Source of the DNA: Methylocystaceae bacterium
GTDB taxonomy: Bacteria > Pseudomonadota > Alphaproteobacteria > Rhizobiales > Beijerinckiaceae
Direction of reading: 5' to 3'
Length of the DNA: 64,000 nucleotides
Assembly: GCA_009773555.1 (NCBI GenBank)
Contig: WSXZ01000018.1
Coordinates: 1 to 64,000 of the forward strand
Made by a program: the position numbers and the translations under genes. This document shows, in pieces, positions 1 through 64,000 of this stretch; position 1 is the stretch's first letter; each line of letters starts with the position of its first letter. The notes beneath the pieces were generated by a model. That model was not told the origin of the DNA. It saw only the letters and a program-made list of their open reading frames with translations, and ran no database searches.

Positions 1-1
1 C

Positions 2-217
2 GTCAGCGCTAAGTACGACGATACCATGGAGAGGGCTGAGGCCGCATTGACGACAGTGGGCGAGCAGTCGCGGGAAATCGCGGAGAAGGCCAGGTCGGCC
101 GGCGAAGGGCTCAAGACAACCGTCGAAGGCGCGGTGCGCGAACAGCCGGTGACGGCGCTGTTGCTTGCCGTCGCGGGAGGATTTCTCATCGGGGCCATGT
201 GGAAGGGCCGTAGCTAA
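2..217 (+). CDS. DUF883/ElaB-like membrane-anchored small protein (5' truncated by window edge)
   Basis: The reading frame is open to the left edge, so the true start probably lies outside; the ATG at 26 has no good ribosome binding site. The visible part is a charged amphipathic helix, then the junction REQPVTALLLAVAGGFLIGA and a short basic tail. A helix plus one C-terminal membrane segment is the layout of the ElaB/YqjD/DUF883 family, ribosome- or membrane-associated proteins often made under stress. The next gene is a holin-superfamily-like membrane protein, a common partner. The family call rests on architecture and the C-terminal motif only. Confidence 0.6.
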   Translation, partial: VSAKYDDTMERAEAALTTVGEQSREIAEKARSAGEGLKTTVEGAVREQPVTALLLAVAGGFLIGAMWKGRS

Positions 218-235
218 TCTGGAGCGGGCAAGATC

Positions 236-733
236 ATGATGCTGGATCCGCTATTCCATCGGGTTGACGAGAGTATCGCGAACGCGACGCGAGGAGCGTC
301 GCGTCTCGCCATCGTCGCGACCCTCGCGCTGCTCGCGCTCGGCTTCGCCACGGCCGCCGCCCACGCCTACGCCATGAGGACGTGGGGAGAAATTGCCGGC
401 AACCTCGTCATCGCCGGAGCCTTTCTCTTCGCGGCGCTCGTTGTCTATCTCGCGACACATGACTCCGTCGCGAACGAAACTCAAGCTCCAGCAGCCGAAC
501 TCGAACAGAGCAGCTTTGCGCAACTCCCCTTCATTGATCAGCTGTTCAAGCCGGATGGAAATTTGGTGCGGTCGATCGGCTCCTCCATCGGTTCGATGGC
601 GCCCGTCGCGGCGAAAGCAGTGGCCGAACGCGTAGCGCCAAACCTCCATCTGATCATCGGCGCCGCCGTCGGACTGATGCTTGCGTCGAAAATTTCGGAA
701 AAGCTTGACAGTACGAAGTCTCCGGAAGCCTAA
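236..733 (+). CDS. Two-TM membrane protein (phage-holin 3_6-like stress partner of DUF883)
   Basis: A 165-aa protein with two hydrophobic helices at about residues 23-45 and 55-75, then a long hydrophilic region and a weakly hydrophobic C-terminal segment near residues 135-150. Small membrane proteins of this kind often follow DUF883 genes in alphaproteobacteria. The start is one of two tandem ATGs (236 or 239). The gene follows the preceding one by 18 bp and precedes ku by 44 bp, so all may share one transcript. The biochemical function is unknown. Confidence 0.6.
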   Translation: MMLDPLFHRVDESIANATRGASRLAIVATLALLALGFATAAAHAYAMRTWGEIAGNLVIAGAFLFAALVVYLATHDSVANETQAPAAELEQSSFAQLPFIDQLFKPDGNLVRSIGSSIGSMAPVAAKAVAERVAPNLHLIIGAAVGLMLASKISEKLDSTKSPEA

Positions 734-777
734 TCAGCGGGCGAGCGTCAGCCGCCCGCGAGCGTACGAGGTTTGCG

Positions 778-1638
778 TTGTCGCCGAGAGCGAACTGGAA
801 GGGCTCTCTAAAGATTGCGGAGCTCACCTGTCCGGTGGCGCTCTACTCCGCGACGTCGACGTCTGACAGGATCGCGTTCCACACGATCAACCGATCCACC
901 GGTCACCGCGTGCGGCGGACCTTTGTCGATAGCGACACCGGCGACCCTGTGGAATCCGCCGATCAAGTCAAAGGCTACGAGGTCGGCAAGAACGAATATG
1001 TCGTTGTCGAACCGGAGGAAATCGCGCAGGCGACGCCAAAAGGCGATAAAACTTTAGCGATCGAGACATTTGTGGACTGCGGCGAAATCGACGCCGTCTA
1101 TTTCGACAAGCCCTATTATCTCTCCCCCTCCCAAAGCGATGCGAACGAACTTTTCGTTCTGATACGCGAGGGCATGCGCAAGAACAAAGTCGCAGCCCTC
1201 GCGAAGACCGTGCTCTTCAGGCGCGCGCGCACCGTTCTGATCAGCGCTTATGGCGACGGGCTGCTCGCGACCACGCTGAACTTCGATTATGAGGTGCGCT
1301 CGGCGCAGCAGGCGTTCGACGAGGTGCCCGAGGTTAAAGTTCAGCCCGAAATGCTTCAGCTGGCCAAGCACATTATCGACACTAAGCAGGGCGTCTTCGA
1401 CCCGTCGACGTTCGAAGACCGCTATGAGGCCGCCCTCGCCGAGTTCGTAAAAGCGAAGCTGGAAGGCGCGCCTATCGCGCCGCCGCGTAAGGCTCGCGAA
1501 GCCAAGGTCGTCAATCTGCTCGAGGCGCTGCGCGAGAGCGCGGCTCTTTCGGAGCAGAGCGACAAAGCTGCAGCCAAGAAACGCGCGGCGCAGCCTCGCA
1601 AGACCCGGACAGCCGCGACACGCCGGAAAGCGAGCTGA
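778..1638 (+). CDS. ku: Non-homologous end joining protein Ku (copy 1)
   Basis: A bacterial Ku homodimer binds DNA double-strand ends as a ring and recruits LigD for end joining. The N-terminus (NWKGSLKIAELTCPVALYSA) and the central FDKPYYL motif are typical of Ku, and the 286-aa length fits. The C-terminal tail is Lys/Ala/Arg-rich, as in the DNA-binding and LigD-contacting extensions of bacterial Ku. The start is a TTG; the conserved MSPRANWKG start supports it. ligD follows 6 bp later, indicating translational coupling. Confidence 0.95.
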   Translation: MSPRANWKGSLKIAELTCPVALYSATSTSDRIAFHTINRSTGHRVRRTFVDSDTGDPVESADQVKGYEVGKNEYVVVEPEEIAQATPKGDKTLAIETFVDCGEIDAVYFDKPYYLSPSQSDANELFVLIREGMRKNKVAALAKTVLFRRARTVLISAYGDGLLATTLNFDYEVRSAQQAFDEVPEVKVQPEMLQLAKHIIDTKQGVFDPSTFEDRYEAALAEFVKAKLEGAPIAPPRKAREAKVVNLLEALRESAALSEQSDKAAAKKRAAQPRKTRTAATRRKAS

Positions 1639-1644
1639 CCTCGC

Positions 1645-4203
1645 ATGTCGCTTGCCGACTACCGCAAGAAGCGCGATTTTGGGACGACGCGCGAGCCGAA
1701 GGGGCGAGGCGCTCGAAAGGCTGGCAGCAGCTTCGTCGTCCAGAAACATGCCGCGAGGCGGCTGCATTACGATCTTCGCCTGGAGATGGACGGCGTTCTG
1801 AAAAGCTGGGCTGTGACCAGAGGTCCAAGCCTCGTGCCGGGCGAAAAGCGGCTCGCCGTTCACGTCGAGGACCACCCTCTCGACTATCGCAATTTCGAAG
1901 GCGTCATTCCGGAAGGCCAATATGGCGCCGGCGAAGTGATCGTGTGGGACAAGGGCGTGTGGATTCCCGAAGGCGATCCGCACAAGGGCTATGCCAAGGG
2001 TCACCTCGATTTCGAATTGCGCGGCGAAAAGCTCGGGGGCCGTTGGCATCTCGTGCGCATGGCGCGAAAACCGCGCGAGAAGCACGACAACTGGCTTCTT
2101 ATCAAAAGCGAAGACGCATTTGCGCGTGCGCCTGAAGACGAGGACATACTTGAGGAGATGCCGCGTTCGGTAGACACCGGGCGCACGATCGGCGATGTCG
2201 CAGAGGGCAAGCCGGCGCGGCGCTCGAAAAAAGCCGCCGCGCCAAAACAGGCCGCAGCGCCCCGGTCAATCAAGACAAGCGCCGTCGCGCCAACGCAAGC
2301 GCCCGCGGCGGACATCGACCCGTCGCGTCTCAAGGGCGCAAAGAAAGCGCCGCTACCGAATTTCATTGCGCCGATGCAGGCCAGTTCCGGCGCCGCGCCG
2401 GCGAGTAAGGAATGGATTCACGAAATCAAATTCGACGGCTATCGCGTGCAGGCGCGCATCGAGGCGGGACGCGTACGGCTGCTCTCACGCAGCGGTCTCG
2501 ATTGGACGAAGAAATTCGGCGATGAGGTCGCGTCGGCGCTGCGCGCCCTGCCGCTCGGCGCCGCGCTCATCGACGGCGAAATCGTCGTCGAGACGAGTTC
2601 GGGCGCGTCGGATTTCTCCGGGCTGCAGGCCGATCTGAGCGCAGGGCGGACCGATCGCTTCGTCTATTGGGCCTTCGATCTTCTGCACCTCGAGGGCTAC
2701 GATCTGCGCGGCGCGACCTTGCTGGAACGCAAACGGTTGCTGGAAGCGCTCCTGGGCGCTGAGAACGGCGACACGGTTCGTCTGAGCCTTCACTTTGAGG
2801 ACAGCGGCGCGGTCGTGCTGTCGCACGCGTGTCGACTCGGCCTCGAAGGCGTAGTGTCAAAGCTGCGGGATTCGTCCTATCGCTCCGGCCGCGTGAAGAG
2901 CTGGATAAAAGCCAAATGCTTCGCGCGGCAGGAGTTCGTCGTCGCGGGCTATACGCCATCGACGGTGTCGCGCCGGGCGATCGGCGCGCTCGTGCTTGGC
3001 GTCTACCAGAATGGCGTGCTTTGCCATGTTGGCCGCGTCGGGACGGGATTTACGGCCGATATGGCGCATGAGCTTTTCACGAAACTCGATCCCATGCGCA
3101 TCGCCTCGAGCCCGTTCGGCGCGCGGCTCAGCACGGACGCGGCGCGCCACGTGCGCTATGTGCGCCCCGAACTGGTGGCTGAGGTCGAATTTCGCGGCTG
3201 GACGGGCGATCAAAATCTTCGGTACGCCTCCTTTCGCGGTCTGCGCGAAGATAAGGATGCGCGCGACGTCGTCCGTGAAAGTGCGCCGCAGGTTGAGCGC
3301 CCCGCAGCGGCGAGAGCGGAGCAAAGCGCCGTGAGGCTCACCCATCCCGATCGGCTTTATTGGCCGGATCAAGGCGTCACCAAACAGGGCCTCGCCGATT
3401 ACTACACCGAAATCTGGCGCTATATCGCGCCCTTCATCGTCAATCGCCCGCTGGCGCTGCTGCGCTGTCCCAACGGCGTCGAGGGAGAGAAGTTCTTCCA
3501 GAAGCATGCCTGGAAGGGCATCGATCCGAACATCGTCCTCATCGACGACCCGAAAGGAGAAGAACAGCCCTTGCTCAGCATCAAGGACCTCAACGGCCTG
3601 ATCGCGCTCGTTCAATCCGGGGCCCTGGAAATTCATCCCTGGGGCTCGACGGCGTCGGACTGGGAGCGTCCTGACGTCATCATCATGGATCTCGATCCCG
3701 GCGAAGAGGTGGCGTGGGAGTCCGTCATTGCGGCCGCGGAAGAAACGCGAGACCGTCTGCAAGACCTTGGGCTCGCCGCCTTCGTGAAAACATCCGGCGG
3801 CAAGGGCCTTCATGTGGTGGCGCCCGTGAAGCCGAAAGCGGAATGGCCGCAGGTGAAGGCTTTCACCAAAGGCATCGCCGATGCGATGACACAGGACAGC
3901 CCGAGCAAATATGTTGCAACGATCACGAAATCGAAGCGCCGCGGAAAGATACTCATCGACTATCTGCGCAATCAGCGCGGCGCGACGGCTGTCGCGCCCT
4001 ACTCCACGCGCGCCCGTCCGGCAGCCGCAGTATCGGTTCCGCTCTCCTGGGACGAACTCAGTCCGGCGATCGGACCTGACTATTTCACGATCGTGAAAAC
4101 CCTCGCGCGCCTCGAGTCGCTGCAGAGCGATCCGTGGGGAGATTTTCGTCAAGCGGCGGCGCCGATCGAAACGCCGAAGACGCGGGGGAAGAGAAAAGCC
4201 TAG
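1645..4203 (+). CDS. ligD: Multifunctional NHEJ DNA ligase LigD (PE-LIG-POL)
   Basis: An 852-aa LigD with three modules. The 3'-phosphoesterase domain (about residues 10-180) carries the HYDLRLE motif. The ATP-dependent ligase (about 240-540) has the nucleophilic lysine in EIKFDGYR (about K262), then LIDGEIV and EGVVSKL. The primase-polymerase domain (about 565-840) has the metal-binding DLDPGE motif and KTSGGKGLH. The linker at 185-230 is Ala/Lys-rich. The order PE-LIG-POL is one of the known bacterial arrangements. It is co-transcribed with ku, and its stop codon overlaps the convergent stop of the second ku. Confidence 0.97.
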   Translation: MSLADYRKKRDFGTTREPKGRGARKAGSSFVVQKHAARRLHYDLRLEMDGVLKSWAVTRGPSLVPGEKRLAVHVEDHPLDYRNFEGVIPEGQYGAGEVIVWDKGVWIPEGDPHKGYAKGHLDFELRGEKLGGRWHLVRMARKPREKHDNWLLIKSEDAFARAPEDEDILEEMPRSVDTGRTIGDVAEGKPARRSKKAAAPKQAAAPRSIKTSAVAPTQAPAADIDPSRLKGAKKAPLPNFIAPMQASSGAAPASKEWIHEIKFDGYRVQARIEAGRVRLLSRSGLDWTKKFGDEVASALRALPLGAALIDGEIVVETSSGASDFSGLQADLSAGRTDRFVYWAFDLLHLEGYDLRGATLLERKRLLEALLGAENGDTVRLSLHFEDSGAVVLSHACRLGLEGVVSKLRDSSYRSGRVKSWIKAKCFARQEFVVAGYTPSTVSRRAIGALVLGVYQNGVLCHVGRVGTGFTADMAHELFTKLDPMRIASSPFGARLSTDAARHVRYVRPELVAEVEFRGWTGDQNLRYASFRGLREDKDARDVVRESAPQVERPAAARAEQSAVRLTHPDRLYWPDQGVTKQGLADYYTEIWRYIAPFIVNRPLALLRCPNGVEGEKFFQKHAWKGIDPNIVLIDDPKGEEQPLLSIKDLNGLIALVQSGALEIHPWGSTASDWERPDVIIMDLDPGEEVAWESVIAAAEETRDRLQDLGLAAFVKTSGGKGLHVVAPVKPKAEWPQVKAFTKGIADAMTQDSPSKYVATITKSKRRGKILIDYLRNQRGATAVAPYSTRARPAAAVSVPLSWDELSPAIGPDYFTIVKTLARLESLQSDPWGDFRQAAAPIETPKTRGKRKA

Positions 4204-5006
4204 CGACGTTTGGAGCCGCGCTTTTCCGCATCGATGCTCTTGCGCAGCGCATCCATGATATTGACGACATTGCTCGGAGCCGCCGAAGCCTGTTTTTTGC
4301 CGCGAGCGGGTATGTGCGCCTTCTTCTTTCCGGAAATGATGTCCAGCAACTGCGCTTGAACGGGATCATGGGTCATCGCCGGATCCCAGTGACTCTTGCG
4401 CTCATCGATCAATTTGGAAATCAGGGCGAGCGCTTGCGCGTTCGGCGCTTCCGCGCCAACCTTGTCGAGGTAGTCCTTCGGATCGCGCACCTCGTCAGCG
4501 AAGCGCAATGTCCATAAGACAAGCCCCTTGTCGCGCGGCTCGACCATCACGGCGCGCTCGCGTCGATACATCACGAGCCGCGACAGGCCGACGGTGCCCG
4601 TCGCCTTAATCGCGTCGCGAATGACGGAAAAGGCCTCAGCGCCGATTGGATCATCCGGAACGAGATAGTGCGGCTTGTCGAACCAGATCCAGTCGACGCT
4701 CGCGGCCGGAGCAAAGGTCTCGATATCGATCGTTCGCGTGCTTTCGAGACTTAAGGCGTCAAGCTCTTCATCTTCAAGAAGCACGTAATCGTCTTCGCTG
4801 CGCGGATAACCTTTCGCCGCGTCGTCTTCGCCAATCGGCGCGCCGGAGACCGCATCGACATATTGACTGACGACGCGGTTGCCAGTGTTTCGATTAAGGA
4901 TGTGGAAGCGAACTTTTTCGCCTTCAGTCGTGGCCGGCGTCATCGCGACCGGACAGGTCACAAGCGAAAGCTTCAAATAGCCTTTCCAGAATGACCGCGG
5001 CGCCAT
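4200..5006 (-). CDS. ku: Non-homologous end joining protein Ku (copy 2)
   Basis: This is a second Ku paralogue, convergent with ligD and overlapping its stop codon. The start at 5006 (MAPRSFWKGYLKLSLVTCPV) is chosen because it aligns with the other Ku; the longer ORF from 5039 adds 11 residues unlike Ku. FDKPHYL is conserved and the tail is basic. An upstream GGAAC-N16-CGTT element at 5041-5065 points to general-stress sigma factor control. Multiple Ku paralogues are common in rhizobia and relatives and may form distinct dimers. Confidence 0.95.
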   Translation of the reverse strand: MAPRSFWKGYLKLSLVTCPVAMTPATTEGEKVRFHILNRNTGNRVVSQYVDAVSGAPIGEDDAAKGYPRSEDDYVLLEDEELDALSLESTRTIDIETFAPAASVDWIWFDKPHYLVPDDPIGAEAFSVIRDAIKATGTVGLSRLVMYRRERAVMVEPRDKGLVLWTLRFADEVRDPKDYLDKVGAEAPNAQALALISKLIDERKSHWDPAMTHDPVQAQLLDIISGKKKAHIPARGKKQASAAPSNVVNIMDALRKSIDAEKRGSKRR

Positions 5007-5040
5007 TCTAAACCTCTCCGAGGTCCGGGAACTCTCCAAT

Positions 5041-5065
5041 AACGCTCCGTCGCACGCATCGTTCC
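5041..5065 (-). promoter_or_regulatory. EcfG-type promoter for ku copy 2
   Basis: On the minus strand the sequence reads GGAAC, 16 nt, CGTT, which matches the alphaproteobacterial general stress sigma factor consensus. The -10 element is about 35 nt upstream of the ku start codon. Confidence 0.75.
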
Positions 5066-5111
5066 GCTTCCGCCCTAATCACCACGAAAAAAGGCAGTTA
5101 GCGCTCCTAAG

Positions 5112-5136
5112 GGAACTTTGGCCCTCGACTAGTGTT
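5112..5136 (+). promoter_or_regulatory. EcfG-type promoter for the NepR-like gene
   Basis: GGAAC, 16 nt, TGTT: a perfect -35 and one mismatch in the -10 against GGAAC-N16/17-CGTT. It lies about 85 nt upstream of the preferred nepR-like start. Autoregulation of nepR genes by EcfG is usual. Confidence 0.6.
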
Positions 5137-5221
5137 AAATTCAATCATGACCCTCCACCTGCCCGTATTCATTGGAGTCGACGGCTCCGATATCCAGAGC
5201 GCCGCCCAAGGGCTCTTCGAC

Positions 5222-5431
5222 ATGAATAAGAAAGCTGAAAAGCAAATCTCGAAGGGCCGCCGGGGCGCGCCTGGGGCGCAGCGTGAGGTGGCGCACCAGC
5301 TCTCCTTCCTTGGGATCGATGGGGAATTGACCTCCCGGCTGCGCGACGTGTACGCGACGAGCCTCTTAGAACCGATGCCGGATAAGTTTCTCGACTTGCT
5401 CGTGCGACTTTCAGCGTCGGTCGCCAAATAG
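5222..5431 (+). CDS. NepR-like anti-sigma factor
   Basis: NepR binds and inhibits the general stress sigma factor EcfG and is itself sequestered by phosphorylated PhyR. The C-terminal half, LRDVYATSLLEPMPDKFLDL, matches the NepR core pattern (LRxxYxxxxxEPxPDxFLxLL). The ORF track starts at a GTG at 5132. I prefer the ATG at 5222 (69 aa, usual NepR size) because the GTG lies inside the promoter and the extra N-terminus does not resemble NepR; an ATG at 5147 is also possible. No phyR or ecfG is adjacent, so this is an orphan copy. Confidence 0.75.
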   Translation: MNKKAEKQISKGRRGAPGAQREVAHQLSFLGIDGELTSRLRDVYATSLLEPMPDKFLDLLVRLSASVAK

Positions 5432-5513
5432 GCTGTAGCGGTTGTTGCTCACGCTCTCCTGGAAGGCGTGACTGGCTCCTTGCGCTGGACGCGCTGAGTG
5501 ACGAGAAAGAATT

Positions 5514-5552
5514 AAAAAAAAAAATGATTGCCTGTCCTTCAACAGGCAATCA
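5514..5552 (-). terminator. Rho-independent terminator downstream of the 53-aa ORF
   Basis: A perfect 10-bp stem, TGATTGCCTG/CAGGCAATCA, with an 8-nt loop, followed on the minus strand by an 11-T run. It starts 24 nt after the stop codon of the small minus-strand ORF. Confidence 0.9.
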
Positions 5553-5575
5553 TCAAGGATCTATGGTCGAGGGAA

Positions 5576-5737
5576 TCATTTTCGGCTGCGCAACCACTGC
5601 TCGATCTCCGCTTGTCGCGGTTCGCGAACATGGATGAAACGCTTTCGCGGCGCTTCGACTTGCGGCAAAAGCAGCAACTTGCAGACAATTTCCACAGTGC
5701 GCCGCCAGTCTACACCAAGTTTCGGCTTCGAACTCAT
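5576..5737 (-). CDS. Unannotated 53-aa basic small protein in the stress cluster
   Basis: Missing from the ORF track because of length. From ATG at 5737 it reads MSSKPKLGVDWRRTVEIVCK onward for 53 codons and ends QWLRSRK. Support: an AAAGGAGAG Shine-Dalgarno 5 nt before the ATG, a GGAAC-N16-AGTT promoter 37 nt upstream, and a strong terminator after the stop. The protein is basic with a short hydrophobic stretch (CKLLLLP). I recognise no family. The overlapping plus-strand ORF 5528-5917 lacks such signals and is probably a shadow. Confidence 0.75.
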   Translation of the reverse strand: MSSKPKLGVDWRRTVEIVCKLLLLPQVEAPRKRFIHVREPRQAEIEQWLRSRK

Positions 5738-5773
5738 TTCGGCTCTCCTTTCAACGGAGACGGGTATGAAAAC

Positions 5774-5798
5774 AACTCTCCCTTTTTAAGAATGTTCC
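5774..5798 (-). promoter_or_regulatory. EcfG-type promoter for the 53-aa ORF
   Basis: Minus-strand GGAAC, 16 nt, AGTT (one mismatch to CGTT), placed 37 nt upstream of the ORF start. Confidence 0.55.
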
Positions 5799-5856
5799 AA
5801 GATGTCGGCAAAGCTCCGTTCTCTCCTCTCTTCGCCAGCGAAGTGGGCGCCCCGAT

Positions 5857-5883
5857 AAAAAAGCCCGAACCTGAGGTTCGGGC
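5857..5883 (-). terminator. Rho-independent terminator downstream of csbD
   Basis: GCCCGAACC-TGA-GGTTCGGGC hairpin followed on the minus strand by six T residues. It lies 55 nt past the csbD stop codon. Confidence 0.85.
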
Positions 5884-5937
5884 CGATCGAGAAGCGCCAG
5901 GAGCGGCGTCACGCTAAGCCCGCGACGCGCTAAAAAT

Positions 5938-6141
5938 TCACGAGTTTAGAGTCTTCAGCCAGGTGTCAACCTCTTCGCGAATGCGGTCCCGCCCTTCGCC
6001 GTAGCGTTCTTGGAGAACGCCCTCAAACTGTTCGCGCTTGCCGTCCATGCGCGCGAGATCGTCGTCGGTGAGTTCCGCCCACTTCTCTCTTACCTTGCCC
6101 TTGAACTGCTTCCAGTTGCCTTCGACACGATTCCAGTCCAT
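5938..6141 (-). CDS. csbD: CsbD family general stress protein
   Basis: The start at 6141 gives MDWNRVEGNWKQFKGKVREK, the typical CsbD N-terminus; the 77-aa ORF version carries 10 extra residues. The 67-aa hydrophilic helical protein ends in a short motif (EEVDTWLKTL), usual for the family. CsbD proteins accumulate under general stress, and their molecular role is unclear. A perfect GGAAC-N16-CGTT promoter upstream and a strong terminator downstream make it a single-gene stress unit. Confidence 0.95.
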   Translation of the reverse strand: MDWNRVEGNWKQFKGKVREKWAELTDDDLARMDGKREQFEGVLQERYGEGRDRIREEVDTWLKTLNS

Positions 6142-6179
6142 CGCCGTTTCCCCAAGGTTAAGGAGTTCCACGCCGAGGC

Positions 6180-6204
6180 AACGCGGGCGGAACCGCTTTG
6201 TTCC
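6180..6204 (-). promoter_or_regulatory. EcfG-type promoter for csbD
   Basis: Minus-strand GGAAC, 16 nt, CGTT: a perfect match to the general-stress promoter consensus, with the -10 element 39 nt upstream of the csbD ATG. Confidence 0.8.
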
Positions 6205-6250
6205 GGGATTCTGGCGGAAGGGAATCGCAATCGTAGGGCGAAATTGCCGC

Positions 6251-6766
6251 TCAGGCGGCTGCGCCGCAGCACTTCTTATACTTCTTGCCGGAGCCGCAGG
6301 GACAAGGATCGTTACGGCCCGCCTGCTTGCCCTTCACGACGGGCGCGCTCTTGCGATTGGCCTCTTCGAGGAAATACCAGCGGCCATCCTGCGCGTCATG
6401 TCGAAACAGCGAGCGCTCCCGATGCGCATAACGTTCGCCTTCGCTGGAGAAATGCGCGACGAATTCGACGAAGCCGGTTTCATCGCCCTGCAGTCCCTGT
6501 TCCGTCGACAGGATCTCAAGCCCAAGCCATTGCGAGCTGCGCGACCAGTGCGTGATGGCCTTCCGATCGAAATCGTAACGCGACTCCGGCGCCAGGGAGT
6601 CGACAAGGTAGTCGATGTCACCCAATGCAAAGGCGGTGTAACGCGAGCGCATGAGCGCTTCAGCGCTTGGCGCCGGCTGTTTCTCTTCGATGTAACGGGC
6701 GCAGCAGGCCGCATAGGAAAGCTGTTGCGCGTCCATCGCGCGGCAGGGACATGTCTGGTCGTTCAT
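6251..6766 (-). CDS. YchJ/UPF0225 family protein with two SEC-C type metal motifs
   Basis: A 171-aa protein with an N-terminal Cys motif (CPCRAM, then CCARY), a central NTF2-like domain ([18 protein letters not shown], a YchJ signature) and a C-terminal SEC-C zinc motif ([19 protein letters not shown]). SEC-C motifs bind zinc and contact proteins such as SecB in SecA; the role in YchJ is unknown. It stands alone on the minus strand, downstream of fdsD. Confidence 0.93.
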
Positions 6767-6881
6767 CGCTCAGTCGGAGTAAGAATGATCGCGCGGCTGC
6801 GCCAGGGTCTCAGACCTAGGCGACGAACGCGCCGACGTCCAATGTTTTGCGACATGGAGAGTGCGAACAATCGAGCGTTCG

Positions 6882-7154
6882 TCAGCCGTCGGAACCGCCT
6901 TCGCCGGGACGCAATTCCGAAGCAGCGGCGCCCGCTGGGTGTTTGAGGCGTTTCACCGCCTCGATTGCGATCGGATCGAGGCCGGCGCCGCCATGATCGA
7001 CATGCGCGACGATAGCGTTCCGCATACGCGGGTCCCAGAACTTCTTCAAATGATCCGTCATGCTCGCGACGCCTTCGGGATGCTTCTGAGCCACGAAGAA
7101 CGTGCCGATCTGGTTAGCCATTCTGACGAGCTTATCGACCGAATCATGCGACAT
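6882..7154 (-). CDS. fdsD: NAD-dependent formate dehydrogenase delta subunit
   Basis: A small subunit (90 aa) of the soluble NAD-linked molybdenum formate dehydrogenase. The opening (DKLVRMANQIGTFFVAQKHP) and the KKFWDPRMR motif are typical of FdsD. Its role in assembly or stability of the complex is not fully defined. It is the last gene of the fds operon and its start overlaps the fdhD end by 11 bp. Confidence 0.95.
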   Translation of the reverse strand: MSHDSVDKLVRMANQIGTFFVAQKHPEGVASMTDHLKKFWDPRMRNAIVAHVDHGGAGLDPIAIEAVKRLKHPAGAAASELRPGEGGSDG

Positions 7155-7971
7155 GTGCGGAAACCTGTTCGAGGATGCGTCCTGGATGGGTGAAGACTTC
7201 GAAGTCCCGGCCGCGCATGACGGCGACGAGAGTCATGCCGCAGTGTTGCGCGTTACGCACCGCGAGCGCAGTCGGCGCCGAGACGGCGGCGATGATCGGC
7301 GCGCCCATGCGCGCCGCCTTCTGCACGAGTTCGACGGAAACCCGGCTCGTCATCAGCACCACGCCTTGCCCGGCGGCGATGGCTTGGCGCGTCAGCGCGC
7401 CGGCGAGTTTGTCGAGAGCGTTATGGCGGCCGACGTCCTCGCGCGCGATCAGCGCGCCGGAGACGGGATTCCAGAAGGCCGCGGCGTGGATGGCGCGGGT
7501 CTCCTGATTATACATCTGCGCGGCCGGGAGACGGCCCATCGCCTCGATCAAGGCGTCGGCGCGCACCGACAGCGCATTGTCGAGAGTCGGCAGAATGCGC
7601 GTCGCCGCCTCCAGACTCTCAATGCCGCAGAGACCGCAGCCCGTCGGGCCCGCCATCGAACGGCGCCGCTCGACATAGGATTCCTGCCGTCCGCCCTTGA
7701 GCCAGGCGCGCAGTTCAATGCCGGCGTCGGAGACGACGATCTCGACATCGCCTGCCTGCTCCGGCGAATCGATCAGCCCCTCCGTGAGCGCGAAGCCGAT
7801 CGCGAAATCCTCGAGATCCGCCGGCGTCGCCATCATCACCGCATGGGTGGAGCCGCCAAAGGTGAAGGCGACCGGCGTCTCTTCGGGGATCACGCGAGAA
7901 GAACGCGCCGTCACATCGTGACGGCGCGCCAGGCATTCCACCCGTAGTGTCGGCGGCGGCCTCTCCGTCAT
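7144..7971 (-). CDS. fdhD: Formate dehydrogenase accessory sulfurtransferase FdhD
   Basis: FdhD transfers sulfur from IscS to the molybdenum cofactor, which is needed to activate formate dehydrogenases. The 275-aa length and the CGLCG motif (two catalytic cysteines) support the call, as do the N-terminal EETPVAF and REDVGRHNALDKL motifs. Its start overlaps the fdsA stop by 4 bp, and it sits between fdsA and fdsD as in other fdsGBACD operons (fdhD = fdsC). Confidence 0.97.
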   Translation of the reverse strand: MTERPPPTLRVECLARRHDVTARSSRVIPEETPVAFTFGGSTHAVMMATPADLEDFAIGFALTEGLIDSPEQAGDVEIVVSDAGIELRAWLKGGRQESYVERRRSMAGPTGCGLCGIESLEAATRILPTLDNALSVRADALIEAMGRLPAAQMYNQETRAIHAAAFWNPVSGALIAREDVGRHNALDKLAGALTRQAIAAGQGVVLMTSRVSVELVQKAARMGAPIIAAVSAPTALAVRNAQHCGMTLVAVMRGRDFEVFTHPGRILEQVSAHVA

Positions 7972-10847
7972 TCCGCCGCGTCAATCGTGCTCGCGATGCG
8001 ACGGCTCTGCTCCGTCAGCTCGCGATACTGATGCTGCCAGTCGGTCGGTCCGTTGGTGGTCGAGATCTGCACCGCCGTGACCTTGTATTCAGGACAATTG
8101 GTGGCCCAGTCCGAATTGTCGGTCGTGACCACATTGGCCTGGGTGTTCGGATGATGGAACGTCGTATAGACGACGCCCGGCGCGACGCGATCCGTGATCT
8201 TGGCGCGCAGCGTCGTCTCGCCGGCGCGGCTCGCCACCTTCACCCAGTCGCCCTCGCGCACGCCGCGATCCTCGGCGTCATGCGGGTGGATCTCGAGGAT
8301 GTCCTCAGGATGCCACTGGCTGTTCTCGGTGCGTCGCGTCTGCGCGCCGACATTGTATTGCGACAGGATGCGGCCGGTGGTGAGCAGCAACGGGAACCGC
8401 GGCCCCACCTTCTCCTCGGTCGGCACATATTCGGTGATGACGAATTTGCCCTTGCCGCGCGCAAAGCCGTTGATGTGCATGATCGGCATGCCCTCAGGCG
8501 AGTCGTCATTGACCGGCCATTGCAGCGAACCGGCCTCGGCGAGATGCTTGAACGACACGCCTGCGAAGGACGGCGTCAGTCGCGCGATCTCGTCCATGAT
8601 CTCGCTGGCGTTGGCGTAGTTCCAATTGAGTCCCAGCTTGTTGGCGAGCAGCTGGGTGACTTCCCAATCCGCGTAGCCGTTCTTGGGCGACATCACCTTG
8701 GTGACGCGCTGGATGCGGCGCTCGGCGTTGGTGAAGGTGCCGTCCTTCTCGAGGAAGGTCGCGCCCGGCAGGAAGACATGCGCATAGTTCGCCGTCTCGA
8801 CCAGGAAGAGATCCTGCACGATGACGATTTCCATATTCGCCAGCGCGCGCGACACGTGGCGCGTGTCGGGGTCGGACTGCAGAATGTCCTCGCCCTGAAC
8901 GTAAAGCCCCTTGAAGGTGCCTTCGATCGCCGCGTCGAACATGTTGGGAATGCGCAGGCCCGGCTCCGGGTCGAGCGAAACGCCCCAATCCTTCTCGAAC
9001 GCCTGACGCGCCGCATCGTTGGAGATGTGGCGATAGCCCGGCAGCTCGTGCGGGAACGAGCCCATGTCGCAGGAGCCCTGCACATTGTTCTGACCGCGCA
9101 GCGGGTTCACGCCGACGCCGCGGCGGCCGAGATTGCCGGTCGCCATAGCGAGATTGGCGATGCCCATGACGGTGGTGGAGCCTTGCGAATGCTCTGTCAC
9201 GCCGAGGCCGTAGTAGATCGCACCATTGCCGCCGGTGGCGTAGAGACGCGCGGCCCCGCGAATGTCGGCGGCCGGCACGCCCAGCACGCTTTCAAGCGCC
9301 TCGGGGCTGTAGCGGTCGTCGGCGACGAAGGCGGCCCAGTCCTGATATTCGTCCCAGTCGCAGCGCGCTTTGACGAAGTCGAGATTGACGAGGTTTTCCT
9401 TCACGATCACATGCGCCAGCGCCGTGACCATCGCGACATTGGTGCCCGGCTTCAGCGGAAGGTGATAGTCGGCCTCGACATGAGGCGAGCGCACGAGGTC
9501 GATGCGGCGCGGATCGATGACGATCAGCTTGGCGCCCTCGCGCAAACGCTTCTTCATGCGCGAACCGAACACCGGATGCGCGTCGGTCGGATTGGCGCCG
9601 ATGACCAAAATGACGTCGGCGTCGTCGACCGAGTCGAAATCCTGCGTGCCGGCGGAAGTGCCGAAGGCCTGCGCCAGTCCGTAACCCGTCGGCGAATGGC
9701 AGACGCGCGCGCAGGTGTCGGTGTTGTTGTTGAGGAAACCTTGTCGCGCGAGCTTCTGAACGAGGTAGCTCTCCTCATTCGTGCAGCGCGACGAGGTGAT
9801 CACGCCGACGGCGTTCTTTCCGTATTTCTCTTGCGCCGCTTTCAGCCGGTCGGCCGCAAAGCCGACCGCTTCGTCCCACGAGACGACGCGCCAGGGCTGG
9901 TCGATCGACTCGCGGATCATCGGATCGAGAATTCGATCGCCGTGATGGGCGTAGCCGTAGGCGAAGCGGCCCTTGACGCAGCTATGGCCATGGTTGGCCT
10001 TGCCGTCCTTCCAGGGAATCATACGGACGACTTCCTCGCCGCGCATCTCCGCCTTGAAGGTGCAACCGACGCCGCAATAGGCGCAGGTGGTGACCTCGGA
10101 ATGCTCCGGCTGACCGACGGCGACCACAGACTTCTCGATCAACGTCGCGGTCGGGCAGGCCTGAACGCAGGCGCCGCAGGACACGCATTCCGACTCCATG
10201 AAAGCTTCGTCCATGCCGGCGGAAACGCGCGATTCGAAACCGCGGCCCGATATCGTCAACGCGAAGGTGCCCTGCACTTCCTCGCAGGCGCGCACGCAGC
10301 GGTTACAGACGATGCATTTAGACGAGTCGAAGGTGAAGTAGGGGTTCGATTCGTCCTTCGGCTTCCAGTCGAAATTCACTTCGCCATTGTTGCGGGCGAA
10401 GACGTGATTGGCGCCGTCATAGCCATAGCGGACGTCGCGCAGGCCCACGGCGCCCGCCATGTCCTGAAGTTCGCAGTCGCCATTGGCTGCGCAGGTCAGA
10501 CAATCGAGCGGATGGTCGGAAATATAAAGCTCCATCACGCCGCGGCGGATCGCGGCGAGGCGCGGGGTCTGCGTCTTGACGGAGATGCCCGGCGCAACCG
10601 GCGTCGTGCAGGAGGCAGGCGTGCCGTTACGGCCCTCGACCTCGATGACGCAGAGGCGGCAGGAGCCGAACGCTTTGATGCTGTCGGTGGCGCAGAGCTT
10701 CGGGATCTCGGTGCCAACCTCCATCGCCGCGCGCATGATCGACGTGCCCTCGGGCACGGTGACGCTCTTCCCGTCAATGGTCAGCGTGACCGATTTTACG
10801 GACAGGGATTCGGGCGTGCCGTAATCGATTTCTTTGATAAGCGTCAT
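7968..10847 (-). CDS. fdsA: NAD-dependent formate dehydrogenase alpha subunit (molybdopterin)
   Basis: The catalytic subunit oxidises formate to CO2. The start at 10847 (MTLIKEIDYG) is preferred over the ORF-track start, whose 39 extra residues are unlike FdsA; this gives 959 aa. Domains: N-terminal 2Fe-2S (CRLCVIEV), ferredoxin-type 4Fe-4S clusters (CIVCNRCVRACEE and CVSCGACVQACPT), a molybdopterin 4Fe-4S (CAYCGVGCTF), the bis-MGD domain with the probable molybdenum-ligand cysteine in TCARVCHSPT, and a C-terminal dinucleotide-binding domain. In methanotrophs this step generates NADH from formate at the end of methane oxidation. Confidence 0.98.
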   Translation of the reverse strand: MTLIKEIDYGTPESLSVKSVTLTIDGKSVTVPEGTSIMRAAMEVGTEIPKLCATDSIKAFGSCRLCVIEVEGRNGTPASCTTPVAPGISVKTQTPRLAAIRRGVMELYISDHPLDCLTCAANGDCELQDMAGAVGLRDVRYGYDGANHVFARNNGEVNFDWKPKDESNPYFTFDSSKCIVCNRCVRACEEVQGTFALTISGRGFESRVSAGMDEAFMESECVSCGACVQACPTATLIEKSVVAVGQPEHSEVTTCAYCGVGCTFKAEMRGEEVVRMIPWKDGKANHGHSCVKGRFAYGYAHHGDRILDPMIRESIDQPWRVVSWDEAVGFAADRLKAAQEKYGKNAVGVITSSRCTNEESYLVQKLARQGFLNNNTDTCARVCHSPTGYGLAQAFGTSAGTQDFDSVDDADVILVIGANPTDAHPVFGSRMKKRLREGAKLIVIDPRRIDLVRSPHVEADYHLPLKPGTNVAMVTALAHVIVKENLVNLDFVKARCDWDEYQDWAAFVADDRYSPEALESVLGVPAADIRGAARLYATGGNGAIYYGLGVTEHSQGSTTVMGIANLAMATGNLGRRGVGVNPLRGQNNVQGSCDMGSFPHELPGYRHISNDAARQAFEKDWGVSLDPEPGLRIPNMFDAAIEGTFKGLYVQGEDILQSDPDTRHVSRALANMEIVIVQDLFLVETANYAHVFLPGATFLEKDGTFTNAERRIQRVTKVMSPKNGYADWEVTQLLANKLGLNWNYANASEIMDEIARLTPSFAGVSFKHLAEAGSLQWPVNDDSPEGMPIMHINGFARGKGKFVITEYVPTEEKVGPRFPLLLTTGRILSQYNVGAQTRRTENSQWHPEDILEIHPHDAEDRGVREGDWVKVASRAGETTLRAKITDRVAPGVVYTTFHHPNTQANVVTTDNSDWATNCPEYKVTAVQISTTNGPTDWQHQYRELTEQSRRIASTIDAAE

Positions 10848-10857
10848 GGCGGCTACC

Positions 10858-12408
10858 TCACTCAGCGGCTTCAAGGGCCGGCCTGCGGAAGTCCTCGGGA
10901 AAATGGCGAAGCGCGCTCTCGACCGGATACGGCGCAAAGCCGCCCAATGCACAGAGCGAGCCAAACTTCATCGTGTGGCAGAGATCCTTCAGGAGCTCGA
11001 TATTCGCATCGACGTCCATGCCGTTGCGAATTTTGTCGATCGTCTCGACGCCGCGCGTCGATCCGAGCCGGCAAGGCGTGCATTTACCGCAACTTTCGAT
11101 GGCGCAGAACTCCATGCCGAAGCGCGCCATCCAGGCCATGTCGACGGTGTCGTCGAAAACGACGAGGCCGCCATGGCCGATGAGACTGTCCTTGGCGGCA
11201 AAGGCTTCATAGTCGATCGGAAGGTCGAAAAGCGACACGGGCACATAGGCGCCGAGCGGGCCGCCGACCTGAACCGCCCGAACCGGACGACCAGAGCGGG
11301 TGCCGCCGCCGATCTCGTTGACGACCACACCGAGCGGAATCCCGAAGTCCGTCTCAAAGAGACCGCCATATTTGACGTTGCCGGCGATCTGCAGCGGCAT
11401 AGTGCCGCGTGAGCGGCCGACGCCGAGATCGGCGTAATGCTTCGCGCCCTTCTCCATGATCATCGGGATCGTGGCCATGGACAGTACATTGTTAATGACC
11501 GTCGGCTTGCCGAAGAGCCCGACATGGGCCGGCAGCGGCGGCTTGGCGCGCACGATGCCGCGCTTGCCCTCGAGAGATTCAAGCAGCGAGGTCTCCTCGC
11601 CGCAAACATAGGCCCCGGCCCCGATGCGCAGTTCGACGTCGAAGTCGAAACCCGAGCCCTTGATGTTCTTGCCGAGCCAGCCTGCCTCAAGCGCCTTCTC
11701 GATCGCCGCCTGAAAGACCTTGGCGACGATGGGATATTCGGAACGCAGATAGATATAGCCCTTGGAGGCGCCGACGGCGTATCCGCAAATGAGCATGCCT
11801 TCGATCAGCGAGAGCGGATCGCCCTCCATGATCATGCGGTCGGCGAAAGTGCCGGAATCGCCCTCGTCGGCGTTGACGACCACATATTTTTGGCCCGGCG
11901 GACAGTCCGCCACCGTCTTCCATTTGATGCCCGTCGGAAAGCCCGCGCCGCCGCGGCCGCGCAGGCCCGACTTGGTGACCTCTTCGACGACGGCCACGGG
12001 CCCGATCTCGAAGGCGCGCTTGAGGCCCTTGAAGCCGTCATGCGCCTCGTATTCGACGACCGACAGCGGATCGATGACGCCGCAACGAACGAAGGTGACG
12101 CGGTTCTGCTTCTTCATCCAGGGATGTTCGTCGACGATCCCGATGTTCAGCAGATGCGCGCCGCCGGCCAGGAACCCCGCGTCAAACAACGACGCGACGT
12201 CCTTGACCTTGGCCGGTCCATAACCGACACGGCCCGCGGGGGTCTCCACCTCGATCAGGGGCTCGAGCCAGAGCATTCCACGCGAGCCGTTTCTCACGAT
12301 CTCGATTGTTTCGCCGCGGGCTGCGGCCTCTTGCGCGACGGCGGCGGCCAGTCTGTCGGCGCCCATCGCGACGGCGGCCATGTCCAGCGGGATGTAAAGC
12401 TTCACCAT
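10858..12408 (-). CDS. fdsB: NAD-dependent formate dehydrogenase beta subunit (NuoF-like)
   Basis: A 516-aa diaphorase subunit carrying FMN and the NAD site. An N-terminal thioredoxin-like domain (about 1-110) is followed by a NuoF-like domain with the FMN-binding GRGGAGFPTGIKWK and the 4Fe-4S motif SCGKCTPCR. It passes electrons from FdsA to NAD+. It overlaps the fdsG stop by one base and ends 11 bp before fdsA. Confidence 0.97.
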   Translation of the reverse strand: MVKLYIPLDMAAVAMGADRLAAAVAQEAAARGETIEIVRNGSRGMLWLEPLIEVETPAGRVGYGPAKVKDVASLFDAGFLAGGAHLLNIGIVDEHPWMKKQNRVTFVRCGVIDPLSVVEYEAHDGFKGLKRAFEIGPVAVVEEVTKSGLRGRGGAGFPTGIKWKTVADCPPGQKYVVVNADEGDSGTFADRMIMEGDPLSLIEGMLICGYAVGASKGYIYLRSEYPIVAKVFQAAIEKALEAGWLGKNIKGSGFDFDVELRIGAGAYVCGEETSLLESLEGKRGIVRAKPPLPAHVGLFGKPTVINNVLSMATIPMIMEKGAKHYADLGVGRSRGTMPLQIAGNVKYGGLFETDFGIPLGVVVNEIGGGTRSGRPVRAVQVGGPLGAYVPVSLFDLPIDYEAFAAKDSLIGHGGLVVFDDTVDMAWMARFGMEFCAIESCGKCTPCRLGSTRGVETIDKIRNGMDVDANIELLKDLCHTMKFGSLCALGGFAPYPVESALRHFPEDFRRPALEAAE

Positions 12409-12881
12409 CAGCCGCGCGCCTCCGCGGCGATTTCGTCAAGTATTTCAGCGTCGACGCGGCCGATCGGCTCGCCGTCGTAAAGCGCTGAAGGGCTGTGGGC
12501 GCACAGTCCCAAACAATACACCGCCTCGACCGAGAGGGCGCCGTCCGGCGTCGTTCCGCCCCAGTCGAGCTTCAACTTGTCGAGAAACGCCCGCGCCTGT
12601 CGCTCCGCGCCCATCGACTGGCAGGATTCGGCCCGGCAGATCTTGAGCGTGTGGCGCCCGTGCGGGGCGCGGTGAAAGTCGTGATAAAAGGTGACGACGC
12701 CATGCATTTCGGCGCGCGAAATATTGAGCGCCTCGGCCATCTCCTTGACGGCGGCGTCGGGCACATAGCCGAATTCTTTTTGAAGCGCGTGCAGAATTGG
12801 CATCGCGGGTCCCTCAAGACCCATATGGGCGGCGATGATCTCCCGCGCGCGCTCGTCGCTATACTGAGCAGCGCCAGACAT
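12408..12881 (-). CDS. fdsG: NAD-dependent formate dehydrogenase gamma subunit (NuoE-like)
   Basis: A NuoE-like 2Fe-2S subunit with four ligand cysteines in CRAESC and CLGLC. The start at 12881 (MSGAAQYSDE, 157 aa) is chosen because AAAGGG lies 5 nt upstream; the ORF-track start at 12911 is less well placed. It is the first gene of fdsGBA-fdhD-fdsD. The 125-bp upstream region holds a LysR-type inverted repeat. Confidence 0.96.
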   Translation of the reverse strand: MSGAAQYSDERAREIIAAHMGLEGPAMPILHALQKEFGYVPDAAVKEMAEALNISRAEMHGVVTFYHDFHRAPHGRHTLKICRAESCQSMGAERQARAFLDKLKLDWGGTTPDGALSVEAVYCLGLCAHSPSALYDGEPIGRVDAEILDEIAAEARG

Positions 12882-12991
12882 TTCTTCCCTTTCAGCCTGG
12901 ACGTTGCGCATATGCGGTCGTCCTATTTAGACTAATTCCGAGAACAGTGCCGGAAATCCAAGGCGCGATCAATAGCGACCATCCGTTGTGC

Positions 12992-13008
12992 GATAGGGCG
13001 ATCCTATC
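12992..13008. promoter_or_regulatory. Candidate LysR-type operator upstream of fdsG
   Basis: The inverted repeat GATAGG-N5-CCTATC contains a T-N11-A core as expected for LysR-family sites. It lies about 110 nt upstream of fdsG and overlaps the stop codon of the LysR gene. Confidence 0.45.
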
Positions 13009-13918
13009 AAGCATCGAGCGTGTGGCTTTCCGCCAGCTTTTTGGCCTCCGAGACCAAGGCGGCGACCAGCGGGATCACCGGTTCGCGCTGCGGCGCCACA
13101 AGGCCGATTTCATGCACAGCCTCCGGTTCAACGATGGGAATCGAGCGCAACGGCGCCGCCACGTTTAGGGTCTTGGCGAGCTTCTCCGGCAACACCGTCG
13201 CCCAGCGGCCGGATCGCACATGGTCGAACAGCAAGATGACATCGTTCGACTCGAGGATGGGCGCGGGCTCGGACCCGCCCTTGCGAATGAGCTGCTCGAC
13301 GATGCGACGATTCTGCATGTCCGGCGTGAGCAGACAGAGATCGATGCGCCCGACGTCAGCCCATGTCACACGGTCGCGGCTCCCGAGCGGATTGCCGGCG
13401 AAGGTCAGCAGCCGGTAGCGTTCGGAGCAGAGCGGCACCGTGCGCACCCGGCCAAGCGGCTCATTGTCGAGATAAGTGATGCCGGCGTCGATCTCAAGAT
13501 TGTCGAGCATGGTCAGCACCTCGCTCGAGGACGCGGAAATCACGGAAAAGCGCACGCCCGGATGCTTCTCGCGATAGGGCGTCGTCAGCGCCGACACGAT
13601 GCCAAGCGCCGTCGGGATGACCGCGATCTTGAGCTGACCGGTAAGACCTTCCTTGAGCGCGCGAACTTCCTGGCGCATGGCGCGCGCGTCGCCGACGATG
13701 CGCTTCGCCCAGTCGAGCACCCGCTCGCCCTCGGCGGTCAGCCCGTGGAAGCGCGAAGAACGGTTGACGAGCAACACGCCGAGCGAATCTTCGAGCTGCT
13801 TGACGCCGGCCGAGAGCGTGGGCTGGGTGACGCCGCAAACCTCCGCCGCACGCGAAAAGCTCTTCTCTTTTGCGACGGCGATCAGGAATTCAAGCTTGTC
13901 GATCACGACCTGGTCCAC
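13007..13918 (-). CDS. LysR-family regulator, probable controller of the fds operon
   Basis: The ORF track extends far upstream, but the conserved protein begins at a GTG at 13918 (VDQVVIDKLEFLIAVAKEKS), giving 303 aa. The helix-turn-helix is at about residues 15-45 (SFSRAAEVCGVTQPTLSAG), followed by a LysR substrate-binding domain. It lies directly upstream of and codirectional with fdsG, the usual place for a formate-dehydrogenase LysR regulator (FdsR-like). The effector is unknown. No ATG is available near the conserved start. Confidence 0.88.
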   Translation of the reverse strand: MDQVVIDKLEFLIAVAKEKSFSRAAEVCGVTQPTLSAGVKQLEDSLGVLLVNRSSRFHGLTAEGERVLDWAKRIVGDARAMRQEVRALKEGLTGQLKIAVIPTALGIVSALTTPYREKHPGVRFSVISASSSEVLTMLDNLEIDAGITYLDNEPLGRVRTVPLCSERYRLLTFAGNPLGSRDRVTWADVGRIDLCLLTPDMQNRRIVEQLIRKGGSEPAPILESNDVILLFDHVRSGRWATVLPEKLAKTLNVAAPLRSIPIVEPEAVHEIGLVAPQREPVIPLVAALVSEAKKLAESHTLDA

Positions 13919-14149
13919 AATCGGGCGCCAAGACACAGCGGCCAGGGCGTCACTGGCGCTTTCGTCAACCCGCACAGCCGGCACATTAGCATATCCGCCC
14001 AGGCCGCGCCGAAATTTCGAAACGAATCCAAATCGCTCGCGCGCCATTAGGCAATTTGCCCGATCCGGGCCTAAGCGCATGATGCGCGTTGGACCTCGTT
14101 TCGATTCCTGCTCTACTGAGCGACGGGTTTTTCGTCGAGGAATACGCCA

Positions 14150-15550
14150 ATGCGGTTGATCGTTCGGCTCGTCTTGCAGCTTGTCGGCATCACGCTCATC
14201 TGCCTTACGCTGACCGCGGGCTGGGTGATGGTCGACGCACACCGCGCAATCGAAACGGAAGCGGCGACGTCCGCCGAGCGCGTGGCGCACCACCTCGAAA
14301 ATCTCTACTGGCAGGCCATCCTCTGGCGGGGCAGCATGCGGCGCGACAAGATTTTGCCCGTTCCCGACTGGGAGTCGCTTTCGACCTTGAAGCTCGTTTC
14401 GCCGGGCGTCTGCATCAGCTATGCGCCGGGCGACGAAGAGCCGCGGACCCTTTGCAGCCAGCTCGAGGGCGTCGGCTCCGCCGCGCCGACATGGTTTGCG
14501 GCGGCCTATGAGCGCATATTCGGCGCACATGCGCCGATCGTTCGGCCCCTGACCGTGCGGCAACCGGAAACCGGCGCAATCCTTGTCAGGGCGGACGCCG
14601 GCGCGGCCATCCGACAGGCCTGGCGGCAGATCTCGATCATCGTCGGCGTTGCGGCCTCGATGGCGATCTGCATGTGCCTCTTGGCGGCCGTCGCCATCGT
14701 CCATGCTCTGGCGCCGACCCGGGCCATCGTCCGCGGGCTGCGCCAGCTGGAGCAAGGGAATTACGCGACCCGGCTAAACTCCATCACGAAAGGGGAGTTC
14801 GGCCTGATCGCGCGCGCGGTCAACGACCTGGCCGAGCGGCTGGCGCGGACGACGGCGGAACGCGCCGCGCTTACGAAGCGGCTGTTCGAAGTCCAGGAGG
14901 AGGAGCGCCGCGCGCTCGCCCGCGACCTTCACGATGAATTCGGCCAGTGCCTGACGGCGACCCTCGCCTTCGCCGGCTCGATCGAGACGGCGGCGGCCCG
15001 GATTGATCCCGGCGTCGCCGAGGATGCCCGTTCGATCGCGCGCGTCGCCAAGCGGATGATGACGACCCTGCGCGACGCGCTTGCCCGGCTGCGCTCGCAA
15101 GACCTCGATGAACTTGGGCTCGAAGCCTGTCTCGTTCAGCTCGCGGCGAGCTGGAACGCCAAAGCGGAACGAAAGGCGCTCATCCACCTGCGGCTCACGG
15201 GCGACCTCGCCGACCTGCCTCAGACGATTTCGACGAGCCTCTATCGGATCGCGCAAGAGTGCCTGACCAACGCCATGCGGCACGGCGACTCGAAAAATGT
15301 CTATCTGCGCGTCGAGCGCGCGGCGGGGGGCGACGGGCTCGTCGCGCTGACGGTCGAGGATGACGGCGGCGGCGACGCCTCCCGCCTCGCCGCAGCCTCC
15401 GGCCACGGCATTCTCGGAATTCGCGAGCGCATCGCGGCTTTTGGCGGAAGTCTGTCGATCAGCGACGCCACAAAAGGCGTGCGCGTCGTCGCGCGCATTC
15501 CGCTTATCGCCTTCGACAACGGTCAGATGAAAGGTCTGGCGCCCGCATGA
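14150..15550 (+). CDS. moxY: MoxY-like sensor histidine kinase
   Basis: A 466-aa membrane kinase: TM1 at about 5-27, a periplasmic LapD/MoxY N-type domain (30-160), TM2 at about 162-185, HAMP (185-240), a HisKA_3 helix with the phospho-accepting histidine in ARDLHDEFGQ (H261), and a HATPase with GHGILGIRER. MoxYX systems regulate methanol dehydrogenase synthesis in methylotrophs. Its stop overlaps the start of the response regulator (ATGA), so the two are translationally coupled. The name is by domain similarity and context; the target genes are not in the window. Confidence 0.8.
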   Translation: MRLIVRLVLQLVGITLICLTLTAGWVMVDAHRAIETEAATSAERVAHHLENLYWQAILWRGSMRRDKILPVPDWESLSTLKLVSPGVCISYAPGDEEPRTLCSQLEGVGSAAPTWFAAAYERIFGAHAPIVRPLTVRQPETGAILVRADAGAAIRQAWRQISIIVGVAASMAICMCLLAAVAIVHALAPTRAIVRGLRQLEQGNYATRLNSITKGEFGLIARAVNDLAERLARTTAERAALTKRLFEVQEEERRALARDLHDEFGQCLTATLAFAGSIETAAARIDPGVAEDARSIARVAKRMMTTLRDALARLRSQDLDELGLEACLVQLAASWNAKAERKALIHLRLTGDLADLPQTISTSLYRIAQECLTNAMRHGDSKNVYLRVERAAGGDGLVALTVEDDGGGDASRLAAASGHGILGIRERIAAFGGSLSISDATKGVRVVARIPLIAFDNGQMKGLAPA

Positions 15551-16851
15551 CCGCAATTCTTCTCGTCGACGACCACCCGATCGTTCGCGAGGGATATCGG
15601 CGGCTCCTGGAGCGCCAGCCGGATTACAGAATCGTCGCCGAAGCCGCCAACGCCGCGGAGGCCTATCAGGCCTATCGGAAGGTTTCGCCTGACATCGTCA
15701 TCATGGATCTTTCTCTTCCCGGCGCGAGCGGCGTCGAAGCGGTCCGCCACATCAAGCAGTGGGACAAGGGCGCGCGCATTCTGATCTTCACCATGCACAG
15801 CGGCGCGGCCTTTGCGCTGAAAGCCTTCGAGGCCGGCGCGTCCGGCTATGTCACCAAAAGCAGCGACGCCGCGGAGCTGCTCCGCGCCGTGGCGATCGTC
15901 GCCAAAGGCGGCCGCGCGCTCAGCGACGACGTCGCGCGAGAGATCGCCGCGGAGCGATTGGGCGAGGGCCGCGCGCTCGTCGACGAGCTTGGCCCCAGAG
16001 AGACGGAGATCTTGCGGCTCGTGGCGTCGGGCCGAACGACCGAGGACATCGCCGGCATCTTAAATCTCAGTCCGAAAACCATTCAGAACTACCATTATCA
16101 GATCAAATCCAAGATCGGCGCGCGCACCGACGCCCATCTCGTCTGGCTCGCCATCGGCGCGGGACTCGTCGGCGACGCGTCGGCGACGCCGAAGCTTCCA
16201 CCGCTTCGCTCAGCTACGCCTTCAATGAGAACAGCGGAGCCTGGCGATGGTCAAGAAGACGCTCACACACATCTTGTTATCGGCGTTCGTCACCATCGCG
16301 ACCGGAGCCGTCGCGACCGGCGCGCGCGCGCAATCTTCACCGCCGCTCAAACTCGCGGTCTTCGACATCGAACTCGACGACTTCACCGCCGGGGGTCCGA
16401 TCGCCGGGGAAAGCCCGGAAGAAACCGCGCGCCTCCAACGAATGACGGCGCTGGCGCGCGAACTCCTGGCTCAATCCGGTCTGTTCGAAATCGTCGACGG
16501 AAGCGCGGCGACGGATCCGAGGGTCAAGGACCATTGGCTGCGAAAGTGCAACGGCTGCGACGCCGACGTCGCGCGCACGCTCGGCGCAGACCTGTCCTTC
16601 GTCTGCTTCTTTCGCAAAGTCAGCGTGATGGAGCAATATCTCGAACTGCGCATTCGCGACGCGCGCACGGGAGAACTGGCGCATATCTCGCAGACGGATC
16701 TTCGCGGAGAAACCGACCAGTCTTGGACCCGTGCGCTGAAGTTCCTGATGAGATATCATCTTGTCGGGCCAGAACTCGCGCGTCGAAATCACCCGCTTCA
16801 GCCGTGACGGCGGCGCGCGTTTACTCTGAGGAGATGGTTAACAGCTTATAA
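15547..16851 (+). CDS. moxX: MoxX-like NarL-family response regulator with unusual read-through C-terminus
   Basis: The receiver domain spans residues 1-120 with phospho-acceptor D54 (VIMDLSLPG). A LuxR-type helix-turn-helix at about 150-205 contains LSPKTIQNYHYQIKSKIG. Such proteins normally end near residue 215, about position 16200. Here the frame stays open to 16851 and adds about 215 Arg-rich residues that are an out-of-frame reading of the next gene. Either the stop was lost through an indel near 16165-16200 or the protein really has this tail. The +1 frame has a TGA at about 16226. Function is assigned to the first 215 residues only. Confidence 0.75.
   Translation: MTAILLVDDHPIVREGYRRLLERQPDYRIVAEAANAAEAYQAYRKVSPDIVIMDLSLPGASGVEAVRHIKQWDKGARILIFTMHSGAAFALKAFEAGASGYVTKSSDAAELLRAVAIVAKGGRALSDDVAREIAAERLGEGRALVDELGPRETEILRLVASGRTTEDIAGILNLSPKTIQNYHYQIKSKIGARTDAHLVWLAIGAGLVGDASATPKLPPLRSATPSMRTAEPGDGQEDAHTHLVIGVRHHRDRSRRDRRARAIFTAAQTRGLRHRTRRLHRRGSDRRGKPGRNRAPPTNDGAGARTPGSIRSVRNRRRKRGDGSEGQGPLAAKVQRLRRRRRAHARRRPVLRLLLSQSQRDGAISRTAHSRRAHGRTGAYLADGSSRRNRPVLDPCAEVPDEISSCRARTRASKSPASAVTAARVYSEEMVNSL
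16247..16807 (+). CDS. Exported DUF3280/DUF2380 family protein of methylotrophs
   Basis: A 186-aa protein with an N-terminal signal peptide (about 1-28, cleavage after GARA) and a secreted domain beginning LKLAVFDIELDD, typical of the DUF2380/DUF3280 family. Such proteins are often encoded near methanol-oxidation or PQQ-enzyme genes. The gene lies entirely inside the over-extended frame of the MoxX-like gene, which is most probably an artefact of that gene. The function is unknown. Confidence 0.75.
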   Translation: MVKKTLTHILLSAFVTIATGAVATGARAQSSPPLKLAVFDIELDDFTAGGPIAGESPEETARLQRMTALARELLAQSGLFEIVDGSAATDPRVKDHWLRKCNGCDADVARTLGADLSFVCFFRKVSVMEQYLELRIRDARTGELAHISQTDLRGETDQSWTRALKFLMRYHLVGPELARRNHPLQP

Positions 16852-16973
16852 CCAACCGCCCCCGAATCGCCCGATTCCACGCCTATTCCGGCTAAGCGCC
16901 TCAGGCGCTATTATATAAGTGGTCGTTTTCAAGCGATCCCGCGCGTTCAGCGCCGGGTAATGGGGCTAGGCGG

Positions 16974-18389
16974 ATGATCTTCTCGAAGTCCACTTTGGTT
17001 GCGGCGGCCAGCGCATTGTTGATCGTGTTTGGCGCCGCCGCGCCCAGCCGCGCGACCCCGTCGATCGTCGTCGATGTCGCGTCGGGCGCCGTGCTCTCGC
17101 ATGAGCAGGCGACCACCTCCTGGTATCCCGCCTCAGTGACGAAGCTGATGACGGCCTATGTCGCGCTCGACGCGGTGCGCCAGGGGCGCATCTCGCTCGA
17201 AACGCCGGTGATGATGTCGCCGCGCGCATGCAGCATGGCGCCTTCCAAGATGGGCTTCAGACCCGGCTCGGAAGTCACCCTGCACAATGCGCTCGTCATG
17301 CTGATGGTGAAGTCCGCCAATGACATCGCCGTCGCCATCGCCGAAGGCGTGTCCGGCTCGGTCGAGGCCTTCGCCGACGAGATGAACCGCCACTCCGCCG
17401 CCCTCGGCATGACGCAGTCGATATGGGTCAATCCCAACGGCTTGCCCGATACGCGGCAGGTCACGTCGGCCCGCGACCTCGCCATTCTCGGCCGCGCGCT
17501 TTACCTGCAGTTTCCCGAGCACGCCAATTTGTTCAACATCGGCGCGATGCAGCTCGGCAAGCAGATCATCCCCACGCATAACCATCTTCTTGGCCGCTAC
17601 GCCGGCGCCGACGGCATGAAGACGGGGTTCACGTGTTCGGCCGGATTTAATCTTGTCGCCTCCGCCACGCGCGGTGGCCGGCGTTTGATCGCCGTCGTCC
17701 TCGGCGCGCCCAATCCGATTCTGCGCACGGCGAAGACGGCGGCGCTGCTCGACCGCGGCTTCCAGAGCGGCGCGGCCGTCGCCTCTTTGGCGTCCCTGCC
17801 CAGCTCCGGCCCAACGGCGGCGCCCGACTTGCGCGAGTCCGTGTGCCACCATCGCGGCCCGGCGGCGGCTGAATTCATGGCGGAGATCGAGGACGCCTCG
17901 GTCCCGGTCGGCTCAGGCGTTCCGCTGCTCGACACGCTCGGCGGCGCTCCGCAGCAGCAGATGAACGCCAAGGAGATCGCGCACCTGCCGCGCCCGCGTT
18001 TTGAGCCTGTATCGGTCTATGTCGGCCGCGCGCCGGGCTATGCGGGGCCGGTGGCGCGGGCGCGCGCGCCCGGAGCGCCGGTCGGCGAGCAGCCCGATCT
18101 TGCCGCCTATGCGGCGCAGCCTGACGCCGGCGACGCCAGCGCCTCGCCGATCAGCAAGCCCGCGCCCGACGCGGTATCGCTGCGTCGCGCCAAACACGCC
18201 AAGGCCGTGAAAGCGGCGCGCGCCGCCAAGGCGGCGAAGGCGGACGCCGCAAAGGTCGACGACATCGTCGCCGACGAACCAGCCGCGAAGCCCAAGGCGG
18301 CAAGAAGCGCGACGAAGCCGAAAGCGGCCGCAGCGCAAAAGCCGGCGGCCTCGAAGGCGCACTCCGCCGCCGAACCCGGCAAGAGCTGA
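16974..18389 (+). CDS. D-alanyl-D-alanine carboxypeptidase (peptidase S11)
   Basis: A penicillin-binding D,D-carboxypeptidase trimming peptidoglycan stem peptides in the periplasm. A signal peptide (1-27) is followed by the catalytic triad motifs SVTK (S-x-x-K), SAN (S-x-N) and KTG (MKTGFTCSAGF). The C-terminal 130 residues are Ala/Lys/Pro-rich low-complexity sequence, common in alphaproteobacterial members. Just upstream an AGCGCCT-CAGGCGCT hairpin precedes an AT-rich TATATAA stretch that could be a promoter. Confidence 0.93.
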   Translation: MIFSKSTLVAAASALLIVFGAAAPSRATPSIVVDVASGAVLSHEQATTSWYPASVTKLMTAYVALDAVRQGRISLETPVMMSPRACSMAPSKMGFRPGSEVTLHNALVMLMVKSANDIAVAIAEGVSGSVEAFADEMNRHSAALGMTQSIWVNPNGLPDTRQVTSARDLAILGRALYLQFPEHANLFNIGAMQLGKQIIPTHNHLLGRYAGADGMKTGFTCSAGFNLVASATRGGRRLIAVVLGAPNPILRTAKTAALLDRGFQSGAAVASLASLPSSGPTAAPDLRESVCHHRGPAAAEFMAEIEDASVPVGSGVPLLDTLGGAPQQQMNAKEIAHLPRPRFEPVSVYVGRAPGYAGPVARARAPGAPVGEQPDLAAYAAQPDAGDASASPISKPAPDAVSLRRAKHAKAVKAARAAKAAKADAAKVDDIVADEPAAKPKAARSATKPKAAAAQKPAASKAHSAAEPGKS

Positions 18390-18492
18390 GAACCCAAAGA
18401 TCGTTCGTTCTGGAAACGCGCGGCGTTTTCGGCGAAGATGCGCGCCTTCCGCGAGCAGGAAATTTCTCCTGCTCCGGCGCGAGTTCCGCTGA

Positions 18493-19704
18493 ATGAACGA
18501 TCTGACCAAGGCCGCCGCGAGTCGCGCGACGCGCGCGGCGCCGCCGCTAATTCCGCTGACCGTCATCACCGGCTTCCTGGGCGCCGGCAAGACCACGCTG
18601 CTCAACCGACTGCTCGCCTCGCCGGCGCTCGCCGAGACGCTCGTCCTCATCAATGAATTCGGCGAGATCGGCCTCGATCATCTCTTCATCGAGAAGATCG
18701 ACGGCGACATGGTGATGATGAGTTCGGGCTGCGTGTGCTGCTCGATCCGCGGCGATCTGGTGAACACGCTCGAAGATCTGCTGAAGCGGCTCGACAACGG
18801 CCGGATCAAGCCGTTCAAGCGCGTCGTGCTGGAAACGACGGGCCTCGCCGATCCGGCGCCGATCCTGCACACGATCATGTCTCATCCCTATCTGATGATG
18901 CGCTATCGGCTCGACGGCGTCGTCACGCTCATTGACGCGGTGAACGGCGAAGCGACGCTCGACGCGCATGAGGAAGCCGTCAAACAAGCCGCGGTCGCGG
19001 ACCGGCTCGTCATCGCCAAGACGGATCTGCCGCAAGGCGCCGAGCGTGTGGATGCGCTGAAGGCGCGGCTGGCGCGCCTCAACCCGGGGGCCCTACAGCT
19101 TGACGCCGCCAAGGGCGAAGCGACGCCCGAGGCGCTTCTCAACTGCGGCCTCTACGATCCCGAGACCAAGACGCCGCGCGTGAAGGAATGGCTCAACGCC
19201 GAAGCGGTGGAAACAGCGCAGGCGCATGATCACACGGACCATGATCACGCGGACCATGACCATGAGCATCACCATGATCATGAGCACGAAACGCATGGCC
19301 ATCGTCAGGACGTGAACCGGCATGACGCGCATATCCGCGCCTTCTGCTTTTCCTCCGAGACGCCGCTGACGCCAGCCTCCTTCGACATTTTCATCGACCT
19401 TCTGCGCCACACCCACGGGCCGCGGATGTTGCGCGTAAAGGGAATCGTCGCGCTGGCCGACGATCCGTCGCGCCCGGTGGCGATCCATGGCGTGCAGCAT
19501 GTCTTTCACCCGCCGCATCGGCTCGACGCTTGGCCGGACGCGGACAGACGCACGCGCATCGTCTTCATCGTCAAGGATCTCGACGAAGGCTTCGTCCGGG
19601 GACTCTACGGCGCGCTCGTCAATCACCCCGCGCCCGACCGTCCGGACGCGCAGGCGCTCACCGACAATCCGCTTGCGCCGAGGCCGGGCGGCCTGTTCGG
19701 CTAG
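18493..19704 (+). CDS. CobW/COG0523 family GTPase metallochaperone with His-rich linker
   Basis: A P-loop G3E GTPase: Walker A GFLGAGKTTL, the metal-binding CxCC motif (GCVCCSIRGDL) and a C-terminal CobW_C domain. A linker at about residues 240-275 is dominated by His/Asp repeats (HDHTDHDHADHDHEHHHDHE), typical of COG0523 metallochaperones handling zinc or other divalent metals. The metal is not predictable from this sequence. It is convergent with the antiporter gene and ends 2 bp from it. Confidence 0.93.
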   Translation: MNDLTKAAASRATRAAPPLIPLTVITGFLGAGKTTLLNRLLASPALAETLVLINEFGEIGLDHLFIEKIDGDMVMMSSGCVCCSIRGDLVNTLEDLLKRLDNGRIKPFKRVVLETTGLADPAPILHTIMSHPYLMMRYRLDGVVTLIDAVNGEATLDAHEEAVKQAAVADRLVIAKTDLPQGAERVDALKARLARLNPGALQLDAAKGEATPEALLNCGLYDPETKTPRVKEWLNAEAVETAQAHDHTDHDHADHDHEHHHDHEHETHGHRQDVNRHDAHIRAFCFSSETPLTPASFDIFIDLLRHTHGPRMLRVKGIVALADDPSRPVAIHGVQHVFHPPHRLDAWPDADRRTRIVFIVKDLDEGFVRGLYGALVNHPAPDRPDAQALTDNPLAPRPGGLFG

Positions 19705-19705
19705 A

Positions 19706-21028
19706 TCAGGTTCCGAAAAAGTGAAGCGCTCTAAGGGCGTTTGAACAGATCGGAGACGCGACGCTCGGCGTCCTGGAGAGTCTCGATCCATCGCGGCGGC
19801 AGTTTGGCGAATACGCCGGCCGCTTGCGAAGAGAACCAATCGGCGACGGCGTGAGCGATCGACGATATGCTGCGCTCAAGGCGCGATGGCTGACGCGTTC
19901 CACGCAGCCAGAAGGCCAGGTCACCATCGCGGCGCCCACAAGCGCGGATGCCGTCGCTGGCGCCATCTGTCCCCTCCCGACGCCGAGATAGGTCAGCGCG
20001 ACGACAAGCGGCAGGGTGGTCGACGACAACAGCCCCAACGCCGGAATGTCCCGCTCGGGCAGCGTCCCGCGAAAAAGATTCAGCGGCGCGAGACGAATGA
20101 GCAGGAAGGCGACACAGAAAAACGCGAAGAGCGCGACGGTCGCCGGGCTCCTGACGACCGCCACAAAGTCAAATGACGCGCCGCTCTCGATAAAAAACAG
20201 CGGAATCAAAAAGCCGGAGCCGATGGCGGTCAAACGATCCTTGAGGATTTCGGCCTTGGTGCCCCGCACCAGCACCGCGACGGCCATGCCCGCCATATAG
20301 GAGCCGACCACAAGCTCCATCCCCAGCCTGTCGGCGAATGAGACGAAGCCAAGCAAGACGACGAGCGCGATTCGAATAGGCAGAAGCTCGCCGTCGCCAA
20401 GCCAATACACAATGCTTTCGGCGAGCCGGTCCGAACGCGCGGTCTTGAGAAAAAAGATCGCGGCCAGTCCGAGCACGATGAAAAGCGCGCTTAACAGCGT
20501 CTGGTGGAGATGATGATTGTGCTGCGCCAGAACGATCGAGGCGAGAATGAGCGGTCCAAGTTCGCTGACAGCCGCCACGCCAAGGACGTAGCGTCCGAAG
20601 TCATTATCGAGGTTCCCCGACTGCCGCAAAACGGGGATCAATATGCCGAACGCCGTGGTCGGCAAGATCAGCGCGACGAGAAGCGGCGCCTCCACGAGTC
20701 CAACAAGATAAAGCAGTCCGGAAATAACGACCGAGAGGCTCAATGAAACGAGCCATGCGAAAAACCCCAGTCGAAGCGGCTTTCCGGTTATTTCCTTCTG
20801 ATTGAACTCGAAGCCCGCCTGAAAAAACAAATAGACGAGGCCAAACTCCATGAGAAAGGTGACCGCGCTATCCGCCGTCAGCAGTCCCACGCCGCTTGGG
20901 CCGACAAGCATGCCGAGCAACAGTTCGACGGCGACGATCGGCGCGCGCGCAAAAGCCGGAATTCTGTTGAGCAGGGGCGCGAGCACGGCGATGCAGGAGA
21001 TGACGAAGATCGTGTGGAATTCGCTCAT
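19706..21028 (-). CDS. CPA2-type monovalent cation:proton antiporter, C-terminus frameshifted
   Basis: A 440-aa membrane protein with about 11-12 hydrophobic helices and the CPA2/KefB-like pattern (LLGMLVGPSGVGL, FFQAGFEF). After ALVGAAMVT the frame switches to an Arg/Ser-rich sequence not expected in this family. The neighbouring frame continues LAFWLRGTRQPSR and ends DLFKRP at 19731. Inserting one C (GTGACC to GTGACCC) near 19922 would restore it, so this is a single-base frameshift or a sequencing error in a C run. The ion specificity is unknown. Confidence 0.85.
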   Translation of the reverse strand: MSEFHTIFVISCIAVLAPLLNRIPAFARAPIVAVELLLGMLVGPSGVGLLTADSAVTFLMEFGLVYLFFQAGFEFNQKEITGKPLRLGFFAWLVSLSLSVVISGLLYLVGLVEAPLLVALILPTTAFGILIPVLRQSGNLDNDFGRYVLGVAAVSELGPLILASIVLAQHNHHLHQTLLSALFIVLGLAAIFFLKTARSDRLAESIVYWLGDGELLPIRIALVVLLGFVSFADRLGMELVVGSYMAGMAVAVLVRGTKAEILKDRLTAIGSGFLIPLFFIESGASFDFVAVVRSPATVALFAFFCVAFLLIRLAPLNLFRGTLPERDIPALGLLSSTTLPLVVALTYLGVGRGQMAPATASALVGAAMVTWPSGCVERVSHRALSAAYRRSLTPSPIGSLRKRPAYSPNCRRDGSRLSRTPSVASPICSNALRALHFFGT

Positions 21029-21200
21029 GGGGCGTCAATCTCCTAAAGGCTCCGCGTGGCCCAGTACGGCGGCGGGCCGGCGGTCCGACTCGACCGATGA
21101 TTCTTTTCCTGGGCCTTACGATGCGATAGGCTTCCGCCTGCGCTCAAGCCCTGAATTTTAGCGAAGCGCGCACACAGATTCGTTTGAGTGGATTTCGGCC

Positions 21201-21968
21201 ATGACGCGGCTCGTGAAGGAGGGTCTGCTTCGACCCCTGGCGCGGGCAGGGAACGCGCTTCTCGATCTCATCTATCCGCCCTCCTGCCTCGTCTGCCGAA
21301 GGGCGGTCGCCGCCCATGGCGCGATCTGCCCCGAGTGCTGGCGCGACATCGCCTTCATCGAGCGTCCCTATTGCGAGCGGCTCGGCACGCCGTTCGAGCG
21401 CGACCTGGCGCAGCCGGGGCTGATCTCGCTCGAGGCCGCCGCCAACCCGCCGGCCTTCGGCCGCGCCAGAGCCGTCGCCCGCTACGACAGCGACAAGGCC
21501 CGCGCTTTGGCGCACCGGCTGAAATATTACGACCGGCTGGAGCTCGCCGAGCCGATGGGCCGCTGGATGGCGCGCGCGGGCGCCGAACTCCTCGCCGACG
21601 CCGACGTGATCGTGCCCATCCCATTGCACCGGCTACGGATTTTGGCGCGGCGGTTCAACCAGTCGGCGGCCCTGGCGCAGTCGATCGCGCGCGACAGCGC
21701 CGTGCCGGTGGAGACCATGGCGCTGCAGCGCGTCAAGCCGACGGCGCCGCAGGTGGGGCTGACGCGGGCGCAGCGGGCCGCCAATCTCTCCGGCGCCTTT
21801 CGCGTCGACCCGGAGCGGGCGGACGCCATCCACGGCCGCAATGTCGTGCTCGTCGACGACGTGCTGACCACCGGGGCGACGGCCAACGCCGCGACGCGCG
21901 CTTTGCTCAAGGCGGGCGCGGCGGGCGTCGATCTCCTCGTCTTCGCGCGGGCCGTGACAAGCGCCTAG
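21201..21968 (+). CDS. comF: ComF family phosphoribosyltransferase-like protein
   Basis: A 255-aa ComF protein: an N-terminal zinc-binding module (CLVC...CPECW) and a C-terminal PRTase fold with the PRPP-loop VVLVDDVLTTGATANA. The RRFNQSAALA and GLTRAQRAANL motifs are family-typical. ComF proteins take part in DNA uptake in competent bacteria, but most alphaproteobacterial members are uncharacterised. grxC follows 21 bp later. Confidence 0.95.
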   Translation: MTRLVKEGLLRPLARAGNALLDLIYPPSCLVCRRAVAAHGAICPECWRDIAFIERPYCERLGTPFERDLAQPGLISLEAAANPPAFGRARAVARYDSDKARALAHRLKYYDRLELAEPMGRWMARAGAELLADADVIVPIPLHRLRILARRFNQSAALAQSIARDSAVPVETMALQRVKPTAPQVGLTRAQRAANLSGAFRVDPERADAIHGRNVVLVDDVLTTGATANAATRALLKAGAAGVDLLVFARAVTSA

Positions 21969-21989
21969 GCGCAGGCGTATAAGCGCGCC

Positions 21990-22262
21990 ATGGCCCCCCG
22001 CATCGAAATCTACACCACGCCGACCTGCCCCTATTGCCTCGCCGCGAAGCGGCTGCTGACGCAAAAGGGGGCCGCCTTTGAAGAAATCTCGGTGGCGTGG
22101 GACCCGCTCGGACGCCGCCGCATGACCCAGCGCGCCAATGGCCGCTCGACCGTTCCGCAGATCTTCATCGACGACAAGCACATCGGCGGCTGCGACGAGC
22201 TACACGCGCTCGAAGGCGAGGGCAAGCTCGACGCGCTTCTCGCCAGCGGAGCGACGCCATGA
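21990..22262 (+). CDS. grxC: Glutaredoxin 3
   Basis: A 90-aa dithiol glutaredoxin with the CPYC active site near the N-terminus and the glutathione-binding TVPQIFI and GGCDELHALE motifs. It reduces protein disulfides and glutathione mixed disulfides in the cytoplasm. The stop overlaps the start of the DUF1178 gene, a common pairing (comF-grxC-DUF1178) in alphaproteobacteria. Confidence 0.97.
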   Translation: MAPRIEIYTTPTCPYCLAAKRLLTQKGAAFEEISVAWDPLGRRRMTQRANGRSTVPQIFIDDKHIGGCDELHALEGEGKLDALLASGATP

Positions 22263-22657
22263 TCCGTTACTCCCTCATCTGCGACGCCGGGCACAGCTTC
22301 GACAGCTGGTTTCGCGACAGCGCAGGATTTGAAAAACAGGCGGCCGAAGGACAGATCGCCTGCCCCTTCTGCGACTCGACGAAGATTACGCGCGACGTCA
22401 TGGCGCCCCATATCGCCAAGCCGCGCGACGACGCGGCGCATGATCTGCGCGTGAAGCTGCGCGAGCTGCACGACACGGTGGTCGCGCATACCGAAGACGT
22501 CGGCGACCGCTTCCCTGAGGAGGCGCGCGCCATGGAGGATGGCGAGACGGAGCGTCGCGCCATTCGCGGCCGCGCCACATTCGAAGAAGCGAAGGCGCTG
22601 CTCGAAGAGGGAATCGAAATTCTGCCGATCCCGGGTCTGCCCAGCGACAGCAACTAA
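22259..22657 (+). CDS. DUF1178 family protein
   Basis: A 132-aa protein starting MIRYSLICDAGHSFDSWFRD, with CPFCDS as a second Cys pair, suggesting a small zinc ribbon. It begins within the grxC stop (ATGA overlap). The ORF-track version has 54 extra residues that read grxC out of frame. Function is unknown. Confidence 0.95.
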   Translation: MIRYSLICDAGHSFDSWFRDSAGFEKQAAEGQIACPFCDSTKITRDVMAPHIAKPRDDAAHDLRVKLRELHDTVVAHTEDVGDRFPEEARAMEDGETERRAIRGRATFEEAKALLEEGIEILPIPGLPSDSN

Positions 22658-22659
22658 AC

Positions 22660-23748
22660 TTGCCCGCTCCGGTCGTCATTGTCGGCGCCAGTTTTTCTGG
22701 ACTGGCCTGCGCTCATGCGCTCGCGGAACGCGGCGTCGCCACAACCATCATCGAACGCAAATCCGAACCCGGCGAAAAGCCGCATACGACGGGCATTCTC
22801 GTACGCGAGGCGGTGGACGAGATCGATTGGCTCGGGCCGCTGCCCAAACACATCACGCGGCGCGTCGAGGGCGTGCGGCTCTATGCGCCCGACATGCGCT
22901 GCATCGATCTTTCCGCGCCGGGTTATTACTTTCTTGCCACCGACACGCCGGAGCTGATGCGCTTGCTCGCGCGCCGTTGCGAAGCGGCCGGCGTGCGCAT
23001 TCAATATGGCGCGCCGTTCACCAGAGCGACGGCGCACGCGAATGGCTATACGCTGCCGGACGGCGCGGAAGCCTGCTATCTCGTCGGCGCCGACGGCCCG
23101 AAGTCGCATGTCGCGAAGATGCTCTCGCTCGGCGCGAATCGCCATTTTATCTTCGGCATGGAACATGAGTATGCAGGCGTCAATTTCGACGCGAGCGACC
23201 GTCTGCACTGCTTCATCGATAAGCGCCTGGCGCCGGGCTATATCGGCTGGATCATCGCCGGCGTCGGCGTGACGCAAGTCGGTCTCGCGCGAAGGAATGG
23301 CGCAGGCGGGATCGCAGAAGCGAAGACCGCGATGACGGCATTTTTGAAAAAACTCGCGCCCGTCGCCGATTTTCGTGACTGCGCGCCGACGAATGTGCGG
23401 GCTGGGCTCATTCCTTGCGGCGGTCTGGTTTCGCCGCTGGCGGCCCCGCGCGCGCTGCTTGTCGGCGACGCCGCCGGCATGGTTTCGCCGGTCACCGCCG
23501 GCGGCATCCATACGGCGTTGCGTCACGGACGCGCCGCCGGCGTCGCCATCGCGGATTTTCTCAACGGACGCAAGGCTGATCCAGCGCAATGGCTGCCCGA
23601 TTCCTATCCACGTTTTCGGCTGAAGCGGACTCTGCGCTGGAGCTATGACAATTTTCAAAGCGACGCCGCGTTCAATCTGCTGCTGCGCTCTTCCGCCATG
23701 CGCGCAGCCGCAAGCGTCGTATTTTTCCACAGAATGCGCGCGCGGTGA
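22660..23748 (+). CDS. FAD-dependent oxidoreductase of the geranylgeranyl reductase family
   Basis: A 362-aa flavoprotein: an N-terminal Rossmann dinucleotide-binding motif (VVIVGASFSGLACAHAL), a second FAD motif (LLVGDAAGMVSPVTAGGI) and a reductase-like middle region. It resembles the geranylgeranyl reductase/lycopene cyclase-like family acting on isoprenoid lipids, but the substrate is not clear. The start is a TTG 2 bp after the DUF1178 stop, suggesting one operon. Confidence 0.85.
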   Translation: MPAPVVIVGASFSGLACAHALAERGVATTIIERKSEPGEKPHTTGILVREAVDEIDWLGPLPKHITRRVEGVRLYAPDMRCIDLSAPGYYFLATDTPELMRLLARRCEAAGVRIQYGAPFTRATAHANGYTLPDGAEACYLVGADGPKSHVAKMLSLGANRHFIFGMEHEYAGVNFDASDRLHCFIDKRLAPGYIGWIIAGVGVTQVGLARRNGAGGIAEAKTAMTAFLKKLAPVADFRDCAPTNVRAGLIPCGGLVSPLAAPRALLVGDAAGMVSPVTAGGIHTALRHGRAAGVAIADFLNGRKADPAQWLPDSYPRFRLKRTLRWSYDNFQSDAAFNLLLRSSAMRAAASVVFFHRMRAR

Positions 23749-23753
23749 GGCGC

Positions 23754-23800
23754 ATGTCCTGCGGCAGATCGAAACGCTGGCGCCCGATCGCGCTAGTCGG
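23754..23800 (-). pseudogene. Remnant of a DUF1254 gene 3' end at the island boundary
   Basis: Minus-strand sequence here encodes AIGRQRFDLPQ, nearly identical to the C-terminus of the intact DUF1254 gene (AISCQRFDLPQG). About 30 of 35 bases match the copy at 28415-28450. The rest of the gene is absent. The two copies flank the accessory island as an imperfect direct repeat. Confidence 0.5.
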
Positions 23801-24383
23801 TTTCGCGAGCGCTTCTGGTCAAAATAAGAAAGTTGCCAAAGAGGTTGATAGCAACGGCGACAAGTCCGATACTTAAAAAAATCAGAATTTTTGCCAGTAG
23901 AAACCCTTTCAATTCATGCATATAGTTGATCTGCGCGTAAATTGGCAGCGCGGGCTTACTTAATGTGCTAATAACAATGCCATTAAAACCTACAAAAAAT
24001 AGGGTGAATAGCAAGCCCCAAGTTAATAGTTTTCGCGGCGTTACGCTTGTGGCGGCAACGCGGCGCCGTAACGCATCTCGCGCGAGATACATAAAAAAAA
24101 TCATACCCGATATCCACATAAAATAATAAACAAGTATAAGCCAATCTAAGGAGCACGCTTCTGTAGCGGTCACCATGTTCAAACTGATTAAATCTTGAAC
24201 ACGCTTGAGAGATGAAAGCCATCTCAGATTTGAAAAGCATACGTCTATACCAGGCGAGATATAAAGTGGGAGAACAAGGCCGAGTAATGTGACGGTCAAA
24301 ATAAAATGGCCCAAATTCCGTTCTTCGCGCGTGCGACGACCTTTTGGGGCGATCGGGGATTCATCGCAATTGTCTATCATCAT
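23793..24383 (-). CDS. Hypothetical four-TM membrane protein
   Basis: The start at 24383 or 24380 (two tandem ATGs after AAAGAGA) is preferred; the track's start at 24476 adds 31 Arg-rich residues. The protein has about four hydrophobic helices (FILTVTLLGLVLPLY, LILVYYFMWISGMIFFMYL, LLTWGLLFTLFFVGFNG, LLAKILIFLSIGLVAVAI). Base composition is clearly more AT-rich than the neighbours, which suggests transfer. I recognise no family. Confidence 0.65.
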   Translation of the reverse strand: MMIDNCDESPIAPKGRRTREERNLGHFILTVTLLGLVLPLYISPGIDVCFSNLRWLSSLKRVQDLISLNMVTATEACSLDWLILVYYFMWISGMIFFMYLARDALRRRVAATSVTPRKLLTWGLLFTLFFVGFNGIVISTLSKPALPIYAQINYMHELKGFLLAKILIFLSIGLVAVAINLFGNFLILTRSARETD

Positions 24384-24554
24384 CAATCTCTTTATAGGGC
24401 GGAGCACGCTCGAGGCTCGTCGCCGGACTCCGCAAACGAGCCATCGCATGCATTCACGCAAGAACCGGCGCCCCAATGAAATGGGTTATTGCGTTTGATC
24501 GGCCCGGCTCTCAGCCGTCGAGCATAACGATGTGCACACGCTTGAGCGTCGTCA

Positions 24555-25553
24555 TCACAATTGTCCGTCATTCAGTTCGCCAATTTCGAACGTGTCCAAC
24601 AGCCGCTCCAGCTTCAGCTTGATCTGCGGCCACATCGGCATGAATATTCGCGGAAAGTCTGCTTTAATCACAGCGTCCAGGCGCGCGTAGCGGAAAAACA
24701 TCTGGCATTCTGGGCGACGATCCCATCCCGAATCTTCCGTGTGATCCTTGATTTCTTCCGCCTGACACTCGAACCATAGATCGATCGGTTTTCTGTCGAC
24801 ATAATAGAAATCGACGGCCTCACCCCCACCGACCTCGGTCTTGTAGCGGCTCATATCTCCAATGACGCCGACGCGCTTCAAATTGAACTTGTCCGGCTTC
24901 GGACCAACCGTCAGATGACTGGACTTCAAAAGCACATACTCCGGATCAAGCGAAATCCGCTTTGTGTCATAGAACATTTCTTGAATCACTCGGACTTTTT
25001 CAGCCTCCCCACCCTGCACTTTTACTTCGGAATCCAGCCTCACAATCATCTTTGTCCTGTCGAGCCCTCGACGTCGGATGTGTCGATCGGTCGGATGCAG
25101 GACCGTGAAATCCGGCAGATCGACTCCGATGCTGAACCCATGCACATAGACGTCCCGATAGTTCGGATCTGGATAGCCGGGCATTGTCGCGGACTCGCAT
25201 CCGACATCGGCCCATATCACATATTCGGCGGGCGCGCGCAGGCGGACGCGCCAGCCCGGCGGGTCCATCAGCCAGCGCAGTTCGAGAAAACGACGCCCGT
25301 CCGGATCATTGACGAAGCGTTCGTTGGGGATGCAGTCGGTCTTCTTGGTTTTCACCGCGAAGACATTGCCGCCGATCTGGTTCGCCACCCAAAAAAACGC
25401 GGCGACGATTGCGAGGGGGCCGACAAGCCACGACGCAAACCGATAAATGGAAACGCCGGAAAGTAGGGATGTGAACGCAGCGGAGCGGATGCGACTCCCC
25501 GCGAATAAACTGGTCAACATGTGAAGCCCGCCCGTCCGAACGATGTCGCTCAT
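24555..25553 (-). CDS. Hypothetical membrane-anchored protein in the accessory island
   Basis: A 332-aa protein with one transmembrane helix at about residues 40-58 and a long soluble C-terminal part containing several Cys residues. It is not recognised. It sits with other small membrane or immunity-like genes, all on the minus strand, so a role as an immunity or effector-associated protein is possible. That is inference from context only. Confidence 0.6.
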   Translation of the reverse strand: MSDIVRTGGLHMLTSLFAGSRIRSAAFTSLLSGVSIYRFASWLVGPLAIVAAFFWVANQIGGNVFAVKTKKTDCIPNERFVNDPDGRRFLELRWLMDPPGWRVRLRAPAEYVIWADVGCESATMPGYPDPNYRDVYVHGFSIGVDLPDFTVLHPTDRHIRRRGLDRTKMIVRLDSEVKVQGGEAEKVRVIQEMFYDTKRISLDPEYVLLKSSHLTVGPKPDKFNLKRVGVIGDMSRYKTEVGGGEAVDFYYVDRKPIDLWFECQAEEIKDHTEDSGWDRRPECQMFFRYARLDAVIKADFPRIFMPMWPQIKLKLERLLDTFEIGELNDGQL

Positions 25554-25584
25554 CGTTTGCTCCGGCGAAATGGTTCAGCCCTTA

Positions 25585-26022
25585 TCAATGCGCTTCACAA
25601 CGTAGTATCGGCCCACACGCCAGCATGTCGCATTGAACGTAAGAAGAATTGCTGCCAACAAACTCCACGCTTATCCAATCAGCTTGAAATGGATATGTCG
25701 CAGCTTTTCTCGAAACGCCCCAGCCGTAGTCTCCAAAATCACGATCAGTCCCCACATTACGAGATATTTTATTGTAGTCAGAAGATATAGAGGAGTCTCT
25801 GTATGAATAATCATCTGAAGATTCTATTTCTATTTGTTTCTTAATATGAGATATAGCCTCAGAGTCAGTCAAAGTAAAATTCTTATCGGCGCACGCGAAG
25901 ACAGAATATCTCAAGAAATGGGCAACCTCCGCGTGAATAACAAACAGAAGCACGAACGCGACCACCGTTATCAATATTATTTTTGCCACGCCCCATACGA
26001 CGCTCAATAAGAATTTAAACAT
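25585..26022 (-). CDS. Hypothetical small membrane protein, AT-rich
   Basis: A 145-aa protein with an N-terminal hydrophobic helix (about 5-32) and a soluble, Ser/Asp-rich C-terminal domain with three Cys near the end. The codon use is strongly AT-shifted compared with flanking housekeeping genes, pointing to recent acquisition. No family is recognised; it may be an immunity protein by context. Confidence 0.6.
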   Translation of the reverse strand: MFKFLLSVVWGVAKIILITVVAFVLLFVIHAEVAHFLRYSVFACADKNFTLTDSEAISHIKKQIEIESSDDYSYRDSSISSDYNKISRNVGTDRDFGDYGWGVSRKAATYPFQADWISVEFVGSNSSYVQCDMLACGPILRCEAH

Positions 26023-26046
26023 GCTTCCTCCCGAATATACGGGAAT

Positions 26047-26430
26047 TTATGGCACCAGCAACATAATGATCGTCCACATAAAAATAGCTGACCCAATGAA
26101 AGGACCAACAAGCTTTTGTTTGGTGTCCACCATATCCAAATCTCGACTATTGCGCGGGTTAACCATCACCGTGACGTGCTCGCCTTTTTTTCTTTCAGTT
26201 AACCCGCTAGTAACGCTAACTATTTCAGTCTGGCCGGCAGCCTTCACCTCTATCAAACATTTATATACAATATTATTGTCTCCCTTTAAAGAACCTTGAC
26301 AATCGACTACGATCGCATCCATTCTTTTCCAACTTTTGAGGCGCAAGTAATACGCAAATCCGCTGGACGCCATGATCACGACCGCACAGCCTGCGGGAAT
26401 AATCCATATATATTTTTCGTCGCCAAGCAT
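26047..26430 (-). CDS. DUF3592-like membrane protein
   Basis: The start at 26430 (MLGDEKYIWIIPAG) follows a GAGGA sequence; the track's start adds 17 residues. There are two hydrophobic helices (about 6-26 and 104-124) flanking a soluble beta-rich domain with the phrase KKGEHVTVMVNPRNSRD, the pattern of DUF3592 proteins, which are common in polymorphic-toxin loci. AT-shifted composition like its neighbours. Confidence 0.6.
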   Translation of the reverse strand: MLGDEKYIWIIPAGCAVVIMASSGFAYYLRLKSWKRMDAIVVDCQGSLKGDNNIVYKCLIEVKAAGQTEIVSVTSGLTERKKGEHVTVMVNPRNSRDLDMVDTKQKLVGPFIGSAIFMWTIIMLLVP

Positions 26431-26481
26431 TGGGCAGAAATCCTCATGGGATCGTAGCGCAATCGAAATAGACGTGTTCAC

Positions 26482-27176
26482 TTACCAATGATCGACGCCG
26501 ATCTTTAGAAAATCGCCGCCCTTTATGCCTGCCTCTTTGTAAGCGTCCTTGAGAGTCTGGTCGCAAAAGATCGCTTGGCCGAGGCCGACGATGCGAAAGA
26601 GGTGAGCTGAACCGACCGCCTCGGCCTTGAGATGGATAAAGGGATAACCGCCCGTCACCGGATATGAAGGAAAGCCGTCCGGCTCGACGACGACCGTCAT
26701 CTTCTTGGATTTTTCCAAATCGATCACGTCCCATCCGAAAAGCAGCCGGGTGACCGAACACAGCCAATATTCCGGTCCCGCTTCGCCCGAGGACCAAACA
26801 GTGTCGCATTTGCGGAATTCGCATGCGCCCGGATCGACCCGCTCCAGAAAGGCTTTCATCGCGGATGTGACAAACCACAGTCCGCCGAAGTTTTCGACGT
26901 CCCGCGCCGGCCGGCCGAACTTCTTGTCAAACACAAGCAGTGGCGGCTCGCGATAGTCCGGAAGTCGCCAGGGTGACGCGGCAGCCGCGCATAGCCGTCC
27001 GGCCAGCCAGGCTCAGCAAGGAGCGAACCGCATGCCTGCAAGCGCGCTTCATTCGCAAGCTCGAAGAAAGGCGGCCGCACATTGAGCGCCGCGTTGAATT
27101 TGTAATATTGAGGCGCCTTCGGCTTTCGTCCGCGCATGCGCTGATTTTCCGCCGCTACTTCAGCCGCCTGCGTCAT
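26482..27176 (-). pseudogene. Imm11 (DUF1629) family immunity protein, frameshifted
   Basis: The C-terminal 150 residues (KKFGRPARDVENFGGLWFVT, GPEYWLCSVTRLL) match the Imm11/DUF1629 family of polymorphic-toxin immunity proteins. The N-terminal part lies in another frame, beginning at ATG 27176 (MTQAAEVAAENQRMRG, good GGGAAGGG RBS) and running to PRHPGDF. Adding one C near 26958-26964 joins them as GDFPDYREPPLLVFDKKFG, an expected Imm11 sequence. It is therefore a single-base frameshift, either genuine or a sequencing error. Confidence 0.75.
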
Positions 27177-27219
27177 GCGCCGCCCTTCCCCTGAAATCTT
27201 AGGCCGCCCGTTCCCGCTC

Positions 27220-27300
27220 AGGCCTTCGGCTTGTCGAGAATTGACACGATAATGTGAGTCGTCGTTGCGCGCCGCAGGCGAAGCAATCCAGACTTGCGCC
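27220..27300. repeat. Degenerate REP-like intergenic repeat
   Basis: Contains pieces seen in other intergenic repeats of this window: CAGGCCTTCGGCTTGTCGAGAAT and GCGAAGCAATCCAGA. It lies between the Imm11 pseudogene and the ArsR promoter; no gene is seen here. Confidence 0.45.
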
Positions 27301-27400
27301 GTCGCTCTGAAGTGCTTCGTCGCCGCGCCCCTCGCAATATGGCGCCCGCCATCATCGAAAAACGACCAAAGCAATTGAAAAAGCGCCGATAAAAAATCAT

Positions 27401-27416
27401 TCAACCAATTGGTTGA
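27401..27416. promoter_or_regulatory. ArsR-type operator O1
   Basis: The perfect 16-bp palindrome TCAACCAATTGGTTGA overlaps the -35 region of the arsR-like gene. It shares the half-site TCAACCA with O2. Confidence 0.7.
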
Positions 27417-27440
27417 CATTCGCGGATGAGCCGATATATT
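27413..27440 (+). promoter_or_regulatory. Sigma70-type promoter of the arsR-like gene
   Basis: TTGACA, 16 nt, TATATT. The predicted transcription start (about 27447) coincides with the ATG at 27448, so the mRNA would be leaderless. Confidence 0.6.
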
Positions 27441-27456
27441 CAACCATATGGTTGAA
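27439..27456. promoter_or_regulatory. ArsR-type operator O2 overlapping the start codon
   Basis: The perfect 18-bp palindrome TTCAACCATATGGTTGAA spans the end of the -10 box and the ATG of the regulator gene. It suggests autorepression. Confidence 0.7.
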
Positions 27457-27813
27457 TTAGAAACGCCCCAACTTGATGCCGTCTTTCACGCGCTCGGCGA
27501 CGCCACGCGCCGGCGCATGCTTCGCGAACTCGCAAAGAGCGAACGAACCGTCGGCCAGCTTGCGGAACCTTTTGCGATGTCGCTCGCAGCCGCCTCGAAG
27601 CACGTCAAGGCGCTTGAGACTGCAGGGCTGATCCGGCGCGAAGTGCGCGGCCGCGCCCATATCTGCCGCCTCGCTCCTGGTCCGCTCGCCGGCGCCCACG
27701 CGTGGCTGAATTTCTACGCGCGCTTTTGGACAGACCGTCTGGATGCGCTCGAAGGGCTCCTCCTGACGGAGGACACACGCCGTTCCGACGCCTGCAAAGG
27801 AGACGACTCATGA
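27448..27813 (+). CDS. ArsR family transcriptional repressor
   Basis: A 121-aa winged-helix regulator (FHALGDATRRRMLRELAKSE, then the recognition helix MSLAAASKHVKALETAGLI). No metal-binding Cys motif is present, so it belongs to the non-metal ArsR branch that is usually paired with SRPBCC genes. It overlaps the next gene by ATGA and is flanked by two palindromic operators, so autorepression of a two-gene operon is likely. Confidence 0.92.
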   Translation: MVELETPQLDAVFHALGDATRRRMLRELAKSERTVGQLAEPFAMSLAAASKHVKALETAGLIRREVRGRAHICRLAPGPLAGAHAWLNFYARFWTDRLDALEGLLLTEDTRRSDACKGDDS

Positions 27814-28343
27814 CTGATATCGCAACGCCAAATGCCTACGGCGCGCTTACCGAGCCCGCCACCTTGACGATCGAGCGCCTTCTCCCCGGCCCCATAGAGC
27901 GCGTCTGGGCCTATCTCACGGAGAGCGAACTGCGCCGCAAATGGCTGGCGGCGGGGCCGATGGAGATGAAGGTCGGCGCGCCCTTCGAATTCGTCTGGCG
28001 CAACGACGAACTGACCGATCCGCCTGGTCAGCGGCCGACCGGCTTTGGCGACGAGCATCGGATGCAAAGCCGCATCACCGAGGTCGATCCGCCCCGCAAG
28101 CTTGCCTTCGCATGGCAAGGCAGCGGCGACGTTTCTTTCGAGCTCGAGCCAAGGGGAGATCATGTGCTGCTGACCGTGATCCATCGACGTCTGCCCGACC
28201 GCGCAACCCTGTTGAAGGTCGGAGCCGGCTGGCACATGCACCTCGATATCCTGGTCGCCCGAGCGACAGGCAAGCAGCCGGCGCCATTCTGGGAAGGCTG
28301 GAGCCGCCTGCAGATGGAATACGACAAGCGGATGCCCGCCTGA
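27810..28343 (+). CDS. SRPBCC (AHSA1-like) domain protein
   Basis: A 177-aa START-like/AHSA1 fold protein (LTIERLLPGPIERVWAYLTE, LVARATGKQPAPFWEGW). Such proteins are regularly encoded after ArsR regulators and may bind small hydrophobic ligands. The start at 27810 is inside the arsR stop (translational coupling). The longer ORF in the track reads arsR out of frame. Confidence 0.9.
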   Translation: MTDIATPNAYGALTEPATLTIERLLPGPIERVWAYLTESELRRKWLAAGPMEMKVGAPFEFVWRNDELTDPPGQRPTGFGDEHRMQSRITEVDPPRKLAFAWQGSGDVSFELEPRGDHVLLTVIHRRLPDRATLLKVGAGWHMHLDILVARATGKQPAPFWEGWSRLQMEYDKRMPA

Positions 28344-28409
28344 CGGCGCGTCTTTAGGGTTGGCGACCGAAAGCCGTTCGCCAATAAACCGCTTTGGCGG
28401 GAAACCGCG

Positions 28410-29012
28410 CTACCCTTGCGGCAGGTCGAAGCGCTGGCAGCTGATCGCGCTCAGGCGGCCACGCGCGCGCTCCTGATCGGAGGCGCGCTTCGCCAAAGAG
28501 CGGATCAGAATGAAGCCGCGCTTCGCCGGCGCCGTGAGCCGCACTTCCTGCGGCGGCGGGGCGTCGCCCTCATCGGCGCTCGTCAACGCGTCGATCTGGC
28601 GCGCGTCGCCGACGACAATGTCGATCTTGCCTTTGATCGCCGAGCGATCGGTCATCGAATGATAGATGCGGCCGGCGTTGGCGTGAAATGAAAGACCGAG
28701 AAAATCCTCGCCGTCGACGCTCGTCTTGACCCGCAGCGGCCCCTTGGCGAGATCATAGACGCAGACCGCCTCGGCGAAGGCCGGATCCTCGAATGGCAGC
28801 GTCTCGGCGCCGGGCGCCATCTGCGGCAGCATCACCAGGCCTTCCGCCGGCGCGGCGTTCTTCACATAGGACGCGAGTCGCGCGAGCGCGTCGTTCGGCG
28901 CCAAGGTCGGCATCAGCAGCACCGAAACGATATGCACGACCCCCGCGACGAGCAGCGTCGCGAACAGCCACGGCAAAAGGTCGAGATAGCGATCGGGAAT
29001 GTTCAGGCGCAT
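28410..29012 (-). CDS. DUF1254 domain-containing membrane protein
   Basis: A 200-aa protein with one N-terminal TM helix (about 12-34) and a periplasmic DUF1254-like domain (YDLAKGPLRVKTSVDGEDFL). DUF1254 and DUF1214 genes occur as adjacent pairs, as here with the upstream gene, whose end it overlaps by 10 bp. Function is unknown. Its last codons are duplicated at 23754-23800. Confidence 0.88.
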   Translation of the reverse strand: MRLNIPDRYLDLLPWLFATLLVAGVVHIVSVLLMPTLAPNDALARLASYVKNAAPAEGLVMLPQMAPGAETLPFEDPAFAEAVCVYDLAKGPLRVKTSVDGEDFLGLSFHANAGRIYHSMTDRSAIKGKIDIVVGDARQIDALTSADEGDAPPPQEVRLTAPAKRGFILIRSLAKRASDQERARGRLSAISCQRFDLPQG

Positions 29013-29593
29013 CCGAGTTTCACAATTTTTGGAAAGGAATTTGGATCTGGAGCCGACTCGATGTCGAGCGGCGTATCATAGAGCCGCAGCATGACGACGA
29101 AGCCCTTCGCCTCGCCCGGCGACAGCCAATTGCCGGGCCGCGCCTCGCGCGCGACGTCGATCTCAAAGGCGCCGCCCTCCTTGCGCAGAACGTCGACCGA
29201 GGAATAGCCATAGCGCTCGGCGGGATTGGCGAGCAGCCGGCCGTCGGGGCTCGCCAGCGCGATCGTCCAGAAGCGTGCGGCCGGCAAAGGATCGATAATC
29301 CGATATTCGCATTCGGCGCTGAGCGGCGCGCCATTGGAGTCGGCGCGGGCGATGAAGGCCAGTCCTTGATCGCGGCCGAGCGGCGCTTCTCCAGAACGCG
29401 AGATAACGGCCCGCGCATAGGGGTCGATGTCGGCGCCGCCGATATGCGGCCAGGCGGTCCACGGCCCGGCGCGCAAAGAATTGAAGCCATAGCCGGCGTT
29501 GAGCGACAGAACGGTCGCAAACAGGCCGATGCCGACCCCGGCGATCATCGCGGAGCCGGCGCGCAGATAATTTGCGTAAGGCTTGAGGTCCAA
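29003..29593 (-). CDS. DUF1214 domain-containing membrane protein
   Basis: The preferred start is a TTG at 29593 (LDLKPYANYLRAG) with GGAG 7 nt upstream; the track's ORF begins inside the PBP1A gene out of frame. There is one N-terminal TM helix and a DUF1214 domain (YRIIDPLPAARFWTIALASPDG). It is paired with DUF1254 in one unit downstream of PBP1A. Function is unknown. Confidence 0.88.
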   Translation of the reverse strand: MDLKPYANYLRAGSAMIAGVGIGLFATVLSLNAGYGFNSLRAGPWTAWPHIGGADIDPYARAVISRSGEAPLGRDQGLAFIARADSNGAPLSAECEYRIIDPLPAARFWTIALASPDGRLLANPAERYGYSSVDVLRKEGGAFEIDVAREARPGNWLSPGEAKGFVVMLRLYDTPLDIESAPDPNSFPKIVKLGCA

Positions 29594-29609
29594 GGGTGCG
29601 CTCCCGCCG

Positions 29610-31847
29610 CTAACGGATGACGCCGACGGCGGCGTCGCTGGCGCGCTGCGCCTCGCGCCGCACAGCGTCGGATGCGGCGGGTTCAGGCGCTTCAAGCGCG
29701 CTCTGCTTGTCGCCGCCGACCGCTTTGATCTTCGTTTGAAGCGATTCCAGCGCCTGCATCGCGCCCTTGGACAGGGTCGCGGGACGCTGCGGCGCGCCAA
29801 GTTCGAGCGGCTTGACGACATTGGCGTTCACCGCGGCGGTCGCGCCCTTGGGATCCGGCTTCAAGCCGACAATGGGCTTCAGGATCGCGCCCTGATGCGC
29901 ATAGGCCATGATGTCGTGCCAGGTGCCTGCCGGCAGCGTGCCGCCGGTCATGTTGTTCATCGGGGCGTTGTCGTCATTGCCGTACCAGACGCAGCCGCCC
30001 ATCGTTCCGGAATAGCCGCAGAACCAGGCGTCCTTATAGCCATTTGTGGTGCCGGTCTTGCCGATCACGTCGATGCCCTCGCCGAGCTGCGCGCGCTTGC
30101 CGGTGCCTTCCTCGACGACCTTCTTCATCATGCCGGCGAGTTCGACGACCTTGTCGAGCGGCACCGCCTGCGCTTGCGGCGGCGCGTCGCGATCGTGGCG
30201 ATAGAGCAGATCGCCCTGGCGATTGCGGATCTCGACGGCGGCGTAAGGCGTGACCTTTTTGCCGCCGTTGACGAAGGCCCCGTAGCCCGCCGAATGTTCG
30301 AGCAGGATCACGTCGCTCTGTCCGACCGGAAGCGAAGGCGTGTCCTCGAGCGGCGTGGTGATGCCGAGCCGCCTGCACGTTTCAATGATCTTGGCGCGGC
30401 CGATGCGCGAATCGCCCTTGCCGATCGCCTGCGACAGTTGAATGGCGACCGTGTTCAAGGATTTCGCCAGCGCCATGGCGAGCGGCATGGAGCCGGCATA
30501 GCCGCCGCTGTAATTATGGACGCAGTAATTGCCGATGCAGGTCGGCCGGTCAGTGACGATGGTCGTCGGCTTGAAACGGCCGGTCATCAGCGCCGTGAGA
30601 TAGACGTAGGGCTTGAAGGAGGAGCCCGGCTGGCGCGCGGCGTCGGTCGCGCGATTGAACTGGCTTGCGCCATAATCCCGTCCGCCGACGATGGCGCGCA
30701 CGGCGCCGTCCGGCTCCATGACAACCGCGGCGCTCTGCTTGACATGGAAACTGCGGCCCTGCTCGCGCAAATTGGTTTCGATGACGTCTTCGGCGCGCTT
30801 CTGGACGTTGGAATCGAGCGTGGTGCGCACGCTGAGCACGCGATTGTCGCCGAGCTTGCCGTCCTGCGCGAATTTGCGGATTTCGCTGTAGGCGTAATCG
30901 AGATACCAGTCGGGGCTCGTCTCGCGGGCGCGGTCGATCGGCGTCGCCGGACTGCGCTGCGCCGCGATGATCTGGCTTTCGGTCATGAAGCCGGAGTCGA
31001 CAAGATTGTTCAAAACGTCATTGGCGCGCGCGCGCGCCGCCGGCAGATTGACGTGCGGCGCATATTTCGTTGGCGCCTTGAAGAGGCCGGCGAGCATCGC
31101 CGCCTCGGAGAGCGTGACGTCTTTGACCGACTTGCCGAAATAGAATTCGGCCGCCGCCTGAATGCCGAAAGCGCCGCCGCCCATATAGACGCGATCGAGA
31201 TAGAGCTTGAGGATTTCGCGCTTGGTCAGATGGTGCTCGAGCCACAACGCCAGAAAGGCCTCATTGATCTTGCGGGTGATGGTGCGCTCATTCGAAAGGA
31301 AAAGATTCTTGGCGAGCTGCTGGCTGATGGAGGAGCCGCCCTGCACCACGCCCGATGACCGGGCGTTGACGGTGAGCGCCCGCAGCGTGCCGATCACGTC
31401 GATGCCGAAATGTTCGTAGAAGCGGCGGTCTTCCGTCGCCAGCACCGCCTTGATAAGATAATCTGGAAATTGGTCGAGCGGCACGGCGTCGTCATGCTTG
31501 ATGCCGCGCTGGCCGACTTCCGCGCCGTAGCGATCGAGGAAGGTGACCGCGAGATCGGTCTGCTTGAGCCAATTCCCGTCGCTGGTCATCTGGAAGGCCG
31601 ACGACGCGAGCGCCATGGCGACGATGCCGGCGCCCAGGCCGAGCGTCAGCGCCTCGCAGGAGAGCTCCACGCCGACCCGGGCAAGGCCGGAGACATGGAA
31701 CCGCTCCATGAAGGTCGAATAATCCTCATAGATCTCGCGGGCGCGCCGCCCGCTCTGGAACATGGCGGAATCGATGCGCGCATCGATCGCGAGCAGGATG
31801 CGCCGCAAGCGCTTGGCGAAAGCAGAAGCCTGGAAACGCTCCAACAC
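29610..31847 (-). CDS. Class A penicillin-binding protein (PBP1A family)
   Basis: A 745-aa bifunctional peptidoglycan synthase: a TM helix at about 65-85, a GT51 transglycosylase with EDRRFYEHFGID and GGSSISQQLAKNLFL, and a transpeptidase with the nucleophile in GSSFKPYVY (SxxK), SLNT and KTGTTNGYKDAW. The C-terminal 60 residues are Ala-rich and unstructured. It polymerises and cross-links glycan strands at the inner membrane. DUF1214-DUF1254 follow closely on the same strand. Confidence 0.95.
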   Translation of the reverse strand: MLERFQASAFAKRLRRILLAIDARIDSAMFQSGRRAREIYEDYSTFMERFHVSGLARVGVELSCEALTLGLGAGIVAMALASSAFQMTSDGNWLKQTDLAVTFLDRYGAEVGQRGIKHDDAVPLDQFPDYLIKAVLATEDRRFYEHFGIDVIGTLRALTVNARSSGVVQGGSSISQQLAKNLFLSNERTITRKINEAFLALWLEHHLTKREILKLYLDRVYMGGGAFGIQAAAEFYFGKSVKDVTLSEAAMLAGLFKAPTKYAPHVNLPAARARANDVLNNLVDSGFMTESQIIAAQRSPATPIDRARETSPDWYLDYAYSEIRKFAQDGKLGDNRVLSVRTTLDSNVQKRAEDVIETNLREQGRSFHVKQSAAVVMEPDGAVRAIVGGRDYGASQFNRATDAARQPGSSFKPYVYLTALMTGRFKPTTIVTDRPTCIGNYCVHNYSGGYAGSMPLAMALAKSLNTVAIQLSQAIGKGDSRIGRAKIIETCRRLGITTPLEDTPSLPVGQSDVILLEHSAGYGAFVNGGKKVTPYAAVEIRNRQGDLLYRHDRDAPPQAQAVPLDKVVELAGMMKKVVEEGTGKRAQLGEGIDVIGKTGTTNGYKDAWFCGYSGTMGGCVWYGNDDNAPMNNMTGGTLPAGTWHDIMAYAHQGAILKPIVGLKPDPKGATAAVNANVVKPLELGAPQRPATLSKGAMQALESLQTKIKAVGGDKQSALEAPEPAASDAVRREAQRASDAAVGVIR

Positions 31848-31948
31848 AGCTCAAATGCTCCCCGCGCCGATAAAACTTACCCGCGCTTTGTGGACATTAA
31901 CACTTTTTAAACCATCTTGACGACAGTCCGCGCGACCCACACTGCGTT

Positions 31949-32584
31949 ATGGTTTCTGTCGCGCAAAGCGCAAGCCGAAAGAGAAGGATGGCGTTAAAAA
32001 AAGGCGAAAATGCCCCAGATCACGCTGCAAGCGGCTGGAACCGCGCGAATCCGGAGAACAGGACAGGGTCCAAAAGCGTCGAGCGCGCGCGGCGCGCCCT
32101 CCCGGTCGAGGCCGCGCCGACCGAGACTCCGTTCTGGGAAAAGCCGCTTTCGGCCTTAACCCGCGCCGAGTGGGAGCAGCTCTGCGACGGCTGCGGCCGC
32201 TGCTGTCTGGTGAAGCTCGAAGACGAGGACACGGGCGCGATTCACCACACGAGCGTCGCCTGCAAACTGCTGGACCAGCAGAGCTGCCGCTGCGGCGACT
32301 ATCCACGGCGACGGCGCTACGTGCCGGATTGTGTGCGGCTCACGCTGGAAAAGCTAGTGGGCATTCCCTGGCTGCCGCCGACCTGCGCCTATGTGCTGCG
32401 CCATCAGGGCAAGCCGCTGCCGCCCTGGCATCCGCTGATCTCCGGCGATCCTGAAAGCGTCTCTCGCGCCGGCGTGTCGGCGCGCGGCCGGATCGAGGCC
32501 GGCGAAGACGACATCGAGACCGACGATCTGCCGGATTTTATCCGGCTGTGGCCGAAGCGCTGGCCGAAGAAGGCGCGGTGGTGA
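31949..32584 (+). CDS. YcgN/UPF0260 family cysteine cluster protein
   Basis: A 211-aa protein with the CxxCGxCC motif (LCDGCGRCCLVKLED) and further Cys (CKLLDQQSCRCGDYP, PDCVRL, TCAYVL) typical of YcgN/UPF0260, thought to bind an iron-sulfur or zinc centre. An alternative ATG at 31988 has a purine-rich sequence too close for a good RBS. The N-terminal 50 residues are variable. Function is unknown. Confidence 0.88.
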   Translation: MVSVAQSASRKRRMALKKGENAPDHAASGWNRANPENRTGSKSVERARRALPVEAAPTETPFWEKPLSALTRAEWEQLCDGCGRCCLVKLEDEDTGAIHHTSVACKLLDQQSCRCGDYPRRRRYVPDCVRLTLEKLVGIPWLPPTCAYVLRHQGKPLPPWHPLISGDPESVSRAGVSARGRIEAGEDDIETDDLPDFIRLWPKRWPKKARW

Positions 32585-32623
32585 CGAGCGTCTGAGATTT
32601 TTCTGTATGTAGGTATTTATTCT

Positions 32624-32650
32624 TTGACAGCCGGACGATGGTCCTATAGA
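32624..32650 (+). promoter_or_regulatory. Sigma70-type promoter for the candidate sRNA
   Basis: TTGACA, 15 nt, TATAGA; about 6 nt upstream of the predicted 5' end of a 135-nt RNA that ends in a strong terminator. The spacer is slightly short. Confidence 0.5.
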
Positions 32651-32655
32651 AAAGC

Positions 32656-32790
32656 GCCATGCTCCAAAATTGCGCTTGAGCGGCGCGAACGAGTTTTACC
32701 GGCGCGGCGTCCTCTCCTCCCGTTCCCCCGCGCCCCACTGGTCCCCTCGCGTTCGAGACGCTTGCGTCTTGGGCCGAGGGGATTTTTTGG
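32656..32790 (+). ncRNA. Candidate trans-acting small RNA with CUCCUCCC motif
   Basis: An intergenic stretch between YcgN and the GTA cluster with promoter and Rho-independent terminator but no credible ORF. It contains TCTCCTCCCG, an anti-Shine-Dalgarno-like motif found in the loops of several alphaproteobacterial sRNAs (cuckoo/ar14-type). The two track ORFs over it (plus 32624-32947, minus 32538-32873) have no coding signature. I do not recognise a named RNA family. Confidence 0.5.
32742..32788 (+). terminator. Y-shaped Rho-independent terminator
   Basis: Outer stem TCCCCTCG/CGAGGGGA, an inner hairpin AGACG-CTTG-CGTCT and then six T residues. Confidence 0.85.
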
Positions 32791-32829
32791 AGCGTTGCTG
32801 AAAACTGATTCCTCAGACTCCCGGCTTGT

Positions 32830-32937
32830 CCCTCCCGACGCGCGCAGCGCGATGGGAAATCCAGGGGCGACATCGAACACGCTTGTTGTGACTCTCGATT
32901 CCCGATCAGGCCTGCGGCCTGTCGGGAATGACACCCC
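32830..32937. repeat. REP-like repeat, type A (copy 1)
   Basis: CTCGATTCCCGATCAGGCC..GGCCTGTCGGGAATGACA with an inner stem. Related copies lie at 46210-46330 and 49655-49770, all between GTA genes. No gene is seen in 32790-32993. Confidence 0.75.
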
Positions 32938-32993
32938 AGTCTCTTGAGTTAATCAAACTCATTCAACCAATACCCCTTCCCGGAGACTCGCAG

Positions 32994-33539
32994 ATGCGAG
33001 CCAAATCCGCGCCGCCGTGCGATGAAAAGATCGCGCAGGCGAAGCTTCTCTACGACTCGGGCGTCACGCCCATCGGCGAAATTCTCGAACTGCTCGGCAT
33101 GAGCGTCGGGCGGTTCCGCCGCTTTCGCGAAATTCACGGCTGGCCGCTGCGCGCCTCCGCCTGCGCACCCCGCAGAAAAGCGACGGACGAAACGCCGCCG
33201 GCGAAGAAACCGCGCGACGCGGGGCGACTCATCGCGCGGCTCGAAGACGCCGTCGAACAGGAATTCGCCCGCGCCGAAGTGGCGCTCGCCAAACATGCGC
33301 CCAAAACCATCGAGACGAGCGCCCGCACGCTCGCAAGCCTCGTCAAAACGCTCGGCGAGTTAAAGCGCATGCGGCGCGAGAGCGAGGACAAGAAGAACGA
33401 CGCAGACGATGACAGCGACCAATCCGTCGGAGACGCGAGCGAAGGAGGCGGCGACGCGCCGCCCCGCGAATTGGCCGAACTCCGCGCGGAGCTTGCTCGA
33501 CGACTTGAGCGCCTGCGCGGCGCAGGGCCGACTGAGTGA
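32994..33539 (+). CDS. GTA gp1-like small terminase (TerS-like) protein
   Basis: First gene of the GTA-like cluster, 181 aa from ATG 32994 (GGAG upstream). The N-terminal part has a helix-turn-helix (AKLLYDSGVTPIGEILELLGMSVGRFRRFREIHG) as expected for a DNA-recognising small terminase, then a helical region. The C-terminus is Asp/Glu-rich. It overlaps the TerL gene by 131 bp. By analogy with RcGTA gp1 it would help start DNA packaging. Confidence 0.7.
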   Translation: MRAKSAPPCDEKIAQAKLLYDSGVTPIGEILELLGMSVGRFRRFREIHGWPLRASACAPRRKATDETPPAKKPRDAGRLIARLEDAVEQEFARAEVALAKHAPKTIETSARTLASLVKTLGELKRMRRESEDKKNDADDDSDQSVGDASEGGGDAPPRELAELRAELARRLERLRGAGPTE

Positions 33540-34786
33540 GACGCTCGACGGTCTGAGCGCGAGAGAACTGGCGCGGCTTCTCGACGAGTGGGAATTCATC
33601 GCGCGCCGCGATCAATGGCCGCCGCATTTGGCCGCGAGCGGCGCGCCGTGGCGCACATGGCTGATCCTTGGCGGACGCGGCGCGGGCAAGACTCGCGCCG
33701 GCGCCGAATGGGTCAAAGCGCTGGCGCTCGGACGCGCGCAATTTTCGCTCCGCCCGCTCGGGCGCATCGCGCTTGTCGGCGAGACGGCGGCTGATGTTCG
33801 CGAAGTGATGGTCGAGGGCGTCTCCGGTCTTCTCGCCGTGCATGGGCCGCGCGAGCGGCCGCGCTGGGAGACGACGCGAAAGCGGCTCGTCTGGGACTCG
33901 GGCGCCGTGGCGCAGGCGTTTTCGGCGGAAGATCCGGAAAGCCTGCGCGGCCCGCAGTTTCACGCCGCCTGGTGCGACGAACTCGCCAAATGGCGCTACG
34001 CCAGGGAGACATGGGACATGCTGCAATTCGGCCTGCGTCTCGGCGACTGGCCGCGTAAAAGAGCTGATCGCGCATCCGACGAGCGTCGTGACCCGCGCCT
34101 TGACGCGCGAGAACGCCGCCAATCTGGCGCCGTCGTTTCTCGAAAGCGTCGTCGCGCAATATGCCGGCACGCGATTGGGCCGCCAGGAGCTCGACGGCGA
34201 AATTCTCGACGAGCGCAAGGACGCGCTATGGACGCGCGACATGCTGGAGCGCGCCCGCGTCCATGAGGCGCCGCCGCTCAAGCGCATCGTCGTCGCCGTC
34301 GATCCGCCGGCGAGTTCGGGCAAGCGCGCCGACAATTGCGGGATCGTGGCGGCAGGGATTGAACAGGCAGGCATGCTCTACGTGCTCGCCGACGCGACTT
34401 TGTCGGCGGCGCGGCCGGCGCAATGGGCGCGCGCGGCGATCGCGCTCTATCACAGACTTTCGGCCGACACGCTTGTCGCCGAAGTCAATCAGGGCGGCGA
34501 GATGGTGCGCGCCGTGCTGAACGAAGCCGATCCGTCGGCGCCGGTGACGATGGCGCGGGCGACGCGCGGCAAATATTTGCGCGCCGCGCCGGTCGCGCAG
34601 CTTTATGAACAGGGCCGCGTCAAACATGTCGGCGCCTTTCCGGCGCTCGAAGACGAGATGTGCGATTTCGGCGCCGACGGGCTTTCGTCGGGGCGCAGTC
34701 CCGATCGACTCGACGCTCTGGTCTGGGCGATCACGGCTTTGGCGCTGACGCCGAAAGCGCCCGAGCCGCGCATGCGGCGGGTGTGA
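33409..34786 (+). pseudogene. GTA large terminase (TerL, gp2), internal deletion and frameshift
   Basis: The N-terminal half (frame of 33409) holds the ATPase: Walker A GGRGAGKTRAG and a Walker B-like region GPQFHAAWCDELAKW. After RLGDWPR (about 34055) the frame changes, and the C-terminal nuclease half (KELIAHPTSVVTRALTREN, VVAVDPPASSGKRADNCG) is in the +1 frame to 34786. Family members carry a TTTPRP-type ATPase coupling motif exactly at this junction. Here it is missing, so roughly 35 nt were lost. No full-length packaging motor can be made from this sequence as read. Confidence 0.85.
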
Positions 34787-34795
34787 AAGGGCGCA

Positions 34796-34990
34796 TCCCC
34801 ACCCTCCCCTCGACGGGGAGGGTCACGACGAAGTCGCGGGGTGGGGTGGGTTCCTTATCGTTTCCTTTGTCCACCCCACCCCGAACCGCTTCGCGGTTCG
34901 ACCCTCCCCGACGCAAACCGGGTCTTCCCGGTTTGCGCCATTAACGCTGAAGTCGGCAACAGCCGACTTCAGTTCGGGAGGGTGTGGCGC
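34796..34990. repeat. Intergenic inverted-repeat element between terL and portal
   Basis: Contains CCCCTCGACGGGGAGGGTC, GCGGGGTGGGGTGGG and the opposing CCACCCCACCCCG, CGCTTCGCGGTTCGACCCTCCCC, plus a second hairpin AAACCGGGTCTTCCCGGTTT. It resembles common intergenic repeats of methanotroph genomes. No gene is seen in 34787-35019. Confidence 0.6.
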
Positions 34991-35019
34991 CTCTTTACGC
35001 TTCTCTCAAGGGATCATCG

Positions 35020-36144
35020 ATGCCCTCTCTCTTCTCGCGACTCATCGGCGCGGTCGCGCCGCGCGAAACCAAATATTCGCGCGCGGCGAAGCTCCTCGCC
35101 ATGCATGCGCTCGGACAGCCGCATTGGAGCGCGCGCAATTCGACGGTGCTGACGCGCGAAGGCTATGAGCGCAACGCCGTCTGCCATCGCTGCGTGCGCA
35201 TGGTGGCGGAAGCCGCCGCCTCAGTGCCCTGGCTTATCTATGAAGGTCGCGACGAGGCGGTCGACCATCCGCTGATCTCTCTCATCGAGCGGCCCAATCC
35301 GCTCGACACCAGCGCCTCCTTCATCGAGGCGATCTGCGCCAATCTGCTGCTTTACGGCAACGCCTATGTCGAATCCGTCGTCATCGACGAGGAGCTGCGC
35401 GAACTTTACGCGCTGCGGCCCGACCGCATGAGCATCGAGGCGGGACGCAACGGCTGGCCCGCCGCCTTCATCTATCGCGCGCTGGGACAGGAGGCGCGCT
35501 ACGAGATGCGCGGCGAAGGGATCGAACCGATCCTGCATATCAAATTCTTCAATCCGCTCGATGATTATTACGGCTTTCCGCCGCTCGCCGCCGCGCAAGT
35601 GGCGCTCGACACGCATAACGCCGCGAGTTTCTGGAACAAGGCGCTGCTCGACAATTCGGCGCGCCCTTCAGGCGCCCTCGTCTATGCGGGGCCGGAAGGC
35701 GCGCATCTGAGCGACGAGCAATTCTCTCGGCTGAAGGAAGAGCTGGAAGAGAATTTCTCCGGCGCGACCAACGCCGGAAGGCCGCTGCTGCTCGAAGGCG
35801 GGCTCGACTGGAAGGCGCTGTCGCTTTCGCCCAAGGACATGGATTTTGCCGAGTCGAAGGCGGGCGCCGCGCGCGAGATTGCGCTCGCCTTCGGCGTGCC
35901 GCCGCTGCTGTTGGGCCTGCCCGGCGACAACACCTTCAGCAATTACGCCGAGGCCAATCGCGCCTTCTGGCGCCAGACCGTTCTGCCGCTCGTCGCGCGC
36001 GTGCAGAAGAGTTTTCAGGCCTGGCTGCGGCCGGGCTTCCGCTTTCCTCACGCTCGACGAGCAGCGCGAGGCATTGGGCTATGGCCCGGCGCCGAAAGAG
36101 GCGCTCGTCGCCAAACGCGATGTCGGTCTGGAGCGCCGCTATAG
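35020..36144 (+). CDS. GTA/HK97 family portal protein (gp3), C-terminus altered by deletion
   Basis: The dodecameric portal is the DNA gate of the virion head. ATG 35020 has AAGGGA upstream. The HK97-portal core is intact to QAWLRPGF (about residue 340): GNAYVESVV, FNPLDDYYGF, GLPGDNTFSNYAEANRAFW. Compared with the copy at 39510, 86 bp are missing after GGGCTTC (about 36037), so the last 35 residues are out of frame. The native C-terminus (LTLDEQREALGYGPAPKEA, then YSPDQPRVPAG) continues in another frame into a toxin domain. The protein is therefore truncated and cut off from its toxin. Confidence 0.9.
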   Translation: MPSLFSRLIGAVAPRETKYSRAAKLLAMHALGQPHWSARNSTVLTREGYERNAVCHRCVRMVAEAAASVPWLIYEGRDEAVDHPLISLIERPNPLDTSASFIEAICANLLLYGNAYVESVVIDEELRELYALRPDRMSIEAGRNGWPAAFIYRALGQEARYEMRGEGIEPILHIKFFNPLDDYYGFPPLAAAQVALDTHNAASFWNKALLDNSARPSGALVYAGPEGAHLSDEQFSRLKEELEENFSGATNAGRPLLLEGGLDWKALSLSPKDMDFAESKAGAAREIALAFGVPPLLLGLPGDNTFSNYAEANRAFWRQTVLPLVARVQKSFQAWLRPGFRFPHARRAARGIGLWPGAERGARRQTRCRSGAPL

Positions 36145-36853
36145 CCCGGAACAGCCGCGCGTCCCGGCGGGAAATTCCGGCGGCGGGCAATGGACGAGCG
36201 GCGGTGGCGGCGGAGATTCGGGAGGCGGGTTTAGCGGCGCGCGAGATGTGGGGGGCCGCGTCCAGACTGCGCAGAACACGAATCCAAATGTCGCGAGCGA
36301 TGCGGACAACCCCCTCACGCGCGTGCAAAGCCGGCGCGTTGCGGGTGGAGAGAATGTCGCCTTCAATCGAGATCATGAACTCAACCGCGGAATTGAATCT
36401 CAGGTTCATCAGGTACAGAACAGACGATACGATGTCGAACTTGCTGAAGAAGAGCACGGTCCTCATGATGGCCACACGATCCGCGATCACGTAGGCAAAA
36501 GCGACGAAAATCTGAAAGAGCGCAGCGCAAGAACACGAACCCGCGTCGGCCCCTTAGGATTTTGGAAACGACGGATAGGAACATTTCCTTCCGTGATCGC
36601 GGCGAACAAATTGGTAAATTCTACGCTTTCACGGAGTCCTGCACTCGTAGAGGAAGTGGCTTCCGGACGAGTGAGCGCCGCGACACTGGAAGCTTGGTTC
36701 TTGACGCCTACCGGTAAGGAAGCATACGCGCCCAAATTCAATTCCAACGCCATCATCCGCGATACGTTTGGCGTCCGAGTCCTAATCACCCACGTAGCAG
36801 GGTCCAAAAGGGGATTTAAGGTTTTCACTGCTTTCCCGATTAACGACGACTGA
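36041..36853 (+). pseudogene. Portal C-terminus plus RNase A-like (CdiA-CT) toxin domain, module 1, out of frame
   Basis: The frame begins with the portal tail FLTLDEQREALGYGPAPKEA, a pretoxin linker (RYSPEQPRVPAGNSGGGQW) and a Gly-rich stretch. A C-terminal domain of about 130 residues follows (HDGHTIRDHVGKSDENL, NKLVNSTLSRSPALVEEV, DTFGVRVLITHVAG) with the pattern of the bacterial RNase A-like CdiA-CT family. No in-frame start codon is visible after the 86-bp portal deletion, so it is silent as read. A cognate immunity gene follows at once. The RNase call is by motif memory. Confidence 0.75.
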
Positions 36854-36871
36854 GACTACGTGAGGCATAGC

Positions 36872-37177
36872 ATGACTCTACCAGCGCCCTTTCGAAGATT
36901 CACTTCTTTTTTCCATCAGGATATCGACATTGCTTATAAGTCCCCCGAGGCATTGGTTGACGAAGCTCTACGAGACTTCACGCCGCAAGAGCGTCAAGCT
37001 CTCAAGGATTACATGAAAGAGCTGACCGACGGCAGATATGACGAAATGCAGCTGAGAGAAATCTGGCTGAAGAGCAGGGCTGAGGTAGTGCCTCTATGGG
37101 ATGACGAGGGGAACTGCACAGAGTTTCTAAAATACTTGCGTGAATTGGTCGAGAAGGACGTTCCGCCAGAAACATAG
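36872..37177 (+). CDS. CdiI-like immunity protein, module 1
   Basis: A small acidic protein (about 101 aa) with FFHQDIDIAYKSPEALVDEA, close to the CdiI immunity family that accompanies RNase A-like CdiA toxins. The ATG at 36872 has GAGG upstream; the track starts 4 codons earlier at a GTG. It lies 18 bp after the toxin stop and is homologous to the module 2 immunity protein (shared ALKDYMKELTDGRYDE). It presumably neutralises the preceding toxin. Confidence 0.8.
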   Translation: MTLPAPFRRFTSFFHQDIDIAYKSPEALVDEALRDFTPQERQALKDYMKELTDGRYDEMQLREIWLKSRAEVVPLWDDEGNCTEFLKYLRELVEKDVPPET

Positions 37178-37195
37178 CTTCGATAGGGAAGGACG

Positions 37196-37793
37196 GCAGG
37201 AACCGCTCGCCTTCGGCGTCCCGCCGCTGCTGCCGGGCCTGCCCGGCGACAACACGTTCAGCAATTACGCCGAGGCCAATCGCGCCTTCTGGCGCCAAAC
37301 CATTCTGCCGCTCGTCGCACGCGTGCAGAAGAGCTTTCAGGCCTGGCTGCGGCCGGGCTTCGGACCTTTTCGCCTCGACTATACTGAAGAAGAGCGCGGT
37401 CTTCATGATGGCCACACGATCCGCGATCACGTAGGGAAGAGCGACGAAAATCTTAAACAACGTAGCGCAAGAACACGAACCAGCGTCGGCCCTATAGGAT
37501 TTTGGAAACCGCGCATAGGATCGTTTCACTCGCTGAGTGCGGCAAATAGATTGGTGAACTCGGCGCTTTCTCAAAACGCGGCTCTTGTTGAAGAGGTCGT
37601 AAAAGGGGGTAGGGAAGCTGCAATTCTGGAGGCTTGGTTTGATACGCCCACGGGAAAGGAAGCTTTCGCGCCGAAGTTTAATTCCTCGACCACCATTCGT
37701 GAAACTTTTGGAGTACGCATTCTCATCAGACATGATGGAGCATCGCCGCGAGGTTTTCGGATCTTCACCGCTTTCCCCATAAATCGAGACTGA
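37196..37793 (+). pseudogene. Orphan module 2: portal fragment fused in frame to RNase A-like toxin
   Basis: Starts with a re-used portal piece (LAFGVPPLLPGLPGDNTFSN to PGFGPFRLDY). It then passes in frame, without the usual pretoxin linker, into a second RNase A-like domain (HDGHTIRDHVGKSDENLKQR) highly similar to module 1. The portal N-terminus is absent. The track's GTG start at 37140 lies inside the immunity gene of module 1, so independent expression is doubtful. It is best read as a silent cassette that could recombine into the portal gene. Confidence 0.75.
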
Positions 37794-37803
37794 GGCCGCA
37801 CCC

Positions 37804-38247
37804 ATGAAGCTTCCCGAAGTTTTTCAAGGGCTGACACTGTTTTTTCACCAAGACATCGACACAGCGTACAAAAATCTTGAAGAACTGGTGCACTTGGCCC
37901 TCTTCTCATACTCGCCGGCAGAGCGACAGGCTCTCAAGGATTATATGAAAGAGCTGACAGACGGCAGATATGACGAAACGCAGCTGAGAGAAATCTGGCT
38001 AAAGAGCAAGGCTGAGGTGCTGCCTTTTTGGGGAGATGAGGGAAGCTGTACCGAGTGCCTGATTTATCTACTTAAACTGATCGAAGAGGATGTTCCGCCG
38101 AACAGGCCGGGACGATACTTTCGTAGCCTGCGACTCGTTGCGATAAATCGCTCAGCTTTTCCTCTCGCAGATAGGGCCCTTCGGGCGCCCTCGTCTATGC
38201 GGGGCCGGAAGGCGCGCATCTCACCGACGAGCAGTTCTCGAGGCTGA
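37804..38247 (+). CDS. CdiI-like immunity protein, module 2, with chimeric tail
   Basis: ATG 37804, 10 bp after the toxin stop. Residues 1-100 (FFHQDIDTAYKNLEELVHLA, ALKDYMKELTDGRYDE) match the module 1 immunity protein, which ends at DVPPET. Here the reading continues past DVPPN for about 48 residues, at the end through an out-of-frame piece of portal sequence (from about 38176). The normal stop seems to have been lost when the next cassette was joined. The core probably remains functional. Confidence 0.75.
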   Translation: MKLPEVFQGLTLFFHQDIDTAYKNLEELVHLALFSYSPAERQALKDYMKELTDGRYDETQLREIWLKSKAEVLPFWGDEGSCTECLIYLLKLIEEDVPPNRPGRYFRSLRLVAINRSAFPLADRALRAPSSMRGRKARISPTSSSRG

Positions 38248-38273
38248 AAGAAGAGCTGGAGGAAAATTTCTCC
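38176..38273 (+). repeat. Portal gene fragment (module 3, first piece)
   Basis: Nearly identical to the portal and module 4 sequence encoding PSGALVYAGPEGAHLTDEQF through EENFS. It is followed directly by portal sequence that normally lies over 200 bp further on (CTTTCGCCTCGAC), so an internal deletion shifted the frame. Confidence 0.8.
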
Positions 38274-38311
38274 GCTTTCGCCTCGACTATAACGCCGATC
38301 GTCTGGAAGCA

Positions 38312-39106
38312 TTGGCGAGCGAGCGCGCCGCCGAATGGGAGCGCGTCGGCAAGGCCGCCTTCCTCACGCTCGACGAACAGCGCGAAGCATTGGGCTACGG
38401 CCCGGCGCCCAAAGAAGCGCTCGTCGCCAAACGCGATGCCACGCTGGAGCGCCGCTATAGCCCGGATCAGCCGCGCGTGCCGGCGGGAAGTTCCGGCGGC
38501 GGGCAATGGACAGGCGACGGGGGCGGCGGAGATTCTGGAGTCGGATCTAGCGGCGCGCGAGATGATCGCGCGCGGCGGCGGGACGCGGAGGACCGAGTCC
38601 GGACCGCGATGAACGCGAATCCGAATGTCGCGAGTGACGCCGATTCGGCGATCTCAAGCGTTCGGCACCGTTCCTTCGAAGTCGATCTAGCCGAAGAACA
38701 AGGCGGAGATCATGAAGGTCACGGATACAGCGAGCACGTTGGAAAAACTGAAGATTATCTGCGCAATCGGGTTCGCAACAGCTTGCAAGGAAACAGATAC
38801 CTGGGCCAAGCGGATACAAGAGCCGGGTCATTTACGTCTTTGGAGGCCGCCAACAAATTGGTAAACTCAACACTCTCCCAGAATCGATCAATAGTTGAAG
38901 CGGTGATCAAAGGGCAAATCGGAAAGGCGAGGATCCAATCAATTTTCCGGTCCGAGACCGGGATTGAAGCCTATACAGACAAACCATGGGATCCGAGTGC
39001 GCCCATTACCATCAGGGATACCTTCGGAGTCGCAGTCATAATCCTGAGAAACATCAAATCCCCGAGAGGCTTTTCGATCGTAACTGCGTTTCCATTCTCG
39101 GATTAG
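38312..39106 (+). pseudogene. Orphan module 3: portal C-terminus fused to divergent RNase A-like toxin
   Basis: Carries the portal tail (LTLDEQREALGYGPAPKEAL), the pretoxin motif RYSPDQPRVPAGSSGGGQW, a Gly/Asp linker and a third RNase A-like domain (GDHEGHGYSEHVGKTEDYL, NKLVNSTLSQNRSIVEAV, DTFGVAVIILRNI) diverged from modules 1 and 2. The TTG start of the track has no good RBS. The upstream portal piece is in a different frame, so the cassette lacks a proper translation start. Its immunity gene follows 10 bp later. Confidence 0.75.
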
Positions 39107-39116
39107 GGAGCGGCTC

Positions 39117-39473
39117 GTGGCCAAAAATTTTCCGCAAATATTCGAATCCATATGTCTCTCGATTGACCTTGGATTCTATTACAAGCACGCCTCTAAGAAG
39201 CCTTGGAGCGATATTGACGGGTTGCTGCAAAATGTCATCGCCGACGCCTTAGCTCCATACGATCGATCGGAGCTAATCACTTTACGCGACTATCTTGACG
39301 AACTTCTCGGTTCCAACGATCCGGCGGAGGTTCTGACAGAAACCTGGAACAGGATGAAGCCATTGACAGCGTTTTTCGGAGACGCGGAGGACGCCTCTGC
39401 AGATACCGGGATCGTTCACGTGTTCAAACAGGTTCGTCGCGCTATCGAGGAGAAGCTAACGAGCACGGAATAA
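39117..39473 (+). CDS. CdiI-like immunity protein, module 3
   Basis: A 118-aa protein from GTG 39117 with GGGAG 7 nt upstream. It resembles the module 1 and 2 immunity proteins at low identity, with matching blocks YDRSELITLRDYLDELL and the Trp-centred helix TETWNRMK, in step with its diverged toxin. It sits directly after the toxin and before the next portal fragment. Confidence 0.65.
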   Translation: MAKNFPQIFESICLSIDLGFYYKHASKKPWSDIDGLLQNVIADALAPYDRSELITLRDYLDELLGSNDPAEVLTETWNRMKPLTAFFGDAEDASADTGIVHVFKQVRRAIEEKLTSTE

Positions 39474-39509
39474 CCATCCTTCTTAAAAGCGCCGCTCGCC
39501 GCCGCGCAA

Positions 39510-41009
39510 GTGGCGCTCGACACGCATAACGCCGCGAGTTTCTGGAACAAGGCGCTGCTCGACAATTCGGCGCGCCCTTCGGGCGCCCTCGTCTATGCGG
39601 GGCCGGAAGGCGCGCATCTCACCGACGAGCAGTTCTCGAGGCTGAAAGAAGAGCTGGAGGAAAATTTCTCCGTCGAAGGCGGGCTCGACTGGAAGGCGCT
39701 GTCGCTTTCGCCAAAAGATATGGATTTTACTGAGTCGAAAGCAGGCGCGGCGCGCGAGATCGCGCTCGCCTTCGGCGTGCCGCCGCTCCTGCTGGGCCTG
39801 CCCGGCGACAACACGTTCAGCAATTACGCCGAGGCCAATCGCGCCTTCTGGCGCCAGACCGTTCTGCCGCTCGTCGCGCGCGTGCAGAAGAGCTTTCAGG
39901 CCTGGCTGCAGCCGGGCTTCGGTTCCTTTCGCCTCGACTATAACGCCGATCGGCTCGAAGCCTTGGCGAGCGAGCGCGCAAGCGAATGGGAGCGCGTCGG
40001 CAAGGCCGCTTTCCTGACGCTCGACGAACAGCGCGAGGCGCTGGGCTATGGCCCGGCGCCGAAGGAGGCGCTCTTCGCCAAACGCGATCTTGCGTTGGAG
40101 CGCCGCTATAGCCCGGATCAGCCGCGCGTCCCGGCGGGAAGTTCCGGCGGCGGGCAATGGACGAGCGGCGGGGGCGGCGGAGATTCGGGAGGCGGCTCTA
40201 GCGGCGGGCGAGATGATCGCACGCGGCGGCGGGATGTGGAGGACCGAGTCCGGACGGCGCTGAACGCCAATCCGAATGTCGCGAGCGACGCGGACAACCC
40301 CATCACGCGCGTGCAAAGTCGGCGCGTCGGGGGCGGTGCCGGCGCCACGCCGGCGCAGTTCGCAAGAGAGACAATCACGGCGGAGCGCGCCGCACGAGCG
40401 ATGACGCGCGTGCAAGAACTCGATCCCGACTGGCGACCGCCGCAAACTCTCATCGATCCGGAGAACATCGAACATCGCATCGAACGCAATGAAAGCGATT
40501 TCAGCGAGGCGGACGCGCGCTACGCCGAGCTTCTGCGCGCAAAGTTCGGCGACAACATGCCGCCGCGCGATTCATTTCGTCGGCTGCGGACACGAGAATC
40601 GGTGATCGAAGAATTTTATCCATCTGGCGTTACAGGCCCGGAACAGGATCGGATCGATAGTCTGGCGCGAGATCCCGCATCGCCCCGTCAGCCCCGCTGG
40701 CCAGAGGTCGCGACAATATTGCGGTTGGAGAAAGAGACTGGCAGGCCCTTTAAGAGGTCAAGCGCCTCTGGCGCAGATTTCCAGAACGAGTTTGGTCAAA
40801 CATGGGATGCGGTAGGAAGCGATGCATCAGATCAGTTTTTCAATTACGAAGAGTTTACGAACCGCCTCAATAGGAAGCTGAGCAATCGTGCGGTTGACCG
40901 ATACGTCGTTGATCTTTCAGGCCTGGGCGGCAAGAATGCTGCAAGAGTATTGAGCTACATTTGGGGACTGCCCGTTGAAACACAGGCGCGCATTAGAGTT
41001 CTGAGGTGA
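39510..41009 (+). CDS. Orphan module 4: portal C-terminal half fused to an unrecognised toxin domain
   Basis: The longest re-used portal segment: from about 39489 through the whole C-terminal half, in frame, with a 30-bp in-frame deletion (GATNAGRPLL region absent) and the complete tail, pretoxin motif RYSPDQPRVPAGSSGGGQW and Gly linker. The final 210 residues are unlike the RNase A-like domains. They contain RLEKETGRPFKRSSASGADF, TWDAVGSD and RYVVDLSGLGGKNA, loosely like nuclease folds seen in CdiA/Rhs tips (inference). It lacks the portal N-terminus; the GTG at 39510 has no clear RBS, so expression is uncertain. Confidence 0.7.
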   Translation: MALDTHNAASFWNKALLDNSARPSGALVYAGPEGAHLTDEQFSRLKEELEENFSVEGGLDWKALSLSPKDMDFTESKAGAAREIALAFGVPPLLLGLPGDNTFSNYAEANRAFWRQTVLPLVARVQKSFQAWLQPGFGSFRLDYNADRLEALASERASEWERVGKAAFLTLDEQREALGYGPAPKEALFAKRDLALERRYSPDQPRVPAGSSGGGQWTSGGGGGDSGGGSSGGRDDRTRRRDVEDRVRTALNANPNVASDADNPITRVQSRRVGGGAGATPAQFARETITAERAARAMTRVQELDPDWRPPQTLIDPENIEHRIERNESDFSEADARYAELLRAKFGDNMPPRDSFRRLRTRESVIEEFYPSGVTGPEQDRIDSLARDPASPRQPRWPEVATILRLEKETGRPFKRSSASGADFQNEFGQTWDAVGSDASDQFFNYEEFTNRLNRKLSNRAVDRYVVDLSGLGGKNAARVLSYIWGLPVETQARIRVLR

Positions 41010-41013
41010 AAAT

Positions 41014-41421
41014 ATGTCGTCTCTCGTTACTTTCGACGCTATCGACAAGGAATGGCTGCCAATTTCCCGAGGGCAGTTCGAAGCCATATTGGGAGGAGCC
41101 TACGAACTCTATCTCGATCGCAACAAGGCGCCGCGCTTCGCCAAAGTCTTGTGGCCAAAAGTGCTTGGCTTCCTTCACGACGGCTGGCCCGACAAACACG
41201 AGTTTCCCGACGGAAAAGGTCTGGACTTTCTTGAATTCAGCGACTACCCGCGCGAGGAACGGATTGAATTGTTGCGTGCGATGGAGGCCTATTACGCCGA
41301 CTTCCAGCGCGATCAACTCGATCCTGGGCTGACCTGGATGCGCGAGCGCAAGGAGATTTTCACCCCTGCTTTCGAGGAAGTGATCGGACTGATGCGTGAG
41401 GAGCTCGCGGCGACATCGTAA
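41014..41421 (+). CDS. Probable immunity protein of module 4
   Basis: A 135-aa acidic protein, ATG 41014 with GAGG upstream, 4 bp after the module 4 stop. It is not similar to the CdiI-like proteins of modules 1-3, as expected if it pairs with a different toxin domain. No family is recognised. The role is inferred from position and size. Confidence 0.65.
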   Translation: MSSLVTFDAIDKEWLPISRGQFEAILGGAYELYLDRNKAPRFAKVLWPKVLGFLHDGWPDKHEFPDGKGLDFLEFSDYPREERIELLRAMEAYYADFQRDQLDPGLTWMRERKEIFTPAFEEVIGLMREELAATS

Positions 41422-41490
41422 ACGGTGTGCGCAGACCTCTTGGGTCATCGACCAAAAGGGTAAACTCCACTACCTCTTTGGAGGCCGGTA

Positions 41491-41799
41491 ATGTCCACCT
41501 GCTTTTTTTTCGATAGCGCCTTGCCGCTCGACCAGACCAAGGAGCTGCTCTCCCAAGCTCGTGAAAAATATCGAGACATTCTCCGCTACTTCTGGCTTTC
41601 GGAAGTCGAAGAAGCGAGGCCTCCTAATATTGAAGACGACGCCGAATACGGTTTCGATCCAAAATGTACCTTCCTGATCGAATGGAACAAAGAACGCTCG
41701 GAACTGCTCGAACTCATCCCCGCGATCTTTTATGAGGCGTTCGGCAAGGAGAATATCCTTGTACGCGACAACAACTACGACGTGGTCCCACCTCTCTAG
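41491..41799 (+). CDS. Orphan immunity-like protein without visible toxin
   Basis: A 102-aa acidic protein with a good GGAGG RBS. It lies at the end of the cassette array with no toxin domain before it, only about 70 bp of noncoding sequence. Many polymorphic-toxin arrays keep such spare immunity genes. No family is recognised. Confidence 0.55.
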   Translation: MSTCFFFDSALPLDQTKELLSQAREKYRDILRYFWLSEVEEARPPNIEDDAEYGFDPKCTFLIEWNKERSELLELIPAIFYEAFGKENILVRDNNYDVVPPL

Positions 41800-41812
41800 A
41801 TAGGTGATTGCC

Positions 41813-41990
41813 GGCGCGGCGCGCGAGATCGCGCTCGCCTTCGGCGTGCCGCCGCTGCTGTTGGGCCTGCCCGGCGACAACACCTTCAGCAATTACGCCG
41901 AGGCCAATCGCGCCTCTGGCGCCAGACCGTGCTGCCGCTCGTCGCGCGCGTGCAGAAGAGCTTTCAGGCCTGGCTGTGGTCGGGCTTCGC
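41813..41990 (+). pseudogene. Last portal fragment of the array, frameshifted
   Basis: Copies portal sequence from GAAREIALAFGV through FQAWLWSGF. One T is missing in CCTTCTGG (about 41911) so the frame breaks. It ends in TCGGGAATGACTGACA, which looks like the edge of a type A REP repeat. It marks the right end of the cassette array. Confidence 0.8.
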
Positions 41991-42040
41991 GTCGGGAATG
42001 ACTGACAAACGCGCCGCCGGCCGGAAATACGAAACCGCCC

Positions 42041-42229
42041 ATGTCCGACATTCTGAACGCCATCTTGGAACGCGGCGATCTCGCGCATCTTGCGCTGTTT
42101 CTGTGGGCCTGCGCCGCCACCGCGCAAGCTCATTTCGCTTTGCGGGAACTCGGCGAGGCGACGCGCCGCCTCGACGCCTTTGTGCGCGAACTCGCGCGCT
42201 TCAACCGACGCTGCAGGAGCGATCCATGA
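42041..42229 (+). CDS. Small GTA protein (gp3.5 position) with one membrane helix
   Basis: A 62-aa protein with a hydrophobic helix (LALFLWACAATAQAHFAL) and a basic end. It occupies the place of the small gp3.5 between portal and protease in alphaproteobacterial GTAs. It overlaps the next gene by ATGA. Function is unknown. Confidence 0.65.
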   Translation: MSDILNAILERGDLAHLALFLWACAATAQAHFALRELGEATRRLDAFVRELARFNRRCRSDP

Positions 42230-42402
42230 GTCAGAACAATTGGCTGCCGCATTTCTTCAAGCGTCCGCGCGCGCGCCATGCGCGCATGCGGGACGATCCT
42301 TCCGCCGTCTTCAAGACCTTCGTCGAATTGCTGGCGCAATTGCGCGCCGACGCCCGCGCGGCGAACCATACGCCAATTAATGCTCAGGCGGAGAAAAGCT
42401 GA
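42226..42402 (+). CDS. Small hypothetical GTA-cluster protein
   Basis: A 58-aa basic protein (NNWLPHFFKRPRARHARM) linked by overlapping stop/start codons to the genes on both sides (ATGA before, TGATG after), which supports it as a real gene. No family is recognised. Confidence 0.55.
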   Translation: MSQNNWLPHFFKRPRARHARMRDDPSAVFKTFVELLAQLRADARAANHTPINAQAEKS

Positions 42403-43013
42403 TGACGGCGCTACAAAAAACGACGCCGAGTGCGGGCGCGCCGGAAATCAAGCGCGCCGAACTGCCGCTGTTGCGGTCGAATGAGGCCGGCGCCTTCTCG
42501 GGTTACGCCAGTCTCTTCGGCGTGGTTGATTCAGGCGGCGACATGGTGATGACCGGCGCCTTCGCGCGCTCGCTCATCAAGCGCGGCGCGCCGGGCGTGA
42601 AAATGCTGTGGCAGCATAACGCGGCCGAGCCGATCGGGCTTTGGACCTCGATCGTCGAAGATGCGCGCGGCCTCAAAGTCGAAGGCCGCCTCGATCTTTC
42701 GGTTGCGCGGGCGCGCGAGGCGCTGTCGCTGATGCGCAAAGGCGCGATCGACGGCCTCTCCATCGGCTTTCGCACGCGGCGCGCCACGACCGAAAAATCG
42801 AGCGGCGTGCGCCGCCTGCATGAAATCGATCTGTGGGAGATTTCCATCGTCACCTTTCCGATGCTGCCGCAGGCGCGCATTGGCGCGGTGAAGCAAAGTC
42901 GCAGTGACGCGTCACGCATGGAGGCGCTTGGCGCGAAGCTCTCGCGCCTGAGGGCGCAGCGCGCCGCGCTTGACTTCGCGCATGCGCTGCGGCGCGCCGC
43001 CGCGCGCTGCTGA
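42402..43013 (+). CDS. HK97 family prohead protease (GTA gp4)
   Basis: A 203-aa serine protease that trims capsid precursors during head assembly. Family motifs: GYASLFGVVDSGGDMVMTGAF near the N-terminus, MLWQHNAAEPIG with the catalytic His, and the DGLSIGFRT serine motif. It precedes the major capsid gene as in HK97-type modules. The C-terminal 40 residues are Arg/Ala-rich. Confidence 0.93.
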   Translation: MTALQKTTPSAGAPEIKRAELPLLRSNEAGAFSGYASLFGVVDSGGDMVMTGAFARSLIKRGAPGVKMLWQHNAAEPIGLWTSIVEDARGLKVEGRLDLSVARAREALSLMRKGAIDGLSIGFRTRRATTEKSSGVRRLHEIDLWEISIVTFPMLPQARIGAVKQSRSDASRMEALGAKLSRLRAQRAALDFAHALRRAAARC

Positions 43014-43166
43014 CCGACGCAGAAGAGAACAATCGTATCGATTCCCGCCTTGCCGTCGGGCGCAAATCAGCTCTCCAGACGGTCTTTCCCAAGCGCGCGG
43101 ACTTCCCGGCGACACCAGCCGCGGGGCGCTTTTCCGCGCGCCGCGCTCAAACACGAGGCTCTATAC

Positions 43167-44393
43167 ATGTCAGCAGTTGAAACGAAATCCGCCGGCGACG
43201 ATATTCTCGCCGATCTCAATCGCGCCTTCAGCGCCTTTAAAGAGACGAACGACGAGCGTTTGACGCAGCTCGAAAACCGCTTCGGCGCCGACGTCGTGAC
43301 CGAAGAGAAGCTCACGCGCATCGACCACGCGCTTGACGACACGAAGAGCCGGCTCGATCGCCTGGCGCTGGAAATGTCGCGGCCGCGCATTGGCGGCAAG
43401 ATCGTCGACGACCACAGCGGGCGCGAGCACAAAAGCGCCTTCAATCACTACATGCGCTCCGGCGAAGCCAGCGGCCTCAAAGCTCTCGAAGCCAAGGCGC
43501 TGTCGCGCGGCTCGGGCGCTGACGGCGGCTATCTCGTGCCGCTTCCAACCGAGCGGGACGTTCTGCGCAGACTCGCGAAGTTCTCGCCGATCCGCGCGAT
43601 CTCCAGCGTGCGCGAAATCTCCGGCGCGTCGCTGCGCCGCGCCTTTTCAACGACAGGTCCCGCCGCCGGATGGGTGGCGGAAGCCGATCCGCGCCCGCAG
43701 ACCAACAATCAGCAGCTCGCCGACATGACCTTCCCGGCGATGGAGCTTTACGCCATGCCGGCGGCGACACAGGCGCTGCTCGACGACGCCGTCGTCGACA
43801 TCGAGCAATGGATCGCCGAAGAGGTGCAAACCGCCTTCGCCGAACAGGAAGGCGCGGCCTTTGTCACTGGCGACGGGGTCAATAAGCCGAAGGGCTTTCT
43901 CTCCTATACGAGCGTCGCCGATTCAAGCTGGACCTGGGGCAATGTCGGCTATGTGGCGACGGGCGCCGCCGGCGCTTTCGCGGCGAGCGATCCTTCCGAC
44001 GCGCTCGTCAATCTCGTCTATGCGCTGCGCGCCGGCTTTCGCCAGAACGGCAAATTCGTCATGGGGCGGCGCGCGCAGTCGCTGGTGCGACAGTTCAAGA
44101 CGACGACGGGCGACTACATCTGGGCGCCGCCGGCGACCGCCGACGCCGGCGCTTCGCTGATGAATTTCCCCGTCGTTGAAGCGGAAGACATGCCGGACCC
44201 CGCCGCGAATTCTCTCTCCATCGCCTTCGGCGATTTCGAGCGCGGCTATGTGGTGGTGGACCGCGTCGGCATTCGCGTGCTGCGCGATCCCTACTCCGCC
44301 AAGCCCTACGTCCTTTTCTACACGACGAAGCGGGTCGGCGGCGGCGTGCAGAACTTCGAGGCGATCAAGCTGTTGAAATTCGCCGCGTCGTAA
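43167..44393 (+). CDS. HK97-fold major capsid protein (GTA gp5)
   Basis: The start at 43167 (MSAVETKSAGDDI, GAGG upstream) gives 408 aa; the track's earlier start adds 39 residues unlike capsids. An N-terminal coiled-coil delta/scaffold region (about 1-95) is followed by the HK97 domain (GGYLVPLPTERDVL, GDGVNKPKGFLSY, GDFERGYVVVDRVGIRVLRD). The scaffold part is presumably removed by the protease encoded just before. Confidence 0.96.
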   Translation: MSAVETKSAGDDILADLNRAFSAFKETNDERLTQLENRFGADVVTEEKLTRIDHALDDTKSRLDRLALEMSRPRIGGKIVDDHSGREHKSAFNHYMRSGEASGLKALEAKALSRGSGADGGYLVPLPTERDVLRRLAKFSPIRAISSVREISGASLRRAFSTTGPAAGWVAEADPRPQTNNQQLADMTFPAMELYAMPAATQALLDDAVVDIEQWIAEEVQTAFAEQEGAAFVTGDGVNKPKGFLSYTSVADSSWTWGNVGYVATGAAGAFAASDPSDALVNLVYALRAGFRQNGKFVMGRRAQSLVRQFKTTTGDYIWAPPATADAGASLMNFPVVEAEDMPDPAANSLSIAFGDFERGYVVVDRVGIRVLRDPYSAKPYVLFYTTKRVGGGVQNFEAIKLLKFAAS

Positions 44394-44461
44394 CTCGCGG
44401 CGTCGAATCAACGGCCGCGATACACATCGCGGCCTACTCTCTCAACATCACAGGAACTGCG

Positions 44462-45037
44462 ATGCGACCGATGCTCATCGGCGCGCCGGCGATCGAGCCC
44501 GTCTCGCTCGCCGACGCAAAATCATGGTTGCGCGAAGACGGCTCGCAAGAAGATGAATTGATCCAGGCGCTGATCGTCGCCGCGCGCATGACGCTCGAGG
44601 CCTACACCCGGCGCTTCTTCCTCACGCAAAGCTGGCGCATGGTTTTCGACTGCTGGCCCACTTCGGTTGGCTCGAGCGCAACGCTCCGCATTCCCTTCGC
44701 GCCATTTCACTCGGTGACGGCGATCCGCGTGTTCGACGCCAACGACGCGCTGCAGACGCTCAACGCTGCGACCTATCGCGCGCCAAACTCTACCGAGGGC
44801 GGGCGCATCAACTTTACATCGACGCCGCCGGCGCCCGGTCGCGCGATCGACGGAATTGAGATCGACCTCATCGTCGGCTATGGCTCCCTCGCGAGTGACC
44901 TGCCGCAGCCCCTGCGCCAGGCAATTTTGACGCTCGTCGCGCATTGGCGCGAACATCGCGGCGATGGCGGCGACGAAGCTTTGCCGAAGACGGTCGCGCA
45001 ACTTGCGGCCCCATTTCGCCGGGAGCGGCTGCTGTGA
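44462..45037 (+). CDS. Head-tail connector protein (gp6-like)
   Basis: A 191-aa adaptor protein of the phage gp6/PhiE125 gp8 type (EPVSLADAKSWLREDGSQED, ARMTLEAYTRRFFLTQSWRM), thought to sit below the portal. It occupies the GTA gp6 position. Its stop overlaps the GTG start of the next gene. Confidence 0.92.
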   Translation: MRPMLIGAPAIEPVSLADAKSWLREDGSQEDELIQALIVAARMTLEAYTRRFFLTQSWRMVFDCWPTSVGSSATLRIPFAPFHSVTAIRVFDANDALQTLNAATYRAPNSTEGGRINFTSTPPAPGRAIDGIEIDLIVGYGSLASDLPQPLRQAILTLVAHWREHRGDGGDEALPKTVAQLAAPFRRERLL

Positions 45038-45363
45038 GCGTCTTTCCTCGGATCGGCGCCTTGCGCCACCGGGTGACGCTCGAGGCGTCGGTCGATGCGC
45101 CCGATGGCGTCGGCGGTTTTTCGCGCAGCTTTACGCCCGTCGCGACCCTTTGGGCGCGCATCGCGCCTTCCGGCGTGCACGAGGATTTTGTCGAGCAACG
45201 CGCCGAGCAGGCCGCAACTCTCGTCGTGACGATCCGCTGGCGTGACGATGTCTCAAAGGACATGCGCTTCGTCTATCGCGGTCGCAAGCTTCGCATCCAA
45301 TCTGTTATAGATCCCGATGAGCGTCGGCGATTTTTAATCTGCGCGTGCGAAGAGATCACTTAG
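45034..45363 (+). CDS. Head closure / head-tail adaptor (gp7)
   Basis: A 109-aa protein of the phage head-tail adaptor family (SPP1 gp16-like; RIGALRHRVTLEASVDAPDG, LWARIAPSG). The GTG start at 45034 overlaps the previous stop codon. The longer ORF in the track is an upstream extension inside the connector gene. Confidence 0.9.
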   Translation: MSVFPRIGALRHRVTLEASVDAPDGVGGFSRSFTPVATLWARIAPSGVHEDFVEQRAEQAATLVVTIRWRDDVSKDMRFVYRGRKLRIQSVIDPDERRRFLICACEEIT

Positions 45364-45373
45364 AGGACTCGCT

Positions 45374-45781
45374 ATGAGCGCTTCACCCGTCATCGCGCTG
45401 CGCAAGGCGATCCGCGCCTATCTTCTCGCGGATGCAGGCTTCGCCGCCGCGTTCGGCCAAAAGCTTTACGACGAGGCCCCGCACGGAACCGAACCGCCCT
45501 ATGCGCTTTTTGGCGAAGCGCAGCTGCGCGACTGGTCCGCCGATCTCTCGCCGGGCGCGGAGCAGCTGTTCACGATTGGCGTTACGTCGACGACGCGCGG
45601 ACTGAGCGAGGCGCTCGAACTTGCCCAGCGCATCGCCGATCTCATCGATGAGTCTCCGCTCAATCTGCAGGACCATCGGCTGATCGACTTGCGCTTCCTC
45701 TCCATGGAGACGCGTCGCGATCAGAACGGCCGCTTCGCGCGGGTCAATCTGCGCTTTCGCGCCACGACCGAATATCTTTAA
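45374..45781 (+). CDS. DUF3168 tail-completion protein (gp8)
   Basis: A 135-aa DUF3168 family protein, the tail terminator position in alphaproteobacterial GTAs (ALRKAIRAYLLADAGFAAAFG, RFRATTEYL). It likely caps the tail tube. Confidence 0.9.
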   Translation: MSASPVIALRKAIRAYLLADAGFAAAFGQKLYDEAPHGTEPPYALFGEAQLRDWSADLSPGAEQLFTIGVTSTTRGLSEALELAQRIADLIDESPLNLQDHRLIDLRFLSMETRRDQNGRFARVNLRFRATTEYL

Positions 45782-45793
45782 CGGAGCTCAATG

Positions 45794-46201
45794 ATGGCCG
45801 CCCAGAAAGGCAAGGATCTGCTCTTGAAAATTCATGACGGCGCGAGCTTCGTCACGGTGGCTGGCTTGCGCACGCGACGCCTCGCGCTGAACGCCGACAC
45901 GGTCGACGTGACCGACGCCGAGTCGGGCGGCCGCTGGCGCGAATTGCTCGACGGCGGAGGACTGAGGCGCGCAAGCGTCTCCGGGACAGGCGTGTTCAAG
46001 GACCAGTCGTCGGATGCGCTCCTGCGGCAGACCTTCTTCGACGGGCTGCTGCGCGAATGGCAGATCGTCATTCCGGATTTTGGCGTACTCTCGGGCCTGT
46101 TCCAGATCGCCAATCTCGATTACCGCGGCGAACATGCCGCCGAAGTGACCTTCGACATTTCGCTCGAGTCGGCGGGCGCGCTCGCCTTCGCGGCGTTGTG
46201 A
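45794..46201 (+). CDS. Major tail protein, TP901-1 type (gp9)
   Basis: A 135-aa tail tube protein (GKDLLLKIHDGASFVTVAGL, SGTGVFKDQSSDALLRQ, EVTFDISLESAGALAF). The ATG at 45794 is at better distance from GGAG than the one at 45791. It is short for a tail tube protein, but this is usual in GTAs. Confidence 0.9.
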   Translation: MAAQKGKDLLLKIHDGASFVTVAGLRTRRLALNADTVDVTDAESGGRWRELLDGGGLRRASVSGTGVFKDQSSDALLRQTFFDGLLREWQIVIPDFGVLSGLFQIANLDYRGEHAAEVTFDISLESAGALAFAAL

Positions 46202-46204
46202 GGT

Positions 46205-46335
46205 TTGAACGGCTCAACTGTCATTCCCGGCGTGCGAAGCGCAATTCAGACCCCAGGGGCTAAATCCAACATGCGTGTTGCGACTCTGGATTCTCGGTCA
46301 GACCTTCCGCCCGCCGAGAATGACAATTCCAGATG
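46205..46335. repeat. REP-like repeat, type A (copy 2)
   Basis: GTCATTCCCGGCGTGCGAAG on the left and TGGATTCTCGGTCAGACC..GAGAATGACA on the right, with the middle matching copy 1 (CCAGGGGCTAAATCCAACATGCGTGTTG). It separates gp9 from gp10. Confidence 0.75.
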
Positions 46336-46362
46336 GACCAGCGCATTTCATGTGAGGACACG

Positions 46363-46719
46363 ATGGCGAACAGCAAGCGCGGCGAAATTGACGCGACGAT
46401 CGACGGCAAGAACTACACGCTCTGCCTGACGCTCGGCGCGCTCGCCGAACTGGAAGGCGGCTTTGGCGCCAGCGACCTTGTCGCGCTCGCGAGCCGCTTT
46501 GAGGAACGACGGCTTTCCGCACGCGACATACTGCGCATCATCGGCTGCGGTCTGCGCGGAGCGGGCAACGACATAGCCGACGAAGACGTCGCCAAAATGA
46601 AAGTTTCGGAGGGTCTTGCGGGCTATGTGCGCATCGCGGCCGAACTCCTCGCCGCGACCTTCGGCGAAGCGCCGGAGCACGGCACGAACGCAAACCCTCC
46701 GACGCCGCAGGACGCTTGA
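46363..46719 (+). CDS. GTA gp10 family protein
   Basis: A 118-aa protein from ATG 46363 (GAGGA upstream): KRGEIDATIDGKNYTLCLTLGALAELEGGFG is typical of the gene-transfer-agent gp10 family (DUF3356-like). It probably takes part in tail assembly. It overlaps gp10.1 slightly. Confidence 0.9.
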   Translation: MANSKRGEIDATIDGKNYTLCLTLGALAELEGGFGASDLVALASRFEERRLSARDILRIIGCGLRGAGNDIADEDVAKMKVSEGLAGYVRIAAELLAATFGEAPEHGTNANPPTPQDA

Positions 46720-46955
46720 GGCAAACGGCGGAAGCGGCGCGCGACGCCTCCCATCGCACGCCCTTTCCATTTGCGCGCGCCATGGCCTTCGGGCTCGGCG
46801 TCCTGCGGCTCCCGTCGCGCGATTTCTGGTCGATGACGCCGCGCGAACTTTTTCGCGCGGTCGAGGGCGTCTATGGCGTCGCGCCGGGCGCGCCCTCGCG
46901 CGCCGTGATTGAAGAATTAATGCGCCGCTTTCCCGATTTTCAAGGATCGACATGA
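46716..46955 (+). CDS. Tail assembly chaperone-like protein (GTA gp10.1, rcc01693 family)
   Basis: A 79-aa protein with FPFARAMAFGLGVLRLPSRDFWSMTPREL, characteristic of the rcc01693/DUF2376 family located between gp10 and the tape measure in GTAs. Overlapping starts and stops link it to gp10 and gp11. Confidence 0.88.
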   Translation: MRQTAEAARDASHRTPFPFARAMAFGLGVLRLPSRDFWSMTPRELFRAVEGVYGVAPGAPSRAVIEELMRRFPDFQGST

Positions 46956-47545
46956 CGACAGATTTTGATTCCTTCCCCGACCCGTTCAACGCGCCGGGCG
47001 CGAATGAGCGTTTCGCGACAGCCAACCTGCAAGCGACGAAACTTCTGCTCGATCAGATCAATGTTTCAGCGGGAAATGTCACGAAGACGCTTCAATTGGG
47101 TTTCGGCTCGGCGGCGGCAAGCGGCCGCAACTTCAACGACGTGCTCTCGACGATTGCGCAATCGCTGACGCGCATGGCCTTGCGCACGGGAACCAAAGCG
47201 CTCGCCGAAGGACTGGTGAGCGGATTGAGCGGCATGTTCTCTGGCGCCTTCGGCGGCGCCGGGACCATTGCGCCTTTCGCGCAGGGCGGAGTCGTCGCAA
47301 GTCCAACCTATTTTGCGAGCGGCGGCGCGATGGGGCTGATGGGCGAGCGCGGCGCCGAGGCGATCATGCCGCTGGCGCGCGGCGCGGATGGCCGGCTCGG
47401 CGTCGTCGCGCAAGCCGCCGGTGCGCGTCCGGTGTCGGTCACCGTCAACATCGCTGCGCAGGATATCGAGAGCTTCCGCCGTTCGGAGGCGCAAATCACG
47501 GGCGCCCTGGCGCGGGCTGTCGCGCGCGGCCAGCGCAACCTCTAA
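46952..47545 (+). CDS. Short phage tail tape measure protein (GTA gp11)
   Basis: A 197-aa protein. The N-terminal helical part is followed by GLMGERGAEAIMPLARGADG, typical of tape measure proteins of small-tailed GTAs. The short length fits the short GTA tail (RcGTA gp11 is similar in size). Confidence 0.9.
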   Translation: MTTDFDSFPDPFNAPGANERFATANLQATKLLLDQINVSAGNVTKTLQLGFGSAAASGRNFNDVLSTIAQSLTRMALRTGTKALAEGLVSGLSGMFSGAFGGAGTIAPFAQGGVVASPTYFASGGAMGLMGERGAEAIMPLARGADGRLGVVAQAAGARPVSVTVNIAAQDIESFRRSEAQITGALARAVARGQRNL

Positions 47546-47560
47546 ACGGGCGCCGCCGGC

Positions 47561-48199
47561 ATGAGTGATTTTCACGAGATCCGTTTTCCGCTCGATGTCT
47601 CGCTGGGCGGGCGCGGCGGACCGGAGCGGCGCACAGAGATCGTGACGCTCGGCTCCAATCGCGAGGCGCGCAACGCCCGCTGGGCGCATTCGCGCCGCCG
47701 CTATGAGGCTGGCTACGGCGTCAAGAGTCTCACGCAACTTTCGCAGATCATCGAATTCTTCGAAGAGCGACGCGGCCGGCTTTATGGCTTTCGATGGCGT
47801 GATCGCGCCGATTGCGCCTCCTGCGCGCCTGGCGCGACTCCGAGCCCAACGGATCAAACAATAGGAATGGGAGATGGCGCGCGCGCCGCATTTCAGCTTG
47901 TGAAGATTTACGGTGGCGCCTTTTCCGCTTATGCGCGCGACATCGTAAAGCCCGTCGCTGGAACAGTGCGCGTCGCGGCGGATGGGGTCGAGAAGTTGAC
48001 TCCGGATGTGAGCGTCGACGTCACGACAGGAATCGTGACCTTCGCGCCGGGCGCCATTCCCTCGGGGGGAGCGGTCGTCACGGCTGGCTTTCTCTTCGAC
48101 GTGCCTGTGCGCTTCGATACGGATTTCCTCGAAATCGACATGCACGCCTTCGAGGCCGGGGCGATTCCGCATATTCCGATCGTCGAAATCGTTCCGTAG
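47561..48199 (+). CDS. GTA gp12, DUF2460 (TIGR02217) distal tail protein
   Basis: A 212-aa protein with FHEIRFPLDVSLGGRGGPER and FFEERRGRLYGFRWRDRADC, hallmarks of the TIGR02217/DUF2460 family forming the distal tail ring. Canonical order between gp11 and gp13. Confidence 0.94.
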   Translation: MSDFHEIRFPLDVSLGGRGGPERRTEIVTLGSNREARNARWAHSRRRYEAGYGVKSLTQLSQIIEFFEERRGRLYGFRWRDRADCASCAPGATPSPTDQTIGMGDGARAAFQLVKIYGGAFSAYARDIVKPVAGTVRVAADGVEKLTPDVSVDVTTGIVTFAPGAIPSGGAVVTAGFLFDVPVRFDTDFLEIDMHAFEAGAIPHIPIVEIVP

Positions 48200-48202
48200 C
48201 TC

Positions 48203-48295
48203 CGTCATTGCGAGGAGGCGAAGCCGACGAAGCAATCCACAGATCGCGGACCGTGCTCTGGATTGCTTCGCCTTCGGCTCACAATGACGCTGAAA
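48203..48295. repeat. REP-like repeat, type B
   Basis: CGTCATTGCGAGGAGGCGAAGC and GAAGCAATCCA, mirrored by TGGATTGCTTCG and CACAATGACGC: a long imperfect palindrome of a kind widespread in alphaproteobacteria. It lies between gp12 and gp13. Confidence 0.75.
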
Positions 48296-48320
48296 GATCA
48301 TACAAAAGTGGAATCCATTC

Positions 48321-49211
48321 ATGCTTTCGCTTTCTCCTTCGATGCAGGCGAAGCTCGATCAGCGCGCCACGACCTTCTGCCATTGCTGGCGCGTGTCGCG
48401 CCGCGACGCGACCGTGATGGGCTTCACCGATCATGATCGCGATCTGACTTTCAACGACGTCGTCTTCCGCGCCAACACCGGTCTCTCCGCATCGCAACTC
48501 GAATCGAGCGTCGGCTTTGCGCCCGGAACGGGCGAAGCCGCCGGCGCGTTAAGCGACGAGAGCCTTACAGAGGCGGATCTGCTGAACGGCCTCTATGACG
48601 GCGCCTCGGTTGAGACATGGCTCGTCGATTGGACGAACGTTAGTGATCGCGCTTTGCTGGATATCGCGACGATCGGCGAAATACGCCGCGGCGACATTGC
48701 TTTCGCCGCGGAGCTGCGCTCAAGCGCGCACTTTTTCGATTCGCAGCAGGGCCGCGCCTTTCAACGCAGTTGCTCGGCGGATCTCGGCGACGCGCGCTGC
48801 GGCTTTAATCTCATGACGCCTGGCTTTCACGCCACTGGCGTCGTCGCCGCCTTCGTCGGGGGCGCAATCGACATCGATCTTTCGGACACTTTTGACGGCG
48901 GCTTCTTTGCTGGCGGCGCGCTGACCTTTACGAGCGGCGCGAATGAGAACGCTCGTTTCACGATCAAATCGCATCGGCAGGAAAATCTGTGCGCGAGCGT
49001 CACGCTATGGACGCCGCTGGGCGGCGCGATCCTCGCCGGAGACGCCATTCTCATGACAGCCGGCTGCGATAAGTCGCCCACATCCTGTCGCGTGAAGTTC
49101 GACAATATCGTCAACTTCCGCGGCTTCCCGCATATGCCAGGCAATGATCGAGTCATCGCTTATCCGAGCACGCTGGCGCCGGCGATGGACGGCGGGAGTT
49201 TCTTTCGATGA
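48321..49211 (+). CDS. GTA gp13, DUF2163 (TIGR02218) tail hub protein
   Basis: A 296-aa protein of the DUF2163/TIGR02218 family (TFCHCWRVSRRDATVMGFTD, SCSADLGDARCGFNL, GCDKSPTSCRVKFDNIVNF) with conserved Cys residues. RcGTA gp13 is a tail hub protein with a bound cluster, which fits the Cys pattern here. It overlaps gp14 by 4 bp. Confidence 0.94.
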   Translation: MLSLSPSMQAKLDQRATTFCHCWRVSRRDATVMGFTDHDRDLTFNDVVFRANTGLSASQLESSVGFAPGTGEAAGALSDESLTEADLLNGLYDGASVETWLVDWTNVSDRALLDIATIGEIRRGDIAFAAELRSSAHFFDSQQGRAFQRSCSADLGDARCGFNLMTPGFHATGVVAAFVGGAIDIDLSDTFDGGFFAGGALTFTSGANENARFTIKSHRQENLCASVTLWTPLGGAILAGDAILMTAGCDKSPTSCRVKFDNIVNFRGFPHMPGNDRVIAYPSTLAPAMDGGSFFR

Positions 49212-49639
49212 CCCGCGCCGACATTGTCGCGGCGGCGCGGCGCTGGCGTGGCACGCCTTACGTGCATCAGGCTTCGCTCATCCATGTCGGCTGCGACTGT
49301 CTGGGGCTCGTGCGCGGCGTCTGGCGTGACGTCGTCGGTAAAGAGCCGGAGACGACGCCCGCATATACGCCGGATTGGACCGAAGCCTTGAGGGCCGAGA
49401 CATTGCTTGACGCCGCCCATCGGCATTTCAGAGTGGCGACGTTAAGCGATTTTCGTGAAGGCGACGTTCTGCTGTTTCGCTTTCGCGAACATCTCCCGGC
49501 GAAACATCTCGGCATCGCAATATCGACGACGCATATGATTCACGCCCATGCCGGCGCCTGCGTCGCGGAGGTCCCGATCGGCCCGCACTGGCGCAAGACG
49601 CTTGTCGCCGCCTTCGCCTTTCCGGGCGTTGCGGATTGA
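49208..49639 (+). CDS. NlpC/P60-type peptidase (GTA gp14)
   Basis: A 143-aa cell-wall peptidase-like protein: the catalytic Cys in VGCDCLGLVRGVW and the His region GIAISTTHMIHAHAG. As RcGTA gp14 it likely digests the recipient peptidoglycan during DNA delivery. Confidence 0.93.
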   Translation: MTRADIVAAARRWRGTPYVHQASLIHVGCDCLGLVRGVWRDVVGKEPETTPAYTPDWTEALRAETLLDAAHRHFRVATLSDFREGDVLLFRFREHLPAKHLGIAISTTHMIHAHAGACVAEVPIGPHWRKTLVAAFAFPGVAD

Positions 49640-49654
49640 AGACGCTGCGCGTCT

Positions 49655-49770
49655 GTCATTCCCGACGCGCGCTTAGCGCGCGATCGGGGATCCAGCACAA
49701 AACCCGACATTCCTGAAGCTGCTCTGGATTCCCGATCAGGCCTTCGGCCTGTCTGGATTGACATTGCGAG
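49655..49770. repeat. REP-like repeat, type A (copy 3)
   Basis: GTCATTCCCGACGCGCGCTTAGCGCGC at the left, GGATTCCCGATCAGGCCTTCGGCCTGTCTGG at the right. It fills the gap between gp14 and gp15. Confidence 0.75.
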
Positions 49771-49786
49771 GCTCTTCGAGACGCTC

Positions 49787-52700
49787 ATGGCCACTCTTGT
49801 TCTGCAGACAATCGGCTCTGTCGCCGGCGGCGCGATCGGCGGACCTGTCGGTTCCTCTATCGGCCGCGTGCTCGGCGGCTTTGGCGGCTCCTTCGTCGAC
49901 GCGGCGCTGCAACCGCATGCATCGCCGCGCTATTCGATCGGCCCGCGGCTGAAATCGATGGACGGGATCACCTCAACGGAAGGCGCCGGCGTGCCGCGAA
50001 TCTATGGCCGAGCGCGGATCGGCGGACAGATGATCTGGGCGACGCGCTTTCTCGAATGCGTCAACGTCTCTTTCGAACAGACGCAGCATCAGGGCAAAGG
50101 CGGCGGCGGTAGTTCTCAGAGCATCCATTTTACCTATTCCTATTCGGCGAATTTTGCGATTGCGCTGTGCGAAGGGCCTGTCGCTTTCGTGCGACGCATC
50201 TGGGCTGACGGGTCAGAGCTCGACATGACGACGCTGCCGATCCGCGTTTATTCCGGGAACGAGGAGCAGGAGCCCGATCCGCTGATCGTCGCCAAGGAAG
50301 GGGCGGAGAACGCGCCAGCCTATCGCAGCCTCGCCTATATTGTTTTCGAGGATCTGGCGCTCGCGGCCTTCGGCAATCGCATTCCGCAATTCACCTTCGA
50401 AGTGGTGAAGCCGGTTGAAGGACTCGGCGCGATGATCCGGGCTGTCGACCTCATTCCCGGCGCGACGGAGGCCGGCTATCACCCTGCCCTCAAGCTCAAT
50501 TTCCATTCGCCCGGCGCCACGGCGGCGGAAATTCGCCATCAGCTCACCGCAGCGACGGATTGGACCGCGTCGCTCGACGCTTTGCAGGCGCTTTGCCCCA
50601 ATCTCGAAAGCGTCGCGCTTGTCGTCGCCTGGTTCGGCGACGACCTTCGCGCCCAGCACTGCACGATCGCGCCGCGCGTCGACGCCACATTCAAGACCAT
50701 CGGTCAGTTCAACTTCATTGTCGGTGGCTTCTGGCCGCCGGACTGGTCGGTCGCCGGGCTCACGCGCTCCACCGCGCGGCTCGTATCGCAAATCGAGGGA
50801 CGCGCGGCCTATGGCGGAACGCCGAGCGACGCTTCGGTCGTCGCCGCTATCGCCGACCTCAAGGCGCGCGGCCTCGCGGTGACTTTCTATCCCTTCGTGA
50901 TGATGGACGTGCCGCCGGGCAATGCGCTGCCCAATCCTTACACAGGCGCCGTCGAACAGCCGGCGTTCCCCTGGCGTGGACGCATCACCTGCGATCCTGC
51001 GCCTGGTCGGCCCGGTTCGCCAGACGCGACCGCGACGGCGGCGGCGCAAGTCGACGCCTTCTTTACGCGCTATCGCCCGTTCATTCTGCATTACGCCAAT
51101 CTTTGCGTCGCGGCCGGCGGCGTCGAGGCCTTCCTCATCGGCTCCGAGCTGATCGGCCTGACGCGCGTGCGCTCGGCGCCGGGCGCATATCCCGCCGTCG
51201 CGGCGCTGATGACGCTCGCCGCGGAAGCGAAAGCGATCCTCGGCGCGCCAACAAAAATCTCTTACGCCGCCGACTGGACCGAATATGGCGCGCATGTTCC
51301 TGCAAGCGGCGAAGCGCGCTTTCCGCTCGATCCGCTGTGGGCGTCAAGCGCCGTCGATTTCGTCGGCGTCGACGTCTATTGGCCGCTCTCCGACTGGCGC
51401 GACGGCGACGCCCATCTCGACGCGCAGGAAGCGGCGAGCATTTATGATCTCGACTATCTCAGGTCTCGCGTCGCCTCGGGCGAGGCCTATGATTGGCATT
51501 ACGCCGACGCAAACGCGCGCCTCGCGCAAGAACGCACGCCGATCAGCGACGGACTCGGCAAGCCTTGGATCTTCCGCCAGAAAGATTTTCTGTCGTGGTG
51601 GTCGCAGCCGCATTACGAGCGCGTCGGCGGCGCTGAGCTGGGGGCGCCGACGGAATGGGTCCCGCAGTCGAAGCCGATCTGGATCGTCGAGACGGGATGT
51701 CCCGCGGTCGACCGCGGCGCCAATGCGCCGAATGTTTTTCCGGACCCGCGCTCGAGCGATGGCGGTCTGCCCTATTTTTCGCGCAACGGCCGCGACGATC
51801 TCATGCAGGCGCGATTCATCGAGGCGATGATCGCGCATTTCGATCCGGATGCTCCGGGAGGCGCCGCGCGCAACCCGACGTCCAGCGTCTACGCCGGGCC
51901 GATGGTCGATCCGGCGCGCCTGCACCTATGGTGTTGGGATGCGCGTCCCTTTCCGGCCTTTCCGACGCAGGTCGACGCGTGGAGCGACGCCGCCAATTGG
52001 GAGACGGGCCATTGGTTGAACGGACGACTCGAAGGCGCGCCGCTCGACCGCCTCCTGCCGGCGCTCGCCGGCGCCGTCTCCGCGCCTGAAATTGTCACAC
52101 AGCGGCCAAACGTCGCCGGCTTTCTTGACGGCTATGTGCTGGAGCGGCCGATGTCGCCGCGCGAGGCGATCGATCCTCTTGCCGCGCTCTTCGGCTTCGA
52201 CGCCGTGGCAAGCGGCGGCGCCTTGCGCTTCGTCGATCGGCGCGGAAAGCCGGTGTGCGAAATTGACGAAGACGATCTCGTCGCCGGAAAAACCGCCTCG
52301 CTCGTGACGCTGGCGCGGGCGCAGGAAAGCGAACTGCCGCAGGAGATCGCGCTCTCCTTCTCCGATTCCGAGAACGACTTTCAGATGGCGCGAGTCTTAT
52401 CCCGCAGACTCGAGGGCCGCTCGGCGCGCCAGAGTGAAGCGCAAGCCGCGGTGATGACGCATCGCGCCAATGCGCAGTCGCTTGCGGAGAGCTGGCTTCA
52501 GGACTTGTGGATCGGACGCGAAACCGCCGAATTTTCGCTACGGCCTGGCCTTCTCGCCTTGCAGCCCGGCGATCTGGTGCGGCTCGGCGCAGCCGGCGGC
52601 GGCCGGCTGTTTCAAATCCAACGCATCACGGACGGCGCCGCGCGACAGGTAAGCGCGCGCGCGGCGGACGCTTCCGTCTATGACACGGCCGCGCCGCTGC

Positions 52701-53665
52701 TCGGACGCACGAATGTCGTCTCGCCAAAGATGGTCGGACCGCCGAGAGTCGAAATTCTCGACCTTGCGCTCTGGCGTGACGGAGAAGCGCTCTCCTATGT
52801 CGCCGCCTTCGCCGATCCCTGGCCCGGTCCGCTCGCGATTTGGAAGATGACGTTTCAGGGCGGCTATGAACAGATCGCCATCATCGACAAGCGCGCGACG
52901 ATCGGCGAGACGCTCGACGTCCTCCCCGCCGGTCCCGTCGGACGTTTCGACAATGGAAGCAGCCTCGCTGTCAGAATCGGCGCCGGGCAGCTTTCATCGG
53001 TCGGCGACCTCGCCGCGCTCGCCGGACGTTCGGCGATGGCGATTTGCGTCGACGGCGACTGGGAGATCTTCGCTTTCGCGCATGCCGAACTGATTGGCGA
53101 AAAGACATATCGACTGTCGCGGCTCATTCGCGGCCTCGGCGGCGAAGAACATCTCGCCAAGCGCGATGCGCCGGCCGGCGCAACCGTCGTGCTGCTCAAT
53201 GACGCGATCGCGCCGCTTGCGCGCAAGGTCGCCGAGATTGGCGCGCCGACGACCTATCGCATCGGACCGGCGGATCGCGACTATGCGGAGCCTATCTTTG
53301 TTCAACCGACGGTCGCCGCGACAAACAAGGCGCTGCGCCCCTACGCGCCGACCAAGGCGCGCGCGCGGCGCACGCCGGCCGGCGTGGTCATCGATTTCCT
53401 GCGGCGCGGGCGCATCGACTCCGACGCCTGGGAAGCGCTCGACATTCCGCTCGGCGAGGCGAGCGAATCCTACGAAGCCGATATCTCGCTGCCGGCGAGC
53501 GGAACGCGAACGCTCACCGCCGCCGCAGCGTCGATGCTTTATCCCGCCGCCGACGAACTCGCCGATTTCGGCGCGCCGCAAAGCGAACTGACGCTGTCGC
53601 TTTATCAGATGAGCGCGACGGTCGGACGCGGTTTCCCGCTGACGACGATGCTTTCCATCCAATAG
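49787..53665 (+). CDS. GTA gp15 host-specificity/tail tip protein (TIM-barrel type)
   Basis: A 1292-aa megatron-like protein. A Gly-rich hydrophobic N-terminus (SVAGGAIGGPVGSSIGRVLGG) is followed by the phage-tail domain VPRIYGRARIGGQMIWATR, a glycoside-hydrolase-like TIM barrel in the middle (AADWTEYGAHVPASG, FVGVDVYWPLSDWRDGD, IWIVETGCPAVDRG) and C-terminal domains. In RcGTA this protein carries peptidoglycan glycosidase activity and extends through the baseplate. Confidence 0.95.
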   Translation: MATLVLQTIGSVAGGAIGGPVGSSIGRVLGGFGGSFVDAALQPHASPRYSIGPRLKSMDGITSTEGAGVPRIYGRARIGGQMIWATRFLECVNVSFEQTQHQGKGGGGSSQSIHFTYSYSANFAIALCEGPVAFVRRIWADGSELDMTTLPIRVYSGNEEQEPDPLIVAKEGAENAPAYRSLAYIVFEDLALAAFGNRIPQFTFEVVKPVEGLGAMIRAVDLIPGATEAGYHPALKLNFHSPGATAAEIRHQLTAATDWTASLDALQALCPNLESVALVVAWFGDDLRAQHCTIAPRVDATFKTIGQFNFIVGGFWPPDWSVAGLTRSTARLVSQIEGRAAYGGTPSDASVVAAIADLKARGLAVTFYPFVMMDVPPGNALPNPYTGAVEQPAFPWRGRITCDPAPGRPGSPDATATAAAQVDAFFTRYRPFILHYANLCVAAGGVEAFLIGSELIGLTRVRSAPGAYPAVAALMTLAAEAKAILGAPTKISYAADWTEYGAHVPASGEARFPLDPLWASSAVDFVGVDVYWPLSDWRDGDAHLDAQEAASIYDLDYLRSRVASGEAYDWHYADANARLAQERTPISDGLGKPWIFRQKDFLSWWSQPHYERVGGAELGAPTEWVPQSKPIWIVETGCPAVDRGANAPNVFPDPRSSDGGLPYFSRNGRDDLMQARFIEAMIAHFDPDAPGGAARNPTSSVYAGPMVDPARLHLWCWDARPFPAFPTQVDAWSDAANWETGHWLNGRLEGAPLDRLLPALAGAVSAPEIVTQRPNVAGFLDGYVLERPMSPREAIDPLAALFGFDAVASGGALRFVDRRGKPVCEIDEDDLVAGKTASLVTLARAQESELPQEIALSFSDSENDFQMARVLSRRLEGRSARQSEAQAAVMTHRANAQSLAESWLQDLWIGRETAEFSLRPGLLALQPGDLVRLGAAGGGRLFQIQRITDGAARQVSARAADASVYDTAAPLLGRTNVVSPKMVGPPRVEILDLALWRDGEALSYVAAFADPWPGPLAIWKMTFQGGYEQIAIIDKRATIGETLDVLPAGPVGRFDNGSSLAVRIGAGQLSSVGDLAALAGRSAMAICVDGDWEIFAFAHAELIGEKTYRLSRLIRGLGGEEHLAKRDAPAGATVVLLNDAIAPLARKVAEIGAPTTYRIGPADRDYAEPIFVQPTVAATNKALRPYAPTKARARRTPAGVVIDFLRRGRIDSDAWEALDIPLGEASESYEADISLPASGTRTLTAAAASMLYPAADELADFGAPQSELTLSLYQMSATVGRGFPLTTMLSIQ

Positions 53666-53673
53666 GAAAAACG

Positions 53674-55269
53674 ATGACGCAAACCACGCATCTTGCGTTG
53701 CCTTTCATCGAGGCGGCGCAAGCGCAAAAGCACGTCACGCATAATGAAGCTCTGGCGCTGATCGACGCGGTGACGCAGCTTGCGGTCTCTGCGCGAGACG
53801 TGACGTCGCCGCCCGCGACGCCGGCCGAAGGCGACCGTGTGCTCATCGGCGCCGGCGCGACAGGCGCCTTCGCCGGCAAGAGTGATCAGATCGCGACATT
53901 CCTCGCGGGCGGCTGGACCTTCCTTTCGCCGCAAGCCGGCTGGCGCGCCTATGTCGAAGCCGAATCGCTTCTGCTGCTCTATGACGGCGCGGGATGGATC
54001 GACTGCGGCCTGTCTCTGCGCCAGCTGCAAAATCTTGCGCTGCTCGGGATCGGCGCGACCGCCGACGGCGCCAATCCGCTGCTCGCCAAACTCAATGCGA
54101 CGCTCTTCACCGCGAAAAGCGTCGGCGAAGGCGGCTCCGGCGATCTACGCTTCGCGCTCAACAAGGAGAGCGCGGCGAACACCGTCTCGCAGCTTTATCA
54201 ATCCAACTATTCCGCGCGCGCCGAAACAGGATTGACCGGCGACGACAATTTCCACGTCAAAGTCTCGCCCGACGGTTCGGCATGGAATGAGTCGATCGTC
54301 GTCGACCGCACGACGGGCGCCGTCGCCTTTCCAAGCGGCGGGCCGACGAAGGTCCGCGTCTTCGCGTCGAGCGGCTCCTATACGCCGACGCCCGGGCTGC
54401 GTTTTGCCGAAGTGCTGCTCTTTGGCGCCGGCGGCGGCGGCGGCTCCGGGGCGCGAACGGCCTCTGGCGCCGCGGCTTCCGGCGGCGCTGGCGGCGGCGG
54501 CGGCGGGCTGGCGCGCGCACGATTCACCGCGGCCCAGATCGGCGCCTCGAAAGCGGTCGCGATCGGCGCGGGCGGAACCGGCGGCGCGGCGCAGACGACG
54601 AACTCCACGAACGGAAACGCCGGCGCCGCCGGCGGCGTCACCACGTTTGGAACGCTGCTCCACGCAGGCGCCGGCGGCGGCGGCGCGGGCGGACAGATCG
54701 GCGGCGCCTCGGGTGGCGGCGGCGCGGGCAGTCAAGCCTCGTCAGGCCTCTCAGGTTCCGGCGGAACTGGCGGCGTTGGCTCTTTTGGCGTGGGCTCGGG
54801 CGGCTCGGGCGCGGTCGGCGCCGCCGGGTCGCACTTTTTCGGCGGCGGCGGCGGCGGCGGATGCAACGCCGCCGGCTCGACGGCGGCCACCGGAGGCTCA
54901 TGCCTTTACAACGGCCCCTCCGGCGGCGGAGCCGGCGGCGGGATCACCGCAGCCAACGCCGTCGCGAACGGCGGGGCGGGCGGCGCCGTTTATGTCGCCG
55001 GATTGCCCGTCATCGGCGCGGCGGGGATAGCCGCGGGCGCCGTGAATGGCGGCGTAGGCGGCTCCTGGGTCGCAAGCGCCGGCCCGTTTGAACAAGCCGG
55101 CGGCGGCGGGGGCGGCGGCGCGTCCAGCCTCACCGGACCTGGCGCAGGCGGCGCCGGCGGTCTTGCTGGCGGAGGCGGCGGAGGCGGCGGCTCGGTTCAG
55201 AACGGCGCAAATTCCGGCGCTGGCGGCAGTGGCGGAGACGGCTACGCCTTCATCTTTGAATTTTTCTGA
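53674..55269 (+). CDS. DUF2793 protein with polyglycine-rich tip (receptor-binding fibre candidate)
   Basis: A 531-aa protein. The N-terminal DUF2793 domain (about 1-90; LALPFIEAAQAQKHVTHNEA) is common as the last GTA structural gene in several alphaproteobacteria. A beta-rich linker leads to about 300 residues of Gly-rich repeats (GAGGGGGSGARTASG) starting at a FAEVLLFGAGGGGG motif seen in Gly-rich phage tail proteins. Dense Gly runs suggest a polyglycine-II helix bundle as in the S16 phage gp38 adhesin (inference). Confidence 0.85.
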   Translation: MTQTTHLALPFIEAAQAQKHVTHNEALALIDAVTQLAVSARDVTSPPATPAEGDRVLIGAGATGAFAGKSDQIATFLAGGWTFLSPQAGWRAYVEAESLLLLYDGAGWIDCGLSLRQLQNLALLGIGATADGANPLLAKLNATLFTAKSVGEGGSGDLRFALNKESAANTVSQLYQSNYSARAETGLTGDDNFHVKVSPDGSAWNESIVVDRTTGAVAFPSGGPTKVRVFASSGSYTPTPGLRFAEVLLFGAGGGGGSGARTASGAAASGGAGGGGGGLARARFTAAQIGASKAVAIGAGGTGGAAQTTNSTNGNAGAAGGVTTFGTLLHAGAGGGGAGGQIGGASGGGGAGSQASSGLSGSGGTGGVGSFGVGSGGSGAVGAAGSHFFGGGGGGGCNAAGSTAATGGSCLYNGPSGGGAGGGITAANAVANGGAGGAVYVAGLPVIGAAGIAAGAVNGGVGGSWVASAGPFEQAGGGGGGGASSLTGPGAGGAGGLAGGGGGGGGSVQNGANSGAGGSGGDGYAFIFEFF

Positions 55270-55440
55270 TCGAAGCGAACAGCCCGCGCCGCGCTGGCGC
55301 GTCTGAACGCTGACGAAGGGAGCCGCATTGGTTCTTCCCGCTCATCTTGAGCGACGAAGCGCTGCACATCGGCCCAAACCTCGCGCGCTTTCTAAAAGCG
55401 CTTTTCACAATCCATTCGACCAAAATGAAGGAGTCGGCTC

Positions 55441-56052
55441 ATGGCCTTCGCCGTGAAGAATCACGTCCTGCATTGCGACGGCAAGCCCGTCGCTCAAAAA
55501 CCGACGCCCAATGTCGGCGGCGTTTTGAAGCCCTCGCTGCTGATCATGCATTACACCGCCGCCCAGTCGGCGAAAGGCGCGATTTCCTGGCTGTGCAATC
55601 CAAATGCGAAAGCCTCCGCGCATCTCGTCATCGATCTCGACGGCACGGTGACGCAGCTCGCGCCGTTCAATCGCGTCGCATGGCACGCAGGCAAAAGCCT
55701 CTGGAAGCGGCGCGCCAACTGCAACGGCTTTTCGATCGGCATTGAGCTCACGAACGCCGGGCCGTTGACGAAGCTCGCCAATGGCAGATTCGCCGACGCC
55801 TACGGAAAAAATGTGCCGGCGAGCCAGGTGGCGATGCTCGCGCACAAGCTCGACAAGGGCGGCGAAAAGCCCTGGATGATCTATCCCGCCCTTCAGATCT
55901 CGGTCGCCGCCGACATCGCCAAGGCGCTCTGTGAAACCTACGGCATCAACGACATCGCCGGCCATGACGACATTGCGCCGACGCGCAAGCGCGATCCGGG
56001 TCCTGCCTTCGCCATGGAATCATTCGTCTCGCGAGTCCTCGGCCGCAAGTGA
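55441..56052 (+). CDS. N-acetylmuramoyl-L-alanine amidase (endolysin)
   Basis: A 203-aa Amidase_2 domain protein: LLIMHYTAAQSAKGAISWL, SAHLVIDLDGTVTQLAPFNRVAWHAG and GHDDIAPTRKRDPGPAF give the zinc-binding His residues. No signal peptide is seen, so release probably depends on the holin-like protein encoded next. It follows the tail fibre gene, as an endolysin of the GTA/prophage lysis cassette. Confidence 0.93.
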   Translation: MAFAVKNHVLHCDGKPVAQKPTPNVGGVLKPSLLIMHYTAAQSAKGAISWLCNPNAKASAHLVIDLDGTVTQLAPFNRVAWHAGKSLWKRRANCNGFSIGIELTNAGPLTKLANGRFADAYGKNVPASQVAMLAHKLDKGGEKPWMIYPALQISVAADIAKALCETYGINDIAGHDDIAPTRKRDPGPAFAMESFVSRVLGRK

Positions 56053-56095
56053 AACCGCGCCGGCGGCTTCCGGCACTAAAAAAAAGGAGTTCCCA

Positions 56096-56272
56096 ATGCA
56101 AGGCTATCGCACCTATGTCGCCGCTGGTCTCGTCGCGCTGTTTGGCGCGCTCGCCTCGACCGACTGGATCGCCTTCCTCAACGATCCGAAGGCCGGCGCC
56201 ATCGCCATTGGTTCGGCGGCGTTGATGGCGATCATGCGCAGCATCACCTCGACGCCGCCGGGAACAGCCTGA
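56096..56272 (+). CDS. Holin-like small membrane protein
   Basis: A 58-aa protein from ATG 56096 with a strong AAGGAG RBS. It has two hydrophobic stretches (TYVAAGLVALFGALAST and AGAIAIGSAALMAIM) and fits a small holin between endolysin and spanins. The track's longer ORF reads through the end of the amidase gene. Confidence 0.7.
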   Translation: MQGYRTYVAAGLVALFGALASTDWIAFLNDPKAGAIAIGSAALMAIMRSITSTPPGTA

Positions 56273-56273
56273 C

Positions 56274-56495
56274 ATGCCCAAGCTCATCGCGCTGGGTCTC
56301 GTCGCGGTCGCCGGCGTCGTCGCCTATGCGCTTGGGCGCGCAGCGTTGGCGCGACTTGTCGCCGGCGGCGCCGCCAACGAGAAAGCGCGGCGCGCCGAAT
56401 CCGATATGCGCGCCGCCAAGCGCCAGGCCGAAATCATGGTTGAGCGCAGGAGCGTTGAAGATGTCTCGCAAGATCTCGATCATGGTCGCTTTTAG
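56274..56495 (+). CDS. Rz-like inner-membrane spanin subunit
   Basis: A 73-aa protein: one N-terminal TM helix (LIALGLVAVAGVVAYALG) and a charged periplasmic helix (AANEKARRAESDMRAAKRQ). An overlapping lipoprotein ORF begins inside it at 56461, the classical nested Rz/Rz1 arrangement for disrupting the outer membrane. Confidence 0.7.
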   Translation: MPKLIALGLVAVAGVVAYALGRAALARLVAGGAANEKARRAESDMRAAKRQAEIMVERRSVEDVSQDLDHGRF

Positions 56496-56676
56496 CCTCG
56501 CTCTTGCGGCATGCCAGTCGACGGGCGGCGGCTGTCCGCCGCTCGTCGCCTATTCGCTCGAAGAGCAGAAGATTGCGGCGAAGCAGTTGCGCGCCTTGCC
56601 CCAAAACGCGCCTCTCGCCGCCATGATCGTCGACTACAAGAAAATGCGGGACGCCTGCCGCGCCTCGGGGAGCTGA
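56461..56676 (+). CDS. Rz1-like outer-membrane lipoprotein spanin subunit
   Basis: A 71-aa protein from ATG 56461 (35 bp overlap with Rz, different frame). The signal sequence ends in a lipobox (ALAAC), and the mature part starts CQSTGGGCPPL, giving a lipid-anchored Cys. A further Cys near the C-terminus could form disulfides. The track's start (56326) is upstream in the Rz frame region. Confidence 0.72.
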   Translation: MSRKISIMVAFSLALAACQSTGGGCPPLVAYSLEEQKIAAKQLRALPQNAPLAAMIVDYKKMRDACRASGS

Positions 56677-56751
56677 GGCGCGCGGCCGCATGTTTTGACT
56701 ATTCATTGCGCATTCAGGGCATTCGGCCGACTATGCGCCGGGGAGAGGCGC

Positions 56752-57120
56752 ATGCGGGCCGCCGGAGCTTGTTGGAGACGGGCGCTCACCGTCGCCGCTC
56801 TCGCGGCGACGGCGGCTTTCGCGCGCGCCAACTCCAGCCGCGCCGAAGACGCTCCCGCGCGGCTGCAATGTTTCACCATGGCGCAGGCGCGCAGCAAAAT
56901 GGAAGCGCAGAAGCTCGCCGATCCTTTCCGGTGCATGCGGGATATCGCCCTGCGGCTGCAGGCCGAACCGCTTGGCGCGCGGCTGTGCCAATTGGGCGAA
57001 GGACTTATCTATGAGATCAGCCTGCTGCGCCGGGACGGCCACATCGTCAAGATTCTTGTCGATGCGTTCAGCGGTCGGCCTCATTCTAGCTCTATAGGCG
57101 TTGACGCTACAGACAATTGA
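56752..57120 (+). CDS. Exported PepSY-like protein, FeuN-like inhibitor of a two-component system
   Basis: A 122-aa protein from ATG 56752 (GGAGAGG upstream) with a signal peptide (CWRRALTVAALAATAAFARA) and a PepSY-like C-terminal part (EGLIYEISLLRRDGHIVKIL). It lies directly before an OmpR-type regulator and kinase. In Sinorhizobium, FeuN is a small exported protein upstream of FeuPQ that restrains the kinase; the same layout suggests the same role. Confidence 0.7.
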   Translation: MRAAGACWRRALTVAALAATAAFARANSSRAEDAPARLQCFTMAQARSKMEAQKLADPFRCMRDIALRLQAEPLGARLCQLGEGLIYEISLLRRDGHIVKILVDAFSGRPHSSSIGVDATDN

Positions 57121-57142
57121 ATCTCGCACGCAGGAGGACGCA

Positions 57143-57826
57143 TTGCGGCTGCTGGTCGTTGAAGACGACAAGGATTTGAACCGCCAGATCGTTCGTGCGC
57201 TCGAGCAGTCGGGCTATGCGGTGGACCGCGCCTACGATGGCGAGGAAGGTTGCCATCTCGGCGAAACGGAACCCTACGACGCCGTCGTCCTCGACATCGG
57301 TCTGCCGAAGAAGGACGGCGTGACCATTCTCGAAGAATGGCGCGCGGCGGGACGCGACATGCCGGTGCTGATCCTCACCGCGCGCGACCGCTGGAGCGAC
57401 AAGGTGCAAGGCTTCGACGCCGGCGCCGATGATTATGTTGCAAAACCATTCCACATGGAGGAGGTGCTGGCGCGCATCCGCGCGCTGCTGCGCCGCGCGA
57501 CGGGCCACGCGACGAATGAAATCGTCTGCGGCGCGGTGCGACTCGACACCAAGGCCGGCCGCGTCGTCGTGGACGGCGCGCCCGTGAAGCTCACGTCGCA
57601 CGAATACCGGCTGCTCGCCTATCTGATGCATCACAGCGGACGCGTCGTAGCCCGCAGCGAAATCATCGAGCATTTATACGATCAGGATTTCGATCGCGAC
57701 TCGAACACGATCGAAGTCTTCGTCGGCAGGTTGCGCAAAAAGCTTGGCGTCGATCTGATCCAGACCGTGCGCGGGCTGGGCTACATGGCGGCCGCGCCGG
57801 CAAAGGACGCCGGCTATAAGCGCTAG
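57143..57826 (+). CDS. OmpR-family response regulator (FeuP-like)
   Basis: A 227-aa regulator starting at TTG 57143 (GGAGG upstream, LRLLVVEDDKDLNRQ). The receiver domain has its phospho-Asp in VVLDIGLPKKDG. A C-terminal winged helix carries LTSHEYRLLAYLMHHSGRVV and VFVGRLRKKLGVD. It is followed after 4 bp by its kinase. The track's earlier start overlaps the PepSY gene. Confidence 0.9.
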   Translation: MRLLVVEDDKDLNRQIVRALEQSGYAVDRAYDGEEGCHLGETEPYDAVVLDIGLPKKDGVTILEEWRAAGRDMPVLILTARDRWSDKVQGFDAGADDYVAKPFHMEEVLARIRALLRRATGHATNEIVCGAVRLDTKAGRVVVDGAPVKLTSHEYRLLAYLMHHSGRVVARSEIIEHLYDQDFDRDSNTIEVFVGRLRKKLGVDLIQTVRGLGYMAAAPAKDAGYKR

Positions 57827-57830
57827 GCGC

Positions 57831-59207
57831 ATGCCCCTTTCCTTCGTCTCCATTCGCTCCATCGCCGCGCGTCTGTTCCTGACTGCGGCGGCGATGAGTT
57901 CGGTCGTGCTGATCGTCGCCAGCATTCTTCTTACCGCCTACTACCGAAGCGAAGCGGAAGAGGTTTTCGAACGTCGCCTCGACGTTTACCTGCGCGCCAT
58001 CGTCGCGGACGTGTCCGAGTCGGGACAGGAGGGACGCACCGGCCCTGGCCAGCTCGGCGACCCGCAGTTCGAATTGCCGGGCTCGGGGTGGTACTGGCAG
58101 ATCACGCGTCTCGACGACAAGTCTCATGACATCAAGGCGTCGCGCTCGCTCTTCGCCAACACGCTGCCCAAGCTCTCAGAGCTTGGCGTCGCAGCGGAGG
58201 TCGGCGGCTTTCGTCGCGGCTACGGGCCTGGCCCGGACGGGCGCAGGCTGCGCATCGTCGAGCGCGTCATAGACGTCGGTGACGTCGGCATCTATCTCGT
58301 GCAGGTCGCAGGCAGCGGCGAAGAGATGGAAGAGCAAATCGCCCGCTTTCGATTCGCGCTGATCGTCGCTTTCGCGGCGCTCGCGATTGCGCTCGCCATC
58401 GGCGCCGCCTTCCAGGTCCGCTTCGGCTTGCGGCCTTTGAGGCAATTGCAGCGCGAACTCGCATCAATCCGCGGCGGCGAACGGGAGCGCATCATCGACG
58501 CCTACCCGAGCGAAGTCGCGCCGCTCGCCGAAGAGCTCAATCTGCTGATCAGCGCCAATCGCGACATTCTCGAACGCGCGCGCACGCAGGTCGGCAATCT
58601 CGCCCATGCGCTGAAAACGCCGCTCTCCGTCATCGTCAATGAAGCCGATTCCGCGCCAGGGCAACTCGCCGGGAAAGTTCAAGAACAGGCGCAGATCATG
58701 CGCGATCAGATCTCCTTCTATCTCGACCGGGCGCGCGCGGCGGCGCGCGGCGGCGCGCTCGGCGCCGCGACGCAGATTGCGCCGTCGATCGAGGCCTTGC
58801 TGCGCGCCTTTAGTAAAATCTATGGCGACAAGGGCGTGATCTTTTCCGGCGGCGCCGATCCGCGTCTGCGCTTTCTTGGCGAGCGCCAGGACCTCGAAGA
58901 AATGATCGGCAATCTCCTCGACAACGCCGGCAAATGGGCGAAGAGCCGGGTGACAATCGATGTCTGCGTCGAAGGCGCGTCGCGGCCGACGCTGCGCGTC
59001 ACTATCGACGACGACGGGCCGGGACTTGCTTCGCATTTGCGCGCGGCGGCGACGCAGCGTGGGCGGCGTCTCGACGAAACCAAGCCCGGATCAGGTCTCG
59101 GCCTGTCGATTGTCGTCGATCTCGCCGCCGCCTATGGCGGCTCGCTGCAGCTCAACGACAGCCCCAGCGGCGGTTTGCACGCAGAGCTTCGATTGCCGGG
59201 GTTTTGA
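57831..59207 (+). CDS. Sensor histidine kinase (FeuQ/PhoQ-like)
   Basis: A 458-aa kinase: TM1 at about 15-35, a periplasmic sensor domain, TM2 at about 170-190, HAMP, a HisKA helix with the phospho-His in NLAHALKTPLSVIV, and a HATPase (NLLDNAGKWAKSRV, DDGPGL, PGSGLGLSIVVDLAAAYGG). It forms a PepSY-OmpR-HK set like feuNPQ. Confidence 0.92.
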   Translation: MPLSFVSIRSIAARLFLTAAAMSSVVLIVASILLTAYYRSEAEEVFERRLDVYLRAIVADVSESGQEGRTGPGQLGDPQFELPGSGWYWQITRLDDKSHDIKASRSLFANTLPKLSELGVAAEVGGFRRGYGPGPDGRRLRIVERVIDVGDVGIYLVQVAGSGEEMEEQIARFRFALIVAFAALAIALAIGAAFQVRFGLRPLRQLQRELASIRGGERERIIDAYPSEVAPLAEELNLLISANRDILERARTQVGNLAHALKTPLSVIVNEADSAPGQLAGKVQEQAQIMRDQISFYLDRARAAARGGALGAATQIAPSIEALLRAFSKIYGDKGVIFSGGADPRLRFLGERQDLEEMIGNLLDNAGKWAKSRVTIDVCVEGASRPTLRVTIDDDGPGLASHLRAAATQRGRRLDETKPGSGLGLSIVVDLAAAYGGSLQLNDSPSGGLHAELRLPGF

Positions 59208-59283
59208 ACTGCGTGGGTCCGGCCCTAAGCAAGGCCCCGGACCGATCAGCGATCGAACGGGCCGCCGCGATTCGGGCGGCGCG

Positions 59284-59679
59284 TCACTCTTCTTCGAGAT
59301 CGAAATCGAGAATGGCGACTTGCAGCGTGAAGCTCGACAGCTTCGGATCGTCAGCGGAGATGACGCCAAGAAATTCGCCGTCGGCGTTGAGTTCGACGGA
59401 ATCCATTTTCCGCCCGCGCGCCACAATCGACAAGCGATCGTTTTCGAAGAGCTTGCGCAAATAGGACTGCAGCACTTCGCGTCCGACGGGAATTTTCATC
59501 TCGAAGGCGAAAGAACGATCGCCGTCTTCGTCGTCGACCGAGATCGAAGCGATCCTTCGCTCGCCAAGATGCACGGCGGCGTCGTCCGGATTCTTCGGAT
59601 CCGCTGTGACGCGAACGCCCTCATTGCCGAGCGAACGGCGCAGGAACGCCTGCAGTTTTCGCAACTCGGTTTTATCCAA
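59284..59679 (-). CDS. Tandem DUF3126 family protein
   Basis: A 131-aa cytoplasmic protein made of two related halves: residues 1-62 (MDKTELRKLQAFLRRSLGNE, DDEDGDRSFAFEMKI) and 66-131 (LQSYLRKLFENDRLSIVARG, ISADDPKLSSFTLQVAI). Each half resembles a single DUF3126 domain of about 65-70 residues, so this is an internal duplication. Function is unknown. Confidence 0.8.
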   Translation of the reverse strand: MDKTELRKLQAFLRRSLGNEGVRVTADPKNPDDAAVHLGERRIASISVDDEDGDRSFAFEMKIPVGREVLQSYLRKLFENDRLSIVARGRKMDSVELNADGEFLGVISADDPKLSSFTLQVAILDFDLEEE

Positions 59680-59750
59680 ACGCCCGCCCTCGTTCAGCGA
59701 TCAGCTTCATTCCCTCTGCCACGACGCCTTTCGCCGAGCAAGAGCGCAAG

Positions 59751-59779
59751 AAAAACGCCCGGCGGAGAGCCGCCGGGCG
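59751..59779 (-). terminator. Rho-independent terminator for the exported Pro/Ala-rich protein
   Basis: CGCCCGGCGG-AGAG-CCGCCGGGCG hairpin with five T residues following on the minus strand; 22 nt past the stop codon of the gene at 59802-60314. Confidence 0.85.
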
Positions 59780-59801
59780 ACGACAAAAAGCGCGAAGAGC
59801 G

Positions 59802-60314
59802 TTATTCGCCTGCGGCCTTCAGCCTCTTGTTGCATTCGCTCCAATATTTTGGCCAGGTCATTTTTGAACCGGCCTTTTTGAGCTCAGCTTTTTTCGCCTT
59901 CCATTCCTCGCTGCATTTCTTCTGGCGCTCGCGCGTCGCGGTTTTCGGGTCCGTCGCGGGTTTGGGGCTCGGGGTCGCTTCGGTCGCGGCGGGCGGAGGA
60001 GTCGGCTCGACGGGCTTGGTTTCGGTCACCGGCGGCGGCGTAGGCTTCGACTCTGCGGCGGCCGGCGGCGGCGTCTCGGGCTTCGCCTCGGCAGGCTTGG
60101 TCTGCTCGGCGAGCCGCCCGCGACAGGCTTTCAAAAATTCCTGCCAGCTCTGACCGCCGAGTTCGTTGGCGGCCTTAGCCGCCTGGTATTGCGATCCGCA
60201 TTCCTTCAATACATTGGCCTGCGCATACGCGTCCCCCGAGCTCGCGGCGAGGGCGACGGCGACGGCCAGAGCGCCGCCGGCCGCAGCGTAAGAAACAGCG
60301 ATACGGATCCCCAT
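59802..60314 (-). CDS. Exported Pro/Ala-rich protein with PsiF-like C-terminus
   Basis: The start at 60314 (MGIRIAVSYAAAGGALAVAV) has GGAG 7 nt upstream; 170 aa. A signal peptide is followed by a short Cys-containing domain (KECGSQYQAAKAANELGGQSW), a Pro/Glu/Thr linker (ETPPPAAAESKPTPPP) and a C-terminal segment with paired Cys (RQKKCSEEWKAKKAELKK, YWSECNKRL). The two Cys-containing segments resemble each other loosely. Periplasmic; function unknown. Confidence 0.75.
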   Translation of the reverse strand: MGIRIAVSYAAAGGALAVAVALAASSGDAYAQANVLKECGSQYQAAKAANELGGQSWQEFLKACRGRLAEQTKPAEAKPETPPPAAAESKPTPPPVTETKPVEPTPPPAATEATPSPKPATDPKTATRERQKKCSEEWKAKKAELKKAGSKMTWPKYWSECNKRLKAAGE

Positions 60315-60501
60315 ATAAATCTCCATTGATGGACGGCGCGAACTGAGCCGCAACAACTGCGACGGCGCAATAGAAGCAGGACGCGCGCCATCTGCGCCCG
60401 CCGGGGCCGACGATAGTCCCAACTTGGTTGTGAACGCAATCCGAACGCGCGATAAAGCCCGAGCACGCGGCGTTTTTTCGTCGGCTTTTTAAAGGTGAGT
60501 C

Positions 60502-61131
60502 TTGGCAAGCGTTCGGGAACAGCCGGCAAGTTGGCGCGAACTCGCGGTCGTGTCCCATCTCGACGGGCTGAAACGCTGTCCGTGGCCCGGCGTCGATCCG
60601 CTTTACCTCGACTATCACGACAACGAGTGGGGGAGGCCCGAGCGGGACGGCCGGGCGCTCTTTGAAAAGCTGACGCTCGACGGCTTTCAGGCTGGCCTCT
60701 CGTGGATCACCATTCTGCGCAAGCGTGAGGCGTTTCGCGCCGCCTTCGACGGATTCGATCCGGCAAAGATCGCGAGATTTGATCAGAAGCGCGTCGCGGC
60801 GCTGATGGGCAATGATGCAATCGTGCGCAACCGCGCAAAAATCGAAGGCGCCGTGCTCTCGGCGCAGGCGTGGCTGGAGATTGAGGCGACGACCGGCTTT
60901 TCGGCTTATCTGTGGGATTTCGTGGACGGGCGGCCGATCGTCAATCAGTGGACGCGCATGAGCGACGTGCCGACGCAAACCCCGCTTTCCGAACGCCTCT
61001 CTAAAGGTCTCAAGGCGCGCGGCTTCAAATTCTGCGGACCGACGATCGTCTACGCCTTCATGCAGGCGGTCGGCATGGTGGACGATCATCTGACGGGCTG
61101 CCATCGCCACGCAGGGGGCGAGGGCGGCTAA
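60502..61131 (+). CDS. tag: DNA-3-methyladenine glycosylase I (Tag)
   Basis: Base-excision enzyme removing 3-methyladenine from DNA. A 209-aa protein with the Tag core YHDNEWGRP, FEKLTLDGFQAGLSWITIL and KFCGPTIVYAFMQAVGMVDDH, and His/Cys zinc ligands (CPWPGVDP, GCHRH). The start is TTG 60502 with AGGTGAG upstream. The HD-domain gene follows 4 bp later. Confidence 0.95.
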   Translation: MASVREQPASWRELAVVSHLDGLKRCPWPGVDPLYLDYHDNEWGRPERDGRALFEKLTLDGFQAGLSWITILRKREAFRAAFDGFDPAKIARFDQKRVAALMGNDAIVRNRAKIEGAVLSAQAWLEIEATTGFSAYLWDFVDGRPIVNQWTRMSDVPTQTPLSERLSKGLKARGFKFCGPTIVYAFMQAVGMVDDHLTGCHRHAGGEGG

Positions 61132-61135
61132 CGCG

Positions 61136-61768
61136 ATGCGCTCCCCCCCAGCGAAAAATCGCGGGCGGCCGACGCCCGGCGAAGCGCCCCGCGCCTGGCA
61201 ACGTATGTTATCCGGACGCCGGCTCGATCTGCTCGACCCTTCGCCGCTCGACGTGGAGATCGAAGATATCGCGCATGGGCTCGCGCGCGTCGCGCGCTGG
61301 AACGGTCAGACAATCGGCGCGCATATTTTCTCGGTCGCGCAACACAGCATGCTTGTGGAAAAGATCGCGAGCGCGCTCGACCCCGCGATGGGCCGAACGG
61401 AGCGGCTTTACATGTTGCTGCATGACGCGCCGGAATATGTGATCGGCGATATGATCTCCCCGTTCAAGGCGGCGATCGGCGACGCATACAAAAGCGTCGA
61501 GGACCGCATATTGGGCGCAATTCTCCTGCGCTTCTCTTTGCCGCCGACGCCCACCTCCGCACTGCGGCGCCTGTGCAAAGAGGCCGATCGCGCCGCCGCT
61601 TTTTTTGAGGCCGTGCAGCTTGCGGGCTTTACACGGGGCGAAGCCGAGCGCATCTTCGGCCGCCCGGCGATCCCGCCGCAGCCCTTCATAGACGAACTCG
61701 CCCCGGCTCCCATTGAGGAGACGCAGGCGCGTTTTCTCGCTCGGTTTCGGGCGGTCGACGAAAGTTGA
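61136..61768 (+). CDS. HD-domain phosphohydrolase (YfbR-like)
   Basis: A 210-aa HD-domain protein: SVAQHSMLVEKIA (H), LHDAPEYVIGDM (HD) and KEADRAAAFFEAVQL (D) supply the metal ligands. Family members include nucleotidases acting on dNMPs. The substrate is not known here. It lies in a run of plus-strand genes from tag to the NUDIX gene. Confidence 0.9.
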   Translation: MRSPPAKNRGRPTPGEAPRAWQRMLSGRRLDLLDPSPLDVEIEDIAHGLARVARWNGQTIGAHIFSVAQHSMLVEKIASALDPAMGRTERLYMLLHDAPEYVIGDMISPFKAAIGDAYKSVEDRILGAILLRFSLPPTPTSALRRLCKEADRAAAFFEAVQLAGFTRGEAERIFGRPAIPPQPFIDELAPAPIEETQARFLARFRAVDES

Positions 61769-61789
61769 AGAAGAACGTCGGGGAGAGAA

Positions 61790-62314
61790 ATGCCGAATGG
61801 GCGCCTGTACGTCTGTTCCCTGACTAAGGTGGTCGACACGGTGCGCGAAAGCGGCGCACGCTCGCTTGTCACCATTCTTACCGCCGGGGCGTCGCTTGTT
61901 CGGCCTTGCGAAATCTCCCGCGAGCGCCATTTGCGCATCGCTGTCTCCGATATCGATGCGCCGCGGGGAGGGCACGTCCTCCCGGGCGAGGAACATATCA
62001 ATCGGCTGCTTGCTTTCCTTGAGGAATGGGACCGCTCCGCGCCGCTCGTCATACACTGCTACGCTGGGGTGAGCCGATCGCCCGCGGCGGCTTTTGTCGC
62101 GGCCTGTGCTTTAGCGCCGCATCGCAGCGAAATGGAGATCGCGCGCGAACTGCGCCGCGTCTCGCCGACCGCGACCCCGAACAGACGGATGGTCGCGCTC
62201 GCCGACGAAAGGCTCGAGCGGAACGGGCGAATGTCCGCCGCGATCGCCGCGATCGGACGCGGGACGGACTGCTATGAGGGAGCGCCCTTCGCCCTGGAAT
62301 TCGCCGACGCCTAG
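61790..62314 (+). CDS. Dual-specificity/tyrosine phosphatase family protein
   Basis: A 174-aa protein with the signature HCYAGVSRSPAAAF (HCX5R, catalytic Cys) and a general-acid region with Asp in SDIDAPRGGHVLPG. Small bacterial relatives dephosphorylate proteins or other phosphomonoesters. It overlaps the NUDIX gene by 41 bp in a different frame. Confidence 0.9.
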   Translation: MPNGRLYVCSLTKVVDTVRESGARSLVTILTAGASLVRPCEISRERHLRIAVSDIDAPRGGHVLPGEEHINRLLAFLEEWDRSAPLVIHCYAGVSRSPAAAFVAACALAPHRSEMEIARELRRVSPTATPNRRMVALADERLERNGRMSAAIAAIGRGTDCYEGAPFALEFADA

Positions 62315-63302
62315 CCGAGCCGCGGAAGAGCTCGCGCCGCTTTCCCCGCCCGTCGAAATCGGCCTGACCGCCGCAATCGTCGCCGTTCGAGACGACGAGC
62401 CCTTGATCCTGACGACGCGCGCGGACGGGCCGGCCAGCATCGCCGCCCTTCCCTCCGGACCTTTCGACCCGATCCGCCATCGCACCTTTGAGATCGGCCT
62501 GCGTGAATGGGTCGCCGAGCAGACCGGCGCGCCGCTGGGCTATGTCGAGCAACTCTATACCTTCGGCGATCGCGGACGCCACGCCCGCGCCGGCGACCGC
62601 GATCCGCACGTCGTCTCGGTCGGCTATTTGGCGTTGACGCGCATCCGCGACGACGCCGATCGGCGCGCAAGCGCCTGGCGGAGCTGGCATGATTTCTTTC
62701 CCTGGGAGGATTGGCGCAAAGGTCCGCCGGTGGTGCTCGAGGAAACGATCGCGCCGGGATTGACGGACTGGGTGGCCGAGGCGCCGGACGCGGTCTCCTC
62801 CTCGGGCGTCTCGCGCCGGGTGCGGGTCAATCTTCTCTTCGGCGGCAAGGGACGCGCGTTTAATGAGGAGAACGTCCTTGAGCGCTACGAGCTTCTGTAC
62901 GAGGCCGGGCTTCTCGAGGAGGCGCTCCGCGATGGCCGCGAATCGGCGGAGAAACGGGCGCCGCTGACGCCGCTCGGGACCCCGATGCGCCATGACCATC
63001 GCCGCATTCTCGCCACAGCCATGGGCAGGCTGCGCGCCAAGATGAAATATCGGCCGGTGATCTTCGAGTTGATGGCGTCCGAGTTCACGCTGACTGAGCT
63101 GCAGCGGACAGTAGAAGCCATCGCTGGCCGACATCTGCACAAGCAGAACTTCCGCCGTCTTGTGGAATCAACGGCCATTGTCGAGCCGACGGGGGAAATG
63201 TCCTTAAAGACAGGCGGACGCCCGGCGGCTCTATTCCATTTTCGCCGCAATGTTCTGCAAGAAAGGCCCGCGCCAGGGCTTCGCGTCGGCATCCGAGGCT
63301 GA
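62274..63302 (+). CDS. NUDIX/NrtR-like NAD-metabolism regulator family protein
   Basis: A 342-aa protein: an N-terminal NUDIX-like domain (LTAAIVAVRDDEPLILTTRA) without a clear catalytic Nudix box, and a C-terminal winged-helix-like region (FEIGLREWVAEQTGAPLGYV, FELMASEFTLTELQRTVEAI, KQNFRRLVESTAIVEPTG). This is the architecture of the alphaproteobacterial NAD regulator group of COG4111, related to NrtR. The exact start is uncertain, as it lies inside the phosphatase gene. Confidence 0.8.
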   Translation: MRERPSPWNSPTPSRAAEELAPLSPPVEIGLTAAIVAVRDDEPLILTTRADGPASIAALPSGPFDPIRHRTFEIGLREWVAEQTGAPLGYVEQLYTFGDRGRHARAGDRDPHVVSVGYLALTRIRDDADRRASAWRSWHDFFPWEDWRKGPPVVLEETIAPGLTDWVAEAPDAVSSSGVSRRVRVNLLFGGKGRAFNEENVLERYELLYEAGLLEEALRDGRESAEKRAPLTPLGTPMRHDHRRILATAMGRLRAKMKYRPVIFELMASEFTLTELQRTVEAIAGRHLHKQNFRRLVESTAIVEPTGEMSLKTGGRPAALFHFRRNVLQERPAPGLRVGIRG

Positions 63303-63324
63303 TGTCCCGCCTTTAAGGCGATGT

Positions 63325-63343
63325 TCACCGCGACATGGTGAAT
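63325..63343. promoter_or_regulatory. Inverted repeat upstream of the last gene
   Basis: TTCACC-N7-GGTGAA lies between the NUDIX gene and the partial gene at the right edge. It could be an operator; no regulator is assigned. Confidence 0.3.
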
Positions 63344-63386
63344 GTTCGCTGAAGCGAAGCCGCAATGCGTAGAGTAGAGGTGCGTC

Positions 63387-64000
63387 TTGGGCTATTTGTC
63401 GCCGCCCCCCATGCCGGCGCCGGTTGTCGTCTACAAGGACGTCGGCGGTCTGGTCAGCGATTATGAAGCGCTCACCGAGCGATATCGCCGCGAGAATCGC
63501 GAGGTCAGGCTGCATGAATGCCGCTCGGCGTGCACGCTGGCGCTGAGCCTGCCCAACGTCTGCGTCTATCCGGACGCAAAGGTCAAATTTCATCAAGCCT
63601 ATAACGCCATCAACCGGGAGGTCGACGTCGGCGTCTCATCCCGACTGTTCGCCTCCTACCCGGCCACCGTGCAGGCGCGGCTTGGCTATCTGACCCGAGA
63701 ATATCGCGTGTTGTCCGGGACGGAGCTGATCGCCCTTGGCATGCGCAATTGCGAGGGCGGCCCGACCATGATCGCCAGCCGCAAGCAGCGCGCGCCTTCG
63801 ACCAGCGTCGCCAGCGCACGGCCCGATGGGCAGTCCGGCGCGAGCCTCGCCGCCTTCGGCGACATCGCGCAGAAAGTGCAGTCCGCGGTCGCCACCGCCC
63901 TTGCGAGCACAGGCGGCCGGACCGATCCGATCCATGTCGCCGTCGCCGACCGGCAACAGCTGACGGGGTTGGCGCGCGGCGGCGAAGAGGCGAATGCGCT
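63387..64000 (+). CDS. Hypothetical protein, 3' truncated by window edge
   Basis: Not in the ORF track because it has no stop before the window end. The frame opens at TTG 63387 (AGAGG 7 nt upstream) or ATG 63411 (MPAPVVVYKDVGGLVSDYEA) and stays open to 64000. Conserved-looking Cys residues occur in LHECRSACTLAL and NVCVYPD. The block LHECRSACTLALSLPNVCVY reads like a ClpP/crotonase-like periplasmic protein of rhizobia relatives, but I cannot name a family. Confidence 0.65.
   Translation, partial: MGYLSPPPMPAPVVVYKDVGGLVSDYEALTERYRRENREVRLHECRSACTLALSLPNVCVYPDAKVKFHQAYNAINREVDVGVSSRLFASYPATVQARLGYLTREYRVLSGTELIALGMRNCEGGPTMIASRKQRAPSTSVASARPDGQSGASLAAFGDIAQKVQSAVATALASTGGRTDPIHVAVADRQQLTGLARGGEEANA

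Follow-up and report, generated by a model that had tools for sequence, protein, structure and literature searches.

The question raised by this locus is whether a short reading frame on the minus strand, situated between csbD and a nepR paralogue in the 64 kb stretch of DNA analysed here (the window), is a genuine gene, and what its product might do. The original prediction described a small minus-strand ORF with a stress promoter, a strong Shine–Dalgarno sequence, a stop codon and a 10 bp hairpin terminator with 11 T residues. All of these signals were observed in the sequence, the Shine–Dalgarno sequence preceding the ATG, and they are listed here with the neighbouring genes.

5938..6144, minus strand: csbD, 68 aa, with an EcfG-type promoter at 6204-6180 and a terminator at 5884-5862
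5774..5798, minus strand: σEcfG-type promoter, GGAAC-N16-AGTT (motif match; conserved in 13 of 13 carriers)
5744..5760, minus strand: leader hairpin UCUCC-GUUGAAA-GGAGA over the Shine–Dalgarno sequence (predicted fold)
5743..5750, minus strand: Shine–Dalgarno sequence, AAGGAGAG (from the sequence; AAGGAG core invariant in 13 copies)
5576..5737, minus strand: small ORF, 53 aa plus stop, ATG start (sequence, conservation, selection)
5513..5554, minus strand: intrinsic terminator, hairpin plus 11 T (sequence and fold)
5132..5431, plus strand: NepR-family paralogue, convergent, with an EcfG-like site at 5112-5136
4200..5006, minus strand: ku, with an EcfG-type promoter at 5065-5041

The small ORF and its conservation

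The 53 aa product of the ORF (5737-5576, minus strand) is MSSKPKLGVDWRRTVEIVCKLLLLPQVEAPRKRFIHVREPRQAEIEQWLRSRK. The stop codon is separated by 24 nt from the terminator hairpin, the stem of which has a core of 10 bp; when folded, it is lengthened by flanking pairs to 13 bp (−19.2 kcal/mol). Because csbD has a terminator of its own, the small gene should form a monocistronic unit.

Full-length copies were recovered from 13 of the 101 genomes searched, all of them Methylocystis and that of the window among them. The copies occupy the same position in each, with frame, start, Shine–Dalgarno sequence, promoter and terminator all kept. They are 48–96 % identical to the window copy at the amino acid level, encode products of 53–57 aa, and differ by indels of whole codons only; every copy has the ATG, the AAGGAG core and a closing TGA. 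The pN/pS ratio for the 13 copies is 0.52, whereas column shuffles average 0.91 and 1 in 1000 gives a value as low; these figures are only indicative, as the shuffle test ignores shared ancestry. When the eight 53 aa copies were considered by themselves, the proposed frame was without stops and had the lowest ratio among the six frames, a value reached or undercut by 43 of 2000 shuffles. By region, pN/pS is 0.18 at the N-terminus, 0.78 in the middle and 0.41 in the C-terminal 20 residues; synonymous variation (pS) falls from 0.40 in the middle to 0.23 in the C-terminal part. Lack of conservation among relatives had been named beforehand as the finding that would speak against the frame; it is instead kept, and is under purifying selection. 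Judged by these comparisons, the small ORF is a protein-coding gene and not a chance ORF. A 129 aa frame on the opposite strand was also considered and was rejected, since it is not conserved and is broken early in locus L011.

Neighbourhood, promoter and distribution

The promoter site matches published EcfG consensus sequences, GGAAC-N16-CGTT in Rhizobium etli (PMC3892343) and GGAAC-N17-20-GTT in Sphingomonas melonis (PMC6599016), and to that extent the stress promoter originally proposed is borne out. Among the carriers the site reads GGAAC-N16-[A/C]GTT, the −10 element being AGTT in 12 of 13 and CGTT in one. It also lies amid others of its kind. The gene order in carriers is fds genes, ychJ, csbD, small gene, convergent nepR, ku, ligD and second ku, the nepR paralogue being immediately downstream of the small gene in all 13; csbD is missing from this place in one genome (G026). 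An EcfG-like site is present upstream of ku and of the small gene in 13/13 carriers, of csbD in 12/12 of those having it here, and of nepR in 12/13. In the window itself, four of the five EcfG-like sites found (about 2.3 would be expected by chance in the whole 64 kb) fall within 1.2 kb, before csbD, the small gene, the nepR paralogue and ku. Divergent orthologues of that paralogue do not align before about residue 23–29 of the longer frame, which makes the internal ATG at 5222 (69 aa) its probable true start.

Elsewhere in the genome (contig C36), a NepR match has as its neighbours a PhyR-family protein and an ECF sigma factor, the latter called EcfG from its place in that locus. The genome thus contains PhyR, NepR and an EcfG-like sigma factor, and the small gene has an EcfG-type promoter upstream. 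By promoter and neighbourhood, from which we infer its expression, the small gene would belong to the general stress response (GSR) of one Methylocystis clade.

When about 85 000 species genomes were scanned for the pattern, the gene was detected in Methylocystis only (M. rosea, M. silviterrae, M. suflitae, strains H62, L43 and B8, and MAGs); among 398 genomes from the order and 248 from the family, nothing convincing turned up beyond that genus. Candidate relatives outside Methylocystis (including one in G098) had E values of 0.005–0.05, were short pieces mostly in long or broken frames, and were taken as chance. A phage or plasmid origin was likewise rejected, as plasmids, viral contigs and PHROGs contained no relatives of the small gene. 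In a tree of fdsA, all of the carriers fall within one well-supported clade of 17 genomes, four members of which are without the gene; csbD, in comparison, is present in nearly all Methylocystis genomes. Where the small gene is absent, csbD is joined directly to nepR (G035), other genes adjoin nepR (G001) or an unrelated ORF occupies the interval (G032); a further clade member without it, G029, is an incomplete assembly. The simplest reading of this pattern would be one gain followed by several losses, and absence from several close relatives indicates that the gene is dispensable.

Close copies of the window ku are confined to the carrier clade, save for a 60 %-identical one in G024. In the relatives (L015-L026; window 1645-5006), ligD lies between two divergent ku genes, the second about 31–35 % identical to the first. 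Since the first ku has an EcfG-type promoter, stress-induced end joining is suggested; Ku is in the list of EcfG-dependent proteins of S. melonis (PMC6599016).

The predicted protein and the leader hairpin

The original description of a basic protein with a short hydrophobic patch holds for the window copy, which has a net charge of +7, a pI of about 10.9 and an amphipathic predicted helix at residues 11–22. The protein is basic across the carriers (net +3 to +7, pI 10–11.5); in the 53 aa copies this helix is strongly amphipathic, whereas longer copies have a more hydrophobic one. A second predicted helix, at residues 42–52, bears the segment AEIExWLR; in the structure model the mean pLDDT is 94 at residues 41–50, with a pTM of only 0.28, that is, low global confidence. 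The ends are invariant (KPKxG..W at the N-terminus, VREPxxAEIExWLR at the C-terminus), and the middle is weakly constrained. This pattern suggests that the polar ends are partner-binding segments, as KPKxG and VREPxxAEIExWLR probably are, and that the variable hydrophobic patch serves as a generic surface anchor.

It had also been stated that the protein matches no known family. Searches of Pfam, NCBIfam, PHROG and PDB sequences agree with this in finding no relatives; a PDB fold search, with the low-confidence model as query, found no structural relatives. The best Pfam match across the 13 members had an E value of 0.14 in a single member and was taken as chance. The protein did not match the CsbD profile (PF05532) or the NepR profile (PF18557), the sole NepR match at the locus being the neighbouring gene, nor did it match the DUF1127 small proteins in Pfam, NCBIfam or PHROG. 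Literature searches found no paper on the gene.

In the predicted leader hairpin, GGAGA of the Shine–Dalgarno sequence is bound by the 5′ stem UCUCC, and the probability that the Shine–Dalgarno sequence is unpaired is 0.11 or less in all 13 copies (33 nt leader, predicted fold); these are not independent, and the stem is almost invariant, so that it offers no covariation evidence. For 31 other frames of the window, which served as controls, the median was 0.38, with two at or below 0.05, and shuffled 5′ arms hid the Shine–Dalgarno sequence almost as completely in about 17 % of cases (167 of 1000 at 0.02 or less). No other gene of the genome shares the leader motif at up to one mismatch. The hairpin may add translational control, a lead rather than a finding, and is a candidate thermosensor or RNA-controlled leader.

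Possible roles in the general stress response

Established at the level of sequence are a conserved EcfG-type promoter, Shine–Dalgarno sequence, ORF and terminator, together with purifying selection on the protein. The explanation that we favour, and consider probable, is that this is a monocistronic small-protein gene of the alphaproteobacterial GSR, whose lineage-specific product, with partner-binding ends, would be not an enzyme but an accessory modulator or protectant. PhyR would draw NepR off σEcfG, which would then transcribe the small gene together with csbD, nepR and ku. The basic product of 53–57 aa would sit on the membrane or another hydrophobic surface by means of its central helix, leaving the N- and C-terminal segments to bind a partner, and the hairpin that hides the Shine–Dalgarno sequence could impose a post-transcriptional check, for example by temperature or a helper RNA. 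Against this explanation stand the AGTT rather than CGTT −10 element in 12 of 13 copies, the weakly constrained middle, the low pTM and the dispensability of the gene. A bolder version, which we regard as rather unlikely, is that a new family of GSR modulators arose in Methylocystis under a double gate, σEcfG and the masking hairpin, and that it may act via the adjacent NepR paralogue.

A lineage-specific stress small protein is a familiar kind of element; the family itself is new. Like the hypothetical small proteins of the EcfG regulon of S. melonis Fr1 (PMC6599016), it has an EcfG-type promoter near an ORF, an uncharacterised product and a stress context, but no sequence relation to them was found and the small gene is restricted to Methylocystis. 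CsbD, its neighbour, resembles it in promoter type and size, and NepR anti-sigma factors in being small, adjacent and preceded by an EcfG-type promoter; the profile results set it apart from both, as does, in the case of CsbD, its restriction to one Methylocystis sub-clade.

As a special case of the favoured explanation, the protein might interact directly with PhyR or with the NepR paralogue next to it, and so provide feedback on the partner switch of the GSR. The invariable presence of the convergent nepR paralogue in carriers is consistent with this, as is the S. melonis gene no. 1448, a member of the EcfG regulon next to ecfG and reported to be a novel negative feedback regulator (PMC6599016); G035 and G001, however, keep the paralogue without the small gene, and the protein has no similarity to NepR or PhyR. 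We give this special case a low probability. Slightly less probable still is a dual-function stress RNA, in which a transcript of about 250 nt would act also or mainly as a regulatory RNA, the ORF being secondary. An EcfG-controlled ncRNA is known, ReC64 of R. etli (PMC3892343), likewise a short intergenic transcript from an EcfG promoter (the transcript here is a predicted one), and the nearly invariant leader and terminator, the reduced pS of the C-terminal part and the hairpin over the Shine–Dalgarno sequence would all suit an RNA function. The small gene differs from ReC64 in its conserved coding frame, Shine–Dalgarno sequence and purifying selection; its indels are of whole codons, its transcript has only a short non-coding part, and the window has no Rfam match.

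The high pI, the hydrophobic or amphipathic helix and the sequestered Shine–Dalgarno sequence are also reminiscent of a membrane-acting type I toxin-like peptide. We consider this highly improbable: it is the polar ends that are most conserved and not the hydrophobic patch, which in the window copy is modestly hydrophobic (Kyte–Doolittle 1.4 over 15 residues), the promoter type is that of the stress regulon, a consensus promoter scan gave no σ70-type match nearby for an antisense RNA, and plasmid and phage relatives were not found. A chance ORF in an intergenic region, an idea to which its shortness and the open frame on the opposite strand lend something, is scarcely credible given the conservation, the codon-sized indels, the selection and the conserved signals. 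On the favoured explanation, a well-supported small-protein family is added to the stress response of environmentally important methane oxidizers, one more lineage-specific stress gene overlooked by length cut-offs. The neighbourhood also places DNA end joining (ku), csbD and a NepR paralogue under a single promoter type, a regulon prediction that can be tested directly.

Several other observations concern the surroundings of the gene. The interval between ychJ/csbD and nepR/ku is emptied or replaced in three relatives (L104:4410-4889, L151:430-1500 and L105:5663-5863), which suggests that it is a hotspot of change. In Methylocystis strain SC2, the proteins that increase at high ammonium include a CsbD protein (PMC9600857), which, to judge by its tag number, is probably a paralogue encoded at another locus. 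Profile PF18557 matches up to nine NepR-family proteins in Methylocystis genomes and seven in that of the window (e.g. L098, L100-L103), which, as far as profile matches go, are a large set of anti-sigma paralogues. At L098:2713-3712 there is a second csbD–nepR locus, with two more short, overlapping ORFs between these genes behind an EcfG-like site. One encodes a basic protein of 62 aa, MKKTVRPFTVEYRSKRGK..., and the other a protein of 64 aa which, with no NCBIfam match, has a core, MKPVPEDLKGLLIKLD, that is NepR-like by eye.
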